Of a DNA stretch of 64,000 nt, positions 1 through 64,000 are shown piece by piece. The notes under the pieces are model-generated. The model was not told where the DNA came from, ran no database searches, and was given only the letters and a program-made list of their open reading frames with translations. Positions within the stretch are counted from its first letter, which is position 1. Each line of letters begins with the position of its first letter. Both the position numbers and the translations under genes were made by a program. The stretch lies in the NCBI GenBank assembly GCA_900290255.1, contig OMOD01000121.1, forward strand, positions 1 to 64,000, read 5' to 3'. Source of the DNA: Candidatus Sulfotelmatobacter kueseliae (GTDB lineage: Bacteria; Acidobacteriota; Terriglobia; Terriglobales; Acidobacteriaceae).

Positions 1-147
1 AGGTTGGCGATGCGAACCAATCACAACCTATCGCAAAAGCGGGCGCCTTTTTATATTGCGTGTGACCGCGATTTTGCAACAGTTGAGCGGCTGCGCGGAT
101 GCCATCGTATTTTGTGCCAACTACGGCATCCACCACGATTCCCCTCG

Positions 148-543
148 CTACTTGCGTTCCTGCATTTCCCCAGAATTAGACTTGTCCGTTTGGTGTCGTC
201 CCCAAAACATCACAAATGCCAAAAGAAAAAGGGCAACTGCTGTCCAAAGGAAGCTGGGCGTTCTCAGCAGGCCGTGATTCAGGGCGAGGACCAGTGCCGT
301 CAAGCAACCACCCGCAAAGACCACAGATAGAGGTAGCTCGCTCCTTGATGCGGCCCTAAAGCCGAGTATCAGAAATAGCATTCCATCACCAGCCCTGCCG
401 GGGTCAACATTCCGAGAGAGAGGAACAAGGAATGAATCAACAAACAAAGACAGCGCAAAAGCAAGGAGCAGCCATCTTCTTCCCGTCCATTCCACACCCC
501 TCCATTTTGGAAGAAATTTCTCTCCCCAACCCTCCGGTTTCAT
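148..543 (-). CDS. Small four-helix membrane protein, unknown function
   Basis: I do not recognise this 131-residue protein. It has about four hydrophobic segments (residues ~22-40, 50-66, 73-92 and 97-115) and charged ends, so it is probably an inner-membrane protein. The ATG start is preceded by AAGGTGG at 5-nt spacing, which supports the start. The downstream gene on the same strand is separated by more than 120 bases on the upstream side, so it looks monocistronic. The bases before it, from the window start to 147, show nothing convincing; an overlapping plus-strand frame there has no recognisable protein character. Confidence 0.55.
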   Translation of the reverse strand: MKPEGWGEKFLPKWRGVEWTGRRWLLLAFALSLFVDSFLVPLSRNVDPGRAGDGMLFLILGFRAASRSELPLSVVFAGGCLTALVLALNHGLLRTPSFLWTAVALFLLAFVMFWGRHQTDKSNSGEMQERK

Positions 544-667
544 TGGGCCACCTTGGCGATGAGTATGTTAACTGATGTAAGCAGCGTTTACACTCAAAAC
601 CCCCTGCCAAGGATGTCTGACGGTCGGCCGCGATCCCGTCCAGCAGAGTAGTGCGTTCTCGCGCCCT

Positions 668-1657
668 TCATGGCATTTCTGCGCTCACCTGACCGGTCGA
701 AAGATGTAATTCCTTCGAGCGATCGATCACCCACTGGGGAAACGCCGGGCCGCCTTGCGGAATCTTGCCCTGCGTGATCGCCCAGTGGTCAATCCATCCT
801 GTGCCTTCCTCCCCCACGTAGGTGTCGGGGAGGCTGTAGGCGGAATCGCTCAGGGCGTCTCCGAGAGTGATGAAGCGGTAGCCCCGCTTGCGCAGCACGT
901 CGAGCAATTCGCCGATGTGGTCAGCCTCCAGGTTGCTGGCGTGCAGCAGCAGAATCTGCTTCGGCTCATAACCCACGACTTTGGCCGAAAGCTGCTCCTC
1001 ATAGGCGAAGACTGCGTCGTGATAGGCGAGATAGTCTTTCACGATCCGCTGCTGGAGCGCGGTGTCGTTGCGCTTTTTGGCGTCTTCGTAGACGCCAGCG
1101 AACATCCAGTCCCACCCGTCGAGCGTGATGGGCGCGATGCGGTAGCCGCGCTCGACCAGAAACGCCTCGGCCTCGCGCCGCGTGAGGAGATCGCGGCCGG
1201 TGTCGAGGTAAGGATGGCGGAAGTAGCGCAGCTTCATCTTATGCTCGGCCAGCAGCATGCGGGTCACGCTTTCGCCCTGGATGACGTCGTCTTCCCAGGC
1301 CTTCAGGCCAACCTGATTCAGCGAGGCGTGGCTGAAGGTGTGATTGCCCAGTTCAAAACCGTAGTCGAGCCACATCTGGAGAGCCTTGATGCGCTCGTCC
1401 ACTTCTCCCGGCTTGTAGAGCTTCTTTTCGTTGACGAAGCCGACCACGGGAATCTTCTGATCGCGCAACGTGCCCAGCAGCTTGGCGGTCATGGCGGTGA
1501 TGTCGGCGGCGGGCACCCGGTCGGCCATGCCGGCGGGCAGGTCGTCAATGGTGACGGCGACCTGGCGGTCAGGTTTCAGCGCAGTCTGGGAGTATGCGGG
1601 CAGGGATATCAAGCAGACGATAAAAGCGAGGGTGAGGCACAGAAAAAGGCGTTTCAA
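668..1657 (-). CDS. Secreted polysaccharide deacetylase (CE4 family)
   Basis: A 329-residue NodB-homology deacetylase that would remove N- or O-acetyl groups from a cell-wall or exopolysaccharide outside the cytoplasm. Residues 1-24 form a signal peptide ending in a 'PAYSQ' cleavage region. The metal-dependent CE4 motifs are visible: TIDDLP (D38, D39) and the zinc-binding HTFSH (H106, H110), followed by FRHPY as the third motif. The start is a TTG with GGAGGA six bases upstream; the size fits the family. The exact substrate cannot be read. It is probably transcribed alone; the aminotransferase on its other side is divergent. Confidence 0.85.
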   Translation of the reverse strand: MKRLFLCLTLAFIVCLISLPAYSQTALKPDRQVAVTIDDLPAGMADRVPAADITAMTAKLLGTLRDQKIPVVGFVNEKKLYKPGEVDERIKALQMWLDYGFELGNHTFSHASLNQVGLKAWEDDVIQGESVTRMLLAEHKMKLRYFRHPYLDTGRDLLTRREAEAFLVERGYRIAPITLDGWDWMFAGVYEDAKKRNDTALQQRIVKDYLAYHDAVFAYEEQLSAKVVGYEPKQILLLHASNLEADHIGELLDVLRKRGYRFITLGDALSDSAYSLPDTYVGEEGTGWIDHWAITQGKIPQGGPAFPQWVIDRSKELHLSTGQVSAEMP

Positions 1658-1785
1658 GTGAGATCCTCCGGCAAACGGAAACTCTACGGAAGAGGTATTA
1701 CAACATACCGCCGCGGGTAAAGCGATGAATGCGGTCCAGAGTCAGACCCGCGCTGAGCCCGATGACGCGCTGGCTCGGAGCACAT

Positions 1786-1816
1786 TTTCGATCTTTGATC
1801 TTTCGATCTTTCGATC
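1786..1816. repeat. Short tandem repeat, TTTCGATC unit
   Basis: Four near-identical 7-8 base units (TTTCGATC, TTTGATC, TTTCGATC, TTTCGATC) stand head to tail in the 273-base gap between the divergent deacetylase and aminotransferase genes. The arrangement resembles short tandemly repeated repetitive sequences of other bacterial intergenic regions. A TACAAT at 1863-1868 downstream could be a -10 box for the aminotransferase, but no good -35 is visible. Confidence 0.6.
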
Positions 1817-1930
1817 CTCCGGATCGATTTTCCGAATTCGCCCAAACCTACGCCAAAAACGATACAATACTTGCGATTCCGCCGCGATGGCAGAAGCGTC
1901 GACGACACAGCCATGATGAGGAGATCATAA

Positions 1931-3070
1931 ATGCTGCAAACCAAGATGAAGGTGGCCTTCTACGGACATGTACGCCAGTATCACAACATCAAGAAAGAGA
2001 TTGACGCTAACATTCACGAGGTGTTGGAGAGCGGGCAGTATGTCATGGGCCCGATGCTGCAACGGTTCGAGAAGGAACTGGCGGAGTTTCACAAGACGAA
2101 ATATGCGATCGGCGTGGGCAACGGAACCGACGCGCTCTGGCTCACTTTCATGGCGCTCGGCATCGGTCCGGGCGACGAATGCATTACCACGACCAACACA
2201 TTTTTCGCGACGGCGGAGGCGATCTGGATCGCGGGCGCGACCGTGGTGTTCGTGGACTCCGACGCGCGCACCAACTGCATCGATCCGGCCAAAATCGAGG
2301 CGGCAATCACGCCCCGTACCAAGGCCATTGTGCCGGTTCACCTGTACGGGCAGTGCGCCGACATGAAGGCCATCCGCAAGATTGCCGACAAGCACAAACT
2401 GCTGGTGATCGAAGACAACGCGCAGGCCATCGCCGCGCGTGGCGACGGATTCCGCATCGGCGAACTCAGCGACGCCGCGACCGTCAGCTTCATCATTCAG
2501 AAGAACCTGGGAACTTTCGGCGACGGCGGCGCGGTGGTCACGAATAATTCGGAAGTGGATCGCCTGGTGCGCAAGATGCGCAACCACGGATCCGACAAAC
2601 GATCGTGCCACAGCTACGGATTCAACAGCCGGTTGGACGACCTGCACGCCGGAGTGCTGAGCGCAAAGCTGAAGCACATTGACGAATGGAGCGACCAGCG
2701 GCGGAAGTGGGCGGCCCGTTACAGCAAGGGCCTGGCGGGCGCACGCAACATAACTCTGCCTTACGAGATGCCCGGCTACCGTCACGTCTACCATCTTTAT
2801 GTGATCGAGACTAAGCAGGCGAAGTACCGCGATCCACTGCTGAAGTTCTTGAACGACGAAGGCATCGACGCCAAGTGCCACTATCCCATCGCGATTCATC
2901 AGCAGGAGGGATACCCGTGGGGCAAGGGCGCGAGGATCGCCGGGCCGATCCCGAACTCGGAGCGCAACGCGGCTTGCTGCGTTTCGCTGCCCATGTTCCC
3001 TGAGTTGACAGAGGAAGAAGTGGATTACACGGTTGAGAGAGTCCTCGAGTGGGACCGGAGCGCGAAATGA
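1931..3070 (+). CDS. DegT/DnrJ/EryC1/StrS-family sugar aminotransferase
   Basis: PLP-dependent aminotransferase of 379 residues, of the type that transfers an amino group from glutamate to a keto-sugar nucleotide. Visible family features are the GNGTDAL segment (residues 64-70), the EDNAQA motif (161-166, Asp contacting the PLP ring nitrogen) and the PLP lysine K191 in SFIIQKNLG followed by FGDGG. The HxYV-type segment and the C-terminal LPMFPELTEEE are also typical. GAGGAG lies seven bases before the ATG, fixing the start. It overlaps the following dehydrogenase gene by four bases (ATGA), so the two probably act in one pathway making or modifying an amino sugar. Confidence 0.88.
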   Translation: MLQTKMKVAFYGHVRQYHNIKKEIDANIHEVLESGQYVMGPMLQRFEKELAEFHKTKYAIGVGNGTDALWLTFMALGIGPGDECITTTNTFFATAEAIWIAGATVVFVDSDARTNCIDPAKIEAAITPRTKAIVPVHLYGQCADMKAIRKIADKHKLLVIEDNAQAIAARGDGFRIGELSDAATVSFIIQKNLGTFGDGGAVVTNNSEVDRLVRKMRNHGSDKRSCHSYGFNSRLDDLHAGVLSAKLKHIDEWSDQRRKWAARYSKGLAGARNITLPYEMPGYRHVYHLYVIETKQAKYRDPLLKFLNDEGIDAKCHYPIAIHQQEGYPWGKGARIAGPIPNSERNAACCVSLPMFPELTEEEVDYTVERVLEWDRSAK

Positions 3071-4158
3071 GCAACAAATACCGGGTAGTTGTGGTCGGCA
3101 TGGGAAAGCGCGGGTTGCATCACGCCCGCGCTTTTCAAGCCAATGGCCGCTTCGAAGTCGTGGGCGTGTGCGACGTTGATGCGGCGCGCATGGAGGCGGC
3201 CGCTCAGCAATTCGGCGCCGCCAAAGATTCGGACGCGAGGCGGCTGGCTCTGGCCGTCAAGCCGGACGTCTTCTGCTTCTGCACGCTTCCCACCCTGCGC
3301 AGCGAGATGGTTCGCATCGGGGTCGAGAGCGGAGCGCGGCTGATTGCGTTTGAGAAGCCGGTGGCGCTGACTAGCCGCGAAGGCATGCAGGTGCGAAAGA
3401 TGCTGGCCGACAGCGGAGTCAAGGCCGTGGTCAGCCACCAGCATCGCTATGGCGAACATTACCGCAAGGTAAAGGAGATCGTCGCCAGCGGCGCCCTCGG
3501 GCGCGTGCATACCGTTTACGGCACCGCATCCGGTTGGATGATGCACATGCTCTCGCACCTGATTGACTACATGCGCTGGTACAACGGCGAAGCACCGGCC
3601 CAGTGGGTGATGGCGCAGGCGGCGGGGGAAGGCAAGATGTCGGACTTGCATCCTTCACCCGATTATCTCGGCGGTTTCATTCAATTCGCCAACGACGTGC
3701 GCGGCGTGGTGGAGTGCGGCGCGGGCGCTCCCGACGTGCCCGAGGTAGATTACTGGTGGCGGAAGTGCCGCATCGGCGCCCAGGGCACGGACGGGGTCGC
3801 GGAAGTCCTGACCGGCAATGGCTGGCGCGCGGTCACCAAAGCGGGCGCGAGTTCCGGGCCCGGGTGCATGAACTACGATCTCGACATGCCACCCTACATT
3901 CAGGACATGGCAAACTGGCTGGACGACGAGCGCAAGGTGCATCCGTGCAACTTCGAGAGCGCGTATGCGGGATTTGAAATCATGATGGCACTCTGCCGCT
4001 CGGCCGTGGATGGAGGCCAGGTCGCCCTGCCGCTTACAGAACCAGCGGATGAGATGGGGATGCTGAGAGCTTATCTGGCGGGACGGAAGGTGATCCCTTC
4101 GACCGCGGCGAGCGCGAAGGAGTACGGCGTGGCGGAAGTCGCTGGTGTGAAAGCGTAA
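3067..4158 (+). CDS. Gfo/Idh/MocA-family NAD(P)-dependent dehydrogenase
   Basis: A 363-residue oxidoreductase with an N-terminal Rossmann fold (GMGKRG at residues 11-16) and the EKPVAL motif (E96-K97-P98) that carries the catalytic-site lysine of this family. The C-terminal half is the usual alpha/beta substrate domain. I choose the ATG at 3067 because it overlaps the aminotransferase stop as ATGA and has GGAG six bases upstream; an in-frame ATG at 3049 has no such support. Coupling to the aminotransferase suggests it oxidises a sugar or sugar-nucleotide hydroxyl to supply a keto substrate. The precise sugar is unknown. Confidence 0.87.
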   Translation: MSNKYRVVVVGMGKRGLHHARAFQANGRFEVVGVCDVDAARMEAAAQQFGAAKDSDARRLALAVKPDVFCFCTLPTLRSEMVRIGVESGARLIAFEKPVALTSREGMQVRKMLADSGVKAVVSHQHRYGEHYRKVKEIVASGALGRVHTVYGTASGWMMHMLSHLIDYMRWYNGEAPAQWVMAQAAGEGKMSDLHPSPDYLGGFIQFANDVRGVVECGAGAPDVPEVDYWWRKCRIGAQGTDGVAEVLTGNGWRAVTKAGASSGPGCMNYDLDMPPYIQDMANWLDDERKVHPCNFESAYAGFEIMMALCRSAVDGGQVALPLTEPADEMGMLRAYLAGRKVIPSTAASAKEYGVAEVAGVKA

Positions 4159-4172
4159 GGGTTTTTTCGATT

Positions 4173-4201
4173 GTCATCCTGAGCGAAGCGAAGGATCTAT
4201 G
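4173..4201. repeat. Short GTCATCCTGAGCG repeat
   Basis: GTCATCCTGAGCGAAGCG followed by AAGGATCTA directly follows the dehydrogenase gene. The same words recur at 6835 and, in reverse orientation, at 31296-31324. They also start the long hairpin elements at 14208, 28758 and 50122, so this looks like a truncated member of that family. Confidence 0.7.
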
Positions 4202-4213
4202 TATTTCCGGCAG

Positions 4214-4336
4214 GTTGCCCCACCCTTGTCGCGTTTTGCGCGACAGGGTGGGGATTTTCGTTTCGGAGATAAGAAAATTCAACGTCAAAAACCCCACCCT
4301 GTCCCTGCAAGAAGCGCAGGGACAAGGGTGGGGCAA
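4214..4336. repeat. Double-hairpin inverted element between convergent genes
   Basis: A 123-base element whose ends are exact inverted copies (GTTGCCCCACCCTTGTC at 4214-4230 and its complement at 4320-4336). Each half also folds by itself: CCCCACCC...GGGTGGGG at 4218-4253 and a second hairpin at 4292-4333. It sits between two convergent genes, 13 bases from the stop of the minus-strand gene, so it may serve as a bidirectional terminator, although there is no U-tract. The bounded, inverted-end layout also fits a small non-autonomous mobile repeat. Confidence 0.75.
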
Positions 4337-4349
4337 CCCAATCAGAAAT

Positions 4350-6305
4350 CTATTTCATCAGTTCGCCGGTAGACTCAAACCGTACTCCGGCCACCAGTGC
4401 GCCGGACGCCAGCACTTCCCGGATGCTGGCCCGATTCGGCCCGGCCTGAGCGATGGCCGCGTACAGACAGCGCAGGGCCTCGTCCACAGGAGTTCCTTCC
4501 GGCAGGCGGAAGATCCAGGGAATGTTGGTTGAGGTCAGCGCGCGGTCGGAGGAAATGGCCACGACCGGCACGAACGACTTCACCCCAATCTGTTCGGCAA
4601 GATGGCTGGAGTTGCGGTCGAGCGCGATCAGCGCCAGCACATGGTCCTGATAGACAGCCTTGACCAGGTCAGCGGAGGCCTTGCCCCAGGAAGATTCGGA
4701 AGGGATTGGGATCAGCGAGAGATGAACTCCCGGCTGTCGAGCTTCGCTCGACTGGACGGGCGAGGGCGCCCGTCCCCACATGGGCGCTGCCACTCGCGGC
4801 TGTCCCCACATGAGTGATTTCACCACTTCACCGGCATGAGGCCCGAAGACTCCGATCTTGAGATCGTTTGACTTTTCGTCAGGCAGCGCCGGACCGGCGT
4901 ATTGGACGCCGTTTTCACCGACGCGGGCATAGGCCTTTTCCATGGTGATGCGGCGGTAAGAAATCGTCCCGTTGTGCACGCGGCCGAGATACATCGGCGC
5001 GATGTTCTTGCAGTTGGGATCGAAAACCAAGTCGCCGGTAACGCCTTTGTAATTTTCGATTCCGGTGAGCGCGTCGCGAATGCGGCCCCGGTTCAAGCCC
5101 GCGCGGCAGATGGCGTCGAGCAGAATCTGCATGGCATCGTAGGCCAGCGCGGCGAAGTGATCGGGCGCCTCGTGGAACCGCGCTTGGTAGCGAGCGACGA
5201 AATCCAGCCAGCGCGGATCGGCGCGAGTGGGATCGTACGGGTAGACAGCTTCGAAGCCTTCGGCCGCGGGTCCAGCCAGCTTGATGAGTTCGTCGCCGGC
5301 TGTACCGGAAATCGTGCGATGGCTGCCGAACACGCGCTGCCTCATGCCCAGTTCCCGCATTTCCTTGAGGATTTCTGCGGTCGGGCCGATATCGGCCCAG
5401 ATCACGACGGCATCCACTCGCGAATCTTCGATGACCGCGAGCTGGCGGCGGAAGTCGGTGTCGCCCGGCATGAACTTCTGCTCGATCACCACCGGATGCC
5501 CGAGGCGGCGGGAGGCGTCGCGGAATTTCAGCACGCCGAAGCGGCCGTAGCGGTCGTTGATTCGTAAAATCGCAACCCGTCTAAAGCCGAGCTCCGTATA
5601 GATGTGCCGCGCCAGCGTGTAGCCTTGCACGCGATCATCTTGAATATTGGTGAAGTACCACGGGATGATGGTTTCGGGAATGGTGGGATCGGTCGAGGCG
5701 CTGTTGACGATCGGCGTCTCGGCTTTCAGCGAAAGGCGAAGGGCGATGTGCGTAGATTCCGCACTGATGGAGCCGAACATGGCCCAGACTTTGTCGTCGT
5801 AGATCATGCGGACGGCATCGTTTGAGGCCGCGCCCCAGATGGCGGAATCTTTGGCAACTCCGGTAGCGGCGCTTTGATTCTGCCAGTTGTTGTAGTCGTT
5901 GTGCGTGATGAGGCGGAAGGGTTTGCCACCATAGCCGCCGGCGGCGTTGGCCTCATCAATCGCCATGGTCGCGCCATTCAGCATGCGATTGCCCAGCACC
6001 TGGTCGGGGTGGTCGCGGAGCGGGGCCAGAAAGCCAATGCGAATCTCGTCGAGATCCTTGAGGTCAGGGTCAGGGATGTCGCGGGCGGCGCCGTTGTATT
6101 CGATGAGGTTCTGATAGTACTCGTAATAAGGCTTGGCGTACTTCGAGAACGGACGCAAGTCGTCGGGCGCGCCGGCATAAGGCTTGAGCGAACGGGGCGC
6201 GGGCGGGCCGGGCGGGTTTTTGCCGCACGAACAGGGAGCGGGCGTCTGCGCCCAGGCCGCGCCGGTCAGCACAGCCGTCATCACGAGAGCATTCACGAGA
6301 CGCAT
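4350..6305 (-). CDS. Receptor-family (Leu/Ile/Val-type) solute-binding protein, double-lobed and interrupted by a repeat
   Basis: A 651-residue exported binding protein of the branched-chain-amino-acid receptor type. Residues 1-19 are a signal peptide ending AWAQ; the start ATG has AAAGGAG upstream (an earlier in-frame ATG at 6398 does not). Residues ~75-420 form one full periplasmic binding fold (GFLAPLRDHP, then NDYNNWQ and FGSISAEST). Residues ~525-640 resemble part of a second such fold. The linker at ~508-523 is encoded by a palindromic repeat element found elsewhere in the window. No permease or ATPase genes are nearby, so it may be a sensor or orphan. Such proteins also occur in PQQ-alcohol-dehydrogenase-associated clusters together with YVTN proteins (family knowledge); no dehydrogenase is seen here. 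Confidence 0.75.
   Translation of the reverse strand: MRLVNALVMTAVLTGAAWAQTPAPCSCGKNPPGPPAPRSLKPYAGAPDDLRPFSKYAKPYYEYYQNLIEYNGAARDIPDPDLKDLDEIRIGFLAPLRDHPDQVLGNRMLNGATMAIDEANAAGGYGGKPFRLITHNDYNNWQNQSAATGVAKDSAIWGAASNDAVRMIYDDKVWAMFGSISAESTHIALRLSLKAETPIVNSASTDPTIPETIIPWYFTNIQDDRVQGYTLARHIYTELGFRRVAILRINDRYGRFGVLKFRDASRRLGHPVVIEQKFMPGDTDFRRQLAVIEDSRVDAVVIWADIGPTAEILKEMRELGMRQRVFGSHRTISGTAGDELIKLAGPAAEGFEAVYPYDPTRADPRWLDFVARYQARFHEAPDHFAALAYDAMQILLDAICRAGLNRGRIRDALTGIENYKGVTGDLVFDPNCKNIAPMYLGRVHNGTISYRRITMEKAYARVGENGVQYAGPALPDEKSNDLKIGVFGPHAGEVVKSLMWGQPRVAAPMWGRAPSPVQSSEARQPGVHLSLIPIPSESSWGKASADLVKAVYQDHVLALIALDRNSSHLAEQIGVKSFVPVVAISSDRALTSTNIPWIFRLPEGTPVDEALRCLYAAIAQAGPNRASIREVLASGALVAGVRFESTGELMK
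4736..4782. repeat. Palindromic repeat inside a coding sequence (copy A)
   Basis: Two adjacent hairpins, GTCGAGCTTCGCTCGAC and GGACGGGCGAGGGCGCCCGTCC, followed by CCACATGG. The copy at 8065-8112 matches nearly base for base, with compensating changes in the second stem. It lies inside the solute-binding protein gene and keeps the reading frame open, encoding an MWGRAPSPVQSSEAR segment. A partial copy of its tail (GGCTGTCCCCACATGA) follows at 4798-4813. Confidence 0.85.
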
Positions 6306-6328
6306 GGTGCTGCTCCTTTGCCGTGTCC

Positions 6329-6811
6329 TTACTCTGCCGGCGATTCGCGCCGGAACATAGCAATCGCTTCGATCTCGACCAGAAGATCCGGCCGGCAAAG
6401 AATCGCCTGGATTCCCGTCGATGCAGGCAGGGGATCGAGCTTCTGCTCACGATAGAAAGCGCTGCGCTCTTCATTAAAGGCGTGATAGTCGCGCTCGATG
6501 TCGCGCAGATAGCAGGTAGTGCGAACGACGTCATGCCAGGTCGCGCCTTCCGAGGCGAGCAGCTTGGTGATGTTGTCGTAGGTGCGCCGGACCTGCGCAC
6601 GCAGGTCGCCGACGTGCACGGTTCTGCCGTGATCGTCTATGCTCGCGGTTCCCGAGATCAGCAGAATCGTCAGCCCCTTCAAGTCAATGCGCATGCCGCG
6701 GGAAAAGGCGCTGCCATAATCGTAGGCTTCGTTCAGCGCGGTGTGATTGGTGATCGCCCGCTTCACGATGGGCGCGGTGGCCACTTCTGCGAGTAGTTCG
6801 TGAACATTCAT
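6329..6811 (-). CDS. Rid (YjgF/YER057c/UK114) family protein
   Basis: A 160-residue protein of the Rid superfamily, members of which hydrolyse reactive enamine/imine intermediates or act on related small molecules in the cytoplasm. The C-terminal part has the family pattern RTTCYLRDI...PASTGIQAILCRPDLLVEIEAIA, including the conserved Arg of the active-site region. It is about 30 residues longer than RidA itself at the N terminus, so a strict RidA assignment is not safe. GGGAG precedes the ATG. It is 23 bases upstream of the solute-binding protein gene on the same strand, suggesting co-transcription. Confidence 0.75.
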   Translation of the reverse strand: MNVHELLAEVATAPIVKRAITNHTALNEAYDYGSAFSRGMRIDLKGLTILLISGTASIDDHGRTVHVGDLRAQVRRTYDNITKLLASEGATWHDVVRTTCYLRDIERDYHAFNEERSAFYREQKLDPLPASTGIQAILCRPDLLVEIEAIAMFRRESPAE

Positions 6812-6834
6812 AAGAATGACTCCCTGTTCGTGCT

Positions 6835-6918
6835 GTCATCCTGAGCGGCGCTCTTGCCGCGAAGGATCTATGTAGTTGGCGGCCAATTTCACAGGTCCTT
6901 CGCTCGCTCAGGATAACA
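6835..6918. repeat. Inverted GTCATCCTGAGCG / CGCTCAGGATAAC repeat
   Basis: An 84-base element with GTCATCCTGAGCG and GAAGGATCTATGTAG on the left, and AGGTCCTTCGCTCGCTCAGGAT on the right, inverted relative to each other. It fills the gap between the propeller gene and the Rid gene and belongs to the GTCATCC family. It may end transcription of the propeller operon or separate it from the Rid-binding protein pair. Confidence 0.7.
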
Positions 6919-6926
6919 AGCCAGCC

Positions 6927-8150
6927 TTACTTCTTGTCTGTCACCTGCTTCACATCAACAACGTTCGGATTAAGAACTCGTGCTGTCCGCCCAGCATCTT
7001 TCTGGCGGATGCCGTGACTCAATCCCTTGGCGGTCGCGACCCAGAGGTCGTCACCCTGAAAGTCCACCCCGAGAATATAGTTGTGCGCTGGAGCGGTCTG
7101 CACTGGGACGCTCTTCACCTTGCCGCTCGCGTCGCGCACCAGCATCTCCGGCTTGTGGGTGCCGAGCGCGGGACGGTACACAGCCCAGTTTGTGCCGTCG
7201 TAGTAAGCCAGACCCTTGTCGGTCGAGAACCAGGCGCGATTCGCATCCACACCTTTGACCTGGTTCAGAAAGTCGCTGGGCAGGCCGCTATCTTTCTGCA
7301 GAAAGTTGTGCCAGTAGCGGCCGTCGTAGCGGCTGGCGCCGAAATAAGTCGCGACCCACAGGATTTTGTCCACATAGCTGACCGAAGTGGTGATCTCGTG
7401 AATCAGCCCCTGATCTTTCATGAGCACGAGTTCGGTCTCGCCGTCGGGATCGTTGTAGTCCTTCCAGTGCTCGGTCTTGACGTCGTATTCGAGGACGCCG
7501 CCTCCCCAGACGGCGTAATAGACCTTGTCTTCAGCGGGACTGACCGAGTAGGTCCAGATTTCGTACATGGGAGTGTTGCGGTTGTTGAACAGATCCCACT
7601 GTCCAGTGCGGATGTTGAGGCGGCTGGCGCCGGCCGCAGTCGCGGTCCAGATGAAATCGCCCTGTACGCCGACTCCGTAGACCACGTCGTTGCTCAGGCC
7701 GGAGTTCAGCTGCGTGAAGGTGTCGATGCGCCCGGCCGAGATGCGGCTGAGTCCACCCATGGTTCCGGCCCAGATGTCGCCGGTGCGCTTGTCAAGCGCG
7801 AGGGAGAGCACGGCCTGGTGCGCCAGGTCGTCAGCCGGTCGAAAGATTTTCCACGCGCCGTTTTCGTAGAGACCTAATCCGTTCTCCGTGCCAGCCCAGA
7901 TGCGGTTGCCATCCACGAGAACGCAGAAGACGTGATTGTCGGGCAAGCCATTGGCGGTGGTGAAGTTTTCCCAGCGGAAGCGGGGAAGGTCCTGGGCAGC
8001 GGCCAGGGATGCGAGTAGCAGGACAAGCGTGGCCAGCGAAAGAGCGCGAGCGGGTAAATGCGCCGTCGAGCTTCGCTCGACCGGACGGCCGAGGGCGGCC
8101 GTCCCCACATGGTTCCTTCCACAGACTGAGAGCCAGATTCGCCGTTTCAT
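6927..8150 (-). CDS. Exported Reg_prop-type beta-propeller protein with a repeat-altered signal peptide
   Basis: A 407-residue protein built of repeated ~45-residue blades such as NGLPDNHVF...IWAGTENGLGLY, DIWAGTMGGLSRI and ANRAWFSTDKGLAYYDG. These are the two-component-regulator propeller repeats, here without kinase or other output domains. A hydrophobic signal-peptide core lies at residues ~36-52 (ending LAAAQ), unusually far from the start because residues ~13-29 are encoded by the palindromic repeat at 8065-8112. The start ATG overlaps the upstream gene's stop (ATGA), which supports it. Its role is unknown; position says it works with the periplasmic heme proteins encoded upstream. Confidence 0.75.
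   Translation of the reverse strand: MKRRIWLSVCGRNHVGTAALGRPVERSSTAHLPARALSLATLVLLLASLAAAQDLPRFRWENFTTANGLPDNHVFCVLVDGNRIWAGTENGLGLYENGAWKIFRPADDLAHQAVLSLALDKRTGDIWAGTMGGLSRISAGRIDTFTQLNSGLSNDVVYGVGVQGDFIWTATAAGASRLNIRTGQWDLFNNRNTPMYEIWTYSVSPAEDKVYYAVWGGGVLEYDVKTEHWKDYNDPDGETELVLMKDQGLIHEITTSVSYVDKILWVATYFGASRYDGRYWHNFLQKDSGLPSDFLNQVKGVDANRAWFSTDKGLAYYDGTNWAVYRPALGTHKPEMLVRDASGKVKSVPVQTAPAHNYILGVDFQGDDLWVATAKGLSHGIRQKDAGRTARVLNPNVVDVKQVTDKK
8065..8112. repeat. Palindromic repeat inside a coding sequence (copy B)
   Basis: Same element as at 4736-4782: GTCGAGCTTCGCTCGAC then GGACGGCCGAGGGCGGCCGTCC then CCACATGG. It is read in a different frame from copy A (giving HVGTAALGRPVERSSTA) and pushes the signal-peptide core of the propeller protein away from the N terminus. 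A diverged relative of its tail (CTGTCCCCACATAGTTGC) occurs at 19704-19730. Confidence 0.85.
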
Positions 8151-10063
8151 AACGTTTTCAAATACTCGACCAGATCGTTCAATTCATCTTTGGTCAGATC
8201 GTTGGTTACCCCGTGCGTATCCTTGGGGTTGAACACGGTCCAGATTTCCTCGAGCGAGCGCGCCGAGCCATCGTGCAGGTAAGGCGCGGAATAGGCTACG
8301 TTGGGAAGTTGGGGCACGTCAATCACCGGCGAGCGATCGGTGAGTTTGCCGGTGCCGACATCGATTTGGCGCTGGTTGGTGTACTTCGGCCCGCTGTGAC
8401 AATAGCTGCACTGACTGTCTTCCGGAATCGCCATGCCGTTTTTCGTTTTCGTGCGCTCGAAAATGGCCTTGCCACGCTCCTGGGCCGCGGTCAGCTGACC
8501 ATTGGCGAGGCGGTAGCGGTTGGGACGGTAAGGAAGCGAATAAACGAAGGTCACCAGATCGGTGAGCTCCTGCGGAGTGAAACTCTGCGAACGGTAAAAG
8601 AATTTTTCCGTCCGCGGGCCACACTCGGTCGGCATGTCAGGATTGCCCCCGTTCCATTTGAACGGCTCGGTGCCGGCGAGATCTTCGAGTGAACGGTTGT
8701 CCACGATGTCTTTGCCGAAACCGTCGGGCTCGAGGTCCCATTGCAGACCGTCGATGGTGGCGTCGAGATGGCAGTTGGAGCAGCCAAAACCGCCCTGGAA
8801 AGCGAAGTCGGCAGTGTAGAAAAGACGCTCGCCGCGGCGGAGGGCGTCGGCCGTTTTCGGCCCGCCGAGACCCATCGTTGAAACAACCTGAGCTGAAGTC
8901 GTATCAATCACCGCGATGTCGTCATCCAGGCGGTTCGCGACGTAGAGCCGCTTGCCGTCGGGCGAGAGCACCACGCCGCGCGGATTGTGGCCGACGGGAA
9001 TTCGCGTCAGCACATAATCAGCCGACGCGGAAAGATCGTTGACGAAGGATGTGGCGCGGGCACTCTTGCCCGCGGGGGCGCGCCGCGTCCGCACGGTTTT
9101 GAGCAGGCGAGAAACGTCAATCACGGTGACGCTCTCGGCTCCCGCGGTGGTCAGAAAAATCTTCGATTTGTCGGGCGCGATTGCGACTCCCCAGGGCAGA
9201 GCGTAGTAGCGGTCGAGTTCGTCGAGCGGAATCTGAACGGGTTCGCCGACATCCTCTCCGAACAGAGTCAGAGAATCGCCAAAGACCCAGCCGTGCTCGA
9301 CGTGAGCGAGCGGAATCAGATTCTTGGGCCGGAGCTGCGCCACTACGCCCAGCCTGCCGTCGGCCGACAGCGCCACGTGAAATACCCCCGCCACGTTGTG
9401 CAGCGGTTTGCGCTCGACCACGATTTGGCGCGCGGTATCAATGACTGTGATTTCTGAATTCGGTGGCGTGCGATGCGCGCCCGGGTTGGGATAGATGTGC
9501 GTGCAATAAACCTGCTTGCCGTCGGGAGACAATGCGAGGTAGCTGGCGCCGCGCCCGGCCAGCAGTCGCTTCGCTTCCTGGCCGGCCCTGAGGTCGATGA
9601 CCGAAACATCGCCGCTCAGCCGGTTGGCGACGTAGAGCGCAGTGCCGCTGCGATCGGCGACAACGCCGGCTGGTTCAAATCCTGTGGGCAGGGTCTCGAC
9701 GACTTTCAGCGACGTTGTATCAATCACCGACACGCTATCGGACCAGGCGTTGGTGATGTAGAGCTGGCGGCCGTCGGGTGAAATGGCGATGCCGCGCGGC
9801 ACGTGGCCGACCGGGATGCTGTTCTCGACCTTGCCCGATTGCACATCGACGACGCGGACTTCGTCGCTGCCCTCGCACACGACGTAGAGCAAGCGGCCGT
9901 CGGAGGAAAAAGTCATCTCGATCGGGGAGAGATAACGCTCGCGGATCGCTGGTGCCTGCCTGGCCGCGGGCTGGGCTGCGATTCCAATGAGGGCCGCGGC
10001 AAGGATGGCAGTGATTCTGGCGCCGAGCCAAATACGCGCTCGAATTGTGGAGCATGCCTGCAC
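8147..10063 (-). CDS. YVTN beta-propeller fused to di-heme cytochrome c peroxidase-like domain
   Basis: A 638-residue exported fusion. Residues ~15-35 are a signal/anchor helix. Residues ~45-390 are YVTN-type blades (SPDGRQLYITNAWSDSVSVI, SPDGKRLYVANRLDDDIAVI). The C-terminal ~230 residues carry two c-type heme sites, CSNCH near residue 428 and CSYCH near 550, with the VPQLPNVAYSAPYLHDGSA segment typical of the MauG/CcpA di-heme family. It would act in the periplasm in electron transfer or peroxide reduction. The start is GTG, with GGAGGAG six bases upstream, immediately after the preceding gene's stop. It sits in a translationally coupled operon with other heme or propeller proteins. Confidence 0.85.
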   Translation of the reverse strand: MQACSTIRARIWLGARITAILAAALIGIAAQPAARQAPAIRERYLSPIEMTFSSDGRLLYVVCEGSDEVRVVDVQSGKVENSIPVGHVPRGIAISPDGRQLYITNAWSDSVSVIDTTSLKVVETLPTGFEPAGVVADRSGTALYVANRLSGDVSVIDLRAGQEAKRLLAGRGASYLALSPDGKQVYCTHIYPNPGAHRTPPNSEITVIDTARQIVVERKPLHNVAGVFHVALSADGRLGVVAQLRPKNLIPLAHVEHGWVFGDSLTLFGEDVGEPVQIPLDELDRYYALPWGVAIAPDKSKIFLTTAGAESVTVIDVSRLLKTVRTRRAPAGKSARATSFVNDLSASADYVLTRIPVGHNPRGVVLSPDGKRLYVANRLDDDIAVIDTTSAQVVSTMGLGGPKTADALRRGERLFYTADFAFQGGFGCSNCHLDATIDGLQWDLEPDGFGKDIVDNRSLEDLAGTEPFKWNGGNPDMPTECGPRTEKFFYRSQSFTPQELTDLVTFVYSLPYRPNRYRLANGQLTAAQERGKAIFERTKTKNGMAIPEDSQCSYCHSGPKYTNQRQIDVGTGKLTDRSPVIDVPQLPNVAYSAPYLHDGSARSLEEIWTVFNPKDTHGVTNDLTKDELNDLVEYLKTL

Positions 10064-11707
10064 CTACGGCTCCTCCACGGTGAGAATGCGGTCCACCGAA
10101 AGATTTTCGAGTGTCTGCTCCTGCCCGCTCGGCCAGTGGATGGTCAGCTTGTCGACTTTCGTAGCTGCGCCCAAGCCGAAGTGAATGCGGCCATCGTCCT
10201 GCGATAGATAGCCTGATCCTGCAAACCGCTCGGCAGTCTGTTTGCGCCCGCCCGCCAGCAATTCCAGGCGCGCTCCGATGCCGTCGCGATTGCTTTTCTT
10301 CTGCTTGCCCTGGCCTTTCAGCTTGATCGTGATCCAGTGATTGCTGTTCTGGGTGACGTTATGCAGGAGCGTGCCGGGGGCGCCGAGATTGACGACGAAG
10401 GCGTCGACTTTGCCGTCGTTGTCGTAGTCGGCGAAGCAGGCGCCGCGCGAAACCGTTTTCACGTCGAGCACCGGACCGGCCTCGCGCGACACATCCGCGA
10501 ACTTGCCATTGCCCAGGCCGCGAAACAGCGACTGCTCCTGCGGAACCAGGTGAATTAATCCGCCGTGGAAAATCAGAATGTCGAGCCAGCCGTCGTTGTC
10601 GAAATCGTAAACGCCCGTGCCCCAGCTCGTGTACTGCGCCGTCGCCTGCGAAATTCCGGAACTCGGGCCAATGTCTTCGAAGCCGTTCGCGCCCGTGTTG
10701 CGCATGAGCCGGTTGTACTTGGAATCGGTCACCCACAAGTCAAGGCGGCCGTCGCCGTCAATGTCCGCGAACACCGGGCCCATGGCCGAAGTATTTTCGC
10801 CATTCTGGCCGTAGGCCACGCCGAGATCGCCGGCAACTTCTTCGAAAGTCCCGTCACGCTTGTTGTGAAAGAGAAAATTCTCGGTCTTGTCGTTGGCGAC
10901 GTAGATGTCGGGATAGCCGTCGCCGTCAAAATCCGCCGCCGTCACACCCATGGTGCGGCCTTTGTAGGCACCGATTCCCGACTTGTCGGTGACATCGGTG
11001 AATGTGCCGTTGCAGTTGTTGTGGTAAAGGCGGTTGGTGTCGCCGGCGTAATCGAGCGGGCCGGGATAGTTGTCGGCGGCGTAATAGTTACGGTATTTCG
11101 GGTCAAACTTCACATAGCGGCCGACAAATAAATCCACGCAGCCGTCGCGATCGTAATCGAGCCAGGCGGAACTAATGGACCAGCCGTCGACCTTGATGCC
11201 GGCTTTTTCTGTCACGTCGGTGAAAGTCCCGTCGCCGTTGTTGTGGTAGAGAATCGCCTTGCCGTAGCCGGTGACGAAGAGATCAACGAAACCGTCGTTG
11301 TCATAGTCGGCCGCAATCGCCGCCGTGCCAAAAATGTTGGCGGCGACGCCGGCCTGGTCGGTGACGTCGGTGAACGTGCCATCTCCATTGTTGCGGTAGA
11401 GATGGTTGTGCGGCGGAGCGGCCGGCGGCTGCTTGAGCGGATAAGGATGCATTCCGTCTTCGAGCGGCTTGCCGCTGACTACGTAAAGATCAGGCAGACC
11501 GTCATTGTTGTAATCGAACCAGACACAGCCCGAGCCGGTGCTCTCGAGCAGCGAGCCGAGTTTCTCTGCGCCGAAGCTGTGGGTGAACTGAATTCCGGAT
11601 TTTGCGGTCGCATCCTCGAGGCGGATGGTGCTGGGCGCGCTTGCCGGAGGCGCTTGCGCCAGCAACGATGAGGACAGCAGCAGGAATCTGAGAATTCTTA
11701 GTTTCAA
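10064..11707 (-). CDS. CRTAC1-like FG-GAP/ASPIC-UnbV exported protein
   Basis: A 547-residue secreted protein. After a signal peptide (residues 1-18) come about seven FG-GAP/VCBS-like blades with calcium-binding DYDNDGFVDLF-type loops, then a C-terminal ASPIC/UnbV domain (RDGIGARLELLAGG ... IHFGLGAATKVDKLTIHWPSG). The start is a TTG with GGAGG eight bases upstream, lying two bases after the HzsA-like gene's stop, so translation is probably coupled. The family is abundant in Acidobacteria and Planctomycetes, but its biochemical role is not established; integrin-like binding to sugars or proteins is only a guess. Confidence 0.85.
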   Translation of the reverse strand: MKLRILRFLLLSSSLLAQAPPASAPSTIRLEDATAKSGIQFTHSFGAEKLGSLLESTGSGCVWFDYNNDGLPDLYVVSGKPLEDGMHPYPLKQPPAAPPHNHLYRNNGDGTFTDVTDQAGVAANIFGTAAIAADYDNDGFVDLFVTGYGKAILYHNNGDGTFTDVTEKAGIKVDGWSISSAWLDYDRDGCVDLFVGRYVKFDPKYRNYYAADNYPGPLDYAGDTNRLYHNNCNGTFTDVTDKSGIGAYKGRTMGVTAADFDGDGYPDIYVANDKTENFLFHNKRDGTFEEVAGDLGVAYGQNGENTSAMGPVFADIDGDGRLDLWVTDSKYNRLMRNTGANGFEDIGPSSGISQATAQYTSWGTGVYDFDNDGWLDILIFHGGLIHLVPQEQSLFRGLGNGKFADVSREAGPVLDVKTVSRGACFADYDNDGKVDAFVVNLGAPGTLLHNVTQNSNHWITIKLKGQGKQKKSNRDGIGARLELLAGGRKQTAERFAGSGYLSQDDGRIHFGLGAATKVDKLTIHWPSGQEQTLENLSVDRILTVEEP

Positions 11708-11708
11708 G

Positions 11709-13079
11709 CTATTGTCCTCCCGCCGCGCCGGGTTTATCTCCGCCGGTCATGTCGGCGGGGGTGGTGGATTTCAGCAGAATCATGGGGACTGCGTTTTCCG
11801 GCGCGGTTTCGGGTCCGGCGTGGCATCCCACGCAAGCCCGCTGCTCGCCGCGCCGAATCCAGAAAAAACCCGCTTCCCGCTGCAAGACTTTCCCGTTGCT
11901 GTTGAGCAATTCGATCTGCAGCGGCTGGTCGGAGGGCACGTGAACGAAAAACGATCCGTCGCGCTCGACGGGCGCTGTACCCAGCAGTTGGGCCTTGCCC
12001 GCATCATCGCGCGTATAGAGCCGCACCGAGTGAATCGATCCGGCCGGAAACGCATATTTCGACGTGTACGCGTTCAGGCAAAGCAGGTTCGCGTTGGGCC
12101 AGTCGTGCAGGCCGGTGGGATGCCGATTCGGCAAGGTGCGCGCGGCCAGCAGCACAGGTTGCACGATGTCGGCGTCAGGCTGGGCGACGGCAAGAGGCAA
12201 GCGAGCCGCGCCGGGCGTCCATAGCATCAGCTGGAAGTGTGCTTTCGCGTTTTGCCGCCAGGAGACGAGCCAGTCGCCGGACGCGGTTTCAGCGACGTCT
12301 CCGGCGTATTCTCCGGCAGGAGCGGCGACGGAGATTTGCCGCGCGCGGGCGGAAGTGAACCGGGCCAGACCCGCGCCCGAGGAAAACACGATGTCGCCGG
12401 AGCTTGTCTGTTTGCCTTGACTGCGGGCGTTGCCATGGTCGCAGCGGTAAGACTCGACCCCGCTGCCATCAGAGTACACGGTGTAAATTTCCGGAGTGGT
12501 TTCGGTTCCCAGCGGATATCCCGCTCCGAACAGGATTCGTCCATCGCGCAAAATGTCGGTAGGCAGAAAATTTGCCGGACCGTAGGTGAGAGGCAGCGGC
12601 TTGCCGCCGGCCATGTCCACAGCTTCGATTACGAATACGCCCGCGCTTTTGCGCGCATATACGATGCGGTTGTCGGGCAGATAAAACGGCCGGATGCAAT
12701 CCTCCGAGCCGGACGTGATGCGCCGCGGGTTTCCGCCGGAAAGCGCGATCTCCCAGATTTGCCACGGGTCTTGTGCCCTGGATTTCCCGGCGAACAAGAC
12801 ACGCTGTCCATCGAAGGAAACGGTGGGGTCGGCCGACGCCGCAAAGTCTGGAACGAGCAGATGCTGTCCCGCAGAGTCGTGCAGGAAAACGTTCGCGCCA
12901 GAAGGAAACCGATCTCCGCCGCGCATCCAGGCCAGAGCATCGTAGTGCCTGGCCATGGTGTACAGAAACACGGGCTCAGCGTCCGCCGCGGCCTTCCCGC
13001 TGACATTCGTCAGTCCGGTAGAAGCCAACAGGCACAGGCCGGTCAGCAAAGGACCAAGGATGGTGGAGCGGACCGGCAC
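11709..13079 (-). CDS. HzsA-related propeller protein with one c-type heme site
   Basis: A 456-residue exported protein with signal peptide (~1-28), PD40/TolB-like blades in the first 300 residues (PTVSFDGQRVLFAGKSR, IRPFYLPDNRIVYARK), a domain resembling the middle domain of hydrazine synthase subunit alpha (APVERDGSFFVHVPSDQPLQ), and a single heme motif CVGCH at 416-420 near the C terminus. This layout matches HzsA-related proteins of unknown role, not true anammox enzyme. The GTG start overlaps the DAHP synthase stop by one base (TAGTG), with GGAGGA upstream. It heads the four-gene periplasmic redox set. Confidence 0.78.
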   Translation of the reverse strand: MPVRSTILGPLLTGLCLLASTGLTNVSGKAAADAEPVFLYTMARHYDALAWMRGGDRFPSGANVFLHDSAGQHLLVPDFAASADPTVSFDGQRVLFAGKSRAQDPWQIWEIALSGGNPRRITSGSEDCIRPFYLPDNRIVYARKSAGVFVIEAVDMAGGKPLPLTYGPANFLPTDILRDGRILFGAGYPLGTETTPEIYTVYSDGSGVESYRCDHGNARSQGKQTSSGDIVFSSGAGLARFTSARARQISVAAPAGEYAGDVAETASGDWLVSWRQNAKAHFQLMLWTPGAARLPLAVAQPDADIVQPVLLAARTLPNRHPTGLHDWPNANLLCLNAYTSKYAFPAGSIHSVRLYTRDDAGKAQLLGTAPVERDGSFFVHVPSDQPLQIELLNSNGKVLQREAGFFWIRRGEQRACVGCHAGPETAPENAVPMILLKSTTPADMTGGDKPGAAGGQ

Positions 13080-13960
13080 TAATCGGTTCCTCCCACGGCA
13101 ACCAGTTGCGGGCGCTGTTGCCGGGCCTCTTGCCGCAGGGCCAAATAAGGATCGAGATCGTCCATCATTTCCCGGAACTCGCGGAAAGTGAGCGATTGCT
13201 CCCCGTCGCTCAGGGCCTGGTCGGGATCAGGATGCACTTCCACCAGCAACCCGTCGGCGCCCACCACGACGGCGGCCCGCGCCAGCACCGGGACCAGGCT
13301 GCGCACGCCAGTGGCGTGGCTCGGATCCACGATCACGGGAAGATGCGATACGGTTTTCAGCACCGGCACCGCGGCGATGTCGAGCGTGTTCCGTGTGGCC
13401 GTTTCAAAAGTGCGGATACCGCGCTCGCAGAGAATGACGTCCGGATTGCCCGCTGCGGCCAAGATCTGCGCGGAGCACAATAGTTCTTCGAGAGTGGCGG
13501 TCATGCCGCGCTTCAGCAGCACCGGACGCCCGCAGCGGCCCAGGGCTTCGAGCAACGCATAGTTGTCCATGCTGCGCGTGCCCACCTGCATGATGTCGGC
13601 ATATTCGGCGATGAGGCTCACGTCTTCCTCGCTCATCACTTCAGTGACGATGGCGAGACCCGTCTCTTCGCGCGCCTTGCGCAGAATCTTCAGCCCGTCA
13701 ACTCCCAGGCCTTGAAACGAGTATGGCGAGGAACGAGGCTTGTAGGCTCCGCCGCGCAGCAGGCGCGCGCCCGCCGCGGCGACGGCTTCGGCGGTGCGCA
13801 ACAACTGGTCCTCGGACTCGACGGCGCAGGGTCCGGCGATGACCACGAAATCGGCGCCGCCGATTTCGATGTCGCGGACGCGGACCGTACTGCGGCAAGA
13901 CTCGCTGGTCTTGGCGACAAGGTTGAACCGGGAGAATTGCCCATTCCACCTGGGATTCAT
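13079..13960 (-). CDS. aroF: 3-deoxy-7-phosphoheptulonate (DAHP) synthase, type I-beta
   Basis: A 293-residue enzyme condensing phosphoenolpyruvate with erythrose 4-phosphate, the first step of the shikimate pathway. The core motifs of the AroA-beta/KDO8P synthase family are visible: [52 protein letters not shown] and VDPSHATG. Only a ~25-residue lead precedes the barrel, so the N-terminal ferredoxin-like regulatory domain found in some homologues (for example Thermotoga) is absent. Feedback control may therefore differ. It is the first gene of a run whose next gene overlaps it by one base, an odd partnership with exported heme proteins. Confidence 0.9.
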
Positions 13961-14515
13961 GCGCGTGGCAATTGTAGTAATCCGCCAACCCGCGCTTCAT
14001 TACTAGGAATCCATTAGTGGGCCCGAAACCGAGCAGGAATGGAAGCGCCAAACGTGAAACGAGAATTTCTAAGTCGTTTGTTTTTCGATAAGAGCGAGCT
14101 AGTTGTGACCACAGTCACGCCTGTGAGAGATCGGGCGCACACGGCATTGCAAAACTGGTGACATTTTGGGGACTGTGCTTTGAATCCCAGCAACTTTACT
14201 TCTTGGGGCGTCATCCTGAGCGCAGCCGTTCTGGTAGACCCTCGGCTTGAGCCGAGGGCGAGCGAAGCGAGGCGGAGCGAAGGATCTCCTGCACAGATCA
14301 GTTTGCGGGGGAGATCCCTCGTCCCGCTGGTGAAAGCGCGGGACTTCGGGATGACGCAAGGCAGTATGTGATTTCAAGTTAACGCGCGACGGAGATCTGC
14401 CCGAACGTCGGACATTTCCCCGCCCGCGGTATACTCTGACGTCTGCAAGCCGGGGCCCCGCAGTACGCCGTAGCACATCGATCCCGATCATCGATTCTTG
14501 ACTAGGAGATTTGCC
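13961..14515. other. Intergenic region with one long hairpin element
   Basis: A 555-base region between a minus-strand and a plus-strand gene. It holds the repeat at 14208-14357. The remainder must contain the promoters for both flanking genes, but I see no hexamers good enough to mark. Long frames crossing it on the minus strand are artefacts of GC-rich sequence. Confidence 0.6.
14208..14357. repeat. Long GTCATCC hairpin element, copy 1
   Basis: A 150-base element starting GCGTCATCCTGAGCG and ending TTCGGGATGACGC, inverted ends. Inside are inverted GGATCTCC/GGGAGATCCC words and the segment CCCGCTGGTGAAAGCGCGGG. Copies 2 (28758-28878) and 3 (50122-50239) share the ends and the GATCCCTCG(G/T)CCCGCTGGTGAA segment. 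This copy is longer, carrying an extra small hairpin ACCCTCGGCTTGAGCCGAGG. Confidence 0.85.
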
Positions 14516-15274
14516 ATGCAGAGCCGCATCACCGGCACCACTATGCCGGTTCTGGAATTCCTGCTCGAACCGAATGAAACCATCATCTCCGAAGCCGGAG
14601 AACTCTCCTGGATGGGCAGTTCCATCCAGATGACCACCCACACCCAGTTCGCCGGTGGCGGCGGCCTGTTTGGCGTGCTCAAACGCGTGGCGGGCGGCGG
14701 ATCGATTTTCATGACGGAATACCGTGCCCTTGGCGCCGGCGGCGAACTGGCCTTCGCCACCAAACTTCCCGGGCATATTGTCCCGGTCGAAGTCTCGCCC
14801 GGCCACGAATACATGATTCACCGGCACGGCTTCCTCTGCGCCACGTCGCAGATTCAAATCGGCGTCGGCTTCCAGCAGTCGCTGGGCGCGGGCGTTTTCG
14901 GCGGCAACGGCTTCCTGCTGCAAAGACTCAGCGGGCAAGGCACGGCCTGGCTCGAACTCTCTGGCGAGCTGGTGGTGCGCGATCTTCAGCCGGGCGAGAC
15001 TCTGCGCGTGCATCCCGGCCACGTGGGCGCGTTTCAGGCGAGCGTTTCGTTCCAGATCACGACCGTGCCCGGCATCAAGAACATGATCTTCGGCGGCGAT
15101 GGAATTTTTCTCGCGTCTCTGACGGGCCCCGGAAGAATCTGGCTGCAAACCCTGCCCATCTCCAAGCTGGCCCACGCGCTGGCGCCCTACATGCCGCATC
15201 AAGCCCCGAAACAGGCGGTGGAAGGCGGCGTGGTGGGAGGCATCGTGGGCTCGATCCTCGACGGCATGAAGTAA
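14516..15274 (+). CDS. AIM24/TIGR00266-family protein
   Basis: A 252-residue protein of the AIM24 family (beta-roll fold, bacterial cytosolic members of unknown function). Typical features are the glycine-rich GGGGLFGVLKRVAGGGSIFMTEY segment split around residues 45-65, a repeated GAGVFGGNGFLLQRLSGQGTAWLE-like block, and the ending LTGPGRIWLQTLP. I start it at ATG 14516, with AGGAG seven bases upstream, not at an in-frame TTG 18 bases earlier. The C-terminal GGVVGGIVGSILDG glycine stretch could be membrane-interacting. It appears monocistronic. Confidence 0.82.
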   Translation: MQSRITGTTMPVLEFLLEPNETIISEAGELSWMGSSIQMTTHTQFAGGGGLFGVLKRVAGGGSIFMTEYRALGAGGELAFATKLPGHIVPVEVSPGHEYMIHRHGFLCATSQIQIGVGFQQSLGAGVFGGNGFLLQRLSGQGTAWLELSGELVVRDLQPGETLRVHPGHVGAFQASVSFQITTVPGIKNMIFGGDGIFLASLTGPGRIWLQTLPISKLAHALAPYMPHQAPKQAVEGGVVGGIVGSILDGMK

Positions 15275-15435
15275 GCGCAGTTGAAACCGGTACGCATTCG
15301 GCTCCCGGCGGCAGTGGAGGAAACTGTCCGCCATCATCGCGGAAACTAGGTTCAGGGGAATGAGAAAAACTCCAACGATTTTCGTTTTTGACCCGTCTGC
15401 GCTACCATCGGTTTTGCAGCCAGAAGGGAACAACG

Positions 15436-15750
15436 ATGCGCTGGCACCACTATGTGGCCTACTTTTTCGGGGGCGCATTCCTCGCCAACGCCCTGCCCCA
15501 TCTCGGCAACGGGATCTCGGGGCACGCCTTCCAGAGCCCGTTTGCATCACCGCCAGGGGTAGGCTTGTCCTCCTCGATGGTCAATGTCCTATGGGGCCTC
15601 TTCAACCTTGCCGTCGGCTACCTGCTCGTCTGTCGTGTGGGCAGCTTCGATCTGCGCAAGACCCAGCACGTGCTCGTCCTCGGGGCGGGCATCCTGATCA
15701 TGTCGCTCATGCTTGCCCACGCGTTCGGACGGCTCCACGGGGGCCTGTGA
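15436..15750 (+). CDS. Small integral membrane protein, unknown function
   Basis: A 104-residue protein with three hydrophobic segments (residues ~5-25, ~45-65 and ~76-95). I do not recognise a characterised family. Start chosen at ATG 15436 because AAGGGAAC stands just upstream; a longer frame from 15388 has no such site. A short histidine-containing N terminus (MRWHHY) and the GLFNLAVGYLLVCR helix are the only notable elements. It stands alone between the AIM24-like gene and an inverted repeat. Confidence 0.6.
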   Translation: MRWHHYVAYFFGGAFLANALPHLGNGISGHAFQSPFASPPGVGLSSSMVNVLWGLFNLAVGYLLVCRVGSFDLRKTQHVLVLGAGILIMSLMLAHAFGRLHGGL

Positions 15751-15806
15751 TCCTGCCTTTTCTACTACGACCAAACACCGGACGTCCCGGTAATGTCCTG
15801 GTTTAG

Positions 15807-15923
15807 TTTTTTCACCACACAGTCACAGAGACCCAGGGAAACCCAACTGCTTGGCACGCCCCATCCTGGTTCTTACAGGTTTCGCTGCCTTCTCCGTAAC
15901 TCCGTGACTCCATGGTGAAAAAA
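15807..15923. repeat. Inverted repeat ending TTTTTTCACCA / TGGTGAAAAAA
   Basis: Eleven-base perfect inverted ends (15807-15817 and 15913-15923). Inside are tandem-like words: CACAGTCACAGAGACCCAG on the left, and CCGTAACTCCGTGACTCCATGG on the right as diverged inverted counterparts. It follows the small membrane protein gene and could fold into a long imperfect hairpin. Similar 'TTCACCACAGAG' intergenic repeats are known from many bacterial genomes. Confidence 0.7.
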
Positions 15924-16011
15924 GCGAATCAGGGTACTACCGGCATCTCCCTCCGCTGCCGCCGCCAGGCATCTCGGGTACACTAGTGAGTCCGTCCCTC
16001 GGATTCTGCCT

Positions 16012-16818
16012 ATGATGAACGGCAAGCGTATCGCGGTCGTTATGCCGGCCTACAACGCGGAGAAAACTCTTCGGGCTACGGTGGAGGAGTTGCCTGAACT
16101 GGTGGATATTCGCATTCTGGTCGACGACCACAGCCACGACAACACCGTTGCCCTGGCGCGCGAACTCGGCCTGCAAACTTTCCAACACGACCGCAACTAC
16201 GGCTACGGGCGCAACCAGATGACCTGCTACCGCGAGGCGCTGGCGGCGGGCGCTGACGTCGTGATTATGGTGCACCCCGATTACCAGTACACTCCGCTGC
16301 TGATCACGGCGATGGCCAGCATGGTGGCGTACGGGGTGTATGACGTCGTGCTGGGATCGCGCATCATCGGAGGCCGGTCGTTGCGTGGCGGCATGCCGCG
16401 GTACAAGTACATCGCCAACCGCCTGCTCACCGCCTTTGAGAATCTGTTGCTGCGCGTGAGGCTTTCCGAATATCACACGGGATACCGCGCCTTCAGCCGC
16501 AAGGTGCTCACGGAACTGCCGCTGCTGGAAAATTCCGATGACTTTGTTTTTGACAACCAGATGCTGGCGCAGTGCGTGCACTTCGGCTTCCTCATCGGAG
16601 AAGTGTCGTGCCCGACCAAGTATTTCGGAGAGGCTTCGTCCATTAACTTCCGCCGCAGCGTGATCTACGGCTTCGGCGTGCTGGCCACGAGCTTGCAGTT
16701 CTTCCTGCAGCGAGCCGGGCTGGTGAATCTCGCCCGCTTCAGCGCTCAAGGACGCAAACTCGAAGCCGGCTACGGCGATTATTACGTACGCGACCGCGAA
16801 CCCGCGCGGCCAGCCTAG
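16012..16818 (+). CDS. Family 2 glycosyltransferase (polyprenyl-phosphate sugar transferase type)
   Basis: A 268-residue GT-A fold enzyme. It has the [13 protein letters not shown] nucleotide-binding start, [12 protein letters not shown] with the DD motif, and the HPDYQY segment in place of the usual DADxQ metal motif. GSRIIGG and [11 protein letters not shown] follow, as in dolichol/undecaprenyl-phosphate sugar transferases. It has no C-terminal membrane helices, so it is probably a peripheral enzyme at the cytoplasmic membrane. The next two genes encode multi-membrane glycosyltransferase-like proteins that could use its lipid-linked sugar product (inference from position). Confidence 0.82.
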
Positions 16819-16843
16819 GGAGCGACACCGGTTTCCTTCGGGA

Positions 16844-18391
16844 ATGCCAGAACCTCCACAAAATCCGGATAGGCTACGGTTCGACCAGAGCGACTGGTCC
16901 GCTCGGAACCTTGCCCTGATCGCCTTGCTCGCCGTGTTCGCGTTCCTGGTGATGGGCTATCACCCCGGCCTTGAGGACGATGCCTTTTATCTGGCGGCGA
17001 TCAAGAAGAATCTGAACCCATCGCTGTTTCCCCACGACTCGGATTTCTTCGCAGTGCAGTTCCAGGCGACGATTTTCGACAAACTGATCGCCTGGTCGGT
17101 TCGGCTCACGCACGTTCCACTGGCGTGGGCGGCGCTGATCTGGCAGTTCGCGGCCATCTTTCTTGTGCTGCACGGTTGCTGGCGAATCAGCCGCCGCTGT
17201 TTTTCCGACGCTCCGGCCCAATGGGCAGCGGTAGCCTTGATCGGGGCCTTGCTGACGCTGCCGGTCTCGGGCACGGGAATCAATCTGGCCGATCAGTATC
17301 TTCATCCGCGCACACTGGCTACCGCCGCGATTCTGGCTGCCATTGTTGCCGTGTTGGATCGACGCCTGTGGCGTGCAGGTATTTTGCTGGCCGTCGCCGT
17401 CTCCATTCACGTCATCATGGCCGTCTTCGGCATTTCGCTGTGCGCCTTCCTGCTCTGGAGCCAGCGTACGTCTTTCTGGCGGCGTCAATCGCCCGTGCCG
17501 GCAGCCGCCGCAGTGCTTTTCCCTCTCAGCTGGATGTTCGACCCCGGTTCTGATGCCTGGCGCCAGGCCGCTTCCAGCCGCAGCTTCTATTACCTCGGCC
17601 GCTGGGAATGGTACGAATGGCTGGGCGTTTTCGCGCCGCTGGTCTTGCTTTATGCTTTTCGCCGTTTCCTGCGCCGTCGCACAGGGATCGAAAATGGTGC
17701 CTTACTGCCGCTGGTTTCGGGCCTGCTCTACTACGGAGTCTTTCAAACCGTGGTCGGACTGGCCGTGATGTTCCCATCCAGGCTGGAGCGCCTGCGCCCG
17801 TTTGAGCCCATGCGCTATATGCATCTCCTCTATCTGTTCTTCTTTCTGACGGTGGGAGGGCTGCTCGGGCAGTATGTGCTTCGCCGACATGTCTATCGTT
17901 GGGCGTTGCTGTTTCTTCCGCTGGGCGCGGGCATGTTCTACGCGCAGCGCCAGATGTATCCCGCAACCGAACATCTGGAATTGCCCGGCGCGGTCTCACG
18001 AAACGCCTGGGTGCAAGCCTTCACCTGGATTCGCCAGAACACTTCTCCGTATAGCTTGTTCGCGCTCGATCCTCATTACGTTGAGTTGCCGGGCGAAGAT
18101 TTCCACGGGTTTCGCGCGCTGGCTGAACGCAGCGTGCTCGCTGATTACGTGAAGGATGGCGGCATGGCCGCACGCGTGCCGCGGCTTGCCCCGCGATGGG
18201 TGAAGGAAGTGGCGGCGCAGACCGGCTGGCGGAATTTCCAGGCCGCCGATTTCCAGCGTCTCAAAAATGAGTTCGGGGTAACGTGGGTGATTCTTTCGCG
18301 CGTGGATGCCGCTTCAGACCCGCAAAACCTGCCTGCAGGAATGACTTGCCCCTATCAGAACCAGCAAGTGCGGGTGTGCCGTTTATACTGA
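16844..18391 (+). CDS. Multi-spanning membrane protein, glycosyltransferase-like
   Basis: A 515-residue protein with about ten hydrophobic helices in the first 380 residues and a soluble C-terminal region of ~130 residues (from ~QAFTWIRQNTSPYSLFALDP). The first loop carries YHPGLEDDAFY, an acidic pair just after helix 1, as in GT-C glycosyltransferases where Asp residues bind the lipid-linked donor. No named family can be assigned with confidence. It is 25 bases after the GT2 gene and 11 bases before another GT-C-like gene, all in one direction, so the three probably form an envelope-glycan operon. Confidence 0.65.
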   Translation: MPEPPQNPDRLRFDQSDWSARNLALIALLAVFAFLVMGYHPGLEDDAFYLAAIKKNLNPSLFPHDSDFFAVQFQATIFDKLIAWSVRLTHVPLAWAALIWQFAAIFLVLHGCWRISRRCFSDAPAQWAAVALIGALLTLPVSGTGINLADQYLHPRTLATAAILAAIVAVLDRRLWRAGILLAVAVSIHVIMAVFGISLCAFLLWSQRTSFWRRQSPVPAAAAVLFPLSWMFDPGSDAWRQAASSRSFYYLGRWEWYEWLGVFAPLVLLYAFRRFLRRRTGIENGALLPLVSGLLYYGVFQTVVGLAVMFPSRLERLRPFEPMRYMHLLYLFFFLTVGGLLGQYVLRRHVYRWALLFLPLGAGMFYAQRQMYPATEHLELPGAVSRNAWVQAFTWIRQNTSPYSLFALDPHYVELPGEDFHGFRALAERSVLADYVKDGGMAARVPRLAPRWVKEVAAQTGWRNFQAADFQRLKNEFGVTWVILSRVDAASDPQNLPAGMTCPYQNQQVRVCRLY

Positions 18392-18402
18392 ATACTCTGC
18401 GA

Positions 18403-19671
18403 ATGCCCGCCAACTCCTCTCCTTCATCACGAGTCGCACCCTATGTTCTGATGGCCGCGGTGGCCCTGGTCGTCCGGCTGGCCGTCATTCCCTTCGTTTA
18501 CGGCGACTGGATGGATCCGTTTGTGCTGCAGCATTGGGCGTTCGGCCTGGTCGCGCGCTCGATTGTCCTCGGACACGGATTCGGAAACGTGTTTGCGGAA
18601 ACCGGGCCGACGGCAGTTCTGCCGCCGGTTTACACCTACCTGCTGGCAGGAATCTTCAAGATTTTCGGGATTGAGACCAAGGCCGCGGTGCTGGCCGCGC
18701 TTGCGCTGAACAGCCTGTTTTCGGCCTTGACGTGTGTGCCGGTCTTCCTTTTCGCCAGGCAGGCTCTCGGCCCGCGCGTCGCCAAGTGGGCGGGCTGGGG
18801 ATGGGCGTTCTCTCCCTACGGTGTTTATTACGGCGCAGACTGGGCCTGGTCGACTTGCCTGGTCACGCTCGAACTGGCCTGCCTGTTTTTGTTTGCCTGG
18901 CGGCTGGAAAGCTCCTCGCGCACGCGCGATTGGCTGCGGTTCGGTTTTTTCGGCGGGATCGCCGCGCTGACCGAGCCGGTCGTGCTGTCGGTGATTCCGT
19001 TGCTCGGGATTTGGACGATCTATCAACTTTACCGCCAGAAGCGGCCGTGGAAAATGCCTCTGGCGGCTGCGGCTTTGGCCGCGATTGCGGTTCTCTCACC
19101 CTGGTTCGTGCGGAATTACGAAGTCTTCCACCGCTTCATTCCCGTGCGCAGCGGCTTCGGGCTGGAGTTCTACATGGGTAACAACGGTTATTCCACGCGC
19201 TGGGTGAACAGCAGCCTGCACCCGAATCACAGCGACGCCGAACTGGCCGAATACGAGCGCGTGGGCGAGATCGCTTACATGGATCACAAGCTGAAACAAG
19301 GCAAAGAATATGTGCGCAGTCATCCTGGGTGGTTTGCCTGGATGACCGGCCGCCGCATCGTCTACGTGTGGACCGGCTACTGGAGTTTCGATCGCGCCTA
19401 CTTGAAAGACGAACCGCTCGATCCCCCCAACATTCTTGTGGATACGACCCTGACCATCCTCGGACTGCTGGGCCTGCGGCGGGTCTTTCGCCGCGATCGG
19501 GCGCTGGGCGCGCGTTTTGCCATCGTGCTGTTCTTCTTCCCGCTCGCCTATTACTTCACCCATTGCGAGACGTACTACTTTCGCCCGGTGGATCCGCTGA
19601 TTGTGGTGCTGGCGGCGGTGTTCGTGGCGGGAGGGTCGCGGCACGCGGTCGAGCCTGGCTCAATCGGATAG
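18403..19671 (+). CDS. GT39/ArnT-like membrane glycosyltransferase
   Basis: A 423-residue membrane protein with ~10 helices. After helix 1 comes VVRLAVIPFVYGDWMDP with acidic residues in the first periplasmic loop, then GNVFAETGPTAVLPPVYTYL, the layout of the PMT/ArnT superfamily that transfers sugars from polyprenyl-phosphate donors. The YEVFHRFIPVRSGFGLEFYMGN stretch (about residue 235-255) is common in bacterial members. I use the ATG at 18403, 11 bases after the preceding stop; a longer frame starting at 18283 lies within the previous gene. The acceptor is unknown. Confidence 0.75.
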   Translation: MPANSSPSSRVAPYVLMAAVALVVRLAVIPFVYGDWMDPFVLQHWAFGLVARSIVLGHGFGNVFAETGPTAVLPPVYTYLLAGIFKIFGIETKAAVLAALALNSLFSALTCVPVFLFARQALGPRVAKWAGWGWAFSPYGVYYGADWAWSTCLVTLELACLFLFAWRLESSSRTRDWLRFGFFGGIAALTEPVVLSVIPLLGIWTIYQLYRQKRPWKMPLAAAALAAIAVLSPWFVRNYEVFHRFIPVRSGFGLEFYMGNNGYSTRWVNSSLHPNHSDAELAEYERVGEIAYMDHKLKQGKEYVRSHPGWFAWMTGRRIVYVWTGYWSFDRAYLKDEPLDPPNILVDTTLTILGLLGLRRVFRRDRALGARFAIVLFFFPLAYYFTHCETYYFRPVDPLIVVLAAVFVAGGSRHAVEPGSIG

Positions 19672-19796
19672 CCCTGTTCGGCTCGCTCCGCTCGCTCAGG
19701 GCAGACTTGGCGGCTGTCCCCACATAGTTGCTTCCACAAACTCGAAGACCGCCCATGCCTCCCGCGCATTGCGGCCTGCCGCCAGCGCGGTTTAAC

Positions 19797-19929
19797 ATGA
19801 ACTGGTCTCACAAATCGTCTTGGCGAAGAAAGCGTTGGCCCTCAGGGGCTAAAGCCCGCAGTTTTCCTGGCTTCTAGCGGCACGGCTGAAGCCGTGCCCT
19901 TCCCCAAATCATTTATGAGACCAGTTCAT
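19797..19929. repeat. MITE-like element with 14-base terminal inverted repeats
   Basis: A 133-base element bounded by ATGAACTGGTCTCA (19797-19810) and its exact complement (19916-19929); counting one mismatch the ends pair for about 19 bases. Inside lie two hairpin words, CAGGGGCTAAAGCCC and GGCACGGCTGAAGCCGTGCC. These recur at 41517 and, as related forms, at 38739-38914. The element ends 11 bases before the permease ATG, leaving no room for an independent promoter there. Just before it, 19704-19730 is a diverged piece of the repeat seen at 8065. Confidence 0.85.
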
Positions 19930-19940
19930 CTAGACCAGCG

Positions 19941-21188
19941 ATGGCGAACGCGACCTCTGTAACTCTCACGACGCAGCGCCGCCTGATCGGACTCAGGGAA
20001 GTCCTGAGCTTCGCCTACGATTCCTTTTCGAGTAACAAGTTGCAATTTCTGCTGACGGCTCTGGCCATGGCTGTGGGCACGGCCTCGGTGATCCTGGTCG
20101 CTACCATCGGCCTTACCGGCAAACAGTACATCCTGCGCCAGTTGCAATCGCTGGGCACCAACATGATCTACGCCGATTATCAGGCCGGAGGGCAGCGCCT
20201 GGATGCGACGCTCGATCCCATGAAGGTAGAAGACGTCCTTGCGATACGGGAGCAGGTTCCCAGTATTGTGGCTGCCTCGCCCACGGTGGCGCTGGGTGAC
20301 CGCATTAACGTTGGAGGCGGCAAACAGCGCGACATTCTGGTTCTGGGCGTAGACCCCGATTACCTGCGCTTGCGCAATCTGGTGCTGCTGGCTGGGCGCT
20401 TCTTCGACGCCGGGGACTCGGCCAGCCGCAACAAGGTCGGTCTGATCACCGAGAAGCTCGCGCAGAAACTCTACGGCGCGCCCCAGGAGTCGGTGGGCCA
20501 GATGATCAAGCTCAGCGGCGGCCTTCCCTTCACCGTCGTCGGAGTTTTCCGGGAAAGCGTGGATACGTTCGGACAGTCGGACATCCAGGAAGACACCATG
20601 CTGATCCCCTACTCGGTCAGCCGGTTCTTCACCCCCACCGGAGATATTCGCCAGATCTACTTTTCCGTTGCCAGCGCGCAGGACGTGGTCCCGGCCACCG
20701 CGGCTATCAAGCGCGTGCTGCAGTCCCGGCATCGTCCAGAGAGTATTTATAGCGTCGAGAATCTGACCCACCTGCTCGACGTAGCCGCGCGAATTGCCGA
20801 CGCCCTGACGGTGGTGGGGGTGCTGGTTGCCTTCGTGACCCTGCTGGTGAGCGGCATCGGCATCATGAACATCATGCTGTCGACCGTAACCTCGCGTATC
20901 CGGGAAATCGGCATCCGGAAGGCGATCGGGGCCACCAACCGCGAAATCCGCTTTCAGTTTCTCGCCGAAGCGGTTCTGATCTCGCTTTCCGGAGGCATCG
21001 TGGGCATTGTCGTCGGCCTGGCCATCCCGTGGTCGGTCCGCTTCCTCACCGACTACCGCATTCCCATCTCCGGTCTGTCGGCGATCATTGCCATCTTCGT
21101 GGCTTCGATTGTGGGCATCATCTTCGGGACCGTCCCCGCTACTCGCGCGTCGCAACTCGATCCCGTCGAGAGCTTGCGGTACGAGTAA
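19941..21188 (+). CDS. FtsX/MacB-type ABC transporter permease
   Basis: A 415-residue permease with an N-terminal helix (~LQFLLTALAMAVGTASVIL), a large periplasmic MacB-PCD domain (~residues 60-270) and three C-terminal helices of the FtsX domain. VSGIGIMNIMLSTVTSRIREIGIRKAIGA (written here only to name the signature around residue 295-325) precedes the last helices, and PATRASQLDPVESLRYE is the standard end. No ATPase or periplasmic adaptor gene is adjacent, so partners are encoded elsewhere. No Shine-Dalgarno is visible, and the MITE-like element abuts the start. Confidence 0.87.
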   Translation: MANATSVTLTTQRRLIGLREVLSFAYDSFSSNKLQFLLTALAMAVGTASVILVATIGLTGKQYILRQLQSLGTNMIYADYQAGGQRLDATLDPMKVEDVLAIREQVPSIVAASPTVALGDRINVGGGKQRDILVLGVDPDYLRLRNLVLLAGRFFDAGDSASRNKVGLITEKLAQKLYGAPQESVGQMIKLSGGLPFTVVGVFRESVDTFGQSDIQEDTMLIPYSVSRFFTPTGDIRQIYFSVASAQDVVPATAAIKRVLQSRHRPESIYSVENLTHLLDVAARIADALTVVGVLVAFVTLLVSGIGIMNIMLSTVTSRIREIGIRKAIGATNREIRFQFLAEAVLISLSGGIVGIVVGLAIPWSVRFLTDYRIPISGLSAIIAIFVASIVGIIFGTVPATRASQLDPVESLRYE

Positions 21189-21248
21189 GCACTCACCGCC
21201 GAGGTCGCAGAGACCGCGAGAGCTGGATTGATTAGAAGGGATGTGCGC

Positions 21249-21282
21249 GCCGCCTTAGCTCAGCGGTAGCGGTCTTGGCGGC
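21249..21282 (+). other. tRNA 5'-half-like sequence
   Basis: GCCGCCTTAGCTCAGCGGTAGC has the acceptor start, the TAGCTC D-stem and the AGCGGTAG D-loop of a bacterial tRNA. It is not followed by an anticodon arm, T-arm or CCA. Instead GGCGGC at 21277-21282 pairs directly with the first six bases. I regard it as a tRNA fragment or mimic, not a functional tRNA gene. Confidence 0.45.
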
Positions 21283-21300
21283 GGAAAGTTCGCCCCAAAA

Positions 21301-21338
21301 CCACAGAGCCGGGCTGGTTGGCCCGGCTCTCTCTGTGG
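21301..21338 (+). terminator. Strong hairpin, possible terminator
   Basis: CCACAG plus AGCCGGGC pair with GCCCGGCT and CTGTGG around a short loop, with a four-base bulge, giving a 14-bp stem. There is no U-tract, so it is either a non-canonical terminator for the permease gene or part of the degraded tRNA-like locus just upstream. The other bases from 21189 to 21507 hold nothing I can recognise. Confidence 0.5.
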
Positions 21339-21507
21339 AACTGGTTCGGTCGGTCTCGCTTTGATCGCCGACCCAGAATGTCAAAATCTCTGTCCCGTTT
21401 CGGTCCCCCCCCGCGATTTCCAACCCAGCATTGCGGGTCTTATCACCCAGCGAAACCCTTGTTTTGGCTTCGCACTGGCGGGGTACACCGGCCCGCAGTT
21501 TAGTGGC

Positions 21508-21744
21508 TTACATCACCAGCGCCAGGTTCTCCAACTCATGCTGCAGGACAGGCAGGGCACAACCTGCCATCTCGACGCGGCCCACCGCGTCCAGAGCTGC
21601 CTTGGGCGAAACCCCATAGCCACGGCCCATCAGGAACACTTGCAGCAGCTGCGCCGCTTCATAGGAATCAATCATCCCGCCCTGGAGCAGGTCGTTCCTC
21701 AGCGCTGCTAGCTCGTTCGTCGTGAATCTGTCTTTGTCTGTCAT
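21508..21744 (-). CDS. Small conserved-looking helical protein, unknown function
   Basis: A 78-residue protein without a signal peptide or membrane helix, mostly predicted helical (FTTNELAALRNDLLQGG, DSYEAAQLLQVFLMGRG, SPKAALDAVGRVE). I do not recognise the family. GGAGGT lies ten bases before the ATG at 21744; the ATG at 21753 is only one base from that site and the frame from 21798 is less likely. Coding character is supported by the strong ribosome-binding site and by codon use like its neighbours. Confidence 0.6.
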   Translation of the reverse strand: MTDKDRFTTNELAALRNDLLQGGMIDSYEAAQLLQVFLMGRGYGVSPKAALDAVGRVEMAGCALPVLQHELENLALVM

Positions 21745-22267
21745 GGCCGTCATCACCTCCGACTCCGACCGTTCCTGTCTTTGTCGTATTAGACTCATCG
21801 GCAGCTACTCAAGTTGCATGCAATTTGGCTGCCGCAAAGCCTCTTTACTTTTCTTTACGACCCCCAAATCCCTTTGGTTCCATTTAACCCCTGTAAACAT
21901 CGAAAGTTGCAGGCAACCAATTCAGTAATCCAGGCTTCCAGCCTCTCCACCGTTACCCCCATTCCAAGACCCAAAGGTAATCTCAAACCTGACACAATGT
22001 GTCGGTACTGATCCAGCTTCATCACAAAGAACGGCGACACACCGCGGACTTGCGTCCAGACTGGAACTCTGGGGCGGACTCTCGATCTAATGGGATTAGC
22101 ACTCGCTGCGGACCAAATTGCCAGCCGGAAGAATGGGGTCCACCACCGCGAGCGAAGGAGTGAGATTGATCATTGTTGACTGGTGATTGTTGATTGAAAC
22201 CCAGTCCGTGACCTGTCGGGTTGTAATCAACAATCAAGAATCGACAATCAACAATTTCCCGGTCGAT
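21745..22267. other. Intergenic region, mostly unassigned
   Basis: About 520 bases with lower GC content than the surroundings (for example around 21790-21900). Apart from the inverted word repeat at 22171-22255 I see no gene, RNA or site. Short frames in it have no ribosome-binding sites or recognisable motifs. Confidence 0.5.
22171..22255. repeat. Inverted cluster of ATTGTTGA / TCAACAAT words
   Basis: Left arm has ATTGTTGACTGGTGATTG then TTGATTG; right arm has CAACAATCAAGAATCGACAA then TCAACAAT. The arms are made of repeated 7-8 base words in inverse orientation. The same architecture with different words is seen at 30025-30124, 44854-44923 and 55246-55310. Confidence 0.7.
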
Positions 22268-22435
22268 CTAGGGCTCGATCGTCGCCTCATCCACCAGCAT
22301 GATGGGGATGTTGTCCTTGACCGCATAGACGCGGTGGCAGTGGCTGCACTTCAAGCTCTCCGGATTCTGGCGGTACTCAAGCGCCTGCTTGCACGCCGGA
22401 CAAACCAGAATTTCCAATAGGTCTTTGGCAATCAT
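22268..22435 (-). CDS. Trm112-family zinc-ribbon-like protein
   Basis: A 55-residue protein of the Trm112/YcaR family. It shows LLEILVCPACKQALEYR (CPAC), KCSHCHRVYAVKDNIPIML (CSHC) and the family ending; the two Cys pairs probably bind zinc. Eukaryotic and archaeal Trm112 activate methyltransferases; bacterial members are small and mostly uncharacterised. I start at MIAKDLL (ATG 22435). The longer frame upstream is not protein-like. It is divergent from carD, with ~215 bases between the starts. Confidence 0.82.
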   Translation of the reverse strand: MIAKDLLEILVCPACKQALEYRQNPESLKCSHCHRVYAVKDNIPIMLVDEATIEP

Positions 22436-22651
22436 GACGGGAGCATTGTACGACAGGGCGTGGCGGCGCTGGGTGTGATAGAGCACGCAACCCGTGTCAC
22501 CCAAGAGTCTCAGAAAGGGCGACTTGCGAATGCACACGGGCGGGGCCGGCGCCACGCGGCCTGCCTTGCTTTCGACGGGCCAGGGGATTACCATACTTCA
22601 AGAGCTAATACGCGTCCCCCCAGACTGACTCGACTTCCCAGGGTATAACTT

Positions 22652-23188
22652 ATGAGCGCAACCGACTTGAACTTTCACATCGGCGACAAGGTCGTATATC
22701 CCAATCACGGGGTGGGTGTGATCGAGCAAATCGGCAGCCGTTCGGCGGGCGCGACGGTGGAGAAGTTCTACCTGCTGCATATTAAAGCCAGCAGCCTTAA
22801 GGTCATGGTGCCTTTCCACAATGCCGGCAGCGTGGGCCTGCGGCGCGTGGTGCGCAACGGCGAAGTCCAGAAGGTGCTGGATTTTCTTTCGCTTAGCCAG
22901 AATGGCCACACCGACGACTGGAAGGACCGCTTCAAAGAGAACTCCGATCGAATGCGCACCGGTTCGCTGATCGAGGTGGCAAATGTGCTGAAGAGCCTGA
23001 TCGCCCTGCATGAGTCCAAGCCGCTGTCATTCCGGGAAAAGAAGATGCTGGAGCGCGCCCGCTACCTGCTGGTCAGCGAGTTGGCTCTGGCTCGTAATTG
23101 CGAAGAAGCCAAGATCGAGGAACTTCTCACCGCAACCCTCGCCAAGTGCAAGCTGCGTTTCCCGGAAGCGGGGGAGTTCCAGGCGTAG
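22652..23188 (+). CDS. CarD/CdnL-family transcription regulator
   Basis: A 178-residue RNA-polymerase-binding protein that stabilises open promoter complexes. The N-terminal RNAP-interaction domain is recognised by FHIGDKVVYPNHGVGVIEQI and FYLLHIKASSLKVMVPFHNA (residues ~8-60). The C-terminal helical DNA-binding domain includes DWKDRFKENSDRM, LSFREKKMLERARYLLVSELA and the final EEAKIEELLTATL. Size and order fit the family. The 3' end converges on the serine hydrolase gene with a 15-base gap. No clear Shine-Dalgarno is seen; AGGG nine bases upstream is the best. Confidence 0.92.
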   Translation: MSATDLNFHIGDKVVYPNHGVGVIEQIGSRSAGATVEKFYLLHIKASSLKVMVPFHNAGSVGLRRVVRNGEVQKVLDFLSLSQNGHTDDWKDRFKENSDRMRTGSLIEVANVLKSLIALHESKPLSFREKKMLERARYLLVSELALARNCEEAKIEELLTATLAKCKLRFPEAGEFQA

Positions 23189-23203
23189 CCGCAGATCTCG
23201 CGG

Positions 23204-25204
23204 TCAGGCAGCCTCGGTAAAGATGTACTCGTGCTGGCCGTCCCGGATGACGAGCACTTTCTTGCCTGATCGCTCTCCCACCACGAACTCGAACCCGTCA
23301 GCTCCAGGATTGATGGTGATAAACGAAGTCGTGCCATCATCGTTTTTCCGCGAAGCTACCTTGCTTTTGAAACCGTCGAACTGGAGCGTCGTCCCGCTAT
23401 CCTGATTGAGCACGGTAATCTCGCCGAGTTCCTTGCTGGTGTAATGCCTGGCCAGGGCGTTTACTTGCACCGGGTCGGCCGGGATGGTGAGCCGTTCCCG
23501 CTCTTTGGCCAGAGCCGCTTTGTGGGTTTTGGCCGCGGCGGCAACGTCGCCGGCAGCTTCTGGCTTGCCGTCGAAAGCGACCTCCAGCAGGCGCCGGCCG
23601 AATGCACCTGCCAGCGCCCCTCCATTGTCGGCATTGGTGAGGATCACGGCGCCAATGCCGGAATCCGGCAGGAAAAAGAAATTGCTCTTGAAACCGATCA
23701 TGCTGCCGCCGTGGCTCACGACGGGGATGCCGTATCTGCGGCTCACGCTCAGGCCCATCCCGTAGGTCGAGTCTTCTCCTTCGGAAATCTGCGGCGCGCG
23801 GCGCGCCAGCAGATTTTCTGAGGAAACCAGCTGTTTTCCGTTGGGCAGTTTGCCCAGCGAGAGCTCATCTTCCACGTACTTGGCCAGGTCCGCTGCCGAG
23901 GTCCACACCCCGCCCGCGGGACGCGCTGGGACGATCGAATAATTGAGGTCCATGTCGGCGATGCTGGGCTTGCCGTCGACGTCGTCAGAGTGAGGGGTAG
24001 CGTGGTTTCCGGCGAGAGCGCGGGCGTAGTCGAAGGTCGTTGAGGTCATCCCCAAAGGATCGAAAATCATCTTCTGCATCGCTTGGTCGTAGGCCGCCCC
24101 GAGTTCCTTATCCGGATACACCAGATGCGCGCCGATGTATCCTGCGGCCGTGGCCATGAGATTGCTGTACTGGAAGACCTCGCCAAACTTGCTGGTCGGC
24201 TGCATCGTGCCGAGCAGGGCCAGTTCGGATTCCGGCGTCGCCTTCTTGTAATCGAACAGCCATTCCAGATCCTGCCGCGGGATGCCGGTGCAGGCGCAAA
24301 TGAGGTGCCGGATCAGAACTTTCTTCGTTGTGTCGGCGTCACCCAGCTTGAAGCTCGGGTAGACCTCGATGACCGGTTCATCCCACCTCAACTTCTTTTG
24401 GTCCGCCAGTTCGGCGAGCAGCAGCGTGGTCATTCCCTTTGTGTTGGAAGCGGCCATGAACAGCGTGTTTTCGTCGACCGGATCTGGCTTGCCCAGTTCC
24501 TTCACGCCAAACCCGCCCGCATAGACGACCTTGCCGCCGTCGATCAAGGCTATGGAAGCGCCGGGGATGCCCAGTTCTTTCATGGAAGTTTCCACGAAGT
24601 CTTTCATCTGAGCGATATGCGCGGCATCCAGCGGGTGTGGCGTACGTCCGGCAAAGGATTCGCGCTGGTAGCTTTTCGGCCGCAGGCTCTCAAAGATGAG
24701 CGAAATCGGGGCGCCTCGCTTCTCCACGGTCGGATCCGTGCCATCGAGAAGGAACACGGTCCATGTGCTGCCGGCTCGCAGGGCGATCGCGACCACGACG
24801 GCGCGTTCGTTGGGCGAGGTCTCGTAGTCGAATACCTGGCGTTCATCCCAGCCTTCGCGGGCGGGACGAGGGGTGGTCAGCTTCAGTGGCCGCTTGGATC
24901 CCGGCTTGTAAGCTGCCCATGCGGCCTCAACCGCAGCCTTAGCGTCGGCGGCCTGGGCATCGAAGATGGCGACGTGGGTATCCGTCTCCGGGGGTGTAAG
25001 GACTACCAAGTCCTTACCTGTCTCAATCGCCCATCCGGAAGGGACGGTGAAAGTCGCTCCGCCCGGAGTTATACGCGCCGTGTCGGCCGTTACCCGCTCG
25101 GGCGCAGACAGGGTTTCTGCCGTTTGACCGGCGGCGTATGTTGTTCTTGCCGTGAAGGGACTAACGGCCAGCAACGCTACGAGAACGAAGCGAACCATAG
25201 ACAT
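23204..25204 (-). CDS. Exported class C beta-lactamase-like serine hydrolase with extra N-terminal domain
   Basis: A 666-residue secreted serine hydrolase (penicillin-binding/AmpC fold). Signal peptide at ~1-26. The catalytic domain (~190-530) has SNTK (S253 nucleophile, K256), YSN (346-348) and HGG (498-500, the KTG equivalent). Residues ~45-180 form a separate domain (FTVPSGWAIETGKDLVVLTPPE) that precedes the hydrolase and may be carbohydrate- or membrane-binding (unknown). The C-terminal ~130 residues look like the beta-rich domain common in such esterases/peptidases. Start at ATG 25204 with GGGGA upstream. The substrate is not deducible; beta-lactam hydrolysis is not implied. Confidence 0.85.
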   Translation of the reverse strand: MSMVRFVLVALLAVSPFTARTTYAAGQTAETLSAPERVTADTARITPGGATFTVPSGWAIETGKDLVVLTPPETDTHVAIFDAQAADAKAAVEAAWAAYKPGSKRPLKLTTPRPAREGWDERQVFDYETSPNERAVVVAIALRAGSTWTVFLLDGTDPTVEKRGAPISLIFESLRPKSYQRESFAGRTPHPLDAAHIAQMKDFVETSMKELGIPGASIALIDGGKVVYAGGFGVKELGKPDPVDENTLFMAASNTKGMTTLLLAELADQKKLRWDEPVIEVYPSFKLGDADTTKKVLIRHLICACTGIPRQDLEWLFDYKKATPESELALLGTMQPTSKFGEVFQYSNLMATAAGYIGAHLVYPDKELGAAYDQAMQKMIFDPLGMTSTTFDYARALAGNHATPHSDDVDGKPSIADMDLNYSIVPARPAGGVWTSAADLAKYVEDELSLGKLPNGKQLVSSENLLARRAPQISEGEDSTYGMGLSVSRRYGIPVVSHGGSMIGFKSNFFFLPDSGIGAVILTNADNGGALAGAFGRRLLEVAFDGKPEAAGDVAAAAKTHKAALAKERERLTIPADPVQVNALARHYTSKELGEITVLNQDSGTTLQFDGFKSKVASRKNDDGTTSFITINPGADGFEFVVGERSGKKVLVIRDGQHEYIFTEAA

Positions 25205-25304
25205 AGGATTTCCCCGGTCACGAAGATGGGATTGCCGGACCAAGATACGCTCCGTTCGATGCCTTGTAAAACGGGGCGGTCGGCTGTTCGCGGCCAGCCG
25301 GGGT

Positions 25305-25310
25305 TATAAT
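25305..25310 (+). promoter_or_regulatory. Candidate -10 box upstream of greA
   Basis: A perfect TATAAT 52 bases before the greA start codon. The -35 region is weak (no TTGACA-like hexamer at 16-18 bases), as is common in GC-rich genomes with CarD-type activators. It would give a leader of about 45 bases. Confidence 0.5.
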
Positions 25311-25361
25311 GTGTCAAGTCTTGCCGATGTCCGTCTCCGGCACTCAGGTTCTTAGTAATCC

Positions 25362-25862
25362 ATGACTGATCAAATCCGAAGAAAACTGCAGGAAGAGATC
25401 AACGCGCTCGAACACGAACTGATCCACGACCTTCCCAAGGAAATCAAGAAGGCCGCTGCCCTGGGCGATCTCAGCGAGAACGCCGAGTACCACATGGCGA
25501 AACAGCGCCAGGAGTATGTCAAGGCGCGGGTGCGGCAACTGGGCAGGCGGCTGGCTGACCTGTCGCTGATCAACATGAACAACATTCCCCGGGACAAGGT
25601 CGGGCTGGGCTCGAAGGTCAAGGTCTTCGACAACACCAAGAATGAGGAGATGGAATACACCCTGGTCACCAGTGAAGAGTCCGACGTGGCGAACGGCAAG
25701 ATTTCGACCACTTCGCCCATCGGCCGCTGCCTGCTCAACAAGAAGGTCGGCGATAGCGTGACCGTCGTCAGTCCCAATGGCAAGCGCGAACTGGAAATTC
25801 TGACCCTTGCGACGATCCACGACGAAGCCGCGGCGGACGAACCGGAAGAGGCCGGCGCCTGA
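25362..25862 (+). CDS. greA: Transcription elongation factor GreA
   Basis: A 166-residue Gre factor that stimulates transcript cleavage by stalled RNA polymerase. It has the N-terminal antiparallel coiled coil (LQEEINALEHELIHDLPKEI, with the acidic tip in GDLSENAEYHMAK, the DxxE residues that coordinate the catalytic metal) and a C-terminal FKBP-like domain ending SPIGRCLLNKKVGDSVTV. Length matches GreA (~158). The stop codon overlaps the next start (TGATG), so it is co-translated with the phosphatidyltransferase. Confidence 0.95.
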   Translation: MTDQIRRKLQEEINALEHELIHDLPKEIKKAAALGDLSENAEYHMAKQRQEYVKARVRQLGRRLADLSLINMNNIPRDKVGLGSKVKVFDNTKNEEMEYTLVTSEESDVANGKISTTSPIGRCLLNKKVGDSVTVVSPNGKRELEILTLATIHDEAAADEPEEAGA

Positions 25863-26515
25863 TGGCTATTTCGTCTTCCTTAAGCTGGACCAGGGGCTTT
25901 GGCCGCGCCTGCGGGGTTCTGCTGGCCACCATCGTCCGCTGGCTGGCGCTCTCGCGAATCAATCCCAACGTGCTGACGTTCATGGGACTGGTGGTCAACA
26001 CGTGGGCGGCCATCCTGTTCGGCTCGGCCAATGCCGACAACCAGAAGCGCCTGTTCTTCTATGCCGGGCTGGTCATTATTTTCTCCGGCTTCTTCGATCT
26101 GGTGGATGGCGAAGTCGCCCGCGCCACCAACCGCGTTACTCGCTTCGGAGCCTTCTTCGACTCGGTCATCGACCGTTATAGCGACGCCTCGCAATTCCTC
26201 GGACTGCTGGTTTTCTACGCCCGCGGCGAGCGCTTTTTCTATGTCGTGCTCTCGGCCTTCGTGATGATCAGCGCCATTATGGTCAGCTACACCCGCGCCC
26301 GCGCTGAATCGCTGATCGGCTCCTGTCGCGTCGGCTTCATGGAACGCCCAGAACGCCTGGTGCTGGTTATTTTGGGAGCGCTCCTCAACCGCATGGCCCC
26401 GGTGCTGTGGGTCATCGCAGTGCTCTCGACGATCACCGTCATCCACCGCATGCGCTACACCTGGACCCGCACGCAGGACCCGCCAGCGGCGCTCACGCCG
26501 GGGGCAGCGGCGTAG
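25862..26515 (+). CDS. CDP-alcohol phosphatidyltransferase
   Basis: A 217-residue integral membrane enzyme of phospholipid synthesis, transferring a phosphatidyl group from CDP-diacylglycerol to an alcohol. The complete signature D-G-x2-A-R-x8-G-x3-D-x3-D is visible in DGEVARATNRVTRFGAFFDS followed by VID (residues ~82-104). About five to six membrane helices. The acceptor (inositol phosphate, glycerol phosphate or other) cannot be told from sequence alone; the length and the single domain are close to PgsA and to phosphatidylinositol-phosphate synthase. It overlaps greA by one base. Confidence 0.88.
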   Translation: MAISSSLSWTRGFGRACGVLLATIVRWLALSRINPNVLTFMGLVVNTWAAILFGSANADNQKRLFFYAGLVIIFSGFFDLVDGEVARATNRVTRFGAFFDSVIDRYSDASQFLGLLVFYARGERFFYVVLSAFVMISAIMVSYTRARAESLIGSCRVGFMERPERLVLVILGALLNRMAPVLWVIAVLSTITVIHRMRYTWTRTQDPPAALTPGAAA

Positions 26516-26622
26516 ACGCTTCTGTCTTTCCACAACTCTGGCAGCCCGATTCCTCCGCTTGTCATTCCGGGCAACGATCTGTTTAACTGGCCCGTCATGC
26601 GAAAACGCACGACCCGACCCCT

Positions 26623-28725
26623 ATGTCATCCCGCCGCCGATTTCTAGGTCAATCCGCCTTGGCCGCCGCTGCGCTCGCGGCGCCGCGCTCCTCTGCTGCG
26701 GAAGCTCTGCGAGTTCGATCCACTACGGCCAATCTCAGCCTGTGCGGAAGTTGGAGTTTTAAGACCGATCCCGGCAATGCAGGGCAGAGAGAACGCTGGT
26801 TTGCGGCGGACTATTCGACCCCGGCCTGGCACGAAGTCGTGGTGCCACACACCTGGCAGATCGATCCGCTGCACTCGGATCATCGCGGGATCGCCTGGTA
26901 CCGGCGGGCGCTCGATATTCTGCCAGCCTGGCAAGATTCCGTGCTGCGCCTGGAGTTCGAGGCGGTATTTCACACGGCGAGCGTGTGGGTCAACGGGCAG
27001 TTCGTAGGCGAACACGCCCGCAAGGGATACACGGCATTCTGCCTGGACATCACGCCTGCTATTCGTTGGGATGGACCCAACGTGATTGCGGTGCGAGTGG
27101 ACAACGATTTCAACGACCACATGCTGCCTCGGGGCCGTTCGAGCGATTGGGCCAACGATGGCGGCATTTTTCGCCCCGTACGTCTCGCAGTCACGCCCAA
27201 GACCTTCGTCGAGCGGGTAGAGGTGGAAGCCGTCCCCGACCTGAATAACGGCGAGGCCGCGATCACAGTCTCGGCTCACTGCAGGAACACCAGCGCGCAG
27301 ACCTGGGCGGGAACAGCCTCATACCATATCTTCGACGACCAATCCGGCCAGATCGTTGCTGCCGGCGCTTCGGCTGCTAGGGTGACTATCAAAGCGGGTG
27401 CCAGCGGGATTCTGACTCTCCGCCAGACGCTACCCAACGCGAAGCTTTGGCATTTTGATTCTCCGCACCTGTATCGGCTCGACCTGCGCATCACTGACGG
27501 TCATGAGGAGCACCAGCACGAAACTACCTTCGGGGTGCGAAAGTTCGAGGTGAAAGAGGGCAAGTTTCACCTCAATGGGGAACCATTGCGGCTCATGGGC
27601 GTTGAGCGCATGGCGGGGAGCAATCCGGAGTTCGGGATGGCCGAGCCCTCCGAGTGGATCGAGCATGATCACCGCGATCTGAAAGATCTGAACTGCATCC
27701 TCACGCGGGTTCATTGGCCCCAGGATCAGCGGGTTCTGGACTACTGCGACCGTCACGGAATTCTCATGCAATCTGAGGTTCCAGCCTGGGGACCCGACAC
27801 GTTCCAGGGCATGGACGCGCAACCTGACTCCGATGTCATGCAGAACGGCCTGGAGCAGTTGCGCGAGATGATCGAGCGCGACCGCAATCATCCGTCGGTT
27901 GTGGCCTGGGGGCTTTGCAACGAGATTGACGGCCAGAATCCGGCGGCGTACCAGTTCGCTAAACGACTGCTGGAAGAAGCCAAGCGGCTCGATCCCGGCC
28001 GCCTCTGTTCGTACGCCTCGAACTCCTTGCAGCAAACGCCGGAGCGCGATGTGGCCGGGCTGATGGATTTCATTGAAACCAACGAATATTTCGGAACCTG
28101 GCAGCCGGGCGACGCGCGCGATCTCGACCAGCATCTCGACCGGTTGCATGCCGAGTTTCCGGCAAAGCCGATCGTAATCTCGGAGTACGGCTATTGCGCC
28201 TGCACTGCGGAGCGGCCGGAAGGCGATGGACACCGCATTGAGATCCTCCAAACTCATAATGAGGTGATCCGGTCGAAGGAGTTTGTCGGCGGCGCGATTT
28301 TTTTCTGTTACAACGACTATCGCACCCACGTGGGCGACCGCGGTGTGGGACCACTGCAGCAACGGGTGCACGGAGTAGTGGACGTTTATGGCGCGAAAAA
28401 ACTGTCGTACGCCGTCCTGAGTCGAGAATCAAGCCCGATCGAATCCCTTAGCGTAAGAAATCAACTGAACACATTCCAACTGACGATGAAGACTCGCGGC
28501 ACACTGCCGAGCTACACTCTTCGGGGCTACAAAATCTGCGGCGTGCTCTACGGGCAGGGCAATATTCCGGTGGAGCAAAAAGAAGTGAATTTGCCCGACC
28601 TTGCTCCGGGGAAAACTGCGGAAGTGGATTTGGCCTTCTCGCAAACCGAGTTGCCCAAACATGTGATCTTCTCTGTCGTGCGGCCAACCGGTTTCCCGGC
28701 CTACTCTGTGGACTGGAAGAGCTGA
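26623..28725 (+). CDS. Tat-exported glycoside hydrolase family 2 enzyme
   Basis: A 700-residue beta-galactosidase/beta-glucuronidase-type enzyme. The N terminus MSSRRRFLGQSALAAAALAA is a twin-arginine signal. A sugar-binding jelly roll follows (residues ~40-200, with VVPHTWQIDPLHSDHRGIAWY), then an immunoglobulin-like domain, then the TIM barrel. In the barrel WGLCNEIDG contains the acid/base Glu and IVISEYGY the nucleophile Glu. HFNGEPL-type FHLNGEPLRLMGVERM marks the barrel entrance. Beta-galactosidase, glucuronidase or mannosidase activity cannot be separated by eye. It is flanked by repeats and appears monocistronic. Confidence 0.87.
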   Translation: MSSRRRFLGQSALAAAALAAPRSSAAEALRVRSTTANLSLCGSWSFKTDPGNAGQRERWFAADYSTPAWHEVVVPHTWQIDPLHSDHRGIAWYRRALDILPAWQDSVLRLEFEAVFHTASVWVNGQFVGEHARKGYTAFCLDITPAIRWDGPNVIAVRVDNDFNDHMLPRGRSSDWANDGGIFRPVRLAVTPKTFVERVEVEAVPDLNNGEAAITVSAHCRNTSAQTWAGTASYHIFDDQSGQIVAAGASAARVTIKAGASGILTLRQTLPNAKLWHFDSPHLYRLDLRITDGHEEHQHETTFGVRKFEVKEGKFHLNGEPLRLMGVERMAGSNPEFGMAEPSEWIEHDHRDLKDLNCILTRVHWPQDQRVLDYCDRHGILMQSEVPAWGPDTFQGMDAQPDSDVMQNGLEQLREMIERDRNHPSVVAWGLCNEIDGQNPAAYQFAKRLLEEAKRLDPGRLCSYASNSLQQTPERDVAGLMDFIETNEYFGTWQPGDARDLDQHLDRLHAEFPAKPIVISEYGYCACTAERPEGDGHRIEILQTHNEVIRSKEFVGGAIFFCYNDYRTHVGDRGVGPLQQRVHGVVDVYGAKKLSYAVLSRESSPIESLSVRNQLNTFQLTMKTRGTLPSYTLRGYKICGVLYGQGNIPVEQKEVNLPDLAPGKTAEVDLAFSQTELPKHVIFSVVRPTGFPAYSVDWKS

Positions 28726-29082
28726 TTGTGTTCCGCCTGAATGTCGACGCCATCGATGGCGTCATCCCGAGCGAAACCGTTTTTCAGGTGGAGCGAGGGA
28801 TCTCGCGTGTGGCGCCTCAGTAGTGCGCGCGAGATCCCTCGGCCCGCTGGTGAAGGCGCGGGCCTTCGGGATGACGCCGTACGGGAAGACGAGATCCAAA
28901 GTGAGCCACCATGGGAGGCAAAGTGCGCTTGACAATGCCGCTGGCAGAGTTATCCTGTAATTGCTTCGCAGGCGGTGTCCAGTATCAGTTTCCAAGCCCC
29001 GGCCGATGACCGGGGCTTTGCTATTTCTGGCTCCCTCGTACCTGCTATCCTATCCCGTCGCATCTGATTCTGGGGACAACTC
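28726..29082. other. Intergenic region with one long hairpin element
   Basis: A 357-base gap between two plus-strand genes. Its main content is the element at 28758-28878. A small GC hairpin (GCCCCGGCCGATGACCGGGG, around 28997-29016) follows, and might be a terminator for the GH2 gene or a leader structure of the peptidase gene. Confidence 0.55.
28758..28878. repeat. Long GTCATCC hairpin element, copy 2
   Basis: A 121-base element, GGCGTCATCCCGA ... TTCGGGATGACGCC, ends exactly inverted. The middle has GAGGGATCTCGCG inverted against CGCGAGATCCCTC, so nearly all of it folds into one long stem. The right side continues with GGCCCGCTGGTGAAGGCGCG, shared with copy 3. Confidence 0.88.
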
Positions 29083-30027
29083 TTGCCAACCGATCCAGTT
29101 CTGGTCGTACATGGCGGCGCGTGGGCCATACCTGATGACATGGTCGAGGCCCACATCCGCGGCGTAGGCAACGCGCTGGCTGCGGGATGGCGCGTGCTCG
29201 AGCGCGCGGGGTCCGGAAGATGCGCGGCGCTCGACGCCGTGGAGGAAGCCGTCGTCGTCATGGAAGACGACGAGACTTTCGATGCGGGCCGCGGCAGCTT
29301 CCTCAATCGCGACGGCCGCGTGCAGCTCGACGCGCTCATCATGGACGGCGCCACGCTTCGTGCCGGAGGCGTGGGCTGCGTCGAGCGCCTGCGTAATCCA
29401 GTGCGCGCCGCGCGCAAGATTCTCAGTGAAAGTCCGCACCTTTATTTTGTAGGCGAGGGCGCGGAACGATTCGCCGCCCAGCACGGTTTGCCGCTGTGCA
29501 AGAACGAAGACCTGATCATTCCGCGCGAGGTCGAGCGGTTGCGCCAGTACCAGGCCGACGCGAATTCTCATGGCAACGAACTTTTCGCGCCCGCGGCGGA
29601 TGACGAAACCATCTCGCACGACACTGTGGGTGCGGTCGCGCTCGACTGCAACGGCAACATCGCCGCCGCCACTTCCACCGGAGGCACGCTCAACAAAGCT
29701 CCCGGACGGCTGGGCGATTCGTCGCTGATCGGCTGCGGCTGCTACGCCGACAATCAGAGCGCCGCGGCTTCCACTACCGGGTGGGGCGAACCGATCATGA
29801 AGCTGGTACTGGCTAAATGGACCATCGACCGCATCGCTGCCGGCAATCTGCCCGAGTGGGCCGCACAAGAGGCAGTGAATTATTTGAAGCAGCGCGTCAA
29901 CGGGCACGGCGGCATCATTGTGCTCGATCCCGAAGGACACTTCGGCATCGCCCACAACACCCCGCGCATGGCCTGGGCGTACAAAACGGTCAAGCAGCAG
30001 GAGTCCGGCGTGGAACGGAGTGGCTAG
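29083..30027 (+). CDS. Isoaspartyl peptidase/L-asparaginase (Ntn-hydrolase)
   Basis: A 314-residue enzyme of the plant-type asparaginase family; the precursor cleaves itself before a threonine that becomes the N-terminal nucleophile. That residue is T181 in SHDTVGAVALD, and GGTLNKAPGRLGDSSLIGCG follows, which binds the substrate carboxylates. N-terminal PVLVVHGGAWAIP and DAGRGSFLNRDG are typical. The start is TTG, with GGGGA eight bases upstream; no better start exists without losing the first strand. It hydrolyses isoaspartyl dipeptides and probably asparagine. No obvious operon partner. Confidence 0.9.
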   Translation: MPTDPVLVVHGGAWAIPDDMVEAHIRGVGNALAAGWRVLERAGSGRCAALDAVEEAVVVMEDDETFDAGRGSFLNRDGRVQLDALIMDGATLRAGGVGCVERLRNPVRAARKILSESPHLYFVGEGAERFAAQHGLPLCKNEDLIIPREVERLRQYQADANSHGNELFAPAADDETISHDTVGAVALDCNGNIAAATSTGGTLNKAPGRLGDSSLIGCGCYADNQSAAASTTGWGEPIMKLVLAKWTIDRIAAGNLPEWAAQEAVNYLKQRVNGHGGIIVLDPEGHFGIAHNTPRMAWAYKTVKQQESGVERSG

Positions 30028-30124
30028 TCAGTGGTCAGTGATCAGTAAGAGCTCTCCGGTCCAGCAGTTCTTTTGGCGCCGCTGGTCACTCAACACTGAC
30101 AACTGACCGCTAACCATTGACCCC
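30025..30124. repeat. Inverted cluster of CAGTGGTCAGT / ACTGACCACTG-type words
   Basis: Left arm TAGTCAGTGGTCAGTGATCA repeats CAGTG/CAGT units; right arm has CACTGACAACTGACC and GCTAACCATTGACC in inverse orientation. It begins within the last bases of the peptidase gene (its stop overlaps the left arm). Could fold into a transcription-terminating stem. Confidence 0.65.
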
Positions 30125-30195
30125 AGCTCTTACGCGTTGTCGTTTCGCCGCGATTCGCGCATAATCTCCGCATCAGCAAGACGGGCCAAATTCGC

Positions 30196-31266
30196 GTGCG
30201 CAAGAGTTTACGGGCAAAGACCGCTCTTTCGGCCGGCTCGAGCCAAACTCCGAGCCCAACCAAAACGCCTGCTCCTCACGAACATCAGCCGACCGATCTC
30301 CGCCTGGGACACATTGTCCGCCTGTTGATGGAGCACGCCATGGTCGTGGTCAGCGGGACGAAGATCGCCCAGGAAATTCACTCCAGCCGCTCCGAGGTAT
30401 GGCGGTTGATTCAGCAACTGCGCGGCCTGGGCGTGGATGTGGCAGGACATCCCGCCACCGGATATCAGCTGCGGTCGGTGCCTGACCTGCTGTTGCCTGA
30501 AATCCTGCGGCCACTGCTGCGGGGCACGATCTTCGGCCAGCATCTGCATCACTTCTACAAAATGGGATCGACCAATATGGCCGCCATGGCCGCGGCGGCC
30601 GAGGGCGCTCCCGAGGGCAGCGTTTTCCTTGCCGAGGAGCAGACCGCCGGTCGCGGGCGCGGATCGAACTCGTGGCAGTCGCCGCGCTCCACCGGGATCT
30701 ACTGCTCGGTTGTTCTACGACCTGCACAGCCACCGGCGGAAGTGCTGGTCCTTTCGCTCGCGGCGGGCCTTGCGGTGCGGGCAGCAATTCAGCAGGTGGA
30801 TTCGCGAGTGCAGCCAGACCTGAAGTGGCCCAACGACGTGCTGATCGGCGGCCAAAAAGTATGCGGCATTCTCACCGAGATGAATGCCGAGGCTACCCGC
30901 GTTCGCTACATCGTGGTGGGAATCGGTATTAACGTGAACCAGGCAAGCTTCCCCACCGACTTGGCGGCGACGTCGCTAAGGCTTGCGACCGGCAGCGAGT
31001 GGTCACGCGTGGAACTCGCCGCGGCTTTGCTAAAATCGCTCGACCGTGAATATCGGCAGTTGACAGGAGATGCGGACGCACGGAGTTCGATTTTGCGCCG
31101 CTTCGCCGAGAACTCCTCCTGGGTAAACGGGAAGGCGGTCCGCATTGAAGAAAACGGTTCGTTGTCCGAAGGAACGACCGAGGGCCTCGACGAACGCGGG
31201 TTTTTGCTGGTGCGGACGCCGAGTGGAGTGAAAACGGTTCTGAGCGGAACGGTAAGGGAGAGGTAG
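30196..31266 (+). CDS. birA: Biotin--[acetyl-CoA-carboxylase] ligase / biotin operon repressor type
   Basis: Bifunctional BirA-type protein, 356 residues from the GTG. N-terminal helix-turn-helix (residues ~35-95: GTKIAQEIHSSRSEVWRLIQ), then the ligase domain with the biotinyl-AMP loop GRGRGSNSWQSP, KWPNDVLIGGQKVCGILTE (catalytic lysine region) and a C-terminal SH3-like cap (VRIEENGSLSEGTTEGLDERG). The exact start is uncertain: the first ~35 residues are low-complexity, and an ATG at 30328 would truncate the HTH. Because the HTH is present, it may also regulate biotin genes, which are not in this window. Confidence 0.88.
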   Translation: MRKSLRAKTALSAGSSQTPSPTKTPAPHEHQPTDLRLGHIVRLLMEHAMVVVSGTKIAQEIHSSRSEVWRLIQQLRGLGVDVAGHPATGYQLRSVPDLLLPEILRPLLRGTIFGQHLHHFYKMGSTNMAAMAAAAEGAPEGSVFLAEEQTAGRGRGSNSWQSPRSTGIYCSVVLRPAQPPAEVLVLSLAAGLAVRAAIQQVDSRVQPDLKWPNDVLIGGQKVCGILTEMNAEATRVRYIVVGIGINVNQASFPTDLAATSLRLATGSEWSRVELAAALLKSLDREYRQLTGDADARSSILRRFAENSSWVNGKAVRIEENGSLSEGTTEGLDERGFLLVRTPSGVKTVLSGTVRER

Positions 31267-31295
31267 GACCGGTATTTCGTGGTGCAAACAAAATA

Positions 31296-31324
31296 CATAG
31301 GTCCTTCGCTTCGCTCAGGATGAC
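31296..31324. repeat. Reverse copy of the short GTCATCC repeat
   Basis: CATAGGTCCTTCGCTTCGCT followed by CAGGATGAC is the complement of the sequence at 4173-4201. It lies between birA and coaX. Confidence 0.7.
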
Positions 31325-31369
31325 AGCCTGTCTTATGCTGCGTGCTTGGGAACAGAACGCTAGGAACCC

Positions 31370-32302
31370 ATGCTGCTAGTCCTCGATGTCGGCAACACGA
31401 ACACGGTGCTGGGCGTCTTTGCCCGCGTCGCCAAGGTGCACGCAGGCGGCGACCTGGACGAACCTTCGCGCTACGAGCGGCTTCTGGCCAACTGGCGCGT
31501 TGCCACGTCCCGCACCAGCACGGTGGATGAGTATGGTGTCCTGTTTCGAAATCTGTTTTCGATGGCCGGCCTCGAAGTCAAAGGCATTCACGGCATCGTG
31601 ATCTCTTCGGTCGTGCCGCCGCTTGATCCCGTCCTGCGGCAGGTTTGCGAGCGCTATTTCAATTTGCGTCCGCTTTTCATCGAGCCGGGCGTCAAGACCG
31701 GCATGCCGGTGCACTATGACAATCCGGCCGAGGTCGGTGCCGATCGGATCGTCAACGCCGTAGCAGCTTTCGAGAAATACGGCGGCCCGTGCGTGATTGT
31801 GGACTTCGGCACGGCTACCACCTTCGACTGTGTCTCGGCCAAGGGCGAGTATCTGGGCGGCGTAATCTGCCCGGGCATCGGCGTTTCCGCCGACGCTTTG
31901 TTCGAACACACCGCGCGCCTGCCGAGAGTCGAGATCCGCAAGCCCGGGCGCGTGATCGGCTCGAATACGGTGGGCAGCCTGCAATCCGGTCTTTACTACG
32001 GATATCTCGGCCTGGTGGACGGCATTATTGAACTTCTGCTCGCCGAGTTGGGCCCGGAGACCCGCGTGACCGCGACCGGTGGCCTGGGGCCGCTGATCGG
32101 CACCGGATCGAAGTACATCAAGAATGTGGACGATTTCCTCACCCTTGAGGGCCTGCGCATCATCTGGGAGCGGAACGCGGCGGTGCGGCGAGAGGCCCCG
32201 GCGGCGAAAACCAAGGCCGAACCGAAGCTCGCCTCCAAACCCCCATCCAAACCAAAGAACGGCGGCGGTGAGCAGGCCAAGTCGCTGTCGCGTTCCCGCT
32301 GA
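31370..32302 (+). CDS. coaX: Type III pantothenate kinase
   Basis: A 310-residue CoaX that phosphorylates pantothenate, the first step of coenzyme A synthesis. The ASKHA-fold motifs are present: [12 protein letters not shown] (phosphate 1), [34 protein letters not shown] (phosphate 2) and TGGLGPLIG (adenosine region). The last ~40 residues form a Lys/Pro/Ala-rich tail beyond the usual ~260-residue enzyme. AGGAA precedes the ATG. It opens a same-direction run that continues through ComEC, with the next gene six bases away. Confidence 0.93.
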
Positions 32303-32308
32303 TGCGCC

Positions 32309-33022
32309 GTGGAAAACTACTTCAACTACTTCACCGAGATTGAAGAACAGTTCCTGCGCCGGCGCGGAGGCGGACTCCTGCTGTCGACCCTGGACTGGGC
32401 CTTGATCGAGACCTGGAAAGATGCGGGTATTCCCCTCGAGGCGGTGTTGCGCGGCATTGATGCCGCCTTCGACCGTTACGACCAGCGGCCCTCAAAAACG
32501 AAGAAGGTGAATAGCCTCGCCTACTGCTCGCAGGAGGTGTTGGCGGCGGCTGAGGATATGAAAGAAGCGGCGGTCGGCGCCGCGGGAGCGGAGCCTGAGC
32601 CGTCCTCGAAACGCGAGGCGGGGCTCGAACCCGAGGCCGTGGCTGCGTTTCTTCGGCGTAATGCAGATCTGCTAAAGGCGGCGCAATTGCCCGAGGGCGG
32701 CGGGGTCTCGACGCCAACCGTCGCTCTGGAGGGAGCAAAGACTCTGCATCGCCTGGCAGGAGAGATCGAATCGAAACCCGGCGCACGCTGGGAAGAATTG
32801 GAGCGCCGGCTGACGGTCCTCGAGGAAAAACTGTTCGCCGCACTGCTGGCATCGACGCCGGATGAAGAAATCGTTGCCGTCCGTGCGCAGGCGGACCGCG
32901 ACTTGATTCCTTACCGCCATAAAATGTCCGGGGTGCAGATCGAACAGCTGCAGAAGCAGTATGTGCACAAGCGCCTGCTGGAGAAATACGGCGTGCCGCG
33001 GCTGAGCTTGTTCTATATGTGA
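32309..33022 (+). CDS. Uncharacterised helical protein between coaX and a flavoprotein gene
   Basis: A 237-residue protein starting at a GTG six bases after coaX. I do not recognise a family. The first ~85 residues are well ordered (FTEIEEQFLRRRGGGLLLST, LDWALIETWKDAGIPLEAVL, GIDAAFDRYDQRP). They suggest a small helical domain of the type that recruits a partner by induced folding. The middle is charged and Ala-rich, and the C-terminal 100 residues are helical, possibly coiled-coil. Its end overlaps the next start (GTGA within ATGTGA), so the three genes are co-translated. Probably cytoplasmic. Confidence 0.7.
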   Translation: MENYFNYFTEIEEQFLRRRGGGLLLSTLDWALIETWKDAGIPLEAVLRGIDAAFDRYDQRPSKTKKVNSLAYCSQEVLAAAEDMKEAAVGAAGAEPEPSSKREAGLEPEAVAAFLRRNADLLKAAQLPEGGGVSTPTVALEGAKTLHRLAGEIESKPGARWEELERRLTVLEEKLFAALLASTPDEEIVAVRAQADRDLIPYRHKMSGVQIEQLQKQYVHKRLLEKYGVPRLSLFYM

Positions 33023-34194
33023 GGACTGTGACCCAGTCATTCGACGCATTGATTCTCGGCGGCGGCGCGGCCGGCCTGATGTGCGCGATTGAGGCAGGCA
33101 AGCGCGGCCGCCGCGTTGCTGTCCTCGAGCGGGCGGACCGGCTGGGCAAGAAAATTCTCATCTCCGGCGGCGGACGCTGCAACTTCACCAACATTCATTG
33201 CCAGCCCGAAAATTTTCTCTCGGCTAATCCCCACTTCGCCAAGTCGGCCCTGGCCCGTTACACCCCGGCAGACTTCATCGCGCTGGTCGAGAAACACAAG
33301 ATTCCCTATCACGAAAAGACGCTTGGCCAATTGTTTTGCGACGGCTCGGCACGCGACATCCTGAACATGCTGGAAGTGGAATGCCGGGCTGCCCGGGCCA
33401 GCATTTTCTTGAAGACGCAGATTTATGAAGTAACCCGCACGTCAGAATTCCGCGTGCGCACTGCTGAGGGCGAGTTTTGCGCGCCCGCGCTGGTGGTCGC
33501 GACAGGAGGCTTGTCCATTCCGAAAATCGGCGCGACGTCGTTCGGTTATGACTTGGCCCGGCAGTTTGGCGTGAAAATTCGAGACCCGCGACCGGGGCTC
33601 GTGGCGCTGGTGCTCGGACCCGAAGACCGCTCGCGCTACTGCGATCTGGCGGGCGTTTCTACCGAGGTCGTTGCCTCCTGCGGCGGCCACCATTTCCGCG
33701 AAAAGATGCTGATCACGCATCGCGGCCTGAGTGGCCCGGCAATTCTGCAGATTTCTTCGTATTGGGAAAAGGTCCAGCCGATCCAGATCGACCTTGCGCC
33801 GGAGAGTGAAGTCGCCGCGATATTTCGTGATCCAAAGACGCCGCGTAATTCGTCAGCCCTGCGCTCGCAGTTGCGGCAGATCCTGCCCAGCCGGCTCGCG
33901 GACCGCTGGCTGGAGCTTCACCCACCCGCTGCATGGACAAACGCCACTCTGGCCGATTTCGAACGTCAAATTCACGCGTGGACGATCACGCCGGCCGACA
34001 CAGAGGGCTACGAAAAGGCCGAGGTGACCGCTGGAGGCGTGAACACCGATGAGCTATCGCCCCAAACAATGGAATGCCGCAAGATCCCAGGCCTGTTCTT
34101 CGTCGGCGAAGTCGTGGACGTGACCGGCCATCTCGGCGGCTTTAATTTTCAGTGGGCGTGGGCCTCGGGTGCAGCGGCGGGTCGGGCGTTGTGA
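33019..34194 (+). CDS. HI0933/YhiN-family FAD-dependent oxidoreductase
   Basis: A 391-residue flavoprotein of the BaiN/HI0933 family. It has the N-terminal dinucleotide fold LILGGGAAGLMCAIEAGKRG, the family signature KKILISGGGRCNFTN, GLSIPKIGATSFGYDLA and the C-terminal FAD motif GLFFVGEVVDVTGHLGGFNF. The physiological substrate of the family is largely unknown. The GTG at 33019 overlaps the preceding stop; an alternative GTG at 33028 would shorten it by three residues. Confidence 0.9.
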   Translation: MRTVTQSFDALILGGGAAGLMCAIEAGKRGRRVAVLERADRLGKKILISGGGRCNFTNIHCQPENFLSANPHFAKSALARYTPADFIALVEKHKIPYHEKTLGQLFCDGSARDILNMLEVECRAARASIFLKTQIYEVTRTSEFRVRTAEGEFCAPALVVATGGLSIPKIGATSFGYDLARQFGVKIRDPRPGLVALVLGPEDRSRYCDLAGVSTEVVASCGGHHFREKMLITHRGLSGPAILQISSYWEKVQPIQIDLAPESEVAAIFRDPKTPRNSSALRSQLRQILPSRLADRWLELHPPAAWTNATLADFERQIHAWTITPADTEGYEKAEVTAGGVNTDELSPQTMECRKIPGLFFVGEVVDVTGHLGGFNFQWAWASGAAAGRAL

Positions 34195-34216
34195 GCCAGT
34201 GCATTAGAATCACTTC

Positions 34217-35551
34217 TTGCTCCTTACTATCGAAAAGCTGATCTATGGCGGGGACGGCCTAGCCCGTCTGCCTGCCGACGCTCACGGCCGGGGCAAGGCG
34301 GTCTTCCTGCCTTTCGTCCTGGCGGGAGAGCAGATCGAAGCCTCTGTCACCGAGCAGAAGCCCGGGTTTGCGCGCGCCGAGGCCCTGGCGATCATCACTC
34401 CGTCGCCGCACCGCGTCTCGCCAGCTTGCCCCTATTTCGGTCAATGTGGCGGCTGCCACTACCAGCACTCAAGTTACGAGCACCAGCTGGAAATCAAGAA
34501 AGAAATCCTGCGCGAGACGTTGCGCCGCACGGCGAAGGTCGATCTGCCCTGCCAGATTCAAGTTCATGCCTCGCCGCCGTGGAATTACCGCAACCGGTCG
34601 CGGTTTCAGATAAAGACGCAGCCCTCTTTTGCCGTGGGATACTTCAAACTCGCTTCGCACGAGCTGCTGCCGGTTGAGGAATGTCCCATCAGTTCGCCGC
34701 TGATTAACCGAGCTATCTCCGCGATGTGGCAGAGCGGACGAGCCGGGAAAGTTCCCGAGGGCGTGCAGGAAGTTGAATTTTTCGCCAACGCAGACGATTC
34801 GCAACTGGTGGTGGAACTGTACTGCGGTATCGAGTCCCGCCGCGCAGCGGTGCGCGCATGGGCCGAAGAACTGCGCGCAGCGATGCCGGAAATCGCTGGC
34901 GTTGCGGCATTCCGCCGAGCGACGTCCGGCATGCCCGGATCACAGGAAAAACTGCTCTCCGTCGGCGTGCCGTATCTGACCTACGAGACCCTGCGCGCCG
35001 CCTATCGCGTCAGCACCGGCTCATTTTTCCAGACCAACCGCCATCTGACCGACGGGCTCGTGAAAGTCGTGACCGAGGGCATGTCGGGCGAACTGGCCCT
35101 TGACCTCTACGCCGGAGTTGGCCTGTTTTCCACAGCCCTGGCTTGTGACTTTCATCACATTGTTTCTGTTGAGTCGTCACAGACTTCCACAGGTGACCTC
35201 GCCTACAATTTGCCCTCGAATGGAGAGGCGGTCCAGGCTACGACAGAGCAATACCTGGCCCGCACGGAAAATTCGGGGCGGGCCGGGAAGGGCAATGTCC
35301 TCCCTCATATTCTTCCTACGCCCGACCTGGCGGTGGTGGACCCGCCCCGGAGTGGTTTGGGAGAACGCGTGGTGCGGCAGGTGGCGAACCTCGACGCGCA
35401 ACGCCTCACCTATGTCTCGTGCGATCCGGCGACTCTGGCGCGCGATCTGGTACCCCTGCTTGCGGCCGGCTACCGCCTGGAACAGGTGCACCTGGTGGAC
35501 TTGTTTCCCCAGACGTATCACCTCGAAAGCGTCGTGCAGTTAGTGAAGTAG
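34217..35551 (+). CDS. 23S rRNA (uracil-5-)-methyltransferase, RlmD/RumA type
   Basis: A 444-residue class I SAM methyltransferase of the TrmA/RlmC/RlmD family. A 4Fe-4S binding set is visible as CPYFGQCGGC (three Cys) with another Cys just before the methyltransferase domain. The SAM motif is ALDLYAGVGLFS and the catalytic region reads VVDPPRSGLG and YVSCDPATLARDL, where the Cys in SCDP is the nucleophile. The N-terminal TRAM-like domain (IEKLIYGGDGLARL) is present. The TTG start is the only reasonable one in frame. It would methylate a uracil in 23S rRNA. Confidence 0.88.
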   Translation: MLLTIEKLIYGGDGLARLPADAHGRGKAVFLPFVLAGEQIEASVTEQKPGFARAEALAIITPSPHRVSPACPYFGQCGGCHYQHSSYEHQLEIKKEILRETLRRTAKVDLPCQIQVHASPPWNYRNRSRFQIKTQPSFAVGYFKLASHELLPVEECPISSPLINRAISAMWQSGRAGKVPEGVQEVEFFANADDSQLVVELYCGIESRRAAVRAWAEELRAAMPEIAGVAAFRRATSGMPGSQEKLLSVGVPYLTYETLRAAYRVSTGSFFQTNRHLTDGLVKVVTEGMSGELALDLYAGVGLFSTALACDFHHIVSVESSQTSTGDLAYNLPSNGEAVQATTEQYLARTENSGRAGKGNVLPHILPTPDLAVVDPPRSGLGERVVRQVANLDAQRLTYVSCDPATLARDLVPLLAAGYRLEQVHLVDLFPQTYHLESVVQLVK

Positions 35552-35567
35552 CTGCCTGTTGGTCGTC

Positions 35568-38228
35568 ATGACTCGGCCTTCTGCTGCCGCGTTGCCTCCC
35601 GTTTTCCACTACAAGCCGCCGCACCAGCCCATGCTGTGGGCGGCTGCCGCGTACTCCCTGGGGATCATCGCCGGCGTTTACCAGTGGCGGTCAACGTTAT
35701 GGTGGACCGTTGCCGGAGTTAGCTTCGTAGCCGCCGCTGCGTATTTCGCGCGACGGGGTTCCCGCGTGGGTTGGGCGCTTGCTCTCGGGGCTTTCTTCCT
35801 TTTCGGCGCACTCCAGGTTCAGGTGCGCGGAACTTCCATTCGCCTCGATACCAGCATTCAACCTTATGCCAACGGGCAGGAACTCGAAATCACTGCCCGT
35901 GTCACGCGCGACGGCCGCGCGCAGCCGGGCGGCCTCGGCGAAATTCGCCAGACGCTTGATGTGGAAACGGAACAGATAACGACCGGCGAAGGCGAAACTT
36001 TGCCCATTCATTCCGGCGTCAGGCTTGGCATTTACGGACGCTCGAAGGATTCCCGTGCTGAAGAGATGTCCGTCGCAGACCCAACCACCGCACTCAGTGC
36101 CGGCGCGACTGCTCCCATGCCCGCGTTCCATTACGGCCAGCGACTCCGCTTTTCGACGAAGCTCAAACTGCCGCGTAATTTTCGCAATCCTGGGGCGTTC
36201 GACTACCGGGGGTATCTTGCCGACCACGGCATCGCTGCGCTGGGTTCCGCCAAGATCGAGAACGTCGAACTGCTTTCCGGCTACGCCGGCAACTGGTTCG
36301 ATGACTGGCGCTGCCGCCTCCATCGCGGCGTCGTCGCAAAAGTGCACGAGCTTTGGCCTGCGCGCGAGGCCGCCTTAATTGACGCCATGGTCATCGGGGA
36401 AGAGGCTTTCATTGACCGCGATACGCGGATCGATTTTCAGCGCTCCGGTACCTACCACGTTCTGGTGGTTTCCGGGATGAACGTCAGCATATTGGCATTC
36501 GTGTTTTTTTGGACGCTGTGCCGCCTGCGTATAGCCGACATCCCCGCTACCCTGCTGACGGTCGCGTTCTGCGTCGCCTACGCCTTCATCACGGAAGTGG
36601 GCGCACCGGTCTGGCGCGCGACGCTCATGTGTGCCGTCTATCTGGGGACTCGCCTGCTTTATCGAGACCGCGCCATGATTAATGCGTTGGGTGCCGCGGC
36701 TCTGGGTCTGCTGGTGTTCGATCCACGCCAGCTTTTCACAGCCAGCTTCCAGATGACGTTCGTCTGCGTCCTCATCGTGGCGGCGATCGGCATTCCCATC
36801 CTGCAGCGCACTTCCCGGTTGTACAAGCGGGCCCTGGCCAATTGGGAATCGGCAGACTACACGGCGCTCCTGCCGCCGCGAGTAGCCCAGTTCCGCATGG
36901 ATTTGCAGCTTATCGCCGGACGGTTGTCCCGGTTCATAGGAGAAAAATGGTCGCGGGGTTTGATCCGCGGGACAGCAGGTTTCGTTCTGGTGGCTGGGGA
37001 ATTGTTCTTCATCTCGGCGGTTATGCAGATGGGGCTGGCCCTGCCGATGGCCTATTACTTCCATCGTGCCACGACGATCGGCTGGCCCGCCAATCTCGCG
37101 GTTGTGCCTCTCATGCAACTGCTCATGCCCACAGCGGTGGCTGCGCTCGCTCTGGGCTACATTTCTCCGTGGCTGGCGAAAATTCCCGCGCTATTGACAT
37201 CGTTTGCGCTGGCCGGGATCACCGGCACGGTGCGCGGCCTAAGCGGGTTGCGGCTGGCCGACCTGCGAGTGCCCATGCCTTCGGCGCTCATGATCGCGCT
37301 GGCAGGGGCGGCATTGGTGCTGGCGATGTGGGCGGCGCGACGCCGCGCTGCGCTGGCTGTCGGCGGACTGGCGGCCCTTCTGGCTGCGTCTTTGGCTCTC
37401 GCTTTTCTGACGCCTGCGCCCAAGGTCCATCCCGGCCTGCTCGAGGTGACTTCAATTGACGTGGGCGAGGGCGATTCCATCCTGCTTGTCACTCCGCTGG
37501 GCAAGATTCTGCTGATTGACGCAGGAGGCCCCATTGGTCCGGGAGGGTCGCAACTCGACTTCGGCGAAGACGTTGTTTCTCCCTATCTTTGGACGCGCGG
37601 CATCTCCCACCTGGATGCAATCGCCATCACTCATGGCCACTCCGATCACATTGGCGGCATGGCCGCAGTGCTCAAGAATTTCAAGCCCGCTGAACTCTGG
37701 GTGGGCCTCGTGCCGCCGAGCCAGGCTCTGGAGAATGTGATCGCCACCGCTCAAGCCTTGGGCGTGAAAGTGGTTCGGCACTGGGAGGGAGATGAATTCA
37801 ATTTCGGCGGTGCCACGGTCAGCGTGCTCTTTCCGCCGCGCGACTTGCCGGCTGGCGATAAACCGGAGAACAACGACTCGATGGTGCTGCGCGTAGCCTA
37901 TAGAGCGTCTTCCGTGCTGCTGGAAGGAGACGCCGAGAAGCGCGTGGAGCGCCGCGTAGCCGCTCTCCACCATCCCAGCGCCAGCCTGCTGAAAGTGGGC
38001 CACCACGGGAGCGCCAATGCCACAACGCCGGAATTCGTTGCCTGCGCCCGGCCGCAGTTCGCCATCATCTCAGTGGGATCGGGTAATTCTTTCGGTCTGC
38101 CACGCCTGGAAACGCTGGCACGTCTGCAAGAAGCTGGAACCCGCGTTTATCGTACCGATCTCGACGGTGCGGTCTCGTTTTATCTTGACGGCCACTCGGT
38201 CACGGCTTCGGTGGCGGCTCTTCAATAA
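35568..38228 (+). CDS. comEC: ComEC/Rec2-family DNA-uptake channel protein
   Basis: An 886-residue polytopic membrane protein. The N terminus has two helices, then a DUF4131-type OB-fold region (residues ~75-240), a competence domain with many helices (LVVSGMNVSILAFVFF, GAPVWRATLMCAVYLGTR) and a C-terminal metallo-beta-lactamase-like domain (ITHGHSDHIGG, then LKVGHHGSANAT). These features together are diagnostic of ComEC, the transformation channel. The start is set at ATG 35568; a TTG three codons earlier is possible. It closes the coaX run. Its last 29 bases overlap a gene on the other strand. No other late-competence genes lie nearby. Confidence 0.9.
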   Translation: MTRPSAAALPPVFHYKPPHQPMLWAAAAYSLGIIAGVYQWRSTLWWTVAGVSFVAAAAYFARRGSRVGWALALGAFFLFGALQVQVRGTSIRLDTSIQPYANGQELEITARVTRDGRAQPGGLGEIRQTLDVETEQITTGEGETLPIHSGVRLGIYGRSKDSRAEEMSVADPTTALSAGATAPMPAFHYGQRLRFSTKLKLPRNFRNPGAFDYRGYLADHGIAALGSAKIENVELLSGYAGNWFDDWRCRLHRGVVAKVHELWPAREAALIDAMVIGEEAFIDRDTRIDFQRSGTYHVLVVSGMNVSILAFVFFWTLCRLRIADIPATLLTVAFCVAYAFITEVGAPVWRATLMCAVYLGTRLLYRDRAMINALGAAALGLLVFDPRQLFTASFQMTFVCVLIVAAIGIPILQRTSRLYKRALANWESADYTALLPPRVAQFRMDLQLIAGRLSRFIGEKWSRGLIRGTAGFVLVAGELFFISAVMQMGLALPMAYYFHRATTIGWPANLAVVPLMQLLMPTAVAALALGYISPWLAKIPALLTSFALAGITGTVRGLSGLRLADLRVPMPSALMIALAGAALVLAMWAARRRAALAVGGLAALLAASLALAFLTPAPKVHPGLLEVTSIDVGEGDSILLVTPLGKILLIDAGGPIGPGGSQLDFGEDVVSPYLWTRGISHLDAIAITHGHSDHIGGMAAVLKNFKPAELWVGLVPPSQALENVIATAQALGVKVVRHWEGDEFNFGGATVSVLFPPRDLPAGDKPENNDSMVLRVAYRASSVLLEGDAEKRVERRVAALHHPSASLLKVGHHGSANATTPEFVACARPQFAIISVGSGNSFGLPRLETLARLQEAGTRVYRTDLDGAVSFYLDGHSVTASVAALQ

Positions 38229-38526
38229 TCTCAATCTCGGCCGTTTCTTCCTCATCCGGGGGTAAGGTCCGGCGCTGCTCAGCGATCAAGCGTCGCGCCT
38301 GTTCCGCGTCCTCTTGCCGCACCAGGATGATCATGCCGCCGAGGCCCGGAAACATATCTTGCACCATGGCGGCGGCGGTGAGGTCGCTGTCGATACTTGC
38401 GGAATCGAGCAGGCCCTTGACCACCATCGCTTCCGGTTCATCCTCGGAGTCGAACACCTTTACCAGCTTTTCGTTGGGATCCGGTCGCGGCTGCGGCTCA
38501 CCGGTTGGGTTGACTGGCTCTGCCAT
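38200..38526 (-). CDS. DUF2007-type putative signal-transducing protein
   Basis: A 108-residue soluble protein with a DUF2007-like core: LVKVFDSEDEPEAMVVKGLLDSASIDSDL (named by residues 21-49) and GGMIILVRQEDAEQARRLI. It is flanked by a proline-rich N terminus and an acidic, proline-rich C terminus. Family members are small ferredoxin-fold proteins of unknown role; one is linked to PII-like signalling, but nothing here proves this. AAAGGAG precedes the ATG. Its 3' end overlaps comEC convergently by 29 bases. Confidence 0.78.
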   Translation of the reverse strand: MAEPVNPTGEPQPRPDPNEKLVKVFDSEDEPEAMVVKGLLDSASIDSDLTAAAMVQDMFPGLGGMIILVRQEDAEQARRLIAEQRRTLPPDEEETAEIEIIEEPPPKP

Positions 38527-39073
38527 GGCATCTCCTTTGGAATCGGACCGCGGGGGCGACCGAATCCGTCTGCACAGGGATTGATTCTACTATTCTCCCA
38601 ACGTCCGCGACGGCCGGGCGCCCCAGTTCTCGCGTTCTTGGCGAGAAAGCCTGCCCGGAGCGAAACCGAAGGGCGGCGGGGCTTTCGGTCACTTCCGCTA
38701 GCCCGGATTATCATGAGGAATTGCCAAGGTTTTGACAGGGCGCGGCTTCAAGCCGCGCCGCCGTGGCCCGCCTGAAAATTGGGGCTTCAGCCCCTGGTGA
38801 CAAACGCGTTGCTACCTTCCTTGCCCACGCCCCGGGATGCTTGCAAACGACTCACCGCAGCGGCTAAAGCCGGACTTGTTTCTTGCCTGTGTCGGCGCGG
38901 CTGGAAGCCGCGCCCTTTCAAAGCGCTTCATGAACAATGCAGGCTGGCGGAAATCCGCAACCACACCTTCGGGTAGTTGCTTTCTTCCGCCGGTGAGCGA
39001 CAATGCTCGCACCAATCCCGCAACTTCGCGGTGCGGTGCGACATCTAAACGCGTGAGTCGGAATAGGCATACC
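38527..39073. repeat. Repeat-rich intergenic region with GC-rich hairpins
   Basis: A 547-base gap holding at least three hairpins: GGCGCGGCTTCAAGCCGCGCC (38739-38759), GGGGCTTCAGCCCC (38781-38794) and GGCGCGGCTGGAAGCCGCGCC (38894-38914). The first and third are the same family; the second relates to the words in the element at 19797. An in-frame extension of the next gene through this region (from 38837) is repeat-derived and not protein-like. Confidence 0.75.
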
Positions 39074-39367
39074 ATGGACTTTCCTCAGCACACCGGGCAG
39101 GATGCAAGTCTTCCGCGATCCGACGAAGAGGCCCGCCACGCGCGCGAGGAAGAAGCCCGCAAGATTCGCCGCCTGCAACTGATGATCAGCATGGTCTCGT
39201 CGGTCATCAGCCAGGATCTCAGCCTCACCCTGGAGGAAGCGTCCGAACTGGCCGCCGGCGCCAAGCGCGCCGCGCTGGCCATGTTCCCCGACAAGGAACT
39301 CGCCTTCGATCTGCTCTACAAGCCCCGCCTGCAGCGCATCCTGCGCGAGCGTTTCCGGCTGCATTAG
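39074..39367 (+). CDS. Small charged helical protein, unknown function
   Basis: A 97-residue soluble protein. Residues ~15-60 are a charged helix (SDEEARHAREEEARKIRRLQ, then LMISMVSSVISQDLSLTLEE) and the end is basic (YKPRLQRILRERFRLH). I do not recognise the family, but the composition and even helical periodicity look like a real protein. I chose the ATG at 39074. The preceding sequence is repeat DNA, and the start AGG-containing upstream is weak. It is not obviously linked to its neighbours. Confidence 0.55.
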   Translation: MDFPQHTGQDASLPRSDEEARHAREEEARKIRRLQLMISMVSSVISQDLSLTLEEASELAAGAKRAALAMFPDKELAFDLLYKPRLQRILRERFRLH

Positions 39368-39560
39368 TAGCAACGACTGATGGCCGTTCTTGACCGTCAG
39401 TTTCGTAGACGACGATTTTGCGGCAGTTGCAGGCGGCCTGCCAATTACAGTGGACATGTGACTCGCGTCACAGACAGCGCGCGTTCATTCGTGTCGAATC
39501 AACCCGCCTCGCCTCTCCGAAAACTCGAAGCTGCGTACAACCAGACGAAGGAACCATGCC

Positions 39561-40544
39561 ATGAAAACATTCATCAGATTGATAGTGGTCGCCTGTTTCG
39601 CCGGAGCCGCCTTTGCCCAGCAACCGAACCAGCCGCCGAAACCGGGACCCGAGCAGCAGAAGTTGCAGTTGTGGGCTGGGGAGTGGACCTACGAGGGCGA
39701 ACGCCAAACCACATTCCTTGGCCCCGGTGAAAAATTCACGGGCAAAATGACCGCACGCTCCATCTCGAATGGTTTTGGCTTGGAGTCTGTATCCAATCAG
39801 CAGTCGCCCTCAGGAGAGAAACAGACAGTTGAGATCGACACCTACGACCCCGTGACGAAAAGCTACCCTGACACCAACGTTTCCAGTGACGGAAGTTTCT
39901 TCCAAGGGTCTTTCACGGTGAGCGGTAGCCTTGCCACTTGGGAAGGAATCTCAGTGGTGAACGGTCAGCGTTATAAGAATAGGGGCACCAGCACTGTCGC
40001 GTCCGATGGAATGAGCTACATTGACCGTGGTGAAATCTCCGTAGGTGGGAAAACGTGGGTGCCGTGGTTCACCACAAGATTTACAAAGGTTCAGGATAGT
40101 GAGAAGACCGCCGTAGAAGAGACTGTGCGAGACTTCGAACAAGCCGTCCAAGACTACAACCTCGCCAAGGTACGCTCGCTCCTTACGCCCGAGGCCCGAT
40201 GGATCGAGGATTCCCTCCCGCAAACGATCGATGTTCTATGGCCGGCGTTTGAACAACTGAAGTCTGCCGGAGTTCATATTACCTATCGTGTCCACGATTT
40301 CGAGACTCATGTGCAGGGAGAGGTGGCGTGGGTGACCGTGAGCCTCGACAGCACTCCAAGTGCGGACAGTGCGGAAGGGCAGAAATTGCTGATGAGTCTT
40401 ACGCCTGACGTTGACTGCTCATCGCAGGGAACCCACGCGAGTTGCAACATCACTTACGTGGAAAGCATGGTATTGGTCAAGACCCCGGGCGGATGGAAAA
40501 TCACTCTCGGCCATACCTCACGGCTCCCGAAGGACCAGAAATAG
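39561..40544 (+). CDS. Secreted DUF1579-like and SnoaL-like two-domain protein
   Basis: A 327-residue exported protein with signal peptide (1-19, ending AFAQ). Residues ~30-185 resemble the DUF1579/lipocalin-like domain (LQLWAGEWTYEGERQTTFLGPG, then SNGFGLESV and NRGTSTVASDG). Residues ~193-320 resemble an NTF2/SnoaL-like domain (VRDFEQAVQDYNLAKVRSLL and GEVAWVTVSLD). GAAGGAACC lies upstream. The pairing would make a small ligand-binding envelope protein, with unknown ligand. Lower GC than its neighbours at the 3' half could hint at a different history. Confidence 0.68.
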   Translation: MKTFIRLIVVACFAGAAFAQQPNQPPKPGPEQQKLQLWAGEWTYEGERQTTFLGPGEKFTGKMTARSISNGFGLESVSNQQSPSGEKQTVEIDTYDPVTKSYPDTNVSSDGSFFQGSFTVSGSLATWEGISVVNGQRYKNRGTSTVASDGMSYIDRGEISVGGKTWVPWFTTRFTKVQDSEKTAVEETVRDFEQAVQDYNLAKVRSLLTPEARWIEDSLPQTIDVLWPAFEQLKSAGVHITYRVHDFETHVQGEVAWVTVSLDSTPSADSAEGQKLLMSLTPDVDCSSQGTHASCNITYVESMVLVKTPGGWKITLGHTSRLPKDQK

Positions 40545-40651
40545 TATTTCGTCCTCCAAGAACTGTCTCAGTCTGGTGTCCACGGCCCGTTGCGTGTGAA
40601 GATTTGCGCTTTGTTCCGCAGCCGTCTTTCTAACAGACACTGCGGTCCGCC

Positions 40652-41464
40652 CTATTCGTCCGCGACCGTGTTCCGCAACGTGCCCACGCCTTCCACGGTG
40701 ACTTCCACGACATCTCCGGCGACCAGCGGCCCCACGCCGGCAGGCGTTCCGCTCGGGATCAAATCGCCGGGAAACAACGTCATGGCCTGGGCAATGTGCC
40801 GGATGACCACGTCCAGCGCAAAGATGAAGTCGCGCGTGTTGCCCTGCTGCCGAACCGCGCCGTTGACGCGCGTTTCCACCCCCACGCCGGCTCCCACCCC
40901 GAAACATGGATCAATTTCATCCGTCACCAGCGGCCCCACCGGGCAGAACGTGTCGAAACCCTTGGCGCGGCTCCATTGGCCGTCCTTGTTCTGCAAGTCA
41001 CGCGCCGTCACGTCATTCACGCAGGTGTAGCCGAGAATGTACTGCCGGATATCCACATCCGCCGCGGGTTGGTGGCAAGTTTTGCCGATGACCACGCCCA
41101 GTTCGCCTTCGTAGTCAACCCGCCCGGAAATCTTCGGCCGGCGTATCGTCCCGCCGGGCGGCAGCAGCGCCGACGTCGCCTTCAGGAAAATCAATGGCTC
41201 CTGCGGCACTTCATGTCCCAGTTCGGCCGCATGCTCACGATAATTGCGCCCGACGCACACGATTTTCGACGGCCGCACCGGCGGCAGCAGCACCGCCTCT
41301 TCCAAAGGAATCGGCTCAATCCGGCGCGTGCGCAGGCTCTCCAGGTCGCCGTCGGCTTCCTCGGGAGGGGTGAGCAGAATCCTCACGATCGCCTCGCGTC
41401 CGGCAACCAGCTCAACCAGTCCGTACTGGGCCTGGCCATTGAATTGAAATCGGCAGTATCTCAT
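40652..41464 (-). CDS. Fumarylacetoacetate hydrolase family protein
   Basis: A 270-residue enzyme of the FAH superfamily (catechol meta-cleavage and related hydrolases, isomerases or decarboxylases). N-terminal ~60-residue DUF2437-like domain (YCRFQFNGQAQYGLVE), then the catalytic domain: KIVCVGRNYREHAAE, RVDYEGELGVVIGK (acidic metal ligands E-E-D region), GYTCVNDVTARDLQ and PGDLIPSGTPAGVG. These match the 5-oxopent-3-ene-1,2,5-tricarboxylate decarboxylase/acylpyruvate hydrolase-like group; the actual substrate is unclear. The start is the ATG at 41464. It is monocistronic. Confidence 0.87.
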   Translation of the reverse strand: MRYCRFQFNGQAQYGLVELVAGREAIVRILLTPPEEADGDLESLRTRRIEPIPLEEAVLLPPVRPSKIVCVGRNYREHAAELGHEVPQEPLIFLKATSALLPPGGTIRRPKISGRVDYEGELGVVIGKTCHQPAADVDIRQYILGYTCVNDVTARDLQNKDGQWSRAKGFDTFCPVGPLVTDEIDPCFGVGAGVGVETRVNGAVRQQGNTRDFIFALDVVIRHIAQAMTLFPGDLIPSGTPAGVGPLVAGDVVEVTVEGVGTLRNTVADE

Positions 41465-41512
41465 CGCTATCTATCTAACCACGATTGCTGAAATCCCAGT
41501 GAATCTGTTTGG

Positions 41513-41575
41513 CCTCCAGGGGCTAAAGCCCATTTGATCTAACGCGGCTTTACGCGGCCCTAAAGGGCCGCTCTT
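41513..41575. repeat. CAGGGGCTAAAGCCC-type hairpin repeat
   Basis: Contains GGCCTCCAGGGGCTAAAGCC, closely matching 19838-19857, followed by the hairpin words ACGCGGCTTTACGCGGC and GGCCCTAAAGGGCC. Related to the interior of the MITE-like element at 19797-19929 but without its terminal repeats. Confidence 0.7.
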
Positions 41576-41658
41576 CCACGGTGAAGCAGTCGTCACAGAC
41601 TGTTTCCGCAGCCTGTGAAGCCCCGCATACCCAGGACCGATCTGCGCCTCATGCCGTT

Positions 41659-42804
41659 TTACGGCACCCTCTCGCTCGTTTCTTCTGACCGCGCGCTTTC
41701 GTTCCCGCGCACATCGACGGCAGAAACTGAATAAACGTAATTCTTCCCTGAGACGATGTCGGCATCCCGATACGCCGGCGTCCTCACCAGTTGCTTGTTT
41801 ACCTTCACCGGTGCGGCGCCCTCTTCATGCCGGTAGATGTTATAGCTATCAAGGTCAACATCAGCCACCGGCGCCCAGATCAGATCAATAAATGGCTGCG
41901 GCCCGGAACCCGAAAACACCGCCTGCAGTCCGGAAGGTACAGCCGGCGGAAAAACATCATCGGCAAAAACTTTGACTTCTGGAGTGTCGTCACCCTCCAC
42001 CTCAGTCGCTTGCTTACCCAGTTCTCCGACCACGCTCACCACGGTGCCGTGATAGAAATAAGTCTTCTCCCACTCAAAGGTCTGATCGAGATAGCTGAGC
42101 GGGCAAGTTTCCGCCGGCTGCTCTCCAGCCTGGGATGTACCCGGAGCAGCCGTGGTGGCCGCGCTCCCCCAGCAGGGCTGCAAATCAAGATCTGCAATCT
42201 TATCGGCCGTCGTGCTGCCTTCCTGCCTGCGGTAGATTCGAAACGTATAACGCAAGTTAGACATTTCCTGGGACGCAGGCGGGGCTGCCCACGAGAGTTG
42301 CACTCCCTGCGCTGTAACCGCCGCGGCAAAATTCAAGAATGGACCGAGCGTGGCTGCGGACAAAACGCGCACTTGGTTCGAGAGGCCGGCACTGTGACCG
42401 CCCTGATTCAGAACCTCAACTGCATACGTGACAAACAACGAACGATTCGATTGCTGTAAGTCTAAGGACAGGGTGTCAGTATAGGTCGCGGCGAGCTTCT
42501 TGTCGGGCGAGACCTTGGCTAAAGCTGCCGCCTCGCCTGCTGGCGTTCCGCACTCGCTCAGGTGCGGCTCCAGGCCACGGCAGATTCGTGTCGGCCCAAA
42601 AGCACGCAGTGTTTCCCGGTCTGTCGTTGCGGTCGGGGCCGTCCACGTCAGCGTGACTTTGTCGCCTTTGCGGACGGCTCGCAAATCGGATGGCGGCTTA
42701 GGCAAGTCCAGTGACGGAGGCTTTGGAGGTCCCATCGTCGCGCATGCCGTGAACATCAGGGGCACGCTTAGCACCAGCAGCAACTTTCGTGGGAAAAGCT
42801 TCAT
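41659..42804 (-). CDS. Fibronectin type III-like lipoprotein
   Basis: A 381-residue lipoprotein. The signal peptide ends with a lipobox, LMFTAC (C21), so the mature protein should be lipidated and outer-membrane or periplasmic. Three FnIII-like repeats are suggested: residues ~36-140 (PPSDLRAVRKGDKVTLTWTA), ~150-255 (GVQLSWAAPPASQEMSNLRY), and ~285-375 (PSGLQAVFSGSG and DSYNIYRHEEGAAPVKV). No enzyme domain is present, so binding or scaffolding is likely. A mobile REP element lies 30 bases from its start. Confidence 0.72.
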   Translation of the reverse strand: MKLFPRKLLLVLSVPLMFTACATMGPPKPPSLDLPKPPSDLRAVRKGDKVTLTWTAPTATTDRETLRAFGPTRICRGLEPHLSECGTPAGEAAALAKVSPDKKLAATYTDTLSLDLQQSNRSLFVTYAVEVLNQGGHSAGLSNQVRVLSAATLGPFLNFAAAVTAQGVQLSWAAPPASQEMSNLRYTFRIYRRQEGSTTADKIADLDLQPCWGSAATTAAPGTSQAGEQPAETCPLSYLDQTFEWEKTYFYHGTVVSVVGELGKQATEVEGDDTPEVKVFADDVFPPAVPSGLQAVFSGSGPQPFIDLIWAPVADVDLDSYNIYRHEEGAAPVKVNKQLVRTPAYRDADIVSGKNYVYSVSAVDVRGNESARSEETSERVP

Positions 42805-42835
42805 GGAGAAGAAAACAGAGTATCAGAAGCCCGCC

Positions 42836-42864
42836 GTGTGGGCGCGGGCGACTCGCCCGCGCGG
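42836..42864. repeat. Left inverted REP repeat
   Basis: 29 bases beginning GTGTGGGCGCGGGCG; exact reverse complement of the right copy. Confidence 0.9.
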
Positions 42865-42865
42865 T

Positions 42866-43408
42866 TTAGGGTGCAGACTCAATCAGCTTTTCATCCCACC
42901 ACAGCCAACGATACTCCGCAGGGGTCGCTGCCAACCCTGCCCGAACGGGATTCTCCAAAATGTACCTGGCCTTTTTCCTGAGGCTTTCGTCGCCACGCAA
43001 AATATGGTCGAAGGATTCATCCTGCCAAACTCGCCCTATTCTCGCCAGGGCCTTGTTAATTCGATGGGCCGATTCGCTCTTGATGGTTCGAGTGATTTCC
43101 GGGATAGAGATGGAGCCGTTTTCGTCCACGAGCGGTATGCAAATCAAATGAACGTGATCTGGCATGACGACCGCCGCGTAAAGTGAATATTTCCTGCCAT
43201 CGGCGCGTCGGCACGAGTCTAGCGCTAGATCCATGGCGATCTCCGGCAGCTTCCAACGATGCCATGTGGAGTAAGTGATGAACAGGATTCGGTTGTCTTT
43301 CTGGTAGTGGGGGAGATAACGGCGATATTCGTATTTCCTGTACAACGTGAGAGGAGAGTACCACTTGGCAGCCGCGCGGGCGAGTCGCCCGCGCCCACAC
43401 GAGCACAT
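42866..43408 (-). CDS. REP-associated tyrosine transposase (Y1_Tnp, IS200-like)
   Basis: A single-strand HUH-type nuclease of the RAYT group. VVMPDHVHLI has the HVH metal-binding pair; KKARYILENPVRAGL holds the catalytic tyrosine helix (family assignment of the Tyr in ARYI). FITYSTWHRW starts the fold. The ORF from ATG 43408 reads 543 bases, but its first ~14 residues are encoded by the right REP repeat; the conserved part begins at about YEYRRYLPHYQ, so the true start may be later (a TTG near 43354). No frameshift is visible and the domain looks intact. Nicks and moves REP hairpins in related systems. Confidence 0.85.
   Translation of the reverse strand: MCSCGRGRLARAAAKWYSPLTLYRKYEYRRYLPHYQKDNRILFITYSTWHRWKLPEIAMDLALDSCRRADGRKYSLYAAVVMPDHVHLICIPLVDENGSISIPEITRTIKSESAHRINKALARIGRVWQDESFDHILRGDESLRKKARYILENPVRAGLAATPAEYRWLWWDEKLIESAP
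43372..43400. repeat. Right inverted REP repeat
   Basis: 29 bases ending CGCGCCCACAC; lies within the 5' end of the transposase ORF. Confidence 0.9.
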
Positions 43409-43430
43409 CTCGATCCCAAAGTGGGAATGT

Positions 43431-44846
43431 CTACAGGATGTAGCGCGACAAATCCTGATCCTTCACGATGTCGGTGAGCATCTTGCGCACGTAATCGCCG
43501 TCCACGGTGACCGCCTGGCCTTTTCTCTCCGGCGCGTCGAAGCTGAGCTCGTCCAGCACGCGCTCCATGATGGTGTGCAACCGCCGCGCCCCGATGTTTT
43601 CCGTGCTCTCATTCACGCGGAACGCGAAGCGCGCCACTTCGTCGAGAGCCTCCGGCGTGAATTCCAGCTTCACGCCTTCGGTCTCAAGCAGCGCCGTGTA
43701 CTGTTTCACCAGCGACGATTTCGGCTCGGTGAGAATCCGCACGAAATCTTCCATGGTCAGCGACTTCAGCTCCACGCGAATGGGAAACCGCCCCTGCAGC
43801 TCGGGGATCAGATCGCTCGGCTTCGACACGTGGAACGCACCCGCCGCGATGAAGAGAACGTGGTCCGTGCGGACCATGCCGTAGCGCGTGTTGACCGTTG
43901 TCCCTTCGACAATGGGCAGAATGTCGCGCTGCACGCCTTCGCGCGAAACGTCCGGGCCGTGGCCGCCCTCGCGTCCGGCGATTTTGTCAATCTCATCGAG
44001 AAAGACGATGCCCGAGTTCTCCACGCGGTCAATCGCGATGCGGGTCACCTGATCCATGTCAATCAGGCGGTGTTCTTCTTCCTGAATCAGGTACTCGAAG
44101 GCCTCGTTCACCTTCATCTTCCGCTTCTTGGTGCGCTGCCCGAAGATGTTCGGCAACATGTCCTTGATGTTGACGTCCATCTCCTCGATGCCCTGGTTGG
44201 AAATGATTTCAAACGACGGGAAGTTCCGCTCGCGCACATCAATCTCGACCGTACGGTCGTCCAGTTTGCCCTCGCGCAACTGCTGCCTGAGCTTTTCGCG
44301 CGTGCGGCTCGAGGATTCCACCAAGGCACTGCCGCCATCAATCACCACCCCACCCGCGCTCGAAGGCTCAGGCCGTGGAGGAGGGGAAGGCGGCAGCAGA
44401 ATATCGAGCAGCCGCTCTTCCGCGTTGAGTTCCGCTTTGTCGGCAACGTCTTCGAGCTTCTCCCCGCGCACATTGTCAATGGCAATCTCGACCAGATCGC
44501 GCACCATGGACTCCACGTCGCGGCCTACGTAGCCCACCTCGGTGAACTTCGACGCCTCGACTTTCAGGAACGGAGAATTGGCCAGCCGGGCCAGCCGCCG
44601 CGCGATCTCGGTCTTCCCCACCCCGGTCGGCCCTATCATGATGATGTTCTTGGGGATGATTTCTTCGGCAAGGTCGGGGGTGAGTTTCTGCCGCCGCATG
44701 CGATTGCGCAGCGCGATGGCCACGGCGCGCTTGGCGGCGTTCTGGCCGATGACGTGCTTGTCCAGCTCGGCGACGATCTCGCGTGGGGTGAGTTCGTCCA
44801 GAGCAAGCTGTTCTTCTTCGGCGGTGGAGGGTAGGTAAATAGCCAT
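43431..44846 (-). CDS. hslU: HslU, ATPase subunit of HslUV protease
   Basis: A 471-residue AAA+ unfoldase that feeds substrates to HslV in the cytoplasm. It has Walker A GPTGVGKT (72-79), [11 protein letters not shown] (pore loop and neighbours), Walker [11 protein letters not shown], the arginine finger region and C-terminal [16 protein letters not shown], which docks on HslV. The intermediate I-domain is shorter and Pro-rich (around residue 150-165) compared with E. coli HslU. It ends 22 bases before the transposase start region. It is transcribed after hslV with a 76-base gap, filled with repeat words. Confidence 0.95.
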
Positions 44847-44853
44847 AGTAATT

Positions 44854-44923
44854 CAGACCTTGGACTTCAGACCTCAGACCTCGGCAAAACGTGGCTGAGG
44901 TCCGAGGTCCGACGTCTGAGGTC
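44854..44923. repeat. Inverted TCAGACCTC / GAGGTCTGA words
   Basis: Left arm has AGACCTTGGACTTCAGACCT and CAGACCTCGG; right arm has CTGAGGTCCGAGGTCCGACG and TCTGAGGTC, inverted. It fills the hslV-hslU intergenic gap, and its right arm touches the hslV stop codon. It may attenuate hslU relative to hslV. Confidence 0.7.
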
Positions 44924-45465
44924 TATAGCTCTTCGATCGTCACTTTGTCATTGGTATAGATGCACATTTTGCCCGCGATCTTCATGGCTTCTTCGGCGAT
45001 CTGGCGAGCCGTGAGCTGGGTGTGGTCGGCCAGGGCCTGCGCCGCAGCCTGCGCGTAAGGTCCGCCGCTGCCGATCGCAGCCACGCTTCCGTCGGGCTCG
45101 ATCACATCACCCTGCCCGCTCAGCAGAAAGGTCTGCTCCTTGTCGCAAACCAGCAGCAACGCTTCCAGATGGCGCAGGTACTTGTCGGTGCGCCAATCCT
45201 TAGCCAGTTCCACGGCGGCCCGTCCCAGGTTGCCGTGATACTGCTCCAGCTTGGCCTCAAAGCGGCTGAACAGCGTGAAGGCGTCGGCGGTGGATCCTGC
45301 GAACCCGGAAAGAATCTTGTCGTTGTACAGCCGGCGGATCTTTTTAGCCGTGTGCTTGATCACCGACTCGCCGAGCGTGACCTGCCCATCCCCGGCCAGG
45401 ACCACACTCCCGCCGCGGCGTACCGACAAAACTGTGGTCGAACGAATCACTCGCTTCGCAGTCAT
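44923..45465 (-). CDS. hslV: HslV, proteolytic subunit of HslUV
   Basis: A 180-residue N-terminal-threonine protease. The E. coli-type beginning TTIVSVRR is matched by [10 protein letters not shown], but here it starts at residue 10, after [10 protein letters not shown] nine-residue propeptide must therefore be removed to free the nucleophile T10. [36 protein letters not shown] and [13 protein letters not shown] are typical. An alternative start at the GTG of V6 would also leave residues before the Thr. Partner of the downstream hslU. Confidence 0.95.
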
Positions 45466-45479
45466 GAGCGCGATCTTTG

Positions 45480-45485
45480 ATTATA
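45480..45485 (-). promoter_or_regulatory. Candidate -10 box for hslV
   Basis: TATAAT on the minus strand with 14 bases between it and the hslV ATG, giving a predicted leader of only about seven bases. No -35 hexamer is convincing. A leaderless or near-leaderless hslUV transcript is possible. Confidence 0.45.
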
Positions 45486-45588
45486 GCAGCGCCAGGCGTG
45501 ATGCCACGGCGCAGTGTGATTGGAATCACAGCCCGAATCGAGCTGCCTCCTACACACTGTTCGCAACACCTGAAGGGAGACAGATCCT

Positions 45589-46071
45589 ATGAAATTCGCA
45601 ACCTGGGCTTTGTGCCTGGCGTTCTTGGCAGTGGCTGCACGGGCACAAACCGCGCCGCCTCAGGAGCCCGCGTCACCCCCACCACCGCCGATGGAAGGCT
45701 GCTGCATGCATTCACACCAACACGGCATGGCCGGGCAAGGGATGCCCATGCCCGACATGAAGGCGCAAGTCGAAAAGATGCGAGCCGCGCTCGACCAGAT
45801 GAAGGCGAACCTGGCCAAATTGAAAGATCCCACGGTCAAGCAGCAGGCTCAGCTCGATGTGGACCTCTGGCAGGCCATGGTCGAGCATATGGAAGGCATG
45901 GCCAAGATGGTGTCCCATGGGCCGGACCAGGCCATGGGTGACATGCACGGCGGAATGGGCTGCTGTGGCGGGATGCATAAGGGAGACGGTTGCTGCGGGG
46001 GCATGAAGGACGCTGGCAGCGGAAAATGCATGCACGGAGACGCGAGCGCGAAGGCCGTCCCTGCCGAATGA
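45589..46071 (+). CDS. Secreted Cys/His/Met-rich protein, probable metal binder
   Basis: A 160-residue exported protein (signal peptide ~1-19, AAARA). The mature part has two metal-binding-like regions: GCCMHSHQHGMAGQGMPMPD near residue 37-57 and, at ~120-155, HGGMGCCGGMHKGDGCCGGM plus a GKCMHGD. A helical stretch lies between them (VEKMRAALDQMKANLAKLKD). CCGGM repeats and clustered Met/His suggest binding of copper or another soft metal in the periplasm (inference from composition). AAGGGAG is nine bases before the ATG. No known family recognised. It is flanked by hslV and a PilZ gene, neither clearly related. Confidence 0.7.
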   Translation: MKFATWALCLAFLAVAARAQTAPPQEPASPPPPPMEGCCMHSHQHGMAGQGMPMPDMKAQVEKMRAALDQMKANLAKLKDPTVKQQAQLDVDLWQAMVEHMEGMAKMVSHGPDQAMGDMHGGMGCCGGMHKGDGCCGGMKDAGSGKCMHGDASAKAVPAE

Positions 46072-46252
46072 AGGCTAGTCCTGCGGGCCCCAGGGCCCGC
46101 GCGGGTTCTGACGCTCCCAGATCCGCGGCACTAGCGCGGCCGGTCGTCGTGTGGGAGATTGCAGACTGGCTGCGCAAGAGTGCTTCAGTAACCGGACTCA
46201 CGATTACTCGTGTGACTTTACCCGGTTCTTCTCTGCCCTTAGCGTTTAGCTC

Positions 46253-46999
46253 ATGCGCTCCTCTGCAGCGGTTCTCTGCCGCGACCACGCGTCGCTCGAG
46301 AAGTTAAACGCTACTCTCTGTGAGGTTGGCATCCGGATGGTGCCCTGCCCTTCGCGCGAGGAAGCGCTGGAGTTAGTTCTAGCCGGCCGTTGCTCCACCT
46401 TGATCGTGGATTTCGACCTTCCCGCCGCCGAAGAAGTGGTCCGCATGGCGGCCCTGCTGCCAAAAGCGCAGAAGCCGGTCCTGCTCGCCGTTGCCAGCGG
46501 CTCATGGCCGGGGACGGGCGAGGCGTTCCACTCCGGCGCCAACCGCATCCTCTACCGCCCGCTCGATGCACAGCAAATCAAAGACGCTCTGAAGTCGAGC
46601 CGGAAGGCAACGAAAAAAACCCAGCGTAAGTCCGCGCGCTACCAAATGAAGGCTCTGGTGCATTTGGAGGTTGGAACTCGCACCCTGCCTGCGATCAGTC
46701 TTGACGTCAGCGAGCATGGCATGGCGGTTCAAGCGCCCGAACCGGTACCCATCAGCTCGGATCTCGCCTTTCGCTGCGTGCTGCCGGGCACGAACCTTGC
46801 CTTTGGGGGTCACGCCGAGGTGATCTGGGCGAGCGACCATGGCCGCGCGGGGATGTTCTTCTCCGAACTCTCGTCCGCCGCCCGCAAACATCTCAAGTCC
46901 TGGCTGAGGCGCCGCGCTCATGGCAAGCATAAGGATGCGGCACACGCCCTGCTTCCTCCCGAGAGCGACCATGTGAGCTTTGCCGCCGCCGGGGAGTGA
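46253..46999 (+). CDS. Receiver-like plus PilZ domain protein
   Basis: A 248-residue cytoplasmic protein. Residues ~1-115 look like a degenerate response-regulator receiver (AVLCRDHASLEKLNATLCEV; the aspartate position appears as IVDFDLPAAEEVVRM). Residues ~118-230 are a PilZ domain with QRKSAR (RxxxR) and LDVSEHGM (D/NxSxxG), the two motifs that bind cyclic di-GMP. The final ~20 residues are disordered. It probably links a signalling input to c-di-GMP control; phosphorylation is doubtful without the acidic pocket. The ATG start lacks a strong ribosome-binding site. Confidence 0.75.
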   Translation: MRSSAAVLCRDHASLEKLNATLCEVGIRMVPCPSREEALELVLAGRCSTLIVDFDLPAAEEVVRMAALLPKAQKPVLLAVASGSWPGTGEAFHSGANRILYRPLDAQQIKDALKSSRKATKKTQRKSARYQMKALVHLEVGTRTLPAISLDVSEHGMAVQAPEPVPISSDLAFRCVLPGTNLAFGGHAEVIWASDHGRAGMFFSELSSAARKHLKSWLRRRAHGKHKDAAHALLPPESDHVSFAAAGE

Positions 47000-47045
47000 C
47001 CCGCGGGCATGGTTGCCAGTTACCGCATCTTCCATGGAAGGGAAG

Positions 47046-47102
47046 GGCACGAGTTCACTCGTGCCGTTAAGTCTTGCATGAAGGAACGGCGCTTTAGCGC
47101 CT
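47046..47102. repeat. Two small hairpins between convergent genes
   Basis: GGCACGAGTTCACTCGTGCC (47046-47065) and GGCGCTTTAGCGCC (47089-47102) lie between the 3' ends of the PilZ gene and acnA. They could act as terminators for both directions; no U-tract is present. Confidence 0.6.
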
Positions 47103-47143
47103 GAGGTTACCACGTGTCGCTTTTGAGAGGTGAGGATTTCCCT

Positions 47144-49951
47144 TTACACTCCTACCGCCTGCGGCTTGGTCGCCAGCAATTGCCGCAGCACGTACTGCAG
47201 AATTCCGCCGTTCGCGTAGTACAGCGCTTCCTGCGGAGTATCGATGCGAACCAGGGCGTTGAACTCGATGGGCTCTTTCTCCTTCGCCTCTTTGCCCTTC
47301 GCCACGGCGCGCACTTTCACCGTGCTTCCGGCGGCGAAGTCATTGACCACGTCGCGAATGCCGGTGATGTCGAAGACTTCTTCGCCCGTCAGCTTGAGCG
47401 ATTCGGCGTTCTGCCCGGCCGGGAATTGCAGCGGCAGAATACCCATGCCCACCAGGTTCGAACGATGGATGCGTTCGTAACTTTCGGCGATCACGGCGCG
47501 CACGCCCAGCAAGGCCGGCCCCTTGGCTGCCCAGTCACGCGATGAGCCCGATCCGTATTCTTTTCCCGCGAGAATGACGAGCGGAGTCTCCGCGGCGCGA
47601 TATTTCTCCGAGGCCTCGAAGATCGTCATTTCTTCTCCCGTAGGCAAATGCCTTGTGAATCCGCCTTCGGCCGTGACCAGCTTGTTGCGCAGCCGGACGT
47701 TAGCAAACGTTCCCCGCACCATCACCTCGTGATTGCCGCGGCGTGATCCGTAAGAGTTGAAGTCTCCCGGCTTGACGCCGTGTTCCTGCAAGTATTTCCC
47801 CGCCGGGCTGTCCTTCTTGATCGAACCCGCGGGCGAAATATGATCGGTGGTGACGCTGTCGCCGAGAACCGCCAACACGCGTGCCTTCTTGATCTCCTGC
47901 ACTGGCGCCGGTTCGACGGACATTTCGTCGAAGTACGGGGCGCGTCGGATATAGGTCGAGCTCTCGTCCCAGGCGTAGGTCTGGCCTTTGGGAACCGCCA
48001 GGCCGCGCCAGCGCTCATCCCCCTGAAAAACCTCACTATAGGACTTTGTGAACATTTCGGAAGAGATCGCCTGCTGCATGGTTTCTTCGATCTCGCGCTG
48101 CGCCGGCCAGAGGTCGGCTAGGTAAACCGGTTCGCCGTCTCTGCCTTTGCCGATCGCGTCCTTGCGCAGATCAATGTCAATCCGTCCGGCTAGCGCGAAT
48201 GCGACTACCAGCGGCGGCGACATCAGGTAGTTGGCGCGAACCTCAGAATTAATGCGGCCTTCGAAATTGCGGTTCCCCGAGAGCACGGAGGCGACCACGA
48301 GATCTTTTTCGTCGATCGCCTGCGAGACTTCCGCCGGCAACGGCCCCGAATTGCCGATGCACGTCGTGCACCCGTAGCCCACGAGATGGAACTTCAGTTT
48401 CTCGAGATACGGCATGAGTCCGGCTTTTTCCAGATAGTCGCGCACCACTTTCGAGCCTGGCGCCAACGACGTTTTCACCCAGGGTGGGACTGTCAGCCCT
48501 TTTTCCACCGCCTTTTTCGCCAGCAGGCCAGCGCCGATCAGCACGAAAGGATTCGAGGTGTTGGTACAGGAAGTGATGGCTGCAATGACCACGCTGCCGT
48601 GCTTCAGTGAACCCTTTACCGATTGCGGCACATGCTCGTGGATGTTTGGATCTTCCACACCAATGGCGGCAGGACTTCCTCCTTCCTGCTCCCAGCGTGG
48701 GCCATTCGCTACGGTGGGTGCGGCAGTCTTCGCCCCGGATTTCGGCTTGATCAGCGAAGGCAGTGCTTTCTGAAACGACTCGCCGGCCTGCGAGAGCACG
48801 ACGCGATCCTGGGGACGCTTCGGCCCCGCCAGACTGGGCTCGACCGTATCCAGATCGAGCGTGAGCAGTTCGGAGTACTCCGCTTCCGGCGTCTTCTCGT
48901 CATGAAACAACCCCTGCTCGCGCGCGTAAGCCTCGACAAGGGCGATCTGTTCTTCGCTGCGGCCGGTCAGCCGCAGATAGCGCAGACTTTCTTTGTCGAT
49001 GGGGAAGATGCCGCAAGTCGCGCCATATTCGGGCGCCATGTTGGCGATGGTGGCGCGATCGGCCAATGACAAGTCACGCAGGCCTGGCCCGAAATACTCG
49101 ACGAATTTTCCGACGACGCCGTGCTTACGCAGCATCTCGGTGACGGTCAGCACAAGATCGGTCGCGGTTGCGCCTTCGCGCAGCCGGCCGGTCAGTTTCA
49201 CGCCCACCACCAGCGGAATCAGCATGGACACGGGCTGGCCGAGCATCGCCGCCTCTGCCTCAATTCCGCCCACGCCCCATCCGAGCACTCCCAATCCGTT
49301 GATCATTACCGTGTGACTGTCGGTGCCGACAAGGGTATCGGGGTGCGCGACAGGCGTGCCGTTGGTTGGCTGAACGAAGACGACGCGGGCCAGATATTCG
49401 AGGTTGACCTGGTGCACGATGCCGGTGTCGGGAGGGACGATAGCGAGATTACGGAAGCCAGTTTGGCCCCAGCGCAGGAAGGAATAGCGCTCTTTGTTGC
49501 GCTGGAACTCGAGCAGCGCGTTCATGTCGAAGGCGTCGGGGGTGCCGAACTCGTCCACCTGAACCGAGTGATCAATCACCAACTCAACCGGTTGCAGCGG
49601 GTTGATCAGGGCCGGGTCGCCGCCGAGTTGCTTCATGGCGTCGCGCATGGCGGCGAGGTCAACGACGCAGGGCACGCCGGTGAAATCCTGCAGCAGAACG
49701 CGGCTCGGCGTGAAGGCGATTTCTTTGTCTGGCTTTGATTCTCCATTCCAGGCCGCGAGCGCACGGATTTCTTCCTTGGTCACGTTGCGGCCATCTTCGG
49801 TACGCAGAAGATTCTCCAGCAGAATGCGCAGGGAGAAGGGCAGGTGTTTGGTGGAGATGCCCTGTCCGTCTAGCGCCTCGAGACGGTAGATTTCGTATTC
49901 TTTGTTGCCGACCTTCAGGGTAGAACGGCTATTGAAACTGTTCACAGACAT
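47144..49951 (-). CDS. acnA: Aconitate hydratase A
   Basis: A 935-residue aconitase of the AcnA/IRP1 type, interconverting citrate and isocitrate in the TCA cycle. The iron-sulfur cluster ligands are represented by [13 protein letters not shown] and [12 protein letters not shown] (Cys residues). [23 protein letters not shown] and the C-terminal swivel domain with [10 protein letters not shown] and [12 protein letters not shown] are typical. I start at ATG 49951 ([10 protein letters not shown]), with GAGGAAGG nearby upstream; the frame from 49996 has no support. It is monocistronic. Confidence 0.96.
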
Positions 49952-50316
49952 AACTGCCTTCCTCACAGGACTCGCGCACAGATGTGCAGCGCTCACAGAT
50001 CGCTAGCTAACAGTGTAATGGGTTTGAGTGCGAATTGCGTAGGGGCTGAACCGACGGAAAAAGCTGGTGGCTCAGTTCGAATCCCGCCGAGCTGCGATAC
50101 GCCATCTGCATCGTCGTTGAAGGCGTCATCCCGAACGAAGCCGCTTTACAGGCGGAGCGAGGGATCTCCCATATACACGGTCGTTGCGCGGGAGATCCCT
50201 CGGCCCGCTGGTGAAGGCGCGGGCCGTCGGGATGACGTCAAGATTCAAATTGGGATACTACGAACATTCCGTCCCGCATTGACGCACTGCTTTCCACCAC
50301 GTAAGATTCGGACCCT
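49952..50316. other. Intergenic region with one long hairpin element
   Basis: A 365-base gap between divergent acnA and the kinase gene. It contains the element at 50122-50239. The upstream regions of both genes must lie here; no clear promoter hexamers are seen. The kinase ATG follows the element by 77 bases. Confidence 0.55.
50122..50239. repeat. Long GTCATCC hairpin element, copy 3
   Basis: A 118-base element from GGCGTCATCCCGA to GTCGGGATGACGTC. It has the same internal layout as copy 2: GAGGGATCTCCC against GGGAGATCCCTC, followed by GGCCCGCTGGTGAAGGCGCG. Confidence 0.88.
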
Positions 50317-52716
50317 ATGATCGGGCAGACGGTTTCCCACTATCTCATTCTGGAGAAGCTTGGCGGCGGCGGCATGGGCGTCGTGTATAAGGCCAAGGAC
50401 ACGCGACTTGACCGCTTCGTCGCCCTGAAGTTTCTGCCTGAGGAACTGGCGCGCGACGCGCAGGCGCTGGAACGTTTCCGGCGCGAAGCCAAGGCGGCCT
50501 CGGCGCTGAATCATTCGAATATCTGTACGATCTACGACATTGGCGAAGAAAATGGCCAGGCGTTCATTGCCATGGAGTTTCTGGACGGCATAACGCTGAA
50601 ACACCTCATCGCGGGCCGTCCCATGGAAGTCGAGACCGTACTGACGCTGGGAATCGAAATCGCAGAGGGCTTGGAGGCGGCGCACAGCCAGGGCATTATT
50701 CACCGCGACATCAAGCCCGCCAACTTGTTTGTAACCAAGCGAGGTCACGTCAAGATTCTGGATTTCGGGCTGGCCAAGGTGATGCCCACCCGAACTGCTT
50801 CCGGTCCGGCGGATGGAACTCACACCATGGCGACGGTGGACGAAAAACACCTCACCAGCCCGGGCACGGCGGTGGGAACGATCGCCTATATGTCGCCCGA
50901 GCAAGTGCGCGGCAAAGATCTGGACGCCCGCACCGACCTGTTTTCCTTTGGCGTGGTGCTGTACGAAATGGCGACCGGAACGCTGCCGTTTCGGGGGGAG
51001 ACGTCGGGGTCAACGTTCGATTCCATTCTCAATCGGGCACCGGCATCAGCGATGCGGCTCAATCCCGAGTTGCCGCCCAAACTGGAAGACATCATCAACA
51101 AGGCATTGGAAAAAGATCCCGGCATTCGCTGCCAGACGGCAGCGGAGTTGGGCGCGGACCTGAAGCGGCTGAAGCGCGATCTCGACTCGGGGCGTGCTTT
51201 AAGTACCTCGGGATCGGCGGGCGCGGTTGCGTCCGGAAGCGTAGCGGCTGTCTCCGCAAGCTGCGCCTCAGTTCCGGTGCCGACGGCCCGGCGCAAATAC
51301 TTGTTTGCGGGTGTGGCCACAGCGATCGTGATTCTTGCGGTTCTGGGTGGCGTGTATTTACTTCGCGGAAGGTCTGACTCCAAAAAGATCAGTTCGATCG
51401 CAGTGTTGCCTTTTGTCAATGCCACGTCTGACGCGAACAATGAATACCTGAGCGATGGCCTGACCGAGAGCCTGATCAGCTCGCTCTCGCAACTGCCCGA
51501 CATCAAAGTCATGGCGCGCAGCACGGTCTTCCGCTTTAAGGGAAAAGAGGACGACCCGCAGAAAATTGGCCAGACGCTGCAGGTGAACGCTGTGCTCACC
51601 GGTCGGGTTTTGCAGCATGGCGACCATGTGGCCGTGGAAGCCGATCTGGTGAACACCGCCGACGGCACGGAACTGTGGGGCTCTCACTACGACCGCACCA
51701 TGGCCGATATCACCGAGGTGCAGGCCGACATTACCCGCGACATCTCCAGCCGCCTCCGCATTCAGCTGACCGGCAACGAACAACGGCGGATGGGGGCAGG
51801 CACGGCGAATCCCGAGGCCTACCGGCTGTATCTGGAAGGGCGTCATCTTTGGTACGGGCGAACGCCGGAGGGACTGAAGAAGAGCATTGAGTTGTTCGAG
51901 CAGGCGATTGCGGCTGATCCGAACTACGCGCTGGCTTACGCCGGTCTGGCCGACACGTACAATGTCGCACCGAGCTATGGGGTCGGCCTCACGTCACGGC
52001 AGGGCAATCTGCTGGCGGACGAAGCGGCGCGCAAAGCGGTGCAACTGGACGATTCGCTTTCTGAAGCGCATGCGGCGCGGGCCATGGCGCTGGCCGTTGC
52101 GCGCCGATGGAATGAGGCCGGGCCGGAATTCCGCCGTGCCATCGAACTGAACGCCAACAATGCCGCCGCCCATTATTTTTATGCGATCGCCTTCCTCATG
52201 CCTCAAGGGCAAGTCAGCCACGCGCTGGAAGAGTTTCAGACCGCGTTGTCGCTCGATCCCCTCTCCGCGATTGTCAACACCAATTACGCCTGCGCCCTGA
52301 TGGAGGATCATCGCTATCCAGAGGCGCTGGCCCAGTTCCAGAAGGTGCTGGAACGGGATCCCAACTTTCCTCCCGCGCATTACAAGATGTCGCAGTTGTA
52401 TGCGACGATGGGCCGCCTCCCCGAGGCAGTGCATGAACTTCAGAAGGGAATTCCGAAACCGATCTCAGCCAGCGCAGACGCGAAGGGTTACGCCGAGCTC
52501 ACCATGGTCGAGATCCAAGGCACGGACCGCTCAGCGGCCGTGGCAGTGGCTTTGGCGATCAGCGGAGACCGCGACCAGGCCTTCCACTACCTGGAAAAAG
52601 CTTATGCGGACGGAGACGACGAACTGCTCTGGGCCATTCGCTATCCGGCGCTGGACCCGCTGCGTACCGATCCGCGCTACGCCGACCTGATGCAGCGGCT
52701 GGGACTGCCGCGATAG
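50317..52716 (+). CDS. Membrane-anchored Ser/Thr protein kinase with TolB-like and TPR regions
   Basis: A 799-residue transmembrane kinase. Cytoplasmic Hanks-type kinase (~1-285): [13 protein letters not shown], catalytic lysine K38 in [15 protein letters not shown] (D131) and DFGLAK (D149), with [21 protein letters not shown] at the activation segment end. One transmembrane helix at ~329-347. The extracytoplasmic part has a FlgO/TolB-N-like domain (~357-490: [36 protein letters not shown]) and several TPR-like repeats to the C terminus. The domain order is a known Acidobacterial type. It probably senses an envelope ligand via the TPRs and phosphorylates internal targets (inference). Confidence 0.92.
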
Positions 52717-52729
52717 TAGTCAATCCCGG

Positions 52730-52957
52730 CTAACGCGCTCCCGTCCAGATCTGGTAGATCACCACGCCGAACATGAAGACGAGATAAATCCTGAGGAACC
52801 AGAAGAGAGACTTTTCGGTCGCGGTAAGCTGGCGACGCGGGCAGTGGTGAAGTTGCTTGTCGGAGATCAGTTGGTCCGGTTCGAGAGCCGCGACCACTGA
52901 GGCGAGATCCTCGCGGCTCACTTGGGGGGCAGGGGCAGAGTTGAATTTCGGGTCCAT
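52730..52957 (-). CDS. Small single-pass membrane protein next to the Nramp transporter
   Basis: A 75-residue protein with one C-terminal hydrophobic helix ([18 protein letters not shown]). The first ~40 residues are soluble. I do not recognise the family. It is directly downstream of the Nramp-like gene, with one intervening base, so it is probably co-expressed and could be a small accessory of the transporter (inference only). No clear ribosome-binding site is seen for the ATG at 52957. Confidence 0.6.
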
Positions 52958-52958
52958 T

Positions 52959-54368
52959 TCATTTGCCTCCGAAAACCGCCAGGGCGTGAGGAGCGACGAC
53001 GCTCACTCCGAACAGCACGCCAGCCGCGATCAATACAACCACAACTCCCAAGGCAAGCACATTTGCCCACCAGGGACTGACCAGATCGCCCATGATTTCA
53101 CGGTCGTTGACCAGCATGTACAGGAAAAGCAGCGCGGGAGGCATCGCCAGAACCGCGATTACATTCACCAGCAGCACGACGTAGACGAGCGGAATGCCCG
53201 GAATCAGCACCAAGCCCCCGGCAGCCGCAGCTTCCAGAAGCAGAACCAAATAGAACGACTTACCCTGCCGGAAGGGGAGATTCAGGCTGTGGGGGCGGCG
53301 GGCAACTTCTCCGAAGGCGTAAGCCGACGAGGTAGAGATGGTGATGGCAGCAACCATTCCGGCCTCAAACATGCCGAGCGCGAAAAGAGTGGAACCCCAA
53401 CGGCCGACAAAGGGCTGCAATGCCTGAGCAAACTCGGCAGCTTGAAAGTTGCCCGCGGACATGCCGTGCGCGAACAGCGGAGCGGTGGCCACAATCGTAG
53501 CCAGCGCAGCCAGCGCGGCCAAAGCTCCTCCCAATAGCGTATCCACGCGGCCGAAGCGGATGTCGTGGGTAGTCAGGCCTTTGTCGGCGATCGCGCTCTG
53601 CTGGAAGAACAGCATCCATGGCGTGACCGTTGCCCCAATATCGGCGAGCAGGATCAGCACAGTCTCTTGTGTAAGGCCGCCAGGAAGCGGTTTCCAGGTG
53701 AAGAGCGCGCCCGTGACGCCCCTCCAATGCGGGTGCGTCAGCAGCGCCACCGGGACGAATATCAGATTGAACATGGCGAGGAAGAGCGTGACGCGCTCCC
53801 AAGTCCAGTAACGGTGCGTCATCAGCGCTGCAGACAGGGCCAGCCACGCAACCAGCACCGCGACCGCCGGTGGGACGCCGAAGAAACCCAGGCCGGCGCG
53901 GATGGCGATGAACTCGGTGATCAGCGTGAGGAAGTTACCGAGCATCAGGTCGGCCATCGAGAACCATCCCCAGAAGGGGCCGAAGCGGTCAAAAATCAGC
54001 TCGGCGTGGCCGCGGTGCGTAGCCGCCCCCAGGCGCACGGTCATTTCCTGCACCACGCAGGCCATCAGGAACGTGAGCACCACGAACGGAAGAAAAAAGC
54101 CGATGCCGAAACGCGCTCCGGTAGCGGCATACGACACCATGCTGGGACCATCGTTCTCGCCCAGCATGACGAGGATGCCAGGCCCGATCAGGAGCCAGAG
54201 CAGCCGGGCTCGCGCCGACAAGCCGTGCCGGCCGCGGGTCTCGAGGACGCGCTCGCGGTCATGGGCACGGTCAATGTCCTCGTGTGTAATTACGACCGCT
54301 GAGGAATCGGGCATCCGATGATTGAGAAAGTTAAACAGGAGTCCCCCGGCGGCCTGAACTTCGACCAT
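52959..54368 (-). CDS. Divergent Nramp-family divalent metal transporter
   Basis: A 469-residue protein with ~11 hydrophobic helices and the overall Nramp arrangement. The two canonical metal-site motifs are altered: helix 1 has GENDGPS (E71-N72-D73-G74) where classic Nramp has DPGN, and helix 6 reads [14 protein letters not shown] where classic Nramp has an MPH. Such proteins form a separate Nramp-related clade with DNDAG-like and PWQLFFQQS-like motifs (from memory). The transported metal is therefore uncertain. The first ~55 residues are an N-terminal extension. A DtxR/MntR-like regulator gene is upstream on the same strand, which favours manganese or iron. Confidence 0.83.
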
Positions 54369-54451
54369 TCATTCTGTTGAGACCAACAACAATGGCGAGC
54401 CCGCACGTGCAGCCCGCCAAAATGGTTAGCGTAAGTATATAACAGATTATA

Positions 54452-54466
54452 AACTATAGTTAACTA
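54452..54466. promoter_or_regulatory. Overlapping palindromes, candidate MntR operator
   Basis: AACTATAGTT (54452-54461) and TAGTTAACTA (54457-54466) are perfect palindromes that overlap by five bases in an AT-rich stretch between the regulator and transporter genes. AT-rich dyads of this type are usual for DtxR/MntR-family sites. No binding motif for this exact protein is known to me. Confidence 0.5.
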
Positions 54467-54533
54467 TTTTTGAGTTCCCGACAAAAGCTGGCCTCGGCTG
54501 ATCTGGGGAGGAGGCATGGGGAAGAAGCTGGCC

Positions 54534-55202
54534 TCAGCGCTTGGCCCGCGTGGCGGAGGCAAGCCAAACTCGCCTGGAAGCGGCAGGGCCCAGGGAAAAG
54601 GTTCCTGCCGGGGTGGAGAGCGTCAGGGTCTGGTCGTAGTTGCGTTCCAGCAGGCGCAACCGAGATCCCGGACGAATGCCCCGAGTCTCAAGAAACTCGA
54701 GCAACTGGCGGTCGCGCTCATAGATGCCGCTCACGGTGTACGTGGTTTCGAGTTCGGCGTCGGCCAGCAAGACCAGGCCCCGCTTGCGCCGGCTCGCCGA
54801 GCTCTCGACTTCACTCAAATTGCCGTGCGGACACGCCCCACCCGACCCTAACTTCACCAAGAGCTTAGCCTCAAAATCCGGGGATACAGCATGCTCCAGG
54901 CGCTCGGCTTCATCGTGCACCTTCCACCACTCCATGCCGAAAATCTCCGACAGCATGCGTTCAATCAGATGGTGGCGCAGGGTCAGCTTGCGAGCGATCT
55001 TGCGGCCGGTTGCGGTCAGCCGCACTTCGCCTTCGCCATCGACACGCACCAGACCGTCTTTTTTCAGGCGGCGCAGCGCCATGGTTACGGCAGGCGGCGA
55101 CACTTTGTGGAAGTCCGCGAGGCGGGCGGAAATGACCGTTTCCCCCTCGCTTTCAGCTTCGAGGATCGACTTCAGGTAGTCTTCTTTGGAGACGGTAATC
55201 AC
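54534..55202 (-). CDS. DtxR/MntR-family metal-dependent regulator with FeoA-like domain
   Basis: A 222-residue repressor with a winged helix (residues ~5-70), a dimerisation/metal domain (~72-140) and a C-terminal SH3-like FeoA domain (~150-215). Metal-ligand positions compare well with Bacillus MntR: D8, H77, E100, E103, H104 (in DEAERLEHAVS). Where iron-type DtxR has Cys, this has E100, which favours manganese; K11 replaces a Glu ligand of MntR, so the second metal site may differ. The start is GTG. The divergent gap contains purD's side. Next gene on this strand is the Nramp transporter, its likely target. Confidence 0.87.
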   Translation of the reverse strand: MITVSKEDYLKSILEAESEGETVISARLADFHKVSPPAVTMALRRLKKDGLVRVDGEGEVRLTATGRKIARKLTLRHHLIERMLSEIFGMEWWKVHDEAERLEHAVSPDFEAKLLVKLGSGGACPHGNLSEVESSASRRKRGLVLLADAELETTYTVSGIYERDRQLLEFLETRGIRPGSRLRLLERNYDQTLTLSTPAGTFSLGPAASRRVWLASATRAKR

Positions 55203-55210
55203 TGAGGAGC

Positions 55211-55216
55211 ATTATA
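55211..55216 (-). promoter_or_regulatory. Candidate -10 box of the MntR-like gene
   Basis: TATAAT with only eight bases between it and the GTG start. Transcription would begin at or next to the start codon, implying a leaderless mRNA. No -35 hexamer is clear. Confidence 0.5.
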
Positions 55217-55245
55217 CGGCGGGCGGTTAAGCATGGTTAATCCAG

Positions 55246-55310
55246 AATTGCCGATTTTGACGGAACTGGAGTTTTCAATCGGCAATCGGAAATCGGAACT
55301 TGGCAATGGA
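55246..55310. repeat. Inverted AATCGGCAA words
   Basis: TTGCCGATT (55248-55256) is inverted against AATCGGCAA (55277-55285), which is followed by tandem ATCGGAA units. Lies between the divergent MntR-like and purD genes. Confidence 0.6.
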
Positions 55311-55358
55311 CCGTTGACAGCCTCCCGTCCTTGCTCCTAACCTGATTCTCTCTGTCCT

Positions 55359-56633
55359 ATGAAAGTCCTGGTTTTAGGAAGCGGTGGGCGTGAGCACGCG
55401 TTGATTTGGAAATTGCGCCAATCGCCACGCCTTCAGCAACTCTACTGCGCGCCGGGAAACGGCGGCATCGCGGAAGAAGCCGAGTGCTTGCCGGTGGATT
55501 TGAGGACCCTCGATTCCATTACAGCGCTGGGCGCGCGTCTGCAGCCGGATCTGACGGTGGTTGGACCCGAACTGCCTCTCAGCCTGGGTGTGGTGGATGA
55601 GTTTACGCGGCGCGGGTGGCCGGTGTTTGGACCCACTCAAGCCGCGGCGCGGCTGGAAGCGAGCAAGAGCTTTGCCAAGGAATTCCTGCAGCGTCACCGC
55701 ATCCCCACCGCTTCATTTGCCATTTGTGATTCGATTGAGCAGGTGCGCTCGGCGCTGGGGCATTTCCACGCGCCGGTGGTAGTCAAGGCCGACGGGTTGG
55801 CGGCGGGCAAAGGTGTGGTGATCGCCAAGAGCAAAGAAGAGGCGGCCAGTGTCGCGGCGGAAATGCTCAGCGGCAAAATGCTGGGCGAAGCCGGAGCGCG
55901 GGTGGTGCTGGAGGAGTGTTTGAAGGGCGACGAACTGTCGTTTCTGGTGTTCAGCGATGGCGAACGCGTGGCGCCGCTGGTGGCGGCGCAGGACCACAAG
56001 CGCGTGGGCGATGGCGACACCGGGCCGAACACAGGCGGCATGGGTGCGTACTCGACTCGCGATATCGTCGACGACCAGATGCGCGACTGGCTGGTGAACC
56101 ACGTTGCGCGCCCGGTGGTTACCGGGATGAAAGCCGAGGGCACCGAATTCAAGGGCGTGCTTTATTGCGGCTTGATGATGACGGCTCGCGGGCCGATGGT
56201 GCTGGAGTTCAACTGCCGCTTCGGTGATCCCGAGACGCAACCGATTCTGATGCGGCTGGAGAGCGATCTGGTGGATGCGCTGGAGGCGTCGATTCAGGGC
56301 CGCGTTAGCGACGGGGATTTCAAGTGGTCGGAGGACGCGTCGGTGTGCGTGGTGATGGCGTCGGGCGGGTATCCGGGGACGTTTGCCATGGGCAAGCGAA
56401 TCGACGGGCTCGATGAGGCGGGCGCGGTGAAAGGCGTGAAAGTGTTTCACGCGGGAACGTCGAAGCGCGATGGCGATTACTACACCGCGGGCGGGCGTGT
56501 ATTGGGCGTGACGGCGCGGGCTCGGGATCTGGAGACAGCAGTCGAGCGGGCGTATGAAGCCTGCGCGAAGATTAAGTTTGACGGAGCGCATTATCGGAAG
56601 GACATTGCGGCAAGGGCGGTGAAGAGATCCTAG
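55359..56633 (+). CDS. purD: Phosphoribosylamine--glycine ligase
   Basis: A 424-residue ATP-grasp enzyme joining glycine to 5-phosphoribosylamine, the second step of purine synthesis. MKVLVLGSGGREHALIWKL is the standard start; the ATP-binding region has PVVVKADGLAAGKGVVIA, and GPNTGGMGAYS and LEFNCRFGDPETQ are the family signatures. Size fits the bacterial enzyme (~420-430). No other domain is fused. PurE follows 108 bases downstream on the same strand, separated by a repeat-rich gap, consistent with a small purine cluster. Confidence 0.96.
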   Translation: MKVLVLGSGGREHALIWKLRQSPRLQQLYCAPGNGGIAEEAECLPVDLRTLDSITALGARLQPDLTVVGPELPLSLGVVDEFTRRGWPVFGPTQAAARLEASKSFAKEFLQRHRIPTASFAICDSIEQVRSALGHFHAPVVVKADGLAAGKGVVIAKSKEEAASVAAEMLSGKMLGEAGARVVLEECLKGDELSFLVFSDGERVAPLVAAQDHKRVGDGDTGPNTGGMGAYSTRDIVDDQMRDWLVNHVARPVVTGMKAEGTEFKGVLYCGLMMTARGPMVLEFNCRFGDPETQPILMRLESDLVDALEASIQGRVSDGDFKWSEDASVCVVMASGGYPGTFAMGKRIDGLDEAGAVKGVKVFHAGTSKRDGDYYTAGGRVLGVTARARDLETAVERAYEACAKIKFDGAHYRKDIAARAVKRS

Positions 56634-56650
56634 CGACCAAGTTCCTTGCC

Positions 56651-56719
56651 GCGGATGAACGCGGATTCCGCGGATCGTTGAACCTCCTTGATCCGCGTGG
56701 ATCGACACAAATCCGCGGA
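56651..56719. repeat. GCGGAT word repeat between purD and purE
   Basis: GCGGATGAACGCGGATTCCG followed by GCGGAT on the left, and ATCCGCGTGG and ATCCGCGG on the right, in inverse orientation. Similar in plan to the other word clusters in intergenic gaps. Confidence 0.65.
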
Positions 56720-56741
56720 AATGAAGTTTCAAAGGAGATGA

Positions 56742-57248
56742 ATGAGCAAGCCACTGGTTTCAATCGTGATGGGTAGCGACTCCGACCTGGAGATCATGCG
56801 CGAGGCGGGCAAGGCGCTCGACGAGTTCGGCATTGCCTACGAGATTGATGTGACTTCGGCGCACCGGTCGCCGGAACGGACGGCGGAGTTTGCCCGGAAG
56901 GCTGCGGGACGAGGGATTCGCGTAATCATCGCGGGAGCAGGCGGAGCGGCGCATCTGGCTGGTGTCATCGCGGCACATACGACGTTGCCGGTCATTGGCG
57001 TGCCGATTCCGTCGACGTCGCTGAACGGGATGGACTCGCTCTTGTCCACGGTGCAGATGCCTGCCGGGATTCCTGTGGCTACAGTGGCGATTGGAAAACC
57101 GGGAGCGACGAATGCCGGAATCCTGGCGGCGCAGATGATCGCGCTGGCCGACGCATCCGTTGCGAAAAAGCTGGAGAAGCACAAGGAAAAACTGGCGCGG
57201 GGCGTGAAGGAGAAGTCCAACAAACTCAGAAGTTCTCTGCCCCGTTAG
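56742..57248 (+). CDS. purE: N5-carboxyaminoimidazole ribonucleotide mutase
   Basis: A 168-residue class I PurE converting N5-CAIR to CAIR. The active-site motifs are clear: [36 protein letters not shown] and [26 protein letters not shown] lies close upstream of the ATG. The C terminus is a Lys-rich tail (~20 residues beyond the core). Its stop overlaps the stop of the tandem PilZ gene convergently by four bases. A separate purK is not seen in the window. Confidence 0.96.
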
Positions 57249-57928
57249 ATCCCGCCTCGCTTGGCGGTTCCCGCCAGCGTCTTTTTGGCGAAGGGCGTGA
57301 GCTTCCCCAGAAATGCGCGAATCAGATCGAGGTCCTGGTCAGAGATCTGGGTAAAGCGGATGCCGAGTCCAAAGCCCGGCGTTCGGTGGGCCACTTCGCC
57401 TTCGGCCCGGGCCTTGTCTTGCCCGAACCAGATCGCCAGACTCACTCTTGTCCCGGGTTCTATCGGGATGGGCATCTCCACATAGCATCCGCCGATACTG
57501 AGATCGGCGAGCGTTCCCCAAAAGGAAGCACCGTTTTGAACGTGAATCTCGATGGAATTCTGGCAGCGGTAGCGGGGAGTCTTCCGGTGCTCAAAAGAGC
57601 CGGGTTCATAGTAATCGGGAGAGGCCGGGTCCAGGGGAAAATCCCATAGCGGTTTTTCCGGCGAGATGTTCAGCAATCCCACATGGCCGGCTTTTGCGGT
57701 GCCCGGTGCGCCCACCCATTTAACCCGGAAGTGAACTTTGTTGTTGCCGTATGTTAAGCCGATGATTTCGTCGAGAGCAAGATGCGACTGCACGCCGGCC
57801 AGTTCTACGCCATTGCGGCTCACATTGACGGTGATCGCTTTCTGGGAAAATACCGAGCCTGTGCTGTCGGTCCCGAAGATCCGCACCGGGACGCGAGCAT
57901 CTTTTCGGGGCTCGCTGCGCCTTCCCAT
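57245..57928 (-). CDS. Tandem PilZ-domain protein
   Basis: A 227-residue protein with two PilZ-like domains. The first (~1-100) has RKDARVPVRIF (RxxxR) and VNVSRNGVEL (NxSxxG). The second (~110-215) has RKTPRYRC (RxxxR) and ADLSIGGCYVEM (DxSxGG). Both probable c-di-GMP sites therefore look intact. No membrane helix or other domain. It is the second PilZ gene in the window; their target is unknown. It converges on purE with a four-base overlap. Confidence 0.85.
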   Translation of the reverse strand: MGRRSEPRKDARVPVRIFGTDSTGSVFSQKAITVNVSRNGVELAGVQSHLALDEIIGLTYGNNKVHFRVKWVGAPGTAKAGHVGLLNISPEKPLWDFPLDPASPDYYEPGSFEHRKTPRYRCQNSIEIHVQNGASFWGTLADLSIGGCYVEMPIPIEPGTRVSLAIWFGQDKARAEGEVAHRTPGFGLGIRFTQISDQDLDLIRAFLGKLTPFAKKTLAGTAKRGGI

Positions 57929-58090
57929 CCTACGATCTTTCCTTGCGTTCGAAGTAAAGGAGGGCGTTCAGCGTCGAAAACCCTCACAACAAGACGTTAT
58001 TGCGAATGCGTTCACTTCATCAACATAACAGAGTTATCAGAACAGGTAACCGGCGACCCGGCACGGCGAAGATCCGGCTCGATCGCGGCC

Positions 58091-58966
58091 TTAGAGTTTC
58101 AGCCCCTTCAGATATTCCCGGAACTCTCCACCGAGGTCGCTGCGCTTCAGAGCGAATTCCACTGTCGCCTTCAGGAATCCCAGCTTGTCGCCGGTGTCGT
58201 AGCGGCGGCCTTCGTAAACGTAGGCATACATCTTTTCCTGTTTCAGCAGCATGCGCATGCCGTCGGTGAGCTGCAGCTCGCCGCCCGCGCCGGTTCCGGT
58301 CTTGGCAAGGCAGTCGAAGACGGCGGGAGTGAGAATGTACCGACCGATGATCGCCAGGTTTGATGGGGCTTCCTCGGGCTTGGGCTTTTCCACCATGTTG
58401 CGGACTTCGAACAACCGGCCGTTGAACCCGTCGGCGGGCGCGGCATCGAAGACGCCGTAGGAGGAAATCATCTTGCCTTCGACGACCTGAGCGGCAATGA
58501 CCGAGCACTGTTTCTGCTCGAAGACAGCGGCCATCTGCTTGAGGGCGGGGACGGGATTGTCAATCACGTCGTCGGCGAGCAGCACGGCGAAAGGCTCGTT
58601 GCCCACAAGTTCGCGCGCCATGAGCACGGCATGGCCCAGCCCGAGCGCTTCTTTCTGGCGGACGTACGCCAGGTGGATCATGTCGGAAATGTTGCGGACG
58701 ATCTTGAGCAGTTCGTACTTCTTGCGCTCCTCCAGCATTTTTTCCAGCTCGTAGCTGACGTCGAAATGGTCTTCGATCGCCTGCTTGCCGCGGCCGGTGA
58801 TGATGATGATCTGGTCGCAGCCCGAAGCCATGGCCTCTTCGACGCCGTATTGGATGAGGGGCTTGTCCACCAGCGGAAGCATTTCTTTGGGCTGAGCTTT
58901 GGTGGCGGGCAGGAAGCGCGTGCCCAGGCCGGCGGCGGGGAATACGGCTTTGCGGAGTTTCATCAT
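58091..58966 (-). CDS. galU: UTP--glucose-1-phosphate uridylyltransferase
   Basis: A 291-residue nucleotidyltransferase forming UDP-glucose, precursor of exopolysaccharide, trehalose and glycolipids. FPAAGLGTRFLPATKAQPKE (binding of UTP) and LPLVDKPLIQYGVEEAM match GalU; VLLADDVIDNP carries the metal-binding Asp, and KPKPEEAPSNLAIIGRYILTP is the GalU signature. It matches the ~290-300-residue bacterial form. It is 81 bases downstream of mfd on the same strand, but a functional link is not obvious; it serves the glycan genes elsewhere in the window. Confidence 0.95.
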   Translation of the reverse strand: MMKLRKAVFPAAGLGTRFLPATKAQPKEMLPLVDKPLIQYGVEEAMASGCDQIIIITGRGKQAIEDHFDVSYELEKMLEERKKYELLKIVRNISDMIHLAYVRQKEALGLGHAVLMARELVGNEPFAVLLADDVIDNPVPALKQMAAVFEQKQCSVIAAQVVEGKMISSYGVFDAAPADGFNGRLFEVRNMVEKPKPEEAPSNLAIIGRYILTPAVFDCLAKTGTGAGGELQLTDGMRMLLKQEKMYAYVYEGRRYDTGDKLGFLKATVEFALKRSDLGGEFREYLKGLKL

Positions 58967-59047
58967 GGCGGTCGTTCGTCGTTGGTCGTCGGCTCAAATC
59001 GGCGCGGGACAATTGTAACTGGTTGCCTTGGCGCTGGCGATCAGATG

Positions 59048-62000
59048 CTATTGAGGCGCCTTCCCGCCCGCACTCGAGCCCACTTCTGATGCCGCTTCCT
59101 CGCTCGCCAGTTGCTCTAAAACCGTGCGCAGGGCGCGCAGCACTTCTTCGGCAGCAGTTGCTTTCAGAACGAACTTCAGCATGCCATCCGGGGTGAACTG
59201 CGCCCCGCGCTGGGCGGAGACAAAGCGGGCCAGTTGTTCGGGGTCGACGGCGGCGTTCTGACGGAACTTGAAAGTTACGGAATCGCGCTTGCGCTCGATC
59301 GCATTCACGCCGACGCGCAGGCACAGCAGCTTGAGCGAGGCGTAGTCGAGCAGGTTGCGCACCGCAGGCGGTGGAGGGCCATATCGATCTTGCAACTCCG
59401 CGCCCACGTCACCGAGTTGCGATTCGGTCTCGACGCCGGCGACGCGCTTGTACATGCGCAGGCGCTGATTTTCTTCGGGGATGTAATCCGCCGGGATGCG
59501 AATGTTCAGACCGAGATTGAGCTGGGTCTCCGCTTCTTCCGGTGACGTTTCGCCCTTCATTTCGCGGACGGCGCGTTCGAGCATCTGTGTGTAGAGCTCG
59601 AAGCCGACAGCTTCGATGTGTCCGCTTTGCTCGCCGCCGAGCAAGTTTCCTGCGCCGCGCAACTCCAGATCCAGAGCGGCGATTTTGAATCCGGCGCCGA
59701 GGTCGGAGAATTCTTTCAACGCTGCCAGACGCCGGCGCGCAAGCGGCGTCAGCTCGATTTCTCGCGGAATCAGAAGGTACGCATATGCCCGGCGGTTCGA
59801 GCGGCCGACCCGTCCGCGCAACTGGTAAAGCTCGGACAATCCCAGCCGATCGGCGCGGTTGATCAGAATGGTGTTGCAGAGCGGGATGTCGAGGCCGTTT
59901 TCGATGATGGTGGTGGCAACGAGAATGTCAGCTTCATGATGCATGAATTTCAGCATCACTTTTTCGAGCTCGCTTTCCGACATCTGGCCGTGGCCGACGG
60001 CGATGCGCGCCTTCGGGGCCAGTTCCTGCAGCTTGGCGGCGATTTCCCAGATGCTTTCCACGCGGTTGTGTACGAAATAAACCTGGCCGCCGCGCTCCAA
60101 TTCTTGTTCCACCGCCGACTGGATCAGTTTGTCGTCCCAGCTCGCTACCACGGTCTGAATGGCCATGCGGTCTTTGGGCGGCGTTTCGATCACGCTCATA
60201 TCGCGCAGGCCGACCAGCGACATGTGCAGGGTGCGCGGAATGGGCGTGGCCGACATGGTGAGCACGTCCACTTGCTTGCGCATCTGCTTGATGCGCTCTT
60301 TGTGGCGCACGCCGAAGCGTTGTTCCTCATCTACGATGAGCAGACCGAGATCGGCGAATTTCAGATCTTTCGAGAGTAGCCGGTGAGTGCCGATAAGGAT
60401 GTCAATTTTGCCGGCTTCCAACTTCTGCAGAATTTCTTTCTGCTGCTTCGGGTTGCGGAAGCGGCTGATCATTTCGATGGTGACCGGAAACGGCCCGAAG
60501 CGCTGCTTGAAAGTTTCATAGTGCTGGAAGGCAAGCACGGTGGTGGGAGCGAGCACGGCGACCTGCTTGTTGTCGCTGACCGCCTTGAATGCCGCGCGCA
60601 TAGCGACTTCTGTCTTGCCGTAGCCCACGTCGCCGCAGAGCAGGCGATCCATGGGCTGCGACGACTCCATGTCGCGAATGACGTCGGTGATGGCCTGAGC
60701 CTGATCTTCAGTTTCGCTGAATTCGAAGGCATCTTCGAATTCACGGACAAATTCACTGTCAGCAGAAAAGGAATGGCCCTGCGCCAGCTTGCGCGCGGCG
60801 TACAGTTTGAGCAACTCGTCGGCCATGTCTTTCATGGCCTTGCGCACGCGGGCCTTGGTCTTGGCCCACGCTTGCGTGCCCAAGTGACTGAGAGCCGGCT
60901 TGGCCCCTTCAGAAGAGCGGTATTTCTGAATCAGGTCGAGGCGGGTGAGCGGGACATAGAGGCGCGCGGTCTCGGCGTACTCGAGCAGCATGAACTCGGC
61001 GTTGCCATCGCCCTGATTGATTTCTTTCAGGCCCTGATACTGGCCGATGCCGTGTTCGACGTGGACCACGTAGTCGCCGACCTGCAGGTCGCGGAAGTCA
61101 GAGAGAAATGCCGAGACTTTGGACTTCTGGCGCTGCGGGCGCGAAGCGACCGTATCGGATTCATCAAACAAGTCGCGCGCACCGAAGACGGCAAGGTTGG
61201 CTTCCGGCAGCAAAACTCCGTCCGGCACGTAGGCCTTGGCGAGAGTGGTGGTGAGAACCTCACCGGCGAAGTAGCTGGTTTCATCGGCGTAGGTCTCGCC
61301 GCCGCGGGTGCGGCTTCCCAGGCGGAACGAGACGTTGTATTCGGTGAAAATATCGGCCAGGCGCTCGATTTCGCCGGTGTTAGGAACGGCGAACATCACC
61401 TGATTACCCTCGCGCGTCAGCTTCCTAACTTCTTCCAGCATGACCGGAACAGCGCCGTGGAAGCGTGGCGTGGATTGAGTCAGGAAACCGACGGTCGAAT
61501 CCGCATCTTCTCCGCGAGTAACGCCGAGATGCTCCACGTCTGCTCCAAACAGTAACGTGACTGACTTCCACCAGTGATCGGGGGCCAGATACAAATCTTC
61601 CGGGCGCACCAGATTACCGACGCCGCTGCGCTCGTGAGTTTCGACCACGCGCGTCCAGAAGCGGTCAAATTCGGAGCGCAGAAGATCCGGTTCGTCGAGC
61701 AGGACAGCGGCACGGGGCAGAAGCTCGAAAACAGTGCGATCGGCGCCCGCCACCGGCGCATAAAACTCCCAGCCGGGGAAAACTGTCGCGCCGCCGGCAC
61801 GCACCGCGGCTTCCACAGCCTCTTCCGAGCCCGCGATCCGCTTGCCCGAAAGGCGAGTGTGAATCGCGCCCAGCAATTGGTCGCTGACCGGCGTCTCGGT
61901 GAGCGGAAGGAGCAACGCTTCGTCCATGGGATTGGACGAACGCTGTGAGGCGGGATCGAAGCGGCGGATCGACTCCACTTCATCGCCAAAGAACTCGATG

Positions 62001-62611
62001 CGGACTGGGCGCTCAGCCTCCGGGGAGTACGCGTCGAGGATACCCCCGCGCAGGGCGTACTGGCCGGGCATTTCGACCACGTCAGCGGAGGAGTAGCCGA
62101 CCGTGTTCAGGTGGCCAAGCAGGCTGTCCACGTCGATGGATTCACCGCGGCGGACAGTACGGGCAAGATCGGAGTAATACTCGGCGGAGCGCAGGCGAAT
62201 AGCCGTGGCGGCGATCGGTGAGACCACAATGGCCGCCTTGCCGCTGGCGATTTTCCACAGCGCAGTGGCGCGTTCTTCCTGGAGTTCGGGGTGTGGGGAG
62301 AGATTCTGAAATGGCAGCACGTCGCGCGCCGGCAATGCGACCACAGCCTCGGGATCGCCAGCCGCGGTGAGTTCCGAGAATCCGCGCAGGAGCGGAACGA
62401 AGTCCTCAGCGGCGCGGTTATCGTTGACCACAACCACGAAAGGACGGTCGGCAGCGCGCTGCAAAAGCACGAGCAGCAAAGCTTTTGCCGTTGGCGTGAG
62501 CCCGGAAACACGCATCCGCCCCGTGCCCTCTTTGAGGTGGGAGGCTGCACGCGTAAAGGCGGGTAATTTTTCCACGTCCGCGAAGAGTTCGCGGACGAAG
62601 GGAAGCAGCAT
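59048..62611 (-). CDS. mfd: Transcription-repair coupling factor
   Basis: An 1187-residue Mfd that removes stalled RNA polymerase and recruits UvrA. N-terminal UvrB-like region (LPARDVLPFQNLSPHPELQE and DAYSPEAERPVRIEFFGDEV), then the RNAP-interaction domain (VGDYVVHVEHGIGQYQGL), then the translocase with Walker A GDVGYGKTEVAMRAA, DEEQRFGVRHKE (DEEQ box) and the TRG motif area (GLSELYQLRGRVGRSNRRAY). The C-terminal D7 domain closes it. I start at ATG 62611 (MLLPFVRELF); the frame upstream to 62722 is repeat-derived. No strong ribosome-binding site is visible. Confidence 0.96.
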   Translation of the reverse strand: MLLPFVRELFADVEKLPAFTRAASHLKEGTGRMRVSGLTPTAKALLLVLLQRAADRPFVVVVNDNRAAEDFVPLLRGFSELTAAGDPEAVVALPARDVLPFQNLSPHPELQEERATALWKIASGKAAIVVSPIAATAIRLRSAEYYSDLARTVRRGESIDVDSLLGHLNTVGYSSADVVEMPGQYALRGGILDAYSPEAERPVRIEFFGDEVESIRRFDPASQRSSNPMDEALLLPLTETPVSDQLLGAIHTRLSGKRIAGSEEAVEAAVRAGGATVFPGWEFYAPVAGADRTVFELLPRAAVLLDEPDLLRSEFDRFWTRVVETHERSGVGNLVRPEDLYLAPDHWWKSVTLLFGADVEHLGVTRGEDADSTVGFLTQSTPRFHGAVPVMLEEVRKLTREGNQVMFAVPNTGEIERLADIFTEYNVSFRLGSRTRGGETYADETSYFAGEVLTTTLAKAYVPDGVLLPEANLAVFGARDLFDESDTVASRPQRQKSKVSAFLSDFRDLQVGDYVVHVEHGIGQYQGLKEINQGDGNAEFMLLEYAETARLYVPLTRLDLIQKYRSSEGAKPALSHLGTQAWAKTKARVRKAMKDMADELLKLYAARKLAQGHSFSADSEFVREFEDAFEFSETEDQAQAITDVIRDMESSQPMDRLLCGDVGYGKTEVAMRAAFKAVSDNKQVAVLAPTTVLAFQHYETFKQRFGPFPVTIEMISRFRNPKQQKEILQKLEAGKIDILIGTHRLLSKDLKFADLGLLIVDEEQRFGVRHKERIKQMRKQVDVLTMSATPIPRTLHMSLVGLRDMSVIETPPKDRMAIQTVVASWDDKLIQSAVEQELERGGQVYFVHNRVESIWEIAAKLQELAPKARIAVGHGQMSESELEKVMLKFMHHEADILVATTIIENGLDIPLCNTILINRADRLGLSELYQLRGRVGRSNRRAYAYLLIPREIELTPLARRRLAALKEFSDLGAGFKIAALDLELRGAGNLLGGEQSGHIEAVGFELYTQMLERAVREMKGETSPEEAETQLNLGLNIRIPADYIPEENQRLRMYKRVAGVETESQLGDVGAELQDRYGPPPPAVRNLLDYASLKLLCLRVGVNAIERKRDSVTFKFRQNAAVDPEQLARFVSAQRGAQFTPDGMLKFVLKATAAEEVLRALRTVLEQLASEEAASEVGSSAGGKAPQ

Positions 62612-62692
62612 GCAATTCGATTCTAACAGGAGGGCGCGCGAAAGCGAGGTTGCCCCTGTAATACTCGGCCGAACGCAGGCGGATGGCAGGGA

Positions 62693-62754
62693 GGGCGGAC
62701 GAGGGCGTCCGCCCCTCCACAAATCATGGAGCCCCGGACGCCCTCGTCCGGGGG
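62693..62754. repeat. Paired inverted GGACGAGGGCGTCC hairpins
   Basis: GGGCGGACGAGGGCGTCCGC (62693-62712) and CCCCGGACGCCCTCGTCCGG (62733-62752) are each palindromic and inverted relative to each other. They share the GGACG..CGTCC core of the repeat inside the genes at 4736 and 8065. They lie between the divergent mfd and BNR-repeat genes. Confidence 0.75.
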
Positions 62755-62830
62755 GAATTCTCCGCCCCAGAACCAGACCCAGCAGAATGTGCGAAAATAT
62801 GCGAGTTCAATCATCCATCTGGGGTGGATC

Positions 62831-64000
62831 ATGAGCAAAGTACGGGTTCTGGTGGGCACGCGCAAGGGCGCGTTCATTCTCACATCGGACGGCAAGCGCG
62901 AAAAGTGGGAAGTCAGCGGCCCACACTTCGCGGGCTGGGAACTCTATCACCTGAAAGGATCGCCGGCCGATCCCAACCGCATCTATGCATCGCAGACCAG
63001 CGGCTGGTACGGGCAAATCATCCAGCGCTCCGATGACGGCGGCAAGTCGTGGCACCAGCCGGGAACACCGCCAGGCCAGGAAACGGCTCCCGGCGGCATG
63101 CCCAGGGGCGAGAGCAACAAGTTTGTTTACGACGTGTCTCCCGAGACCGGCAAACCGCTAACCACGCACCAGTTTTACGACGGTACACAACATCCGTGGG
63201 AGTTCAAGCGGGTGTGGCACCTGGAACCGTCGCTGACCGATCCGGACACGGTTTACGCCGGCGTGGAGGACGCGGCACTTTTTCGTTCGAGCGACGGCGG
63301 CCAGACGTGGCAGGAACTTGCCGGACTGCGCGGCCACGGCACCGGCCCGAAGTGGCAGCCGGGGGCGGGCGGCATGTGCCTGCACACGATCATTCTCGAT
63401 CCCAGCAATTCGAAGCGCCTGTGGATCGCCATTTCGGCAGCCGGGGCGTTTCGCACTAACGACGGCGGCAACACGTGGACGCCCATCAACAAAGGACTGT
63501 ACTCGCAGTACATCCCCAACCCGACGGCCGAGGTCGGACACTGTGTGCACCACATCGCGATGAATGCGTCGCGCCCAGGCTTGCTGTTCATGCAGAAGCA
63601 CTGGCACGTGATGCGCTCGGACGATGCGGGCGATAACTGGGAGAAGGTCAGCGGCAATCTGCCCACCGACTTTGGATTCGTGATTGACGTGCACGCACAC
63701 GAGCCGGAGACGATTTACGTCGTTCCCATCAAGAGTGATGGCGAGCACTTTGTTCCCGAGGGCAAATTGCGCGTCTATCGCAGCCGCAGCGGCGGTAACG
63801 AGTGGGAGGCGCTCACGAAAGGCTTGCCCCAGAAGGACTGCTACGTGAACGTGCTGCGCGACGCCATGGCGGTGGATTCTCTGGATAAGTGCGGAATTTA
63901 CTTCGGCACGACCGGCGGGCAGGTGTATGCGTCAGCGGATGCGGGAGATTCGTGGGCTCCCATCGTGCGCGATCTGCCGGCCGTTCTGTCGGTTGAAGTG
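62831..64000 (+). CDS. BNR/Asp-box repeat protein (sortilin/VPS10-like propeller), partial
   Basis: Open to the window end, so the 3' end is missing; 390 codons are visible. At least five Asp-box blade ends occur: [32 protein letters not shown] and SADAGDSW. The start ATG at 62831 has GGGGTGG just upstream. No signal peptide is evident, and [15 protein letters not shown] begins directly with the propeller. The family is seen in glycoside hydrolases, sialidase-like and exported Acidobacterial proteins; catalytic residues cannot be identified in the visible part. It may be cytoplasmic or exported by another route. Confidence 0.8.

Follow-up and report, generated by a model that had tools for sequence, protein, structure and literature searches.

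The window, by which we mean the whole 64,000-nucleotide stretch of DNA analysed, carries two copies of a short palindromic element, each inside a minus-strand gene, as well as a transposase gene with weakly related repeats:

4350–6305, minus strand: gene 1, open reading frame for a periplasmic binding protein (Pfam Peripla_BP_6, E = 9e-47)
4736–4782, plus strand: element copy 1, two stem-loops and a CCACATG tail, inside gene 1 (minus-strand coding sequence) and read there as MWGRAPSPVQSSEAR
about 4797–4812, plus strand: CGGCTGTCCCCACATG, a putative truncated further copy in gene 1 at a distance of 30 nt from copy 1, from reading of the sequence
6927–8150, minus strand: gene 2, a Reg_prop protein (Pfam Reg_prop; start codon scan) with a signal-peptide-like leader, the leader read by eye
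8040–8132, minus strand: segment gained by gene 2 relative to congener G181, 93 nt or 31 residues, from comparison of leaders
8065–8111, plus strand: element copy 2, in the gene 2 leader, where it is read as HVGTAALGRPVERSSTA
9053–9079, minus strand: palindromic insert of another repeat in the next gene, in frame, nine residues (APAGKSARA)
42835–42864, plus strand: palindromic terminal repeat next to the RAYT gene and a weak relative of the element (25 bits; covariance model R2, E = 9.5e-6)
42866–43408, minus strand: RAYT/TIRYT-type Y1 transposase gene (Pfam Y1_Tnp, E = 8e-7; motifs HVH and YILENP)
43372–43401, minus strand: palindromic terminal repeat on the opposite side of that gene (24 bits; R2, E = 1.6e-5)

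A 47-nt pattern search of the 64-kb window matched 4736–4782 and 8065–8111 with zero mismatches and found no third match at up to 3 mismatches; 100 shuffles gave 0 matches. The near-identical elements that the sequence-only reading had reported in two genes are thus present, the second spanning 8065–8111, and, as it also said, they are read differently in the two genes, both frames being open. Copies 1 and 2 matched R2 at 80.1 and 85.9 bits, respectively, and their hairpins were stable on folding (z about −3.4 to −3.8; −3.4 for copy 1 as DNA). Both contain a relaxed form of the GGGGWSAS motif, GGGGACGG. Nothing in the window reached the gathering score of an Rfam family, and ARAGORN found no tRNA.

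The element belongs to a large family in this acidobacterial genome, a draft with 8.46% contamination. We found 51 copies within 3 mismatches genome-wide (0 with a reversed-pattern control) and at least 150 R2 matches at E ≤ 0.01, scoring having covered 150 of the 5386 first-look candidates. After one weak 35-nt match was dropped from the 150, and 22 of the other 149 that came without fetched flanks were set aside, 127 copies remained. The core measures about 50 nt (conserved columns 5–56, flat flanks) in the 109 copies aligned for the column profile, which omits 18 of the 127, and consists of two stem-loops, the first of 7 bp with TTC as its loop and the second of 9 bp with 4 loop nucleotides, and a foot, CATGTGGGGAC. 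In the 111 copies used for pair counts, which omit the 16 of 127 that are not 65 nt long, 1737 of 1776 pair cells were Watson–Crick, 12 were G-U and 27 were neither; the copies were found with a model of the same structure, which biases these counts towards paired copies. Both stems covaried almost purely by Watson–Crick pairs, several of them changed on both sides, and the scarcity of G-U intermediates suggests that the hairpins form in DNA and not in RNA. The compensating change in the second stem that had been proposed to keep the hairpin is seen at model pair 33/42, which is C-G in 90 copies, G-C in 12, A-T in 6 and something else in 3. Pairing is retained in nearly all of the 111, however, and in-frame coding copies are a minority, so that the conserved hairpin does not argue for a role in either of these two genes. 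GGGGWSAS was exact in 61 of the 111, relaxed by one letter in 23 and neither in 27 (consensus GGGGACAG). An earlier model, R1, had a mis-registered structure and was unused in searches, R2 having the right pairs. A longer right arm was considered and rejected, as the column profile and flank search supported an extension of at most about 11 nt, and this in a single other copy. The insertion sites revealed neither a target duplication nor a junction rule, and no other copies match the gene 2 insert at its ends.

Comparison with congeners, whose orthologues lack these residues, identified both segments as insertions. The sequence-only reading had claimed insertion into coding DNA and named orthologue alignment as the test that could expose a coincidental match; repeat-free orthologues do not show the same residues, and the element is absent from 15/15 orthologues of gene 1 and from 13/15 congeners for gene 2. 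Insertion is therefore supported, but its supposed size and simplicity are not. Gene 1 lost about 11 ancestral residues to the element, for a net gain of 15, and positions 4801–4811 match the element tail with one mismatch, so that 4797–4812 probably represents the remnant of a second copy. In gene 2, 31 residues (93 nt), rather than the roughly 17 first proposed, were gained relative to G181; this segment, its ends placed by eye, comprises copy 2 and flanks (about 21 and 25 nt) that have little in common with those of other copies.

The start of gene 1 lies at an ATG at 6305 (the open reading frame listing gives a TTG at 6398, and the reference sequence we used starts one codon earlier, at 6308). 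Its loop carries no insert in 12 of the 15 orthologues and is longer, with other sequence, in 3. Element residues 500–524 coincide with a low-confidence stretch of the predicted structure, residues 502–526, between a confident helix and strand; it is one of six such stretches in the model and holds the lowest ten-residue block overall. This placement is consistent with a tolerated loop. Nothing points to a function of the translated residues, and the earlier suggestion of domestication is not supported. The gene 2 ATG at 8150 overlaps the stop codon of the upstream gene, and an alternative GTG at 8108 lies inside the element, which would be mostly translated whichever start is used. Leaders of gene 2 in 15 congeners were short in 9, contained this element in 2 (G175 and G184) and were longer with other sequence in 4. 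A leader length of 53 residues in G175, G184 and our genome first suggested one and the same insertion, but on inspection by eye the element is shifted by 4 residues, so that these copies may share descent with ours or have a separate origin.

Copies within genes proved common, and tolerance of frame, another element of the earlier claim, held genome-wide. Of the 127 flanked copies, 64 lay in some open reading frame of at least 120 aa, and 24 copies (in 23 open reading frames) had coding-like sequence in the same frame on both sides, with all six frames used. Same-strand flank frames agreed rather than differed at 17:5 or 24:9 against an expected 1:2 (p = 1.5e-4 to 3e-7 over six settings). Stop codons occurred in 59 of 762 element frames versus 179 expected from shuffles, a shortage due in part to G+C richness and relatedness of the copies. 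Coding was judged by a hexamer score that put the right frame first for 258 of 297 held-out sequence windows and replaced a codon-based score that separated frames poorly; eight lower-scoring spanning open reading frames, three with Pfam matches (ParB, amidase and PAD) and five without, were left out of the coding copies. Pfam matches at E ≤ 0.001 were obtained for 21 of the 23 hosts, which include mutS, uvrD, uvrC, mnmE, mnmG and queA, and 10 of the 24 coding copies fell inside a single domain match. An empty site was also seen in queA orthologues, and at the mutS site congeners gave weaker matches (58.6, 34.8 and 31.6 bits) than the 83.9 bits here. DNA-repair or tRNA-modification functions accounted for 8 of the 23 hosts (MutS, UvrD, UvrC, Lhr, MnmE twice, MnmG and QueA) versus 0 of 30 neighbour genes (Fisher p = 6e-4; 6/22 and p = 0.004 without Lhr and the second MnmE), a grouping applied after the Pfam scans, before which the DNA-repair emphasis of PMC3733652 was known. 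The controls were the 30 that came first when the 79 eligible neighbours were put in seeded random order; four lacked a Pfam match, and two tRNA synthetases among them were left uncounted even though such genes are mentioned in PMC3733652.

The element is also associated with RAYT genes. In the window, 42835–42864 and 43372–43401 form a perfect 30-nt inverted pair at a RAYT with the motifs HVH and YxLENP. On contig C1 of this genome, element copies stand on both sides of a RAYT gene, the upstream core stopping 3 nt before the in-frame ATG; the element tail was rejected as the source of this start codon, as the tail ATG is out of frame and the in-frame ATG comes after it. In the 30 best of the 41 genomes that have a RAYT of this type, a set that includes ours, matches at E ≤ 0.001 lay within 300 nt on both sides of the gene in 14, on one side in 10 and on neither in 6, the 300-nt limit having been chosen after the matches were seen and the query RAYT picked for its adjoining element. 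As background, 83 other loci (348 kb) held 6 matches at E ≤ 0.01. Matches reached 37 bits or more at only 10 of the 30 RAYT loci, and those below this may represent different palindromes whose foot is similar. At the 14 both-sided loci the nearest pair was inverted in 9 and direct in 5. Loci whose RAYT most resembles that of C1 tended to have the strongest matches, L244 being an exception.

We favour, with a probability of roughly 0.75, a reading in which both segments represent a palindromic mobile repeat of the REP/TIR type that is non-autonomous and mobilised by RAYT/TIRYT transposases, and whose coding insertions survive only in frame and at tolerant places. This draws on the observed family, covariation, absence from orthologues, in-frame bias and RAYT association. 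The transposases (Y1, HUH), beside whose genes the repeat sits, would spread it in trans, and it would land within genes as well as intergenically. Coding insertions that break frame or fold would presumably be lost; those in frame in a leader or loop would survive, probably translated in whichever of the six frames they met, and the extra residues would be neutral. Any of the six frames could be translated because the element has few stop codons in every frame. A repeat spread by other means, such as another transposase or template switching at palindromes, with RAYT genes as frequent landing sites, is an unlikely but real competitor: the junctions revealed no signature that could be tied to RAYT activity, this genome also holds other families of palindromic repeats, and PMC3733652 describes CGTC repeats as lacking a known transposase, but matches flanking the gene on both sides in 14 of the best 30 genomes, and the tendency of the most C1-like RAYTs, except that of L244, to have the strongest matches, favour RAYT-mediated spread.

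The stability of the hairpins, and the position of the gene 2 copy near the junction with the upstream gene, would fit a cis-acting RNA feature (a terminator, attenuator or mRNA-stability hairpin) overlapping coding ends rather than a mobile repeat, and many N-terminal REPs are considered possibly extragenic and post-transcriptionally acting in PMC3733652. The occurrence of copies within the MutS, UvrD, QueA and further domain matches, in either orientation and in six frames, the 12 G-U cells among 1776 and the lack of an Rfam family at gathering score in the window make this improbable. It is similarly improbable that the residues are functional, domesticated parts whose peptide was selected, for example for secretion or ligand binding. 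Although the element is kept in frame and the gene 2 leaders of G175 and G184 have a copy too, use of all six frames means that no single peptide is kept, the residues are missing from 13/15 congeners (gene 2) and 15/15 aligned orthologues (gene 1), mutS-site matches in congeners (58.6, 34.8 and 31.6 bits) are weaker than ours (83.9), and the gene 1 model shows a low-confidence loop. Chance or convergent origin of a palindrome in two unrelated genes, conceivable in a G+C-rich genome, is refuted by the empty shuffles (0 in 100) and reversed genome-wide control (0), and aligned orthologues lack the element.

REPINs and RAYTs are a similar pairing, sharing with our system a RAYT-linked hairpin repeat. 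Di Nocera et al. 2013 (PMC3733652) described TIR repeats belonging to TIRYT transposases (TIRtrons), among them a family from Koribacter versatilis; our element likewise flanks RAYT-like Y1 transposase genes in Acidobacteria, has GGGGWSAS in its consensus foot and occurs as dispersed copies, a likeness at the level of the published description. It differs in having intragenic copies, of which none are described for TIR in the sections consulted, and in that the nearest pair at the RAYT gene has direct orientation at 5/14 loci. GTAG and CGTC REPs within genes, for which a location in linkers or loops has been proposed, are also small palindromes in open reading frames, many in DNA-repair genes and some in genes for tRNA-modifying enzymes (PMC3733652), whereas our element has two hairpins and neither head, and is RAYT-linked, unlike CGTC repeats. 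No GTAG end was present in the consensus of 111 copies on either strand. The 9-bp stem length, 4-nt loop and CCA tail agree with CGTC REPs as described there, but the stem begins with GG preceded by GRCC, where a CGTC (or TGTC or CCTC) head and a stem starting with A or T are expected. Rickettsia palindromic elements (Ogata et al. 2000, as described in PMC10969869) also lie in frame in unrelated genes, but measure about 150 bp and each encode one conserved peptide, in contrast to the ~50-nt core and six frames here. Because intragenic REPs and acidobacterial TIR families are already published, what is new is this family, not the phenomenon. It nevertheless offers a clean natural experiment on small mobile repeats passing through coding DNA, with empty, filled, decayed and differently filled sites in one genus, and the published oddity of frequent intragenic palindromes in DNA-repair genes is met again, with a RAYT-linked repeat, in a form testable over many genomes.

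Congeners carry other repeats at the same two protein sites, in gene 1 and gene 2. Three genomes have one repeat family in both genes at both places: this element in ours, a repeat with GGGTGCCCCAC...GCGAGAC in G189 (107 matches within 3 mismatches in that genome) and a 22–25-nt repeat in G033; repeat identity in the leaders of G152, G154 and G187 was judged by eye, the G152 leader being unlisted by the pattern search. Certain protein sites might therefore, tentatively, be recurrent landing pads for unrelated in-frame repeats, which together with RAYT mobilisation could form a steady source of new protein loops biased to DNA-repair and tRNA-modification enzymes. Further palindromic repeat families coexist in this genome. 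The gene next to gene 2 holds the insert at 9053–9079, whose columns are absent in 13 of 14 aligned congeners and occupied by five other residues in G166.

A pattern search confirmed two copies of an approximately 50-nt double-hairpin palindromic repeat (the element) that had been read as lying inside coding sequence, and found no others of this kind in the window, the first 64 kb of contig C81:

4736-4782, in a minus-strand gene for a periplasmic binding protein (gene 1): element copy 1
8065-8111, in a minus-strand gene whose Reg_prop product has a leader resembling a signal peptide (gene 2): element copy 2

The sequence-only reading had proposed insertion into both genes. For gene 1, orthologue alignment agreed with this proposal: the element was present in none of the 15 orthologues with the region, 12 of which had no insert and three of which (G189, G154 and G187) had longer loops of other sequence; a wider orthologue set added one more different insert (L101 of G033). 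The loop has 26 residues in our genome compared with 11 in G181. In an AlphaFold2 model (mean pLDDT 75.8; numbered with one extra residue in front), the element forms residues 502-526, with pLDDT <50, flanked by a helix and a strand modelled with confidence, and five further stretches also fall below 50. The model fits a tolerated loop and is no proof of function. Of the genus's 45 genomes, 16 have gene 2, our own among them. In line with the proposal, 13 of the 15 other congeners with the gene lack the element; G175 and G184 carry it in the leader (60.7 and 68.9 bits with R2, a covariance model of the element). Leaders had 21-39 residues in nine of the 15 and were longer, with other sequence, in four (G152, G154, G187 and G189); G181 reads MKKRIW-FATLVLL, whereas ours has 31 residues between MKRRIW and LATLVLL. 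The stop codon of the upstream gene and the start codon of gene 2 overlap, and our leader has just one further common start codon, a GTG at 8108, which is inside the element; with either start, most of the element falls within the predicted translation.

Across the genome, 51 copies were within 3 mismatches of the search pattern, compared with 0 for a reversed control, and R2, built from 30 copies, gave at least 150 matches (150 of 5386 first-look candidates scored). The conserved core (columns 5-56 in 109 usable copies) comprises hairpins of 7 bp and 9 bp plus a CCACATG tail, with CATG in the tail of 51 of 111 copies. Sixteen pairs in 111 full-length copies gave 1776 cells, of which 1737 were Watson-Crick, 12 G-U and 27 neither, and several stem pairs had changed on both sides. 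The near absence of G-U pairs points to DNA as the form in which the hairpin matters, a result biased in the same direction by the use of a model of this same structure to find the copies. Named contigs with an exact match to a 43-nt family consensus numbered 21, all acidobacterial by title (one names Terriglobia, a class of Acidobacteria) and 11 of them from Candidatus Sulfotelmatobacter. R2 matches at E <=1e-8 were found in 55 of 150 genomes drawn from the host's family, ours included.

The foot of the consensus, GGGGACAG, conforms to GGGGWSAS, the motif published for repeats beside TIRYT transposases. In PMC3733652 and PMC6006769 this group is reported from Acidobacteria, among other taxa, and one TIR (the repeat flanking a TIRYT gene) of Koribacter versatilis constitutes a repeat family; literature searches on acidobacterial RAYT transposases or REPs turned up nothing nearer than these two papers, and no paper was found on palindromic repeats of Sulfotelmatobacter. 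Pfam Y1_Tnp had 11 matches in our genome, 10 over the cut-off, and the window carries a RAYT gene:

42866-43408: Y1_Tnp RAYT gene with a perfect 30-nt inverted palindrome pair at its flanks

These palindromes are weak R2 matches, and 42835-43401 is probably a TIRtron of another subfamily. The RAYT gene on contig C1 is bracketed by good element copies, and the core of the upstream one stops 3 nt short of the gene's in-frame ATG. Among the best 30 of 41 genomes with a C1-like RAYT, ours included, R2 matches lay within 300 nt of the gene on both sides in 14, on one side in 10 and on neither in 6, and reached at least 37 bits at 10 of the 30 loci. Control loci (83, 348 kb) held 6 R2 matches at E <=0.01, five of them in mutS loci, including three at the mutS site itself.

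Flanks were retrieved for 127 of 149 R2 matches; 64 of these copies lay within an ORF of 120 aa or longer, and 24 (in 23 ORFs) were flanked on either side by coding-like sequence sharing one frame, a set that excludes gene 2, whose part upstream of the element is too short. The claim that the repeat is read in different frames extended to all six (9, 4, 3, 3, 3 and 2 copies). Where coding-like flanks lay on one strand, the share of copies with both flanks in the same frame was far above one third (p 1.5e-4 to 3e-7 over six settings), in a test whose different-frame class is inflated by gene borders. Pfam matched 21 of the 23 ORFs, in one case weakly. Ten of the 24 copies each fell inside one domain match:

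MnmE: three copies, two of them in the same gene and the third in another
AIR synthase, UvrD, aminotransferase, MutS, ABC ATPase, MnmG and QueA: copies inside the domain match

Repair and tRNA-modification genes made up 8 of the 23 ORFs versus 0 of 30 neighbour genes, a small sample grouped by ourselves. Intragenic REPs, a proposed loop position and frequency in DNA-repair genes are already published in PMC3733652, and RPEs are covered by the review PMC10969869; a repeat linked to RAYT genes and lying in such genes in all six frames was not found in the texts consulted. The mutS site had R2 matches in 3 of 8 congeners with the region (G155, 58.6 bits; G152, 34.8; G156, 31.6), and queA had none in 13 relatives, two with their own longer loops. 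The G152 mutS element (L273:2058-2121) is decayed and lies in a frame different from ours at the same site. Our genome has two mnmE genes (contigs C105 and C71), both with element copies; this pairing may reflect the 8.46% contamination of the draft (5.39 Mb, 198 contigs, 96.1% complete).

Other repeats occupy the same protein sites. G189 has one such repeat in gene 1 as well as gene 2 (C28:9342-9372 and C28:5949-5979), found at 107 places in its genome with <=3 mismatches. A 22-25-nt repeat lies in the gene 1 loop (L101:3252-3273) and the gene 2 leader (L117:1386-1407) of G033, the two 22-nt copies being 95% identical; G033 is a third genome with a single repeat in the two genes. Entry of different repeats into homologous protein sites was not found in the texts consulted.

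Besides genes 1 and 2, a beta-propeller/cytochrome c gene has a 9-residue in-frame palindromic insert at 9053-9079, missing from 13 of 14 aligned congeners, with five other residues there in G166; palindromic inserts thus occur in three genes of this stretch. Weak R2 matches lie at 19640-19736 and 62658-62788, the latter as an inverted pair located at the 5' end of a putatively Mfd-like ORF (1224 aa). The GTCATCCTGAGCGAAGCGAAGGATCT repeat at 4173-4198, found at 49 places in the genome with <=3 mismatches, looks like a CGTC-type REP, and by eye a repeat with GTTGCCCCACCCTTGTC forms an inverted pair between convergent genes at 4214-4340.
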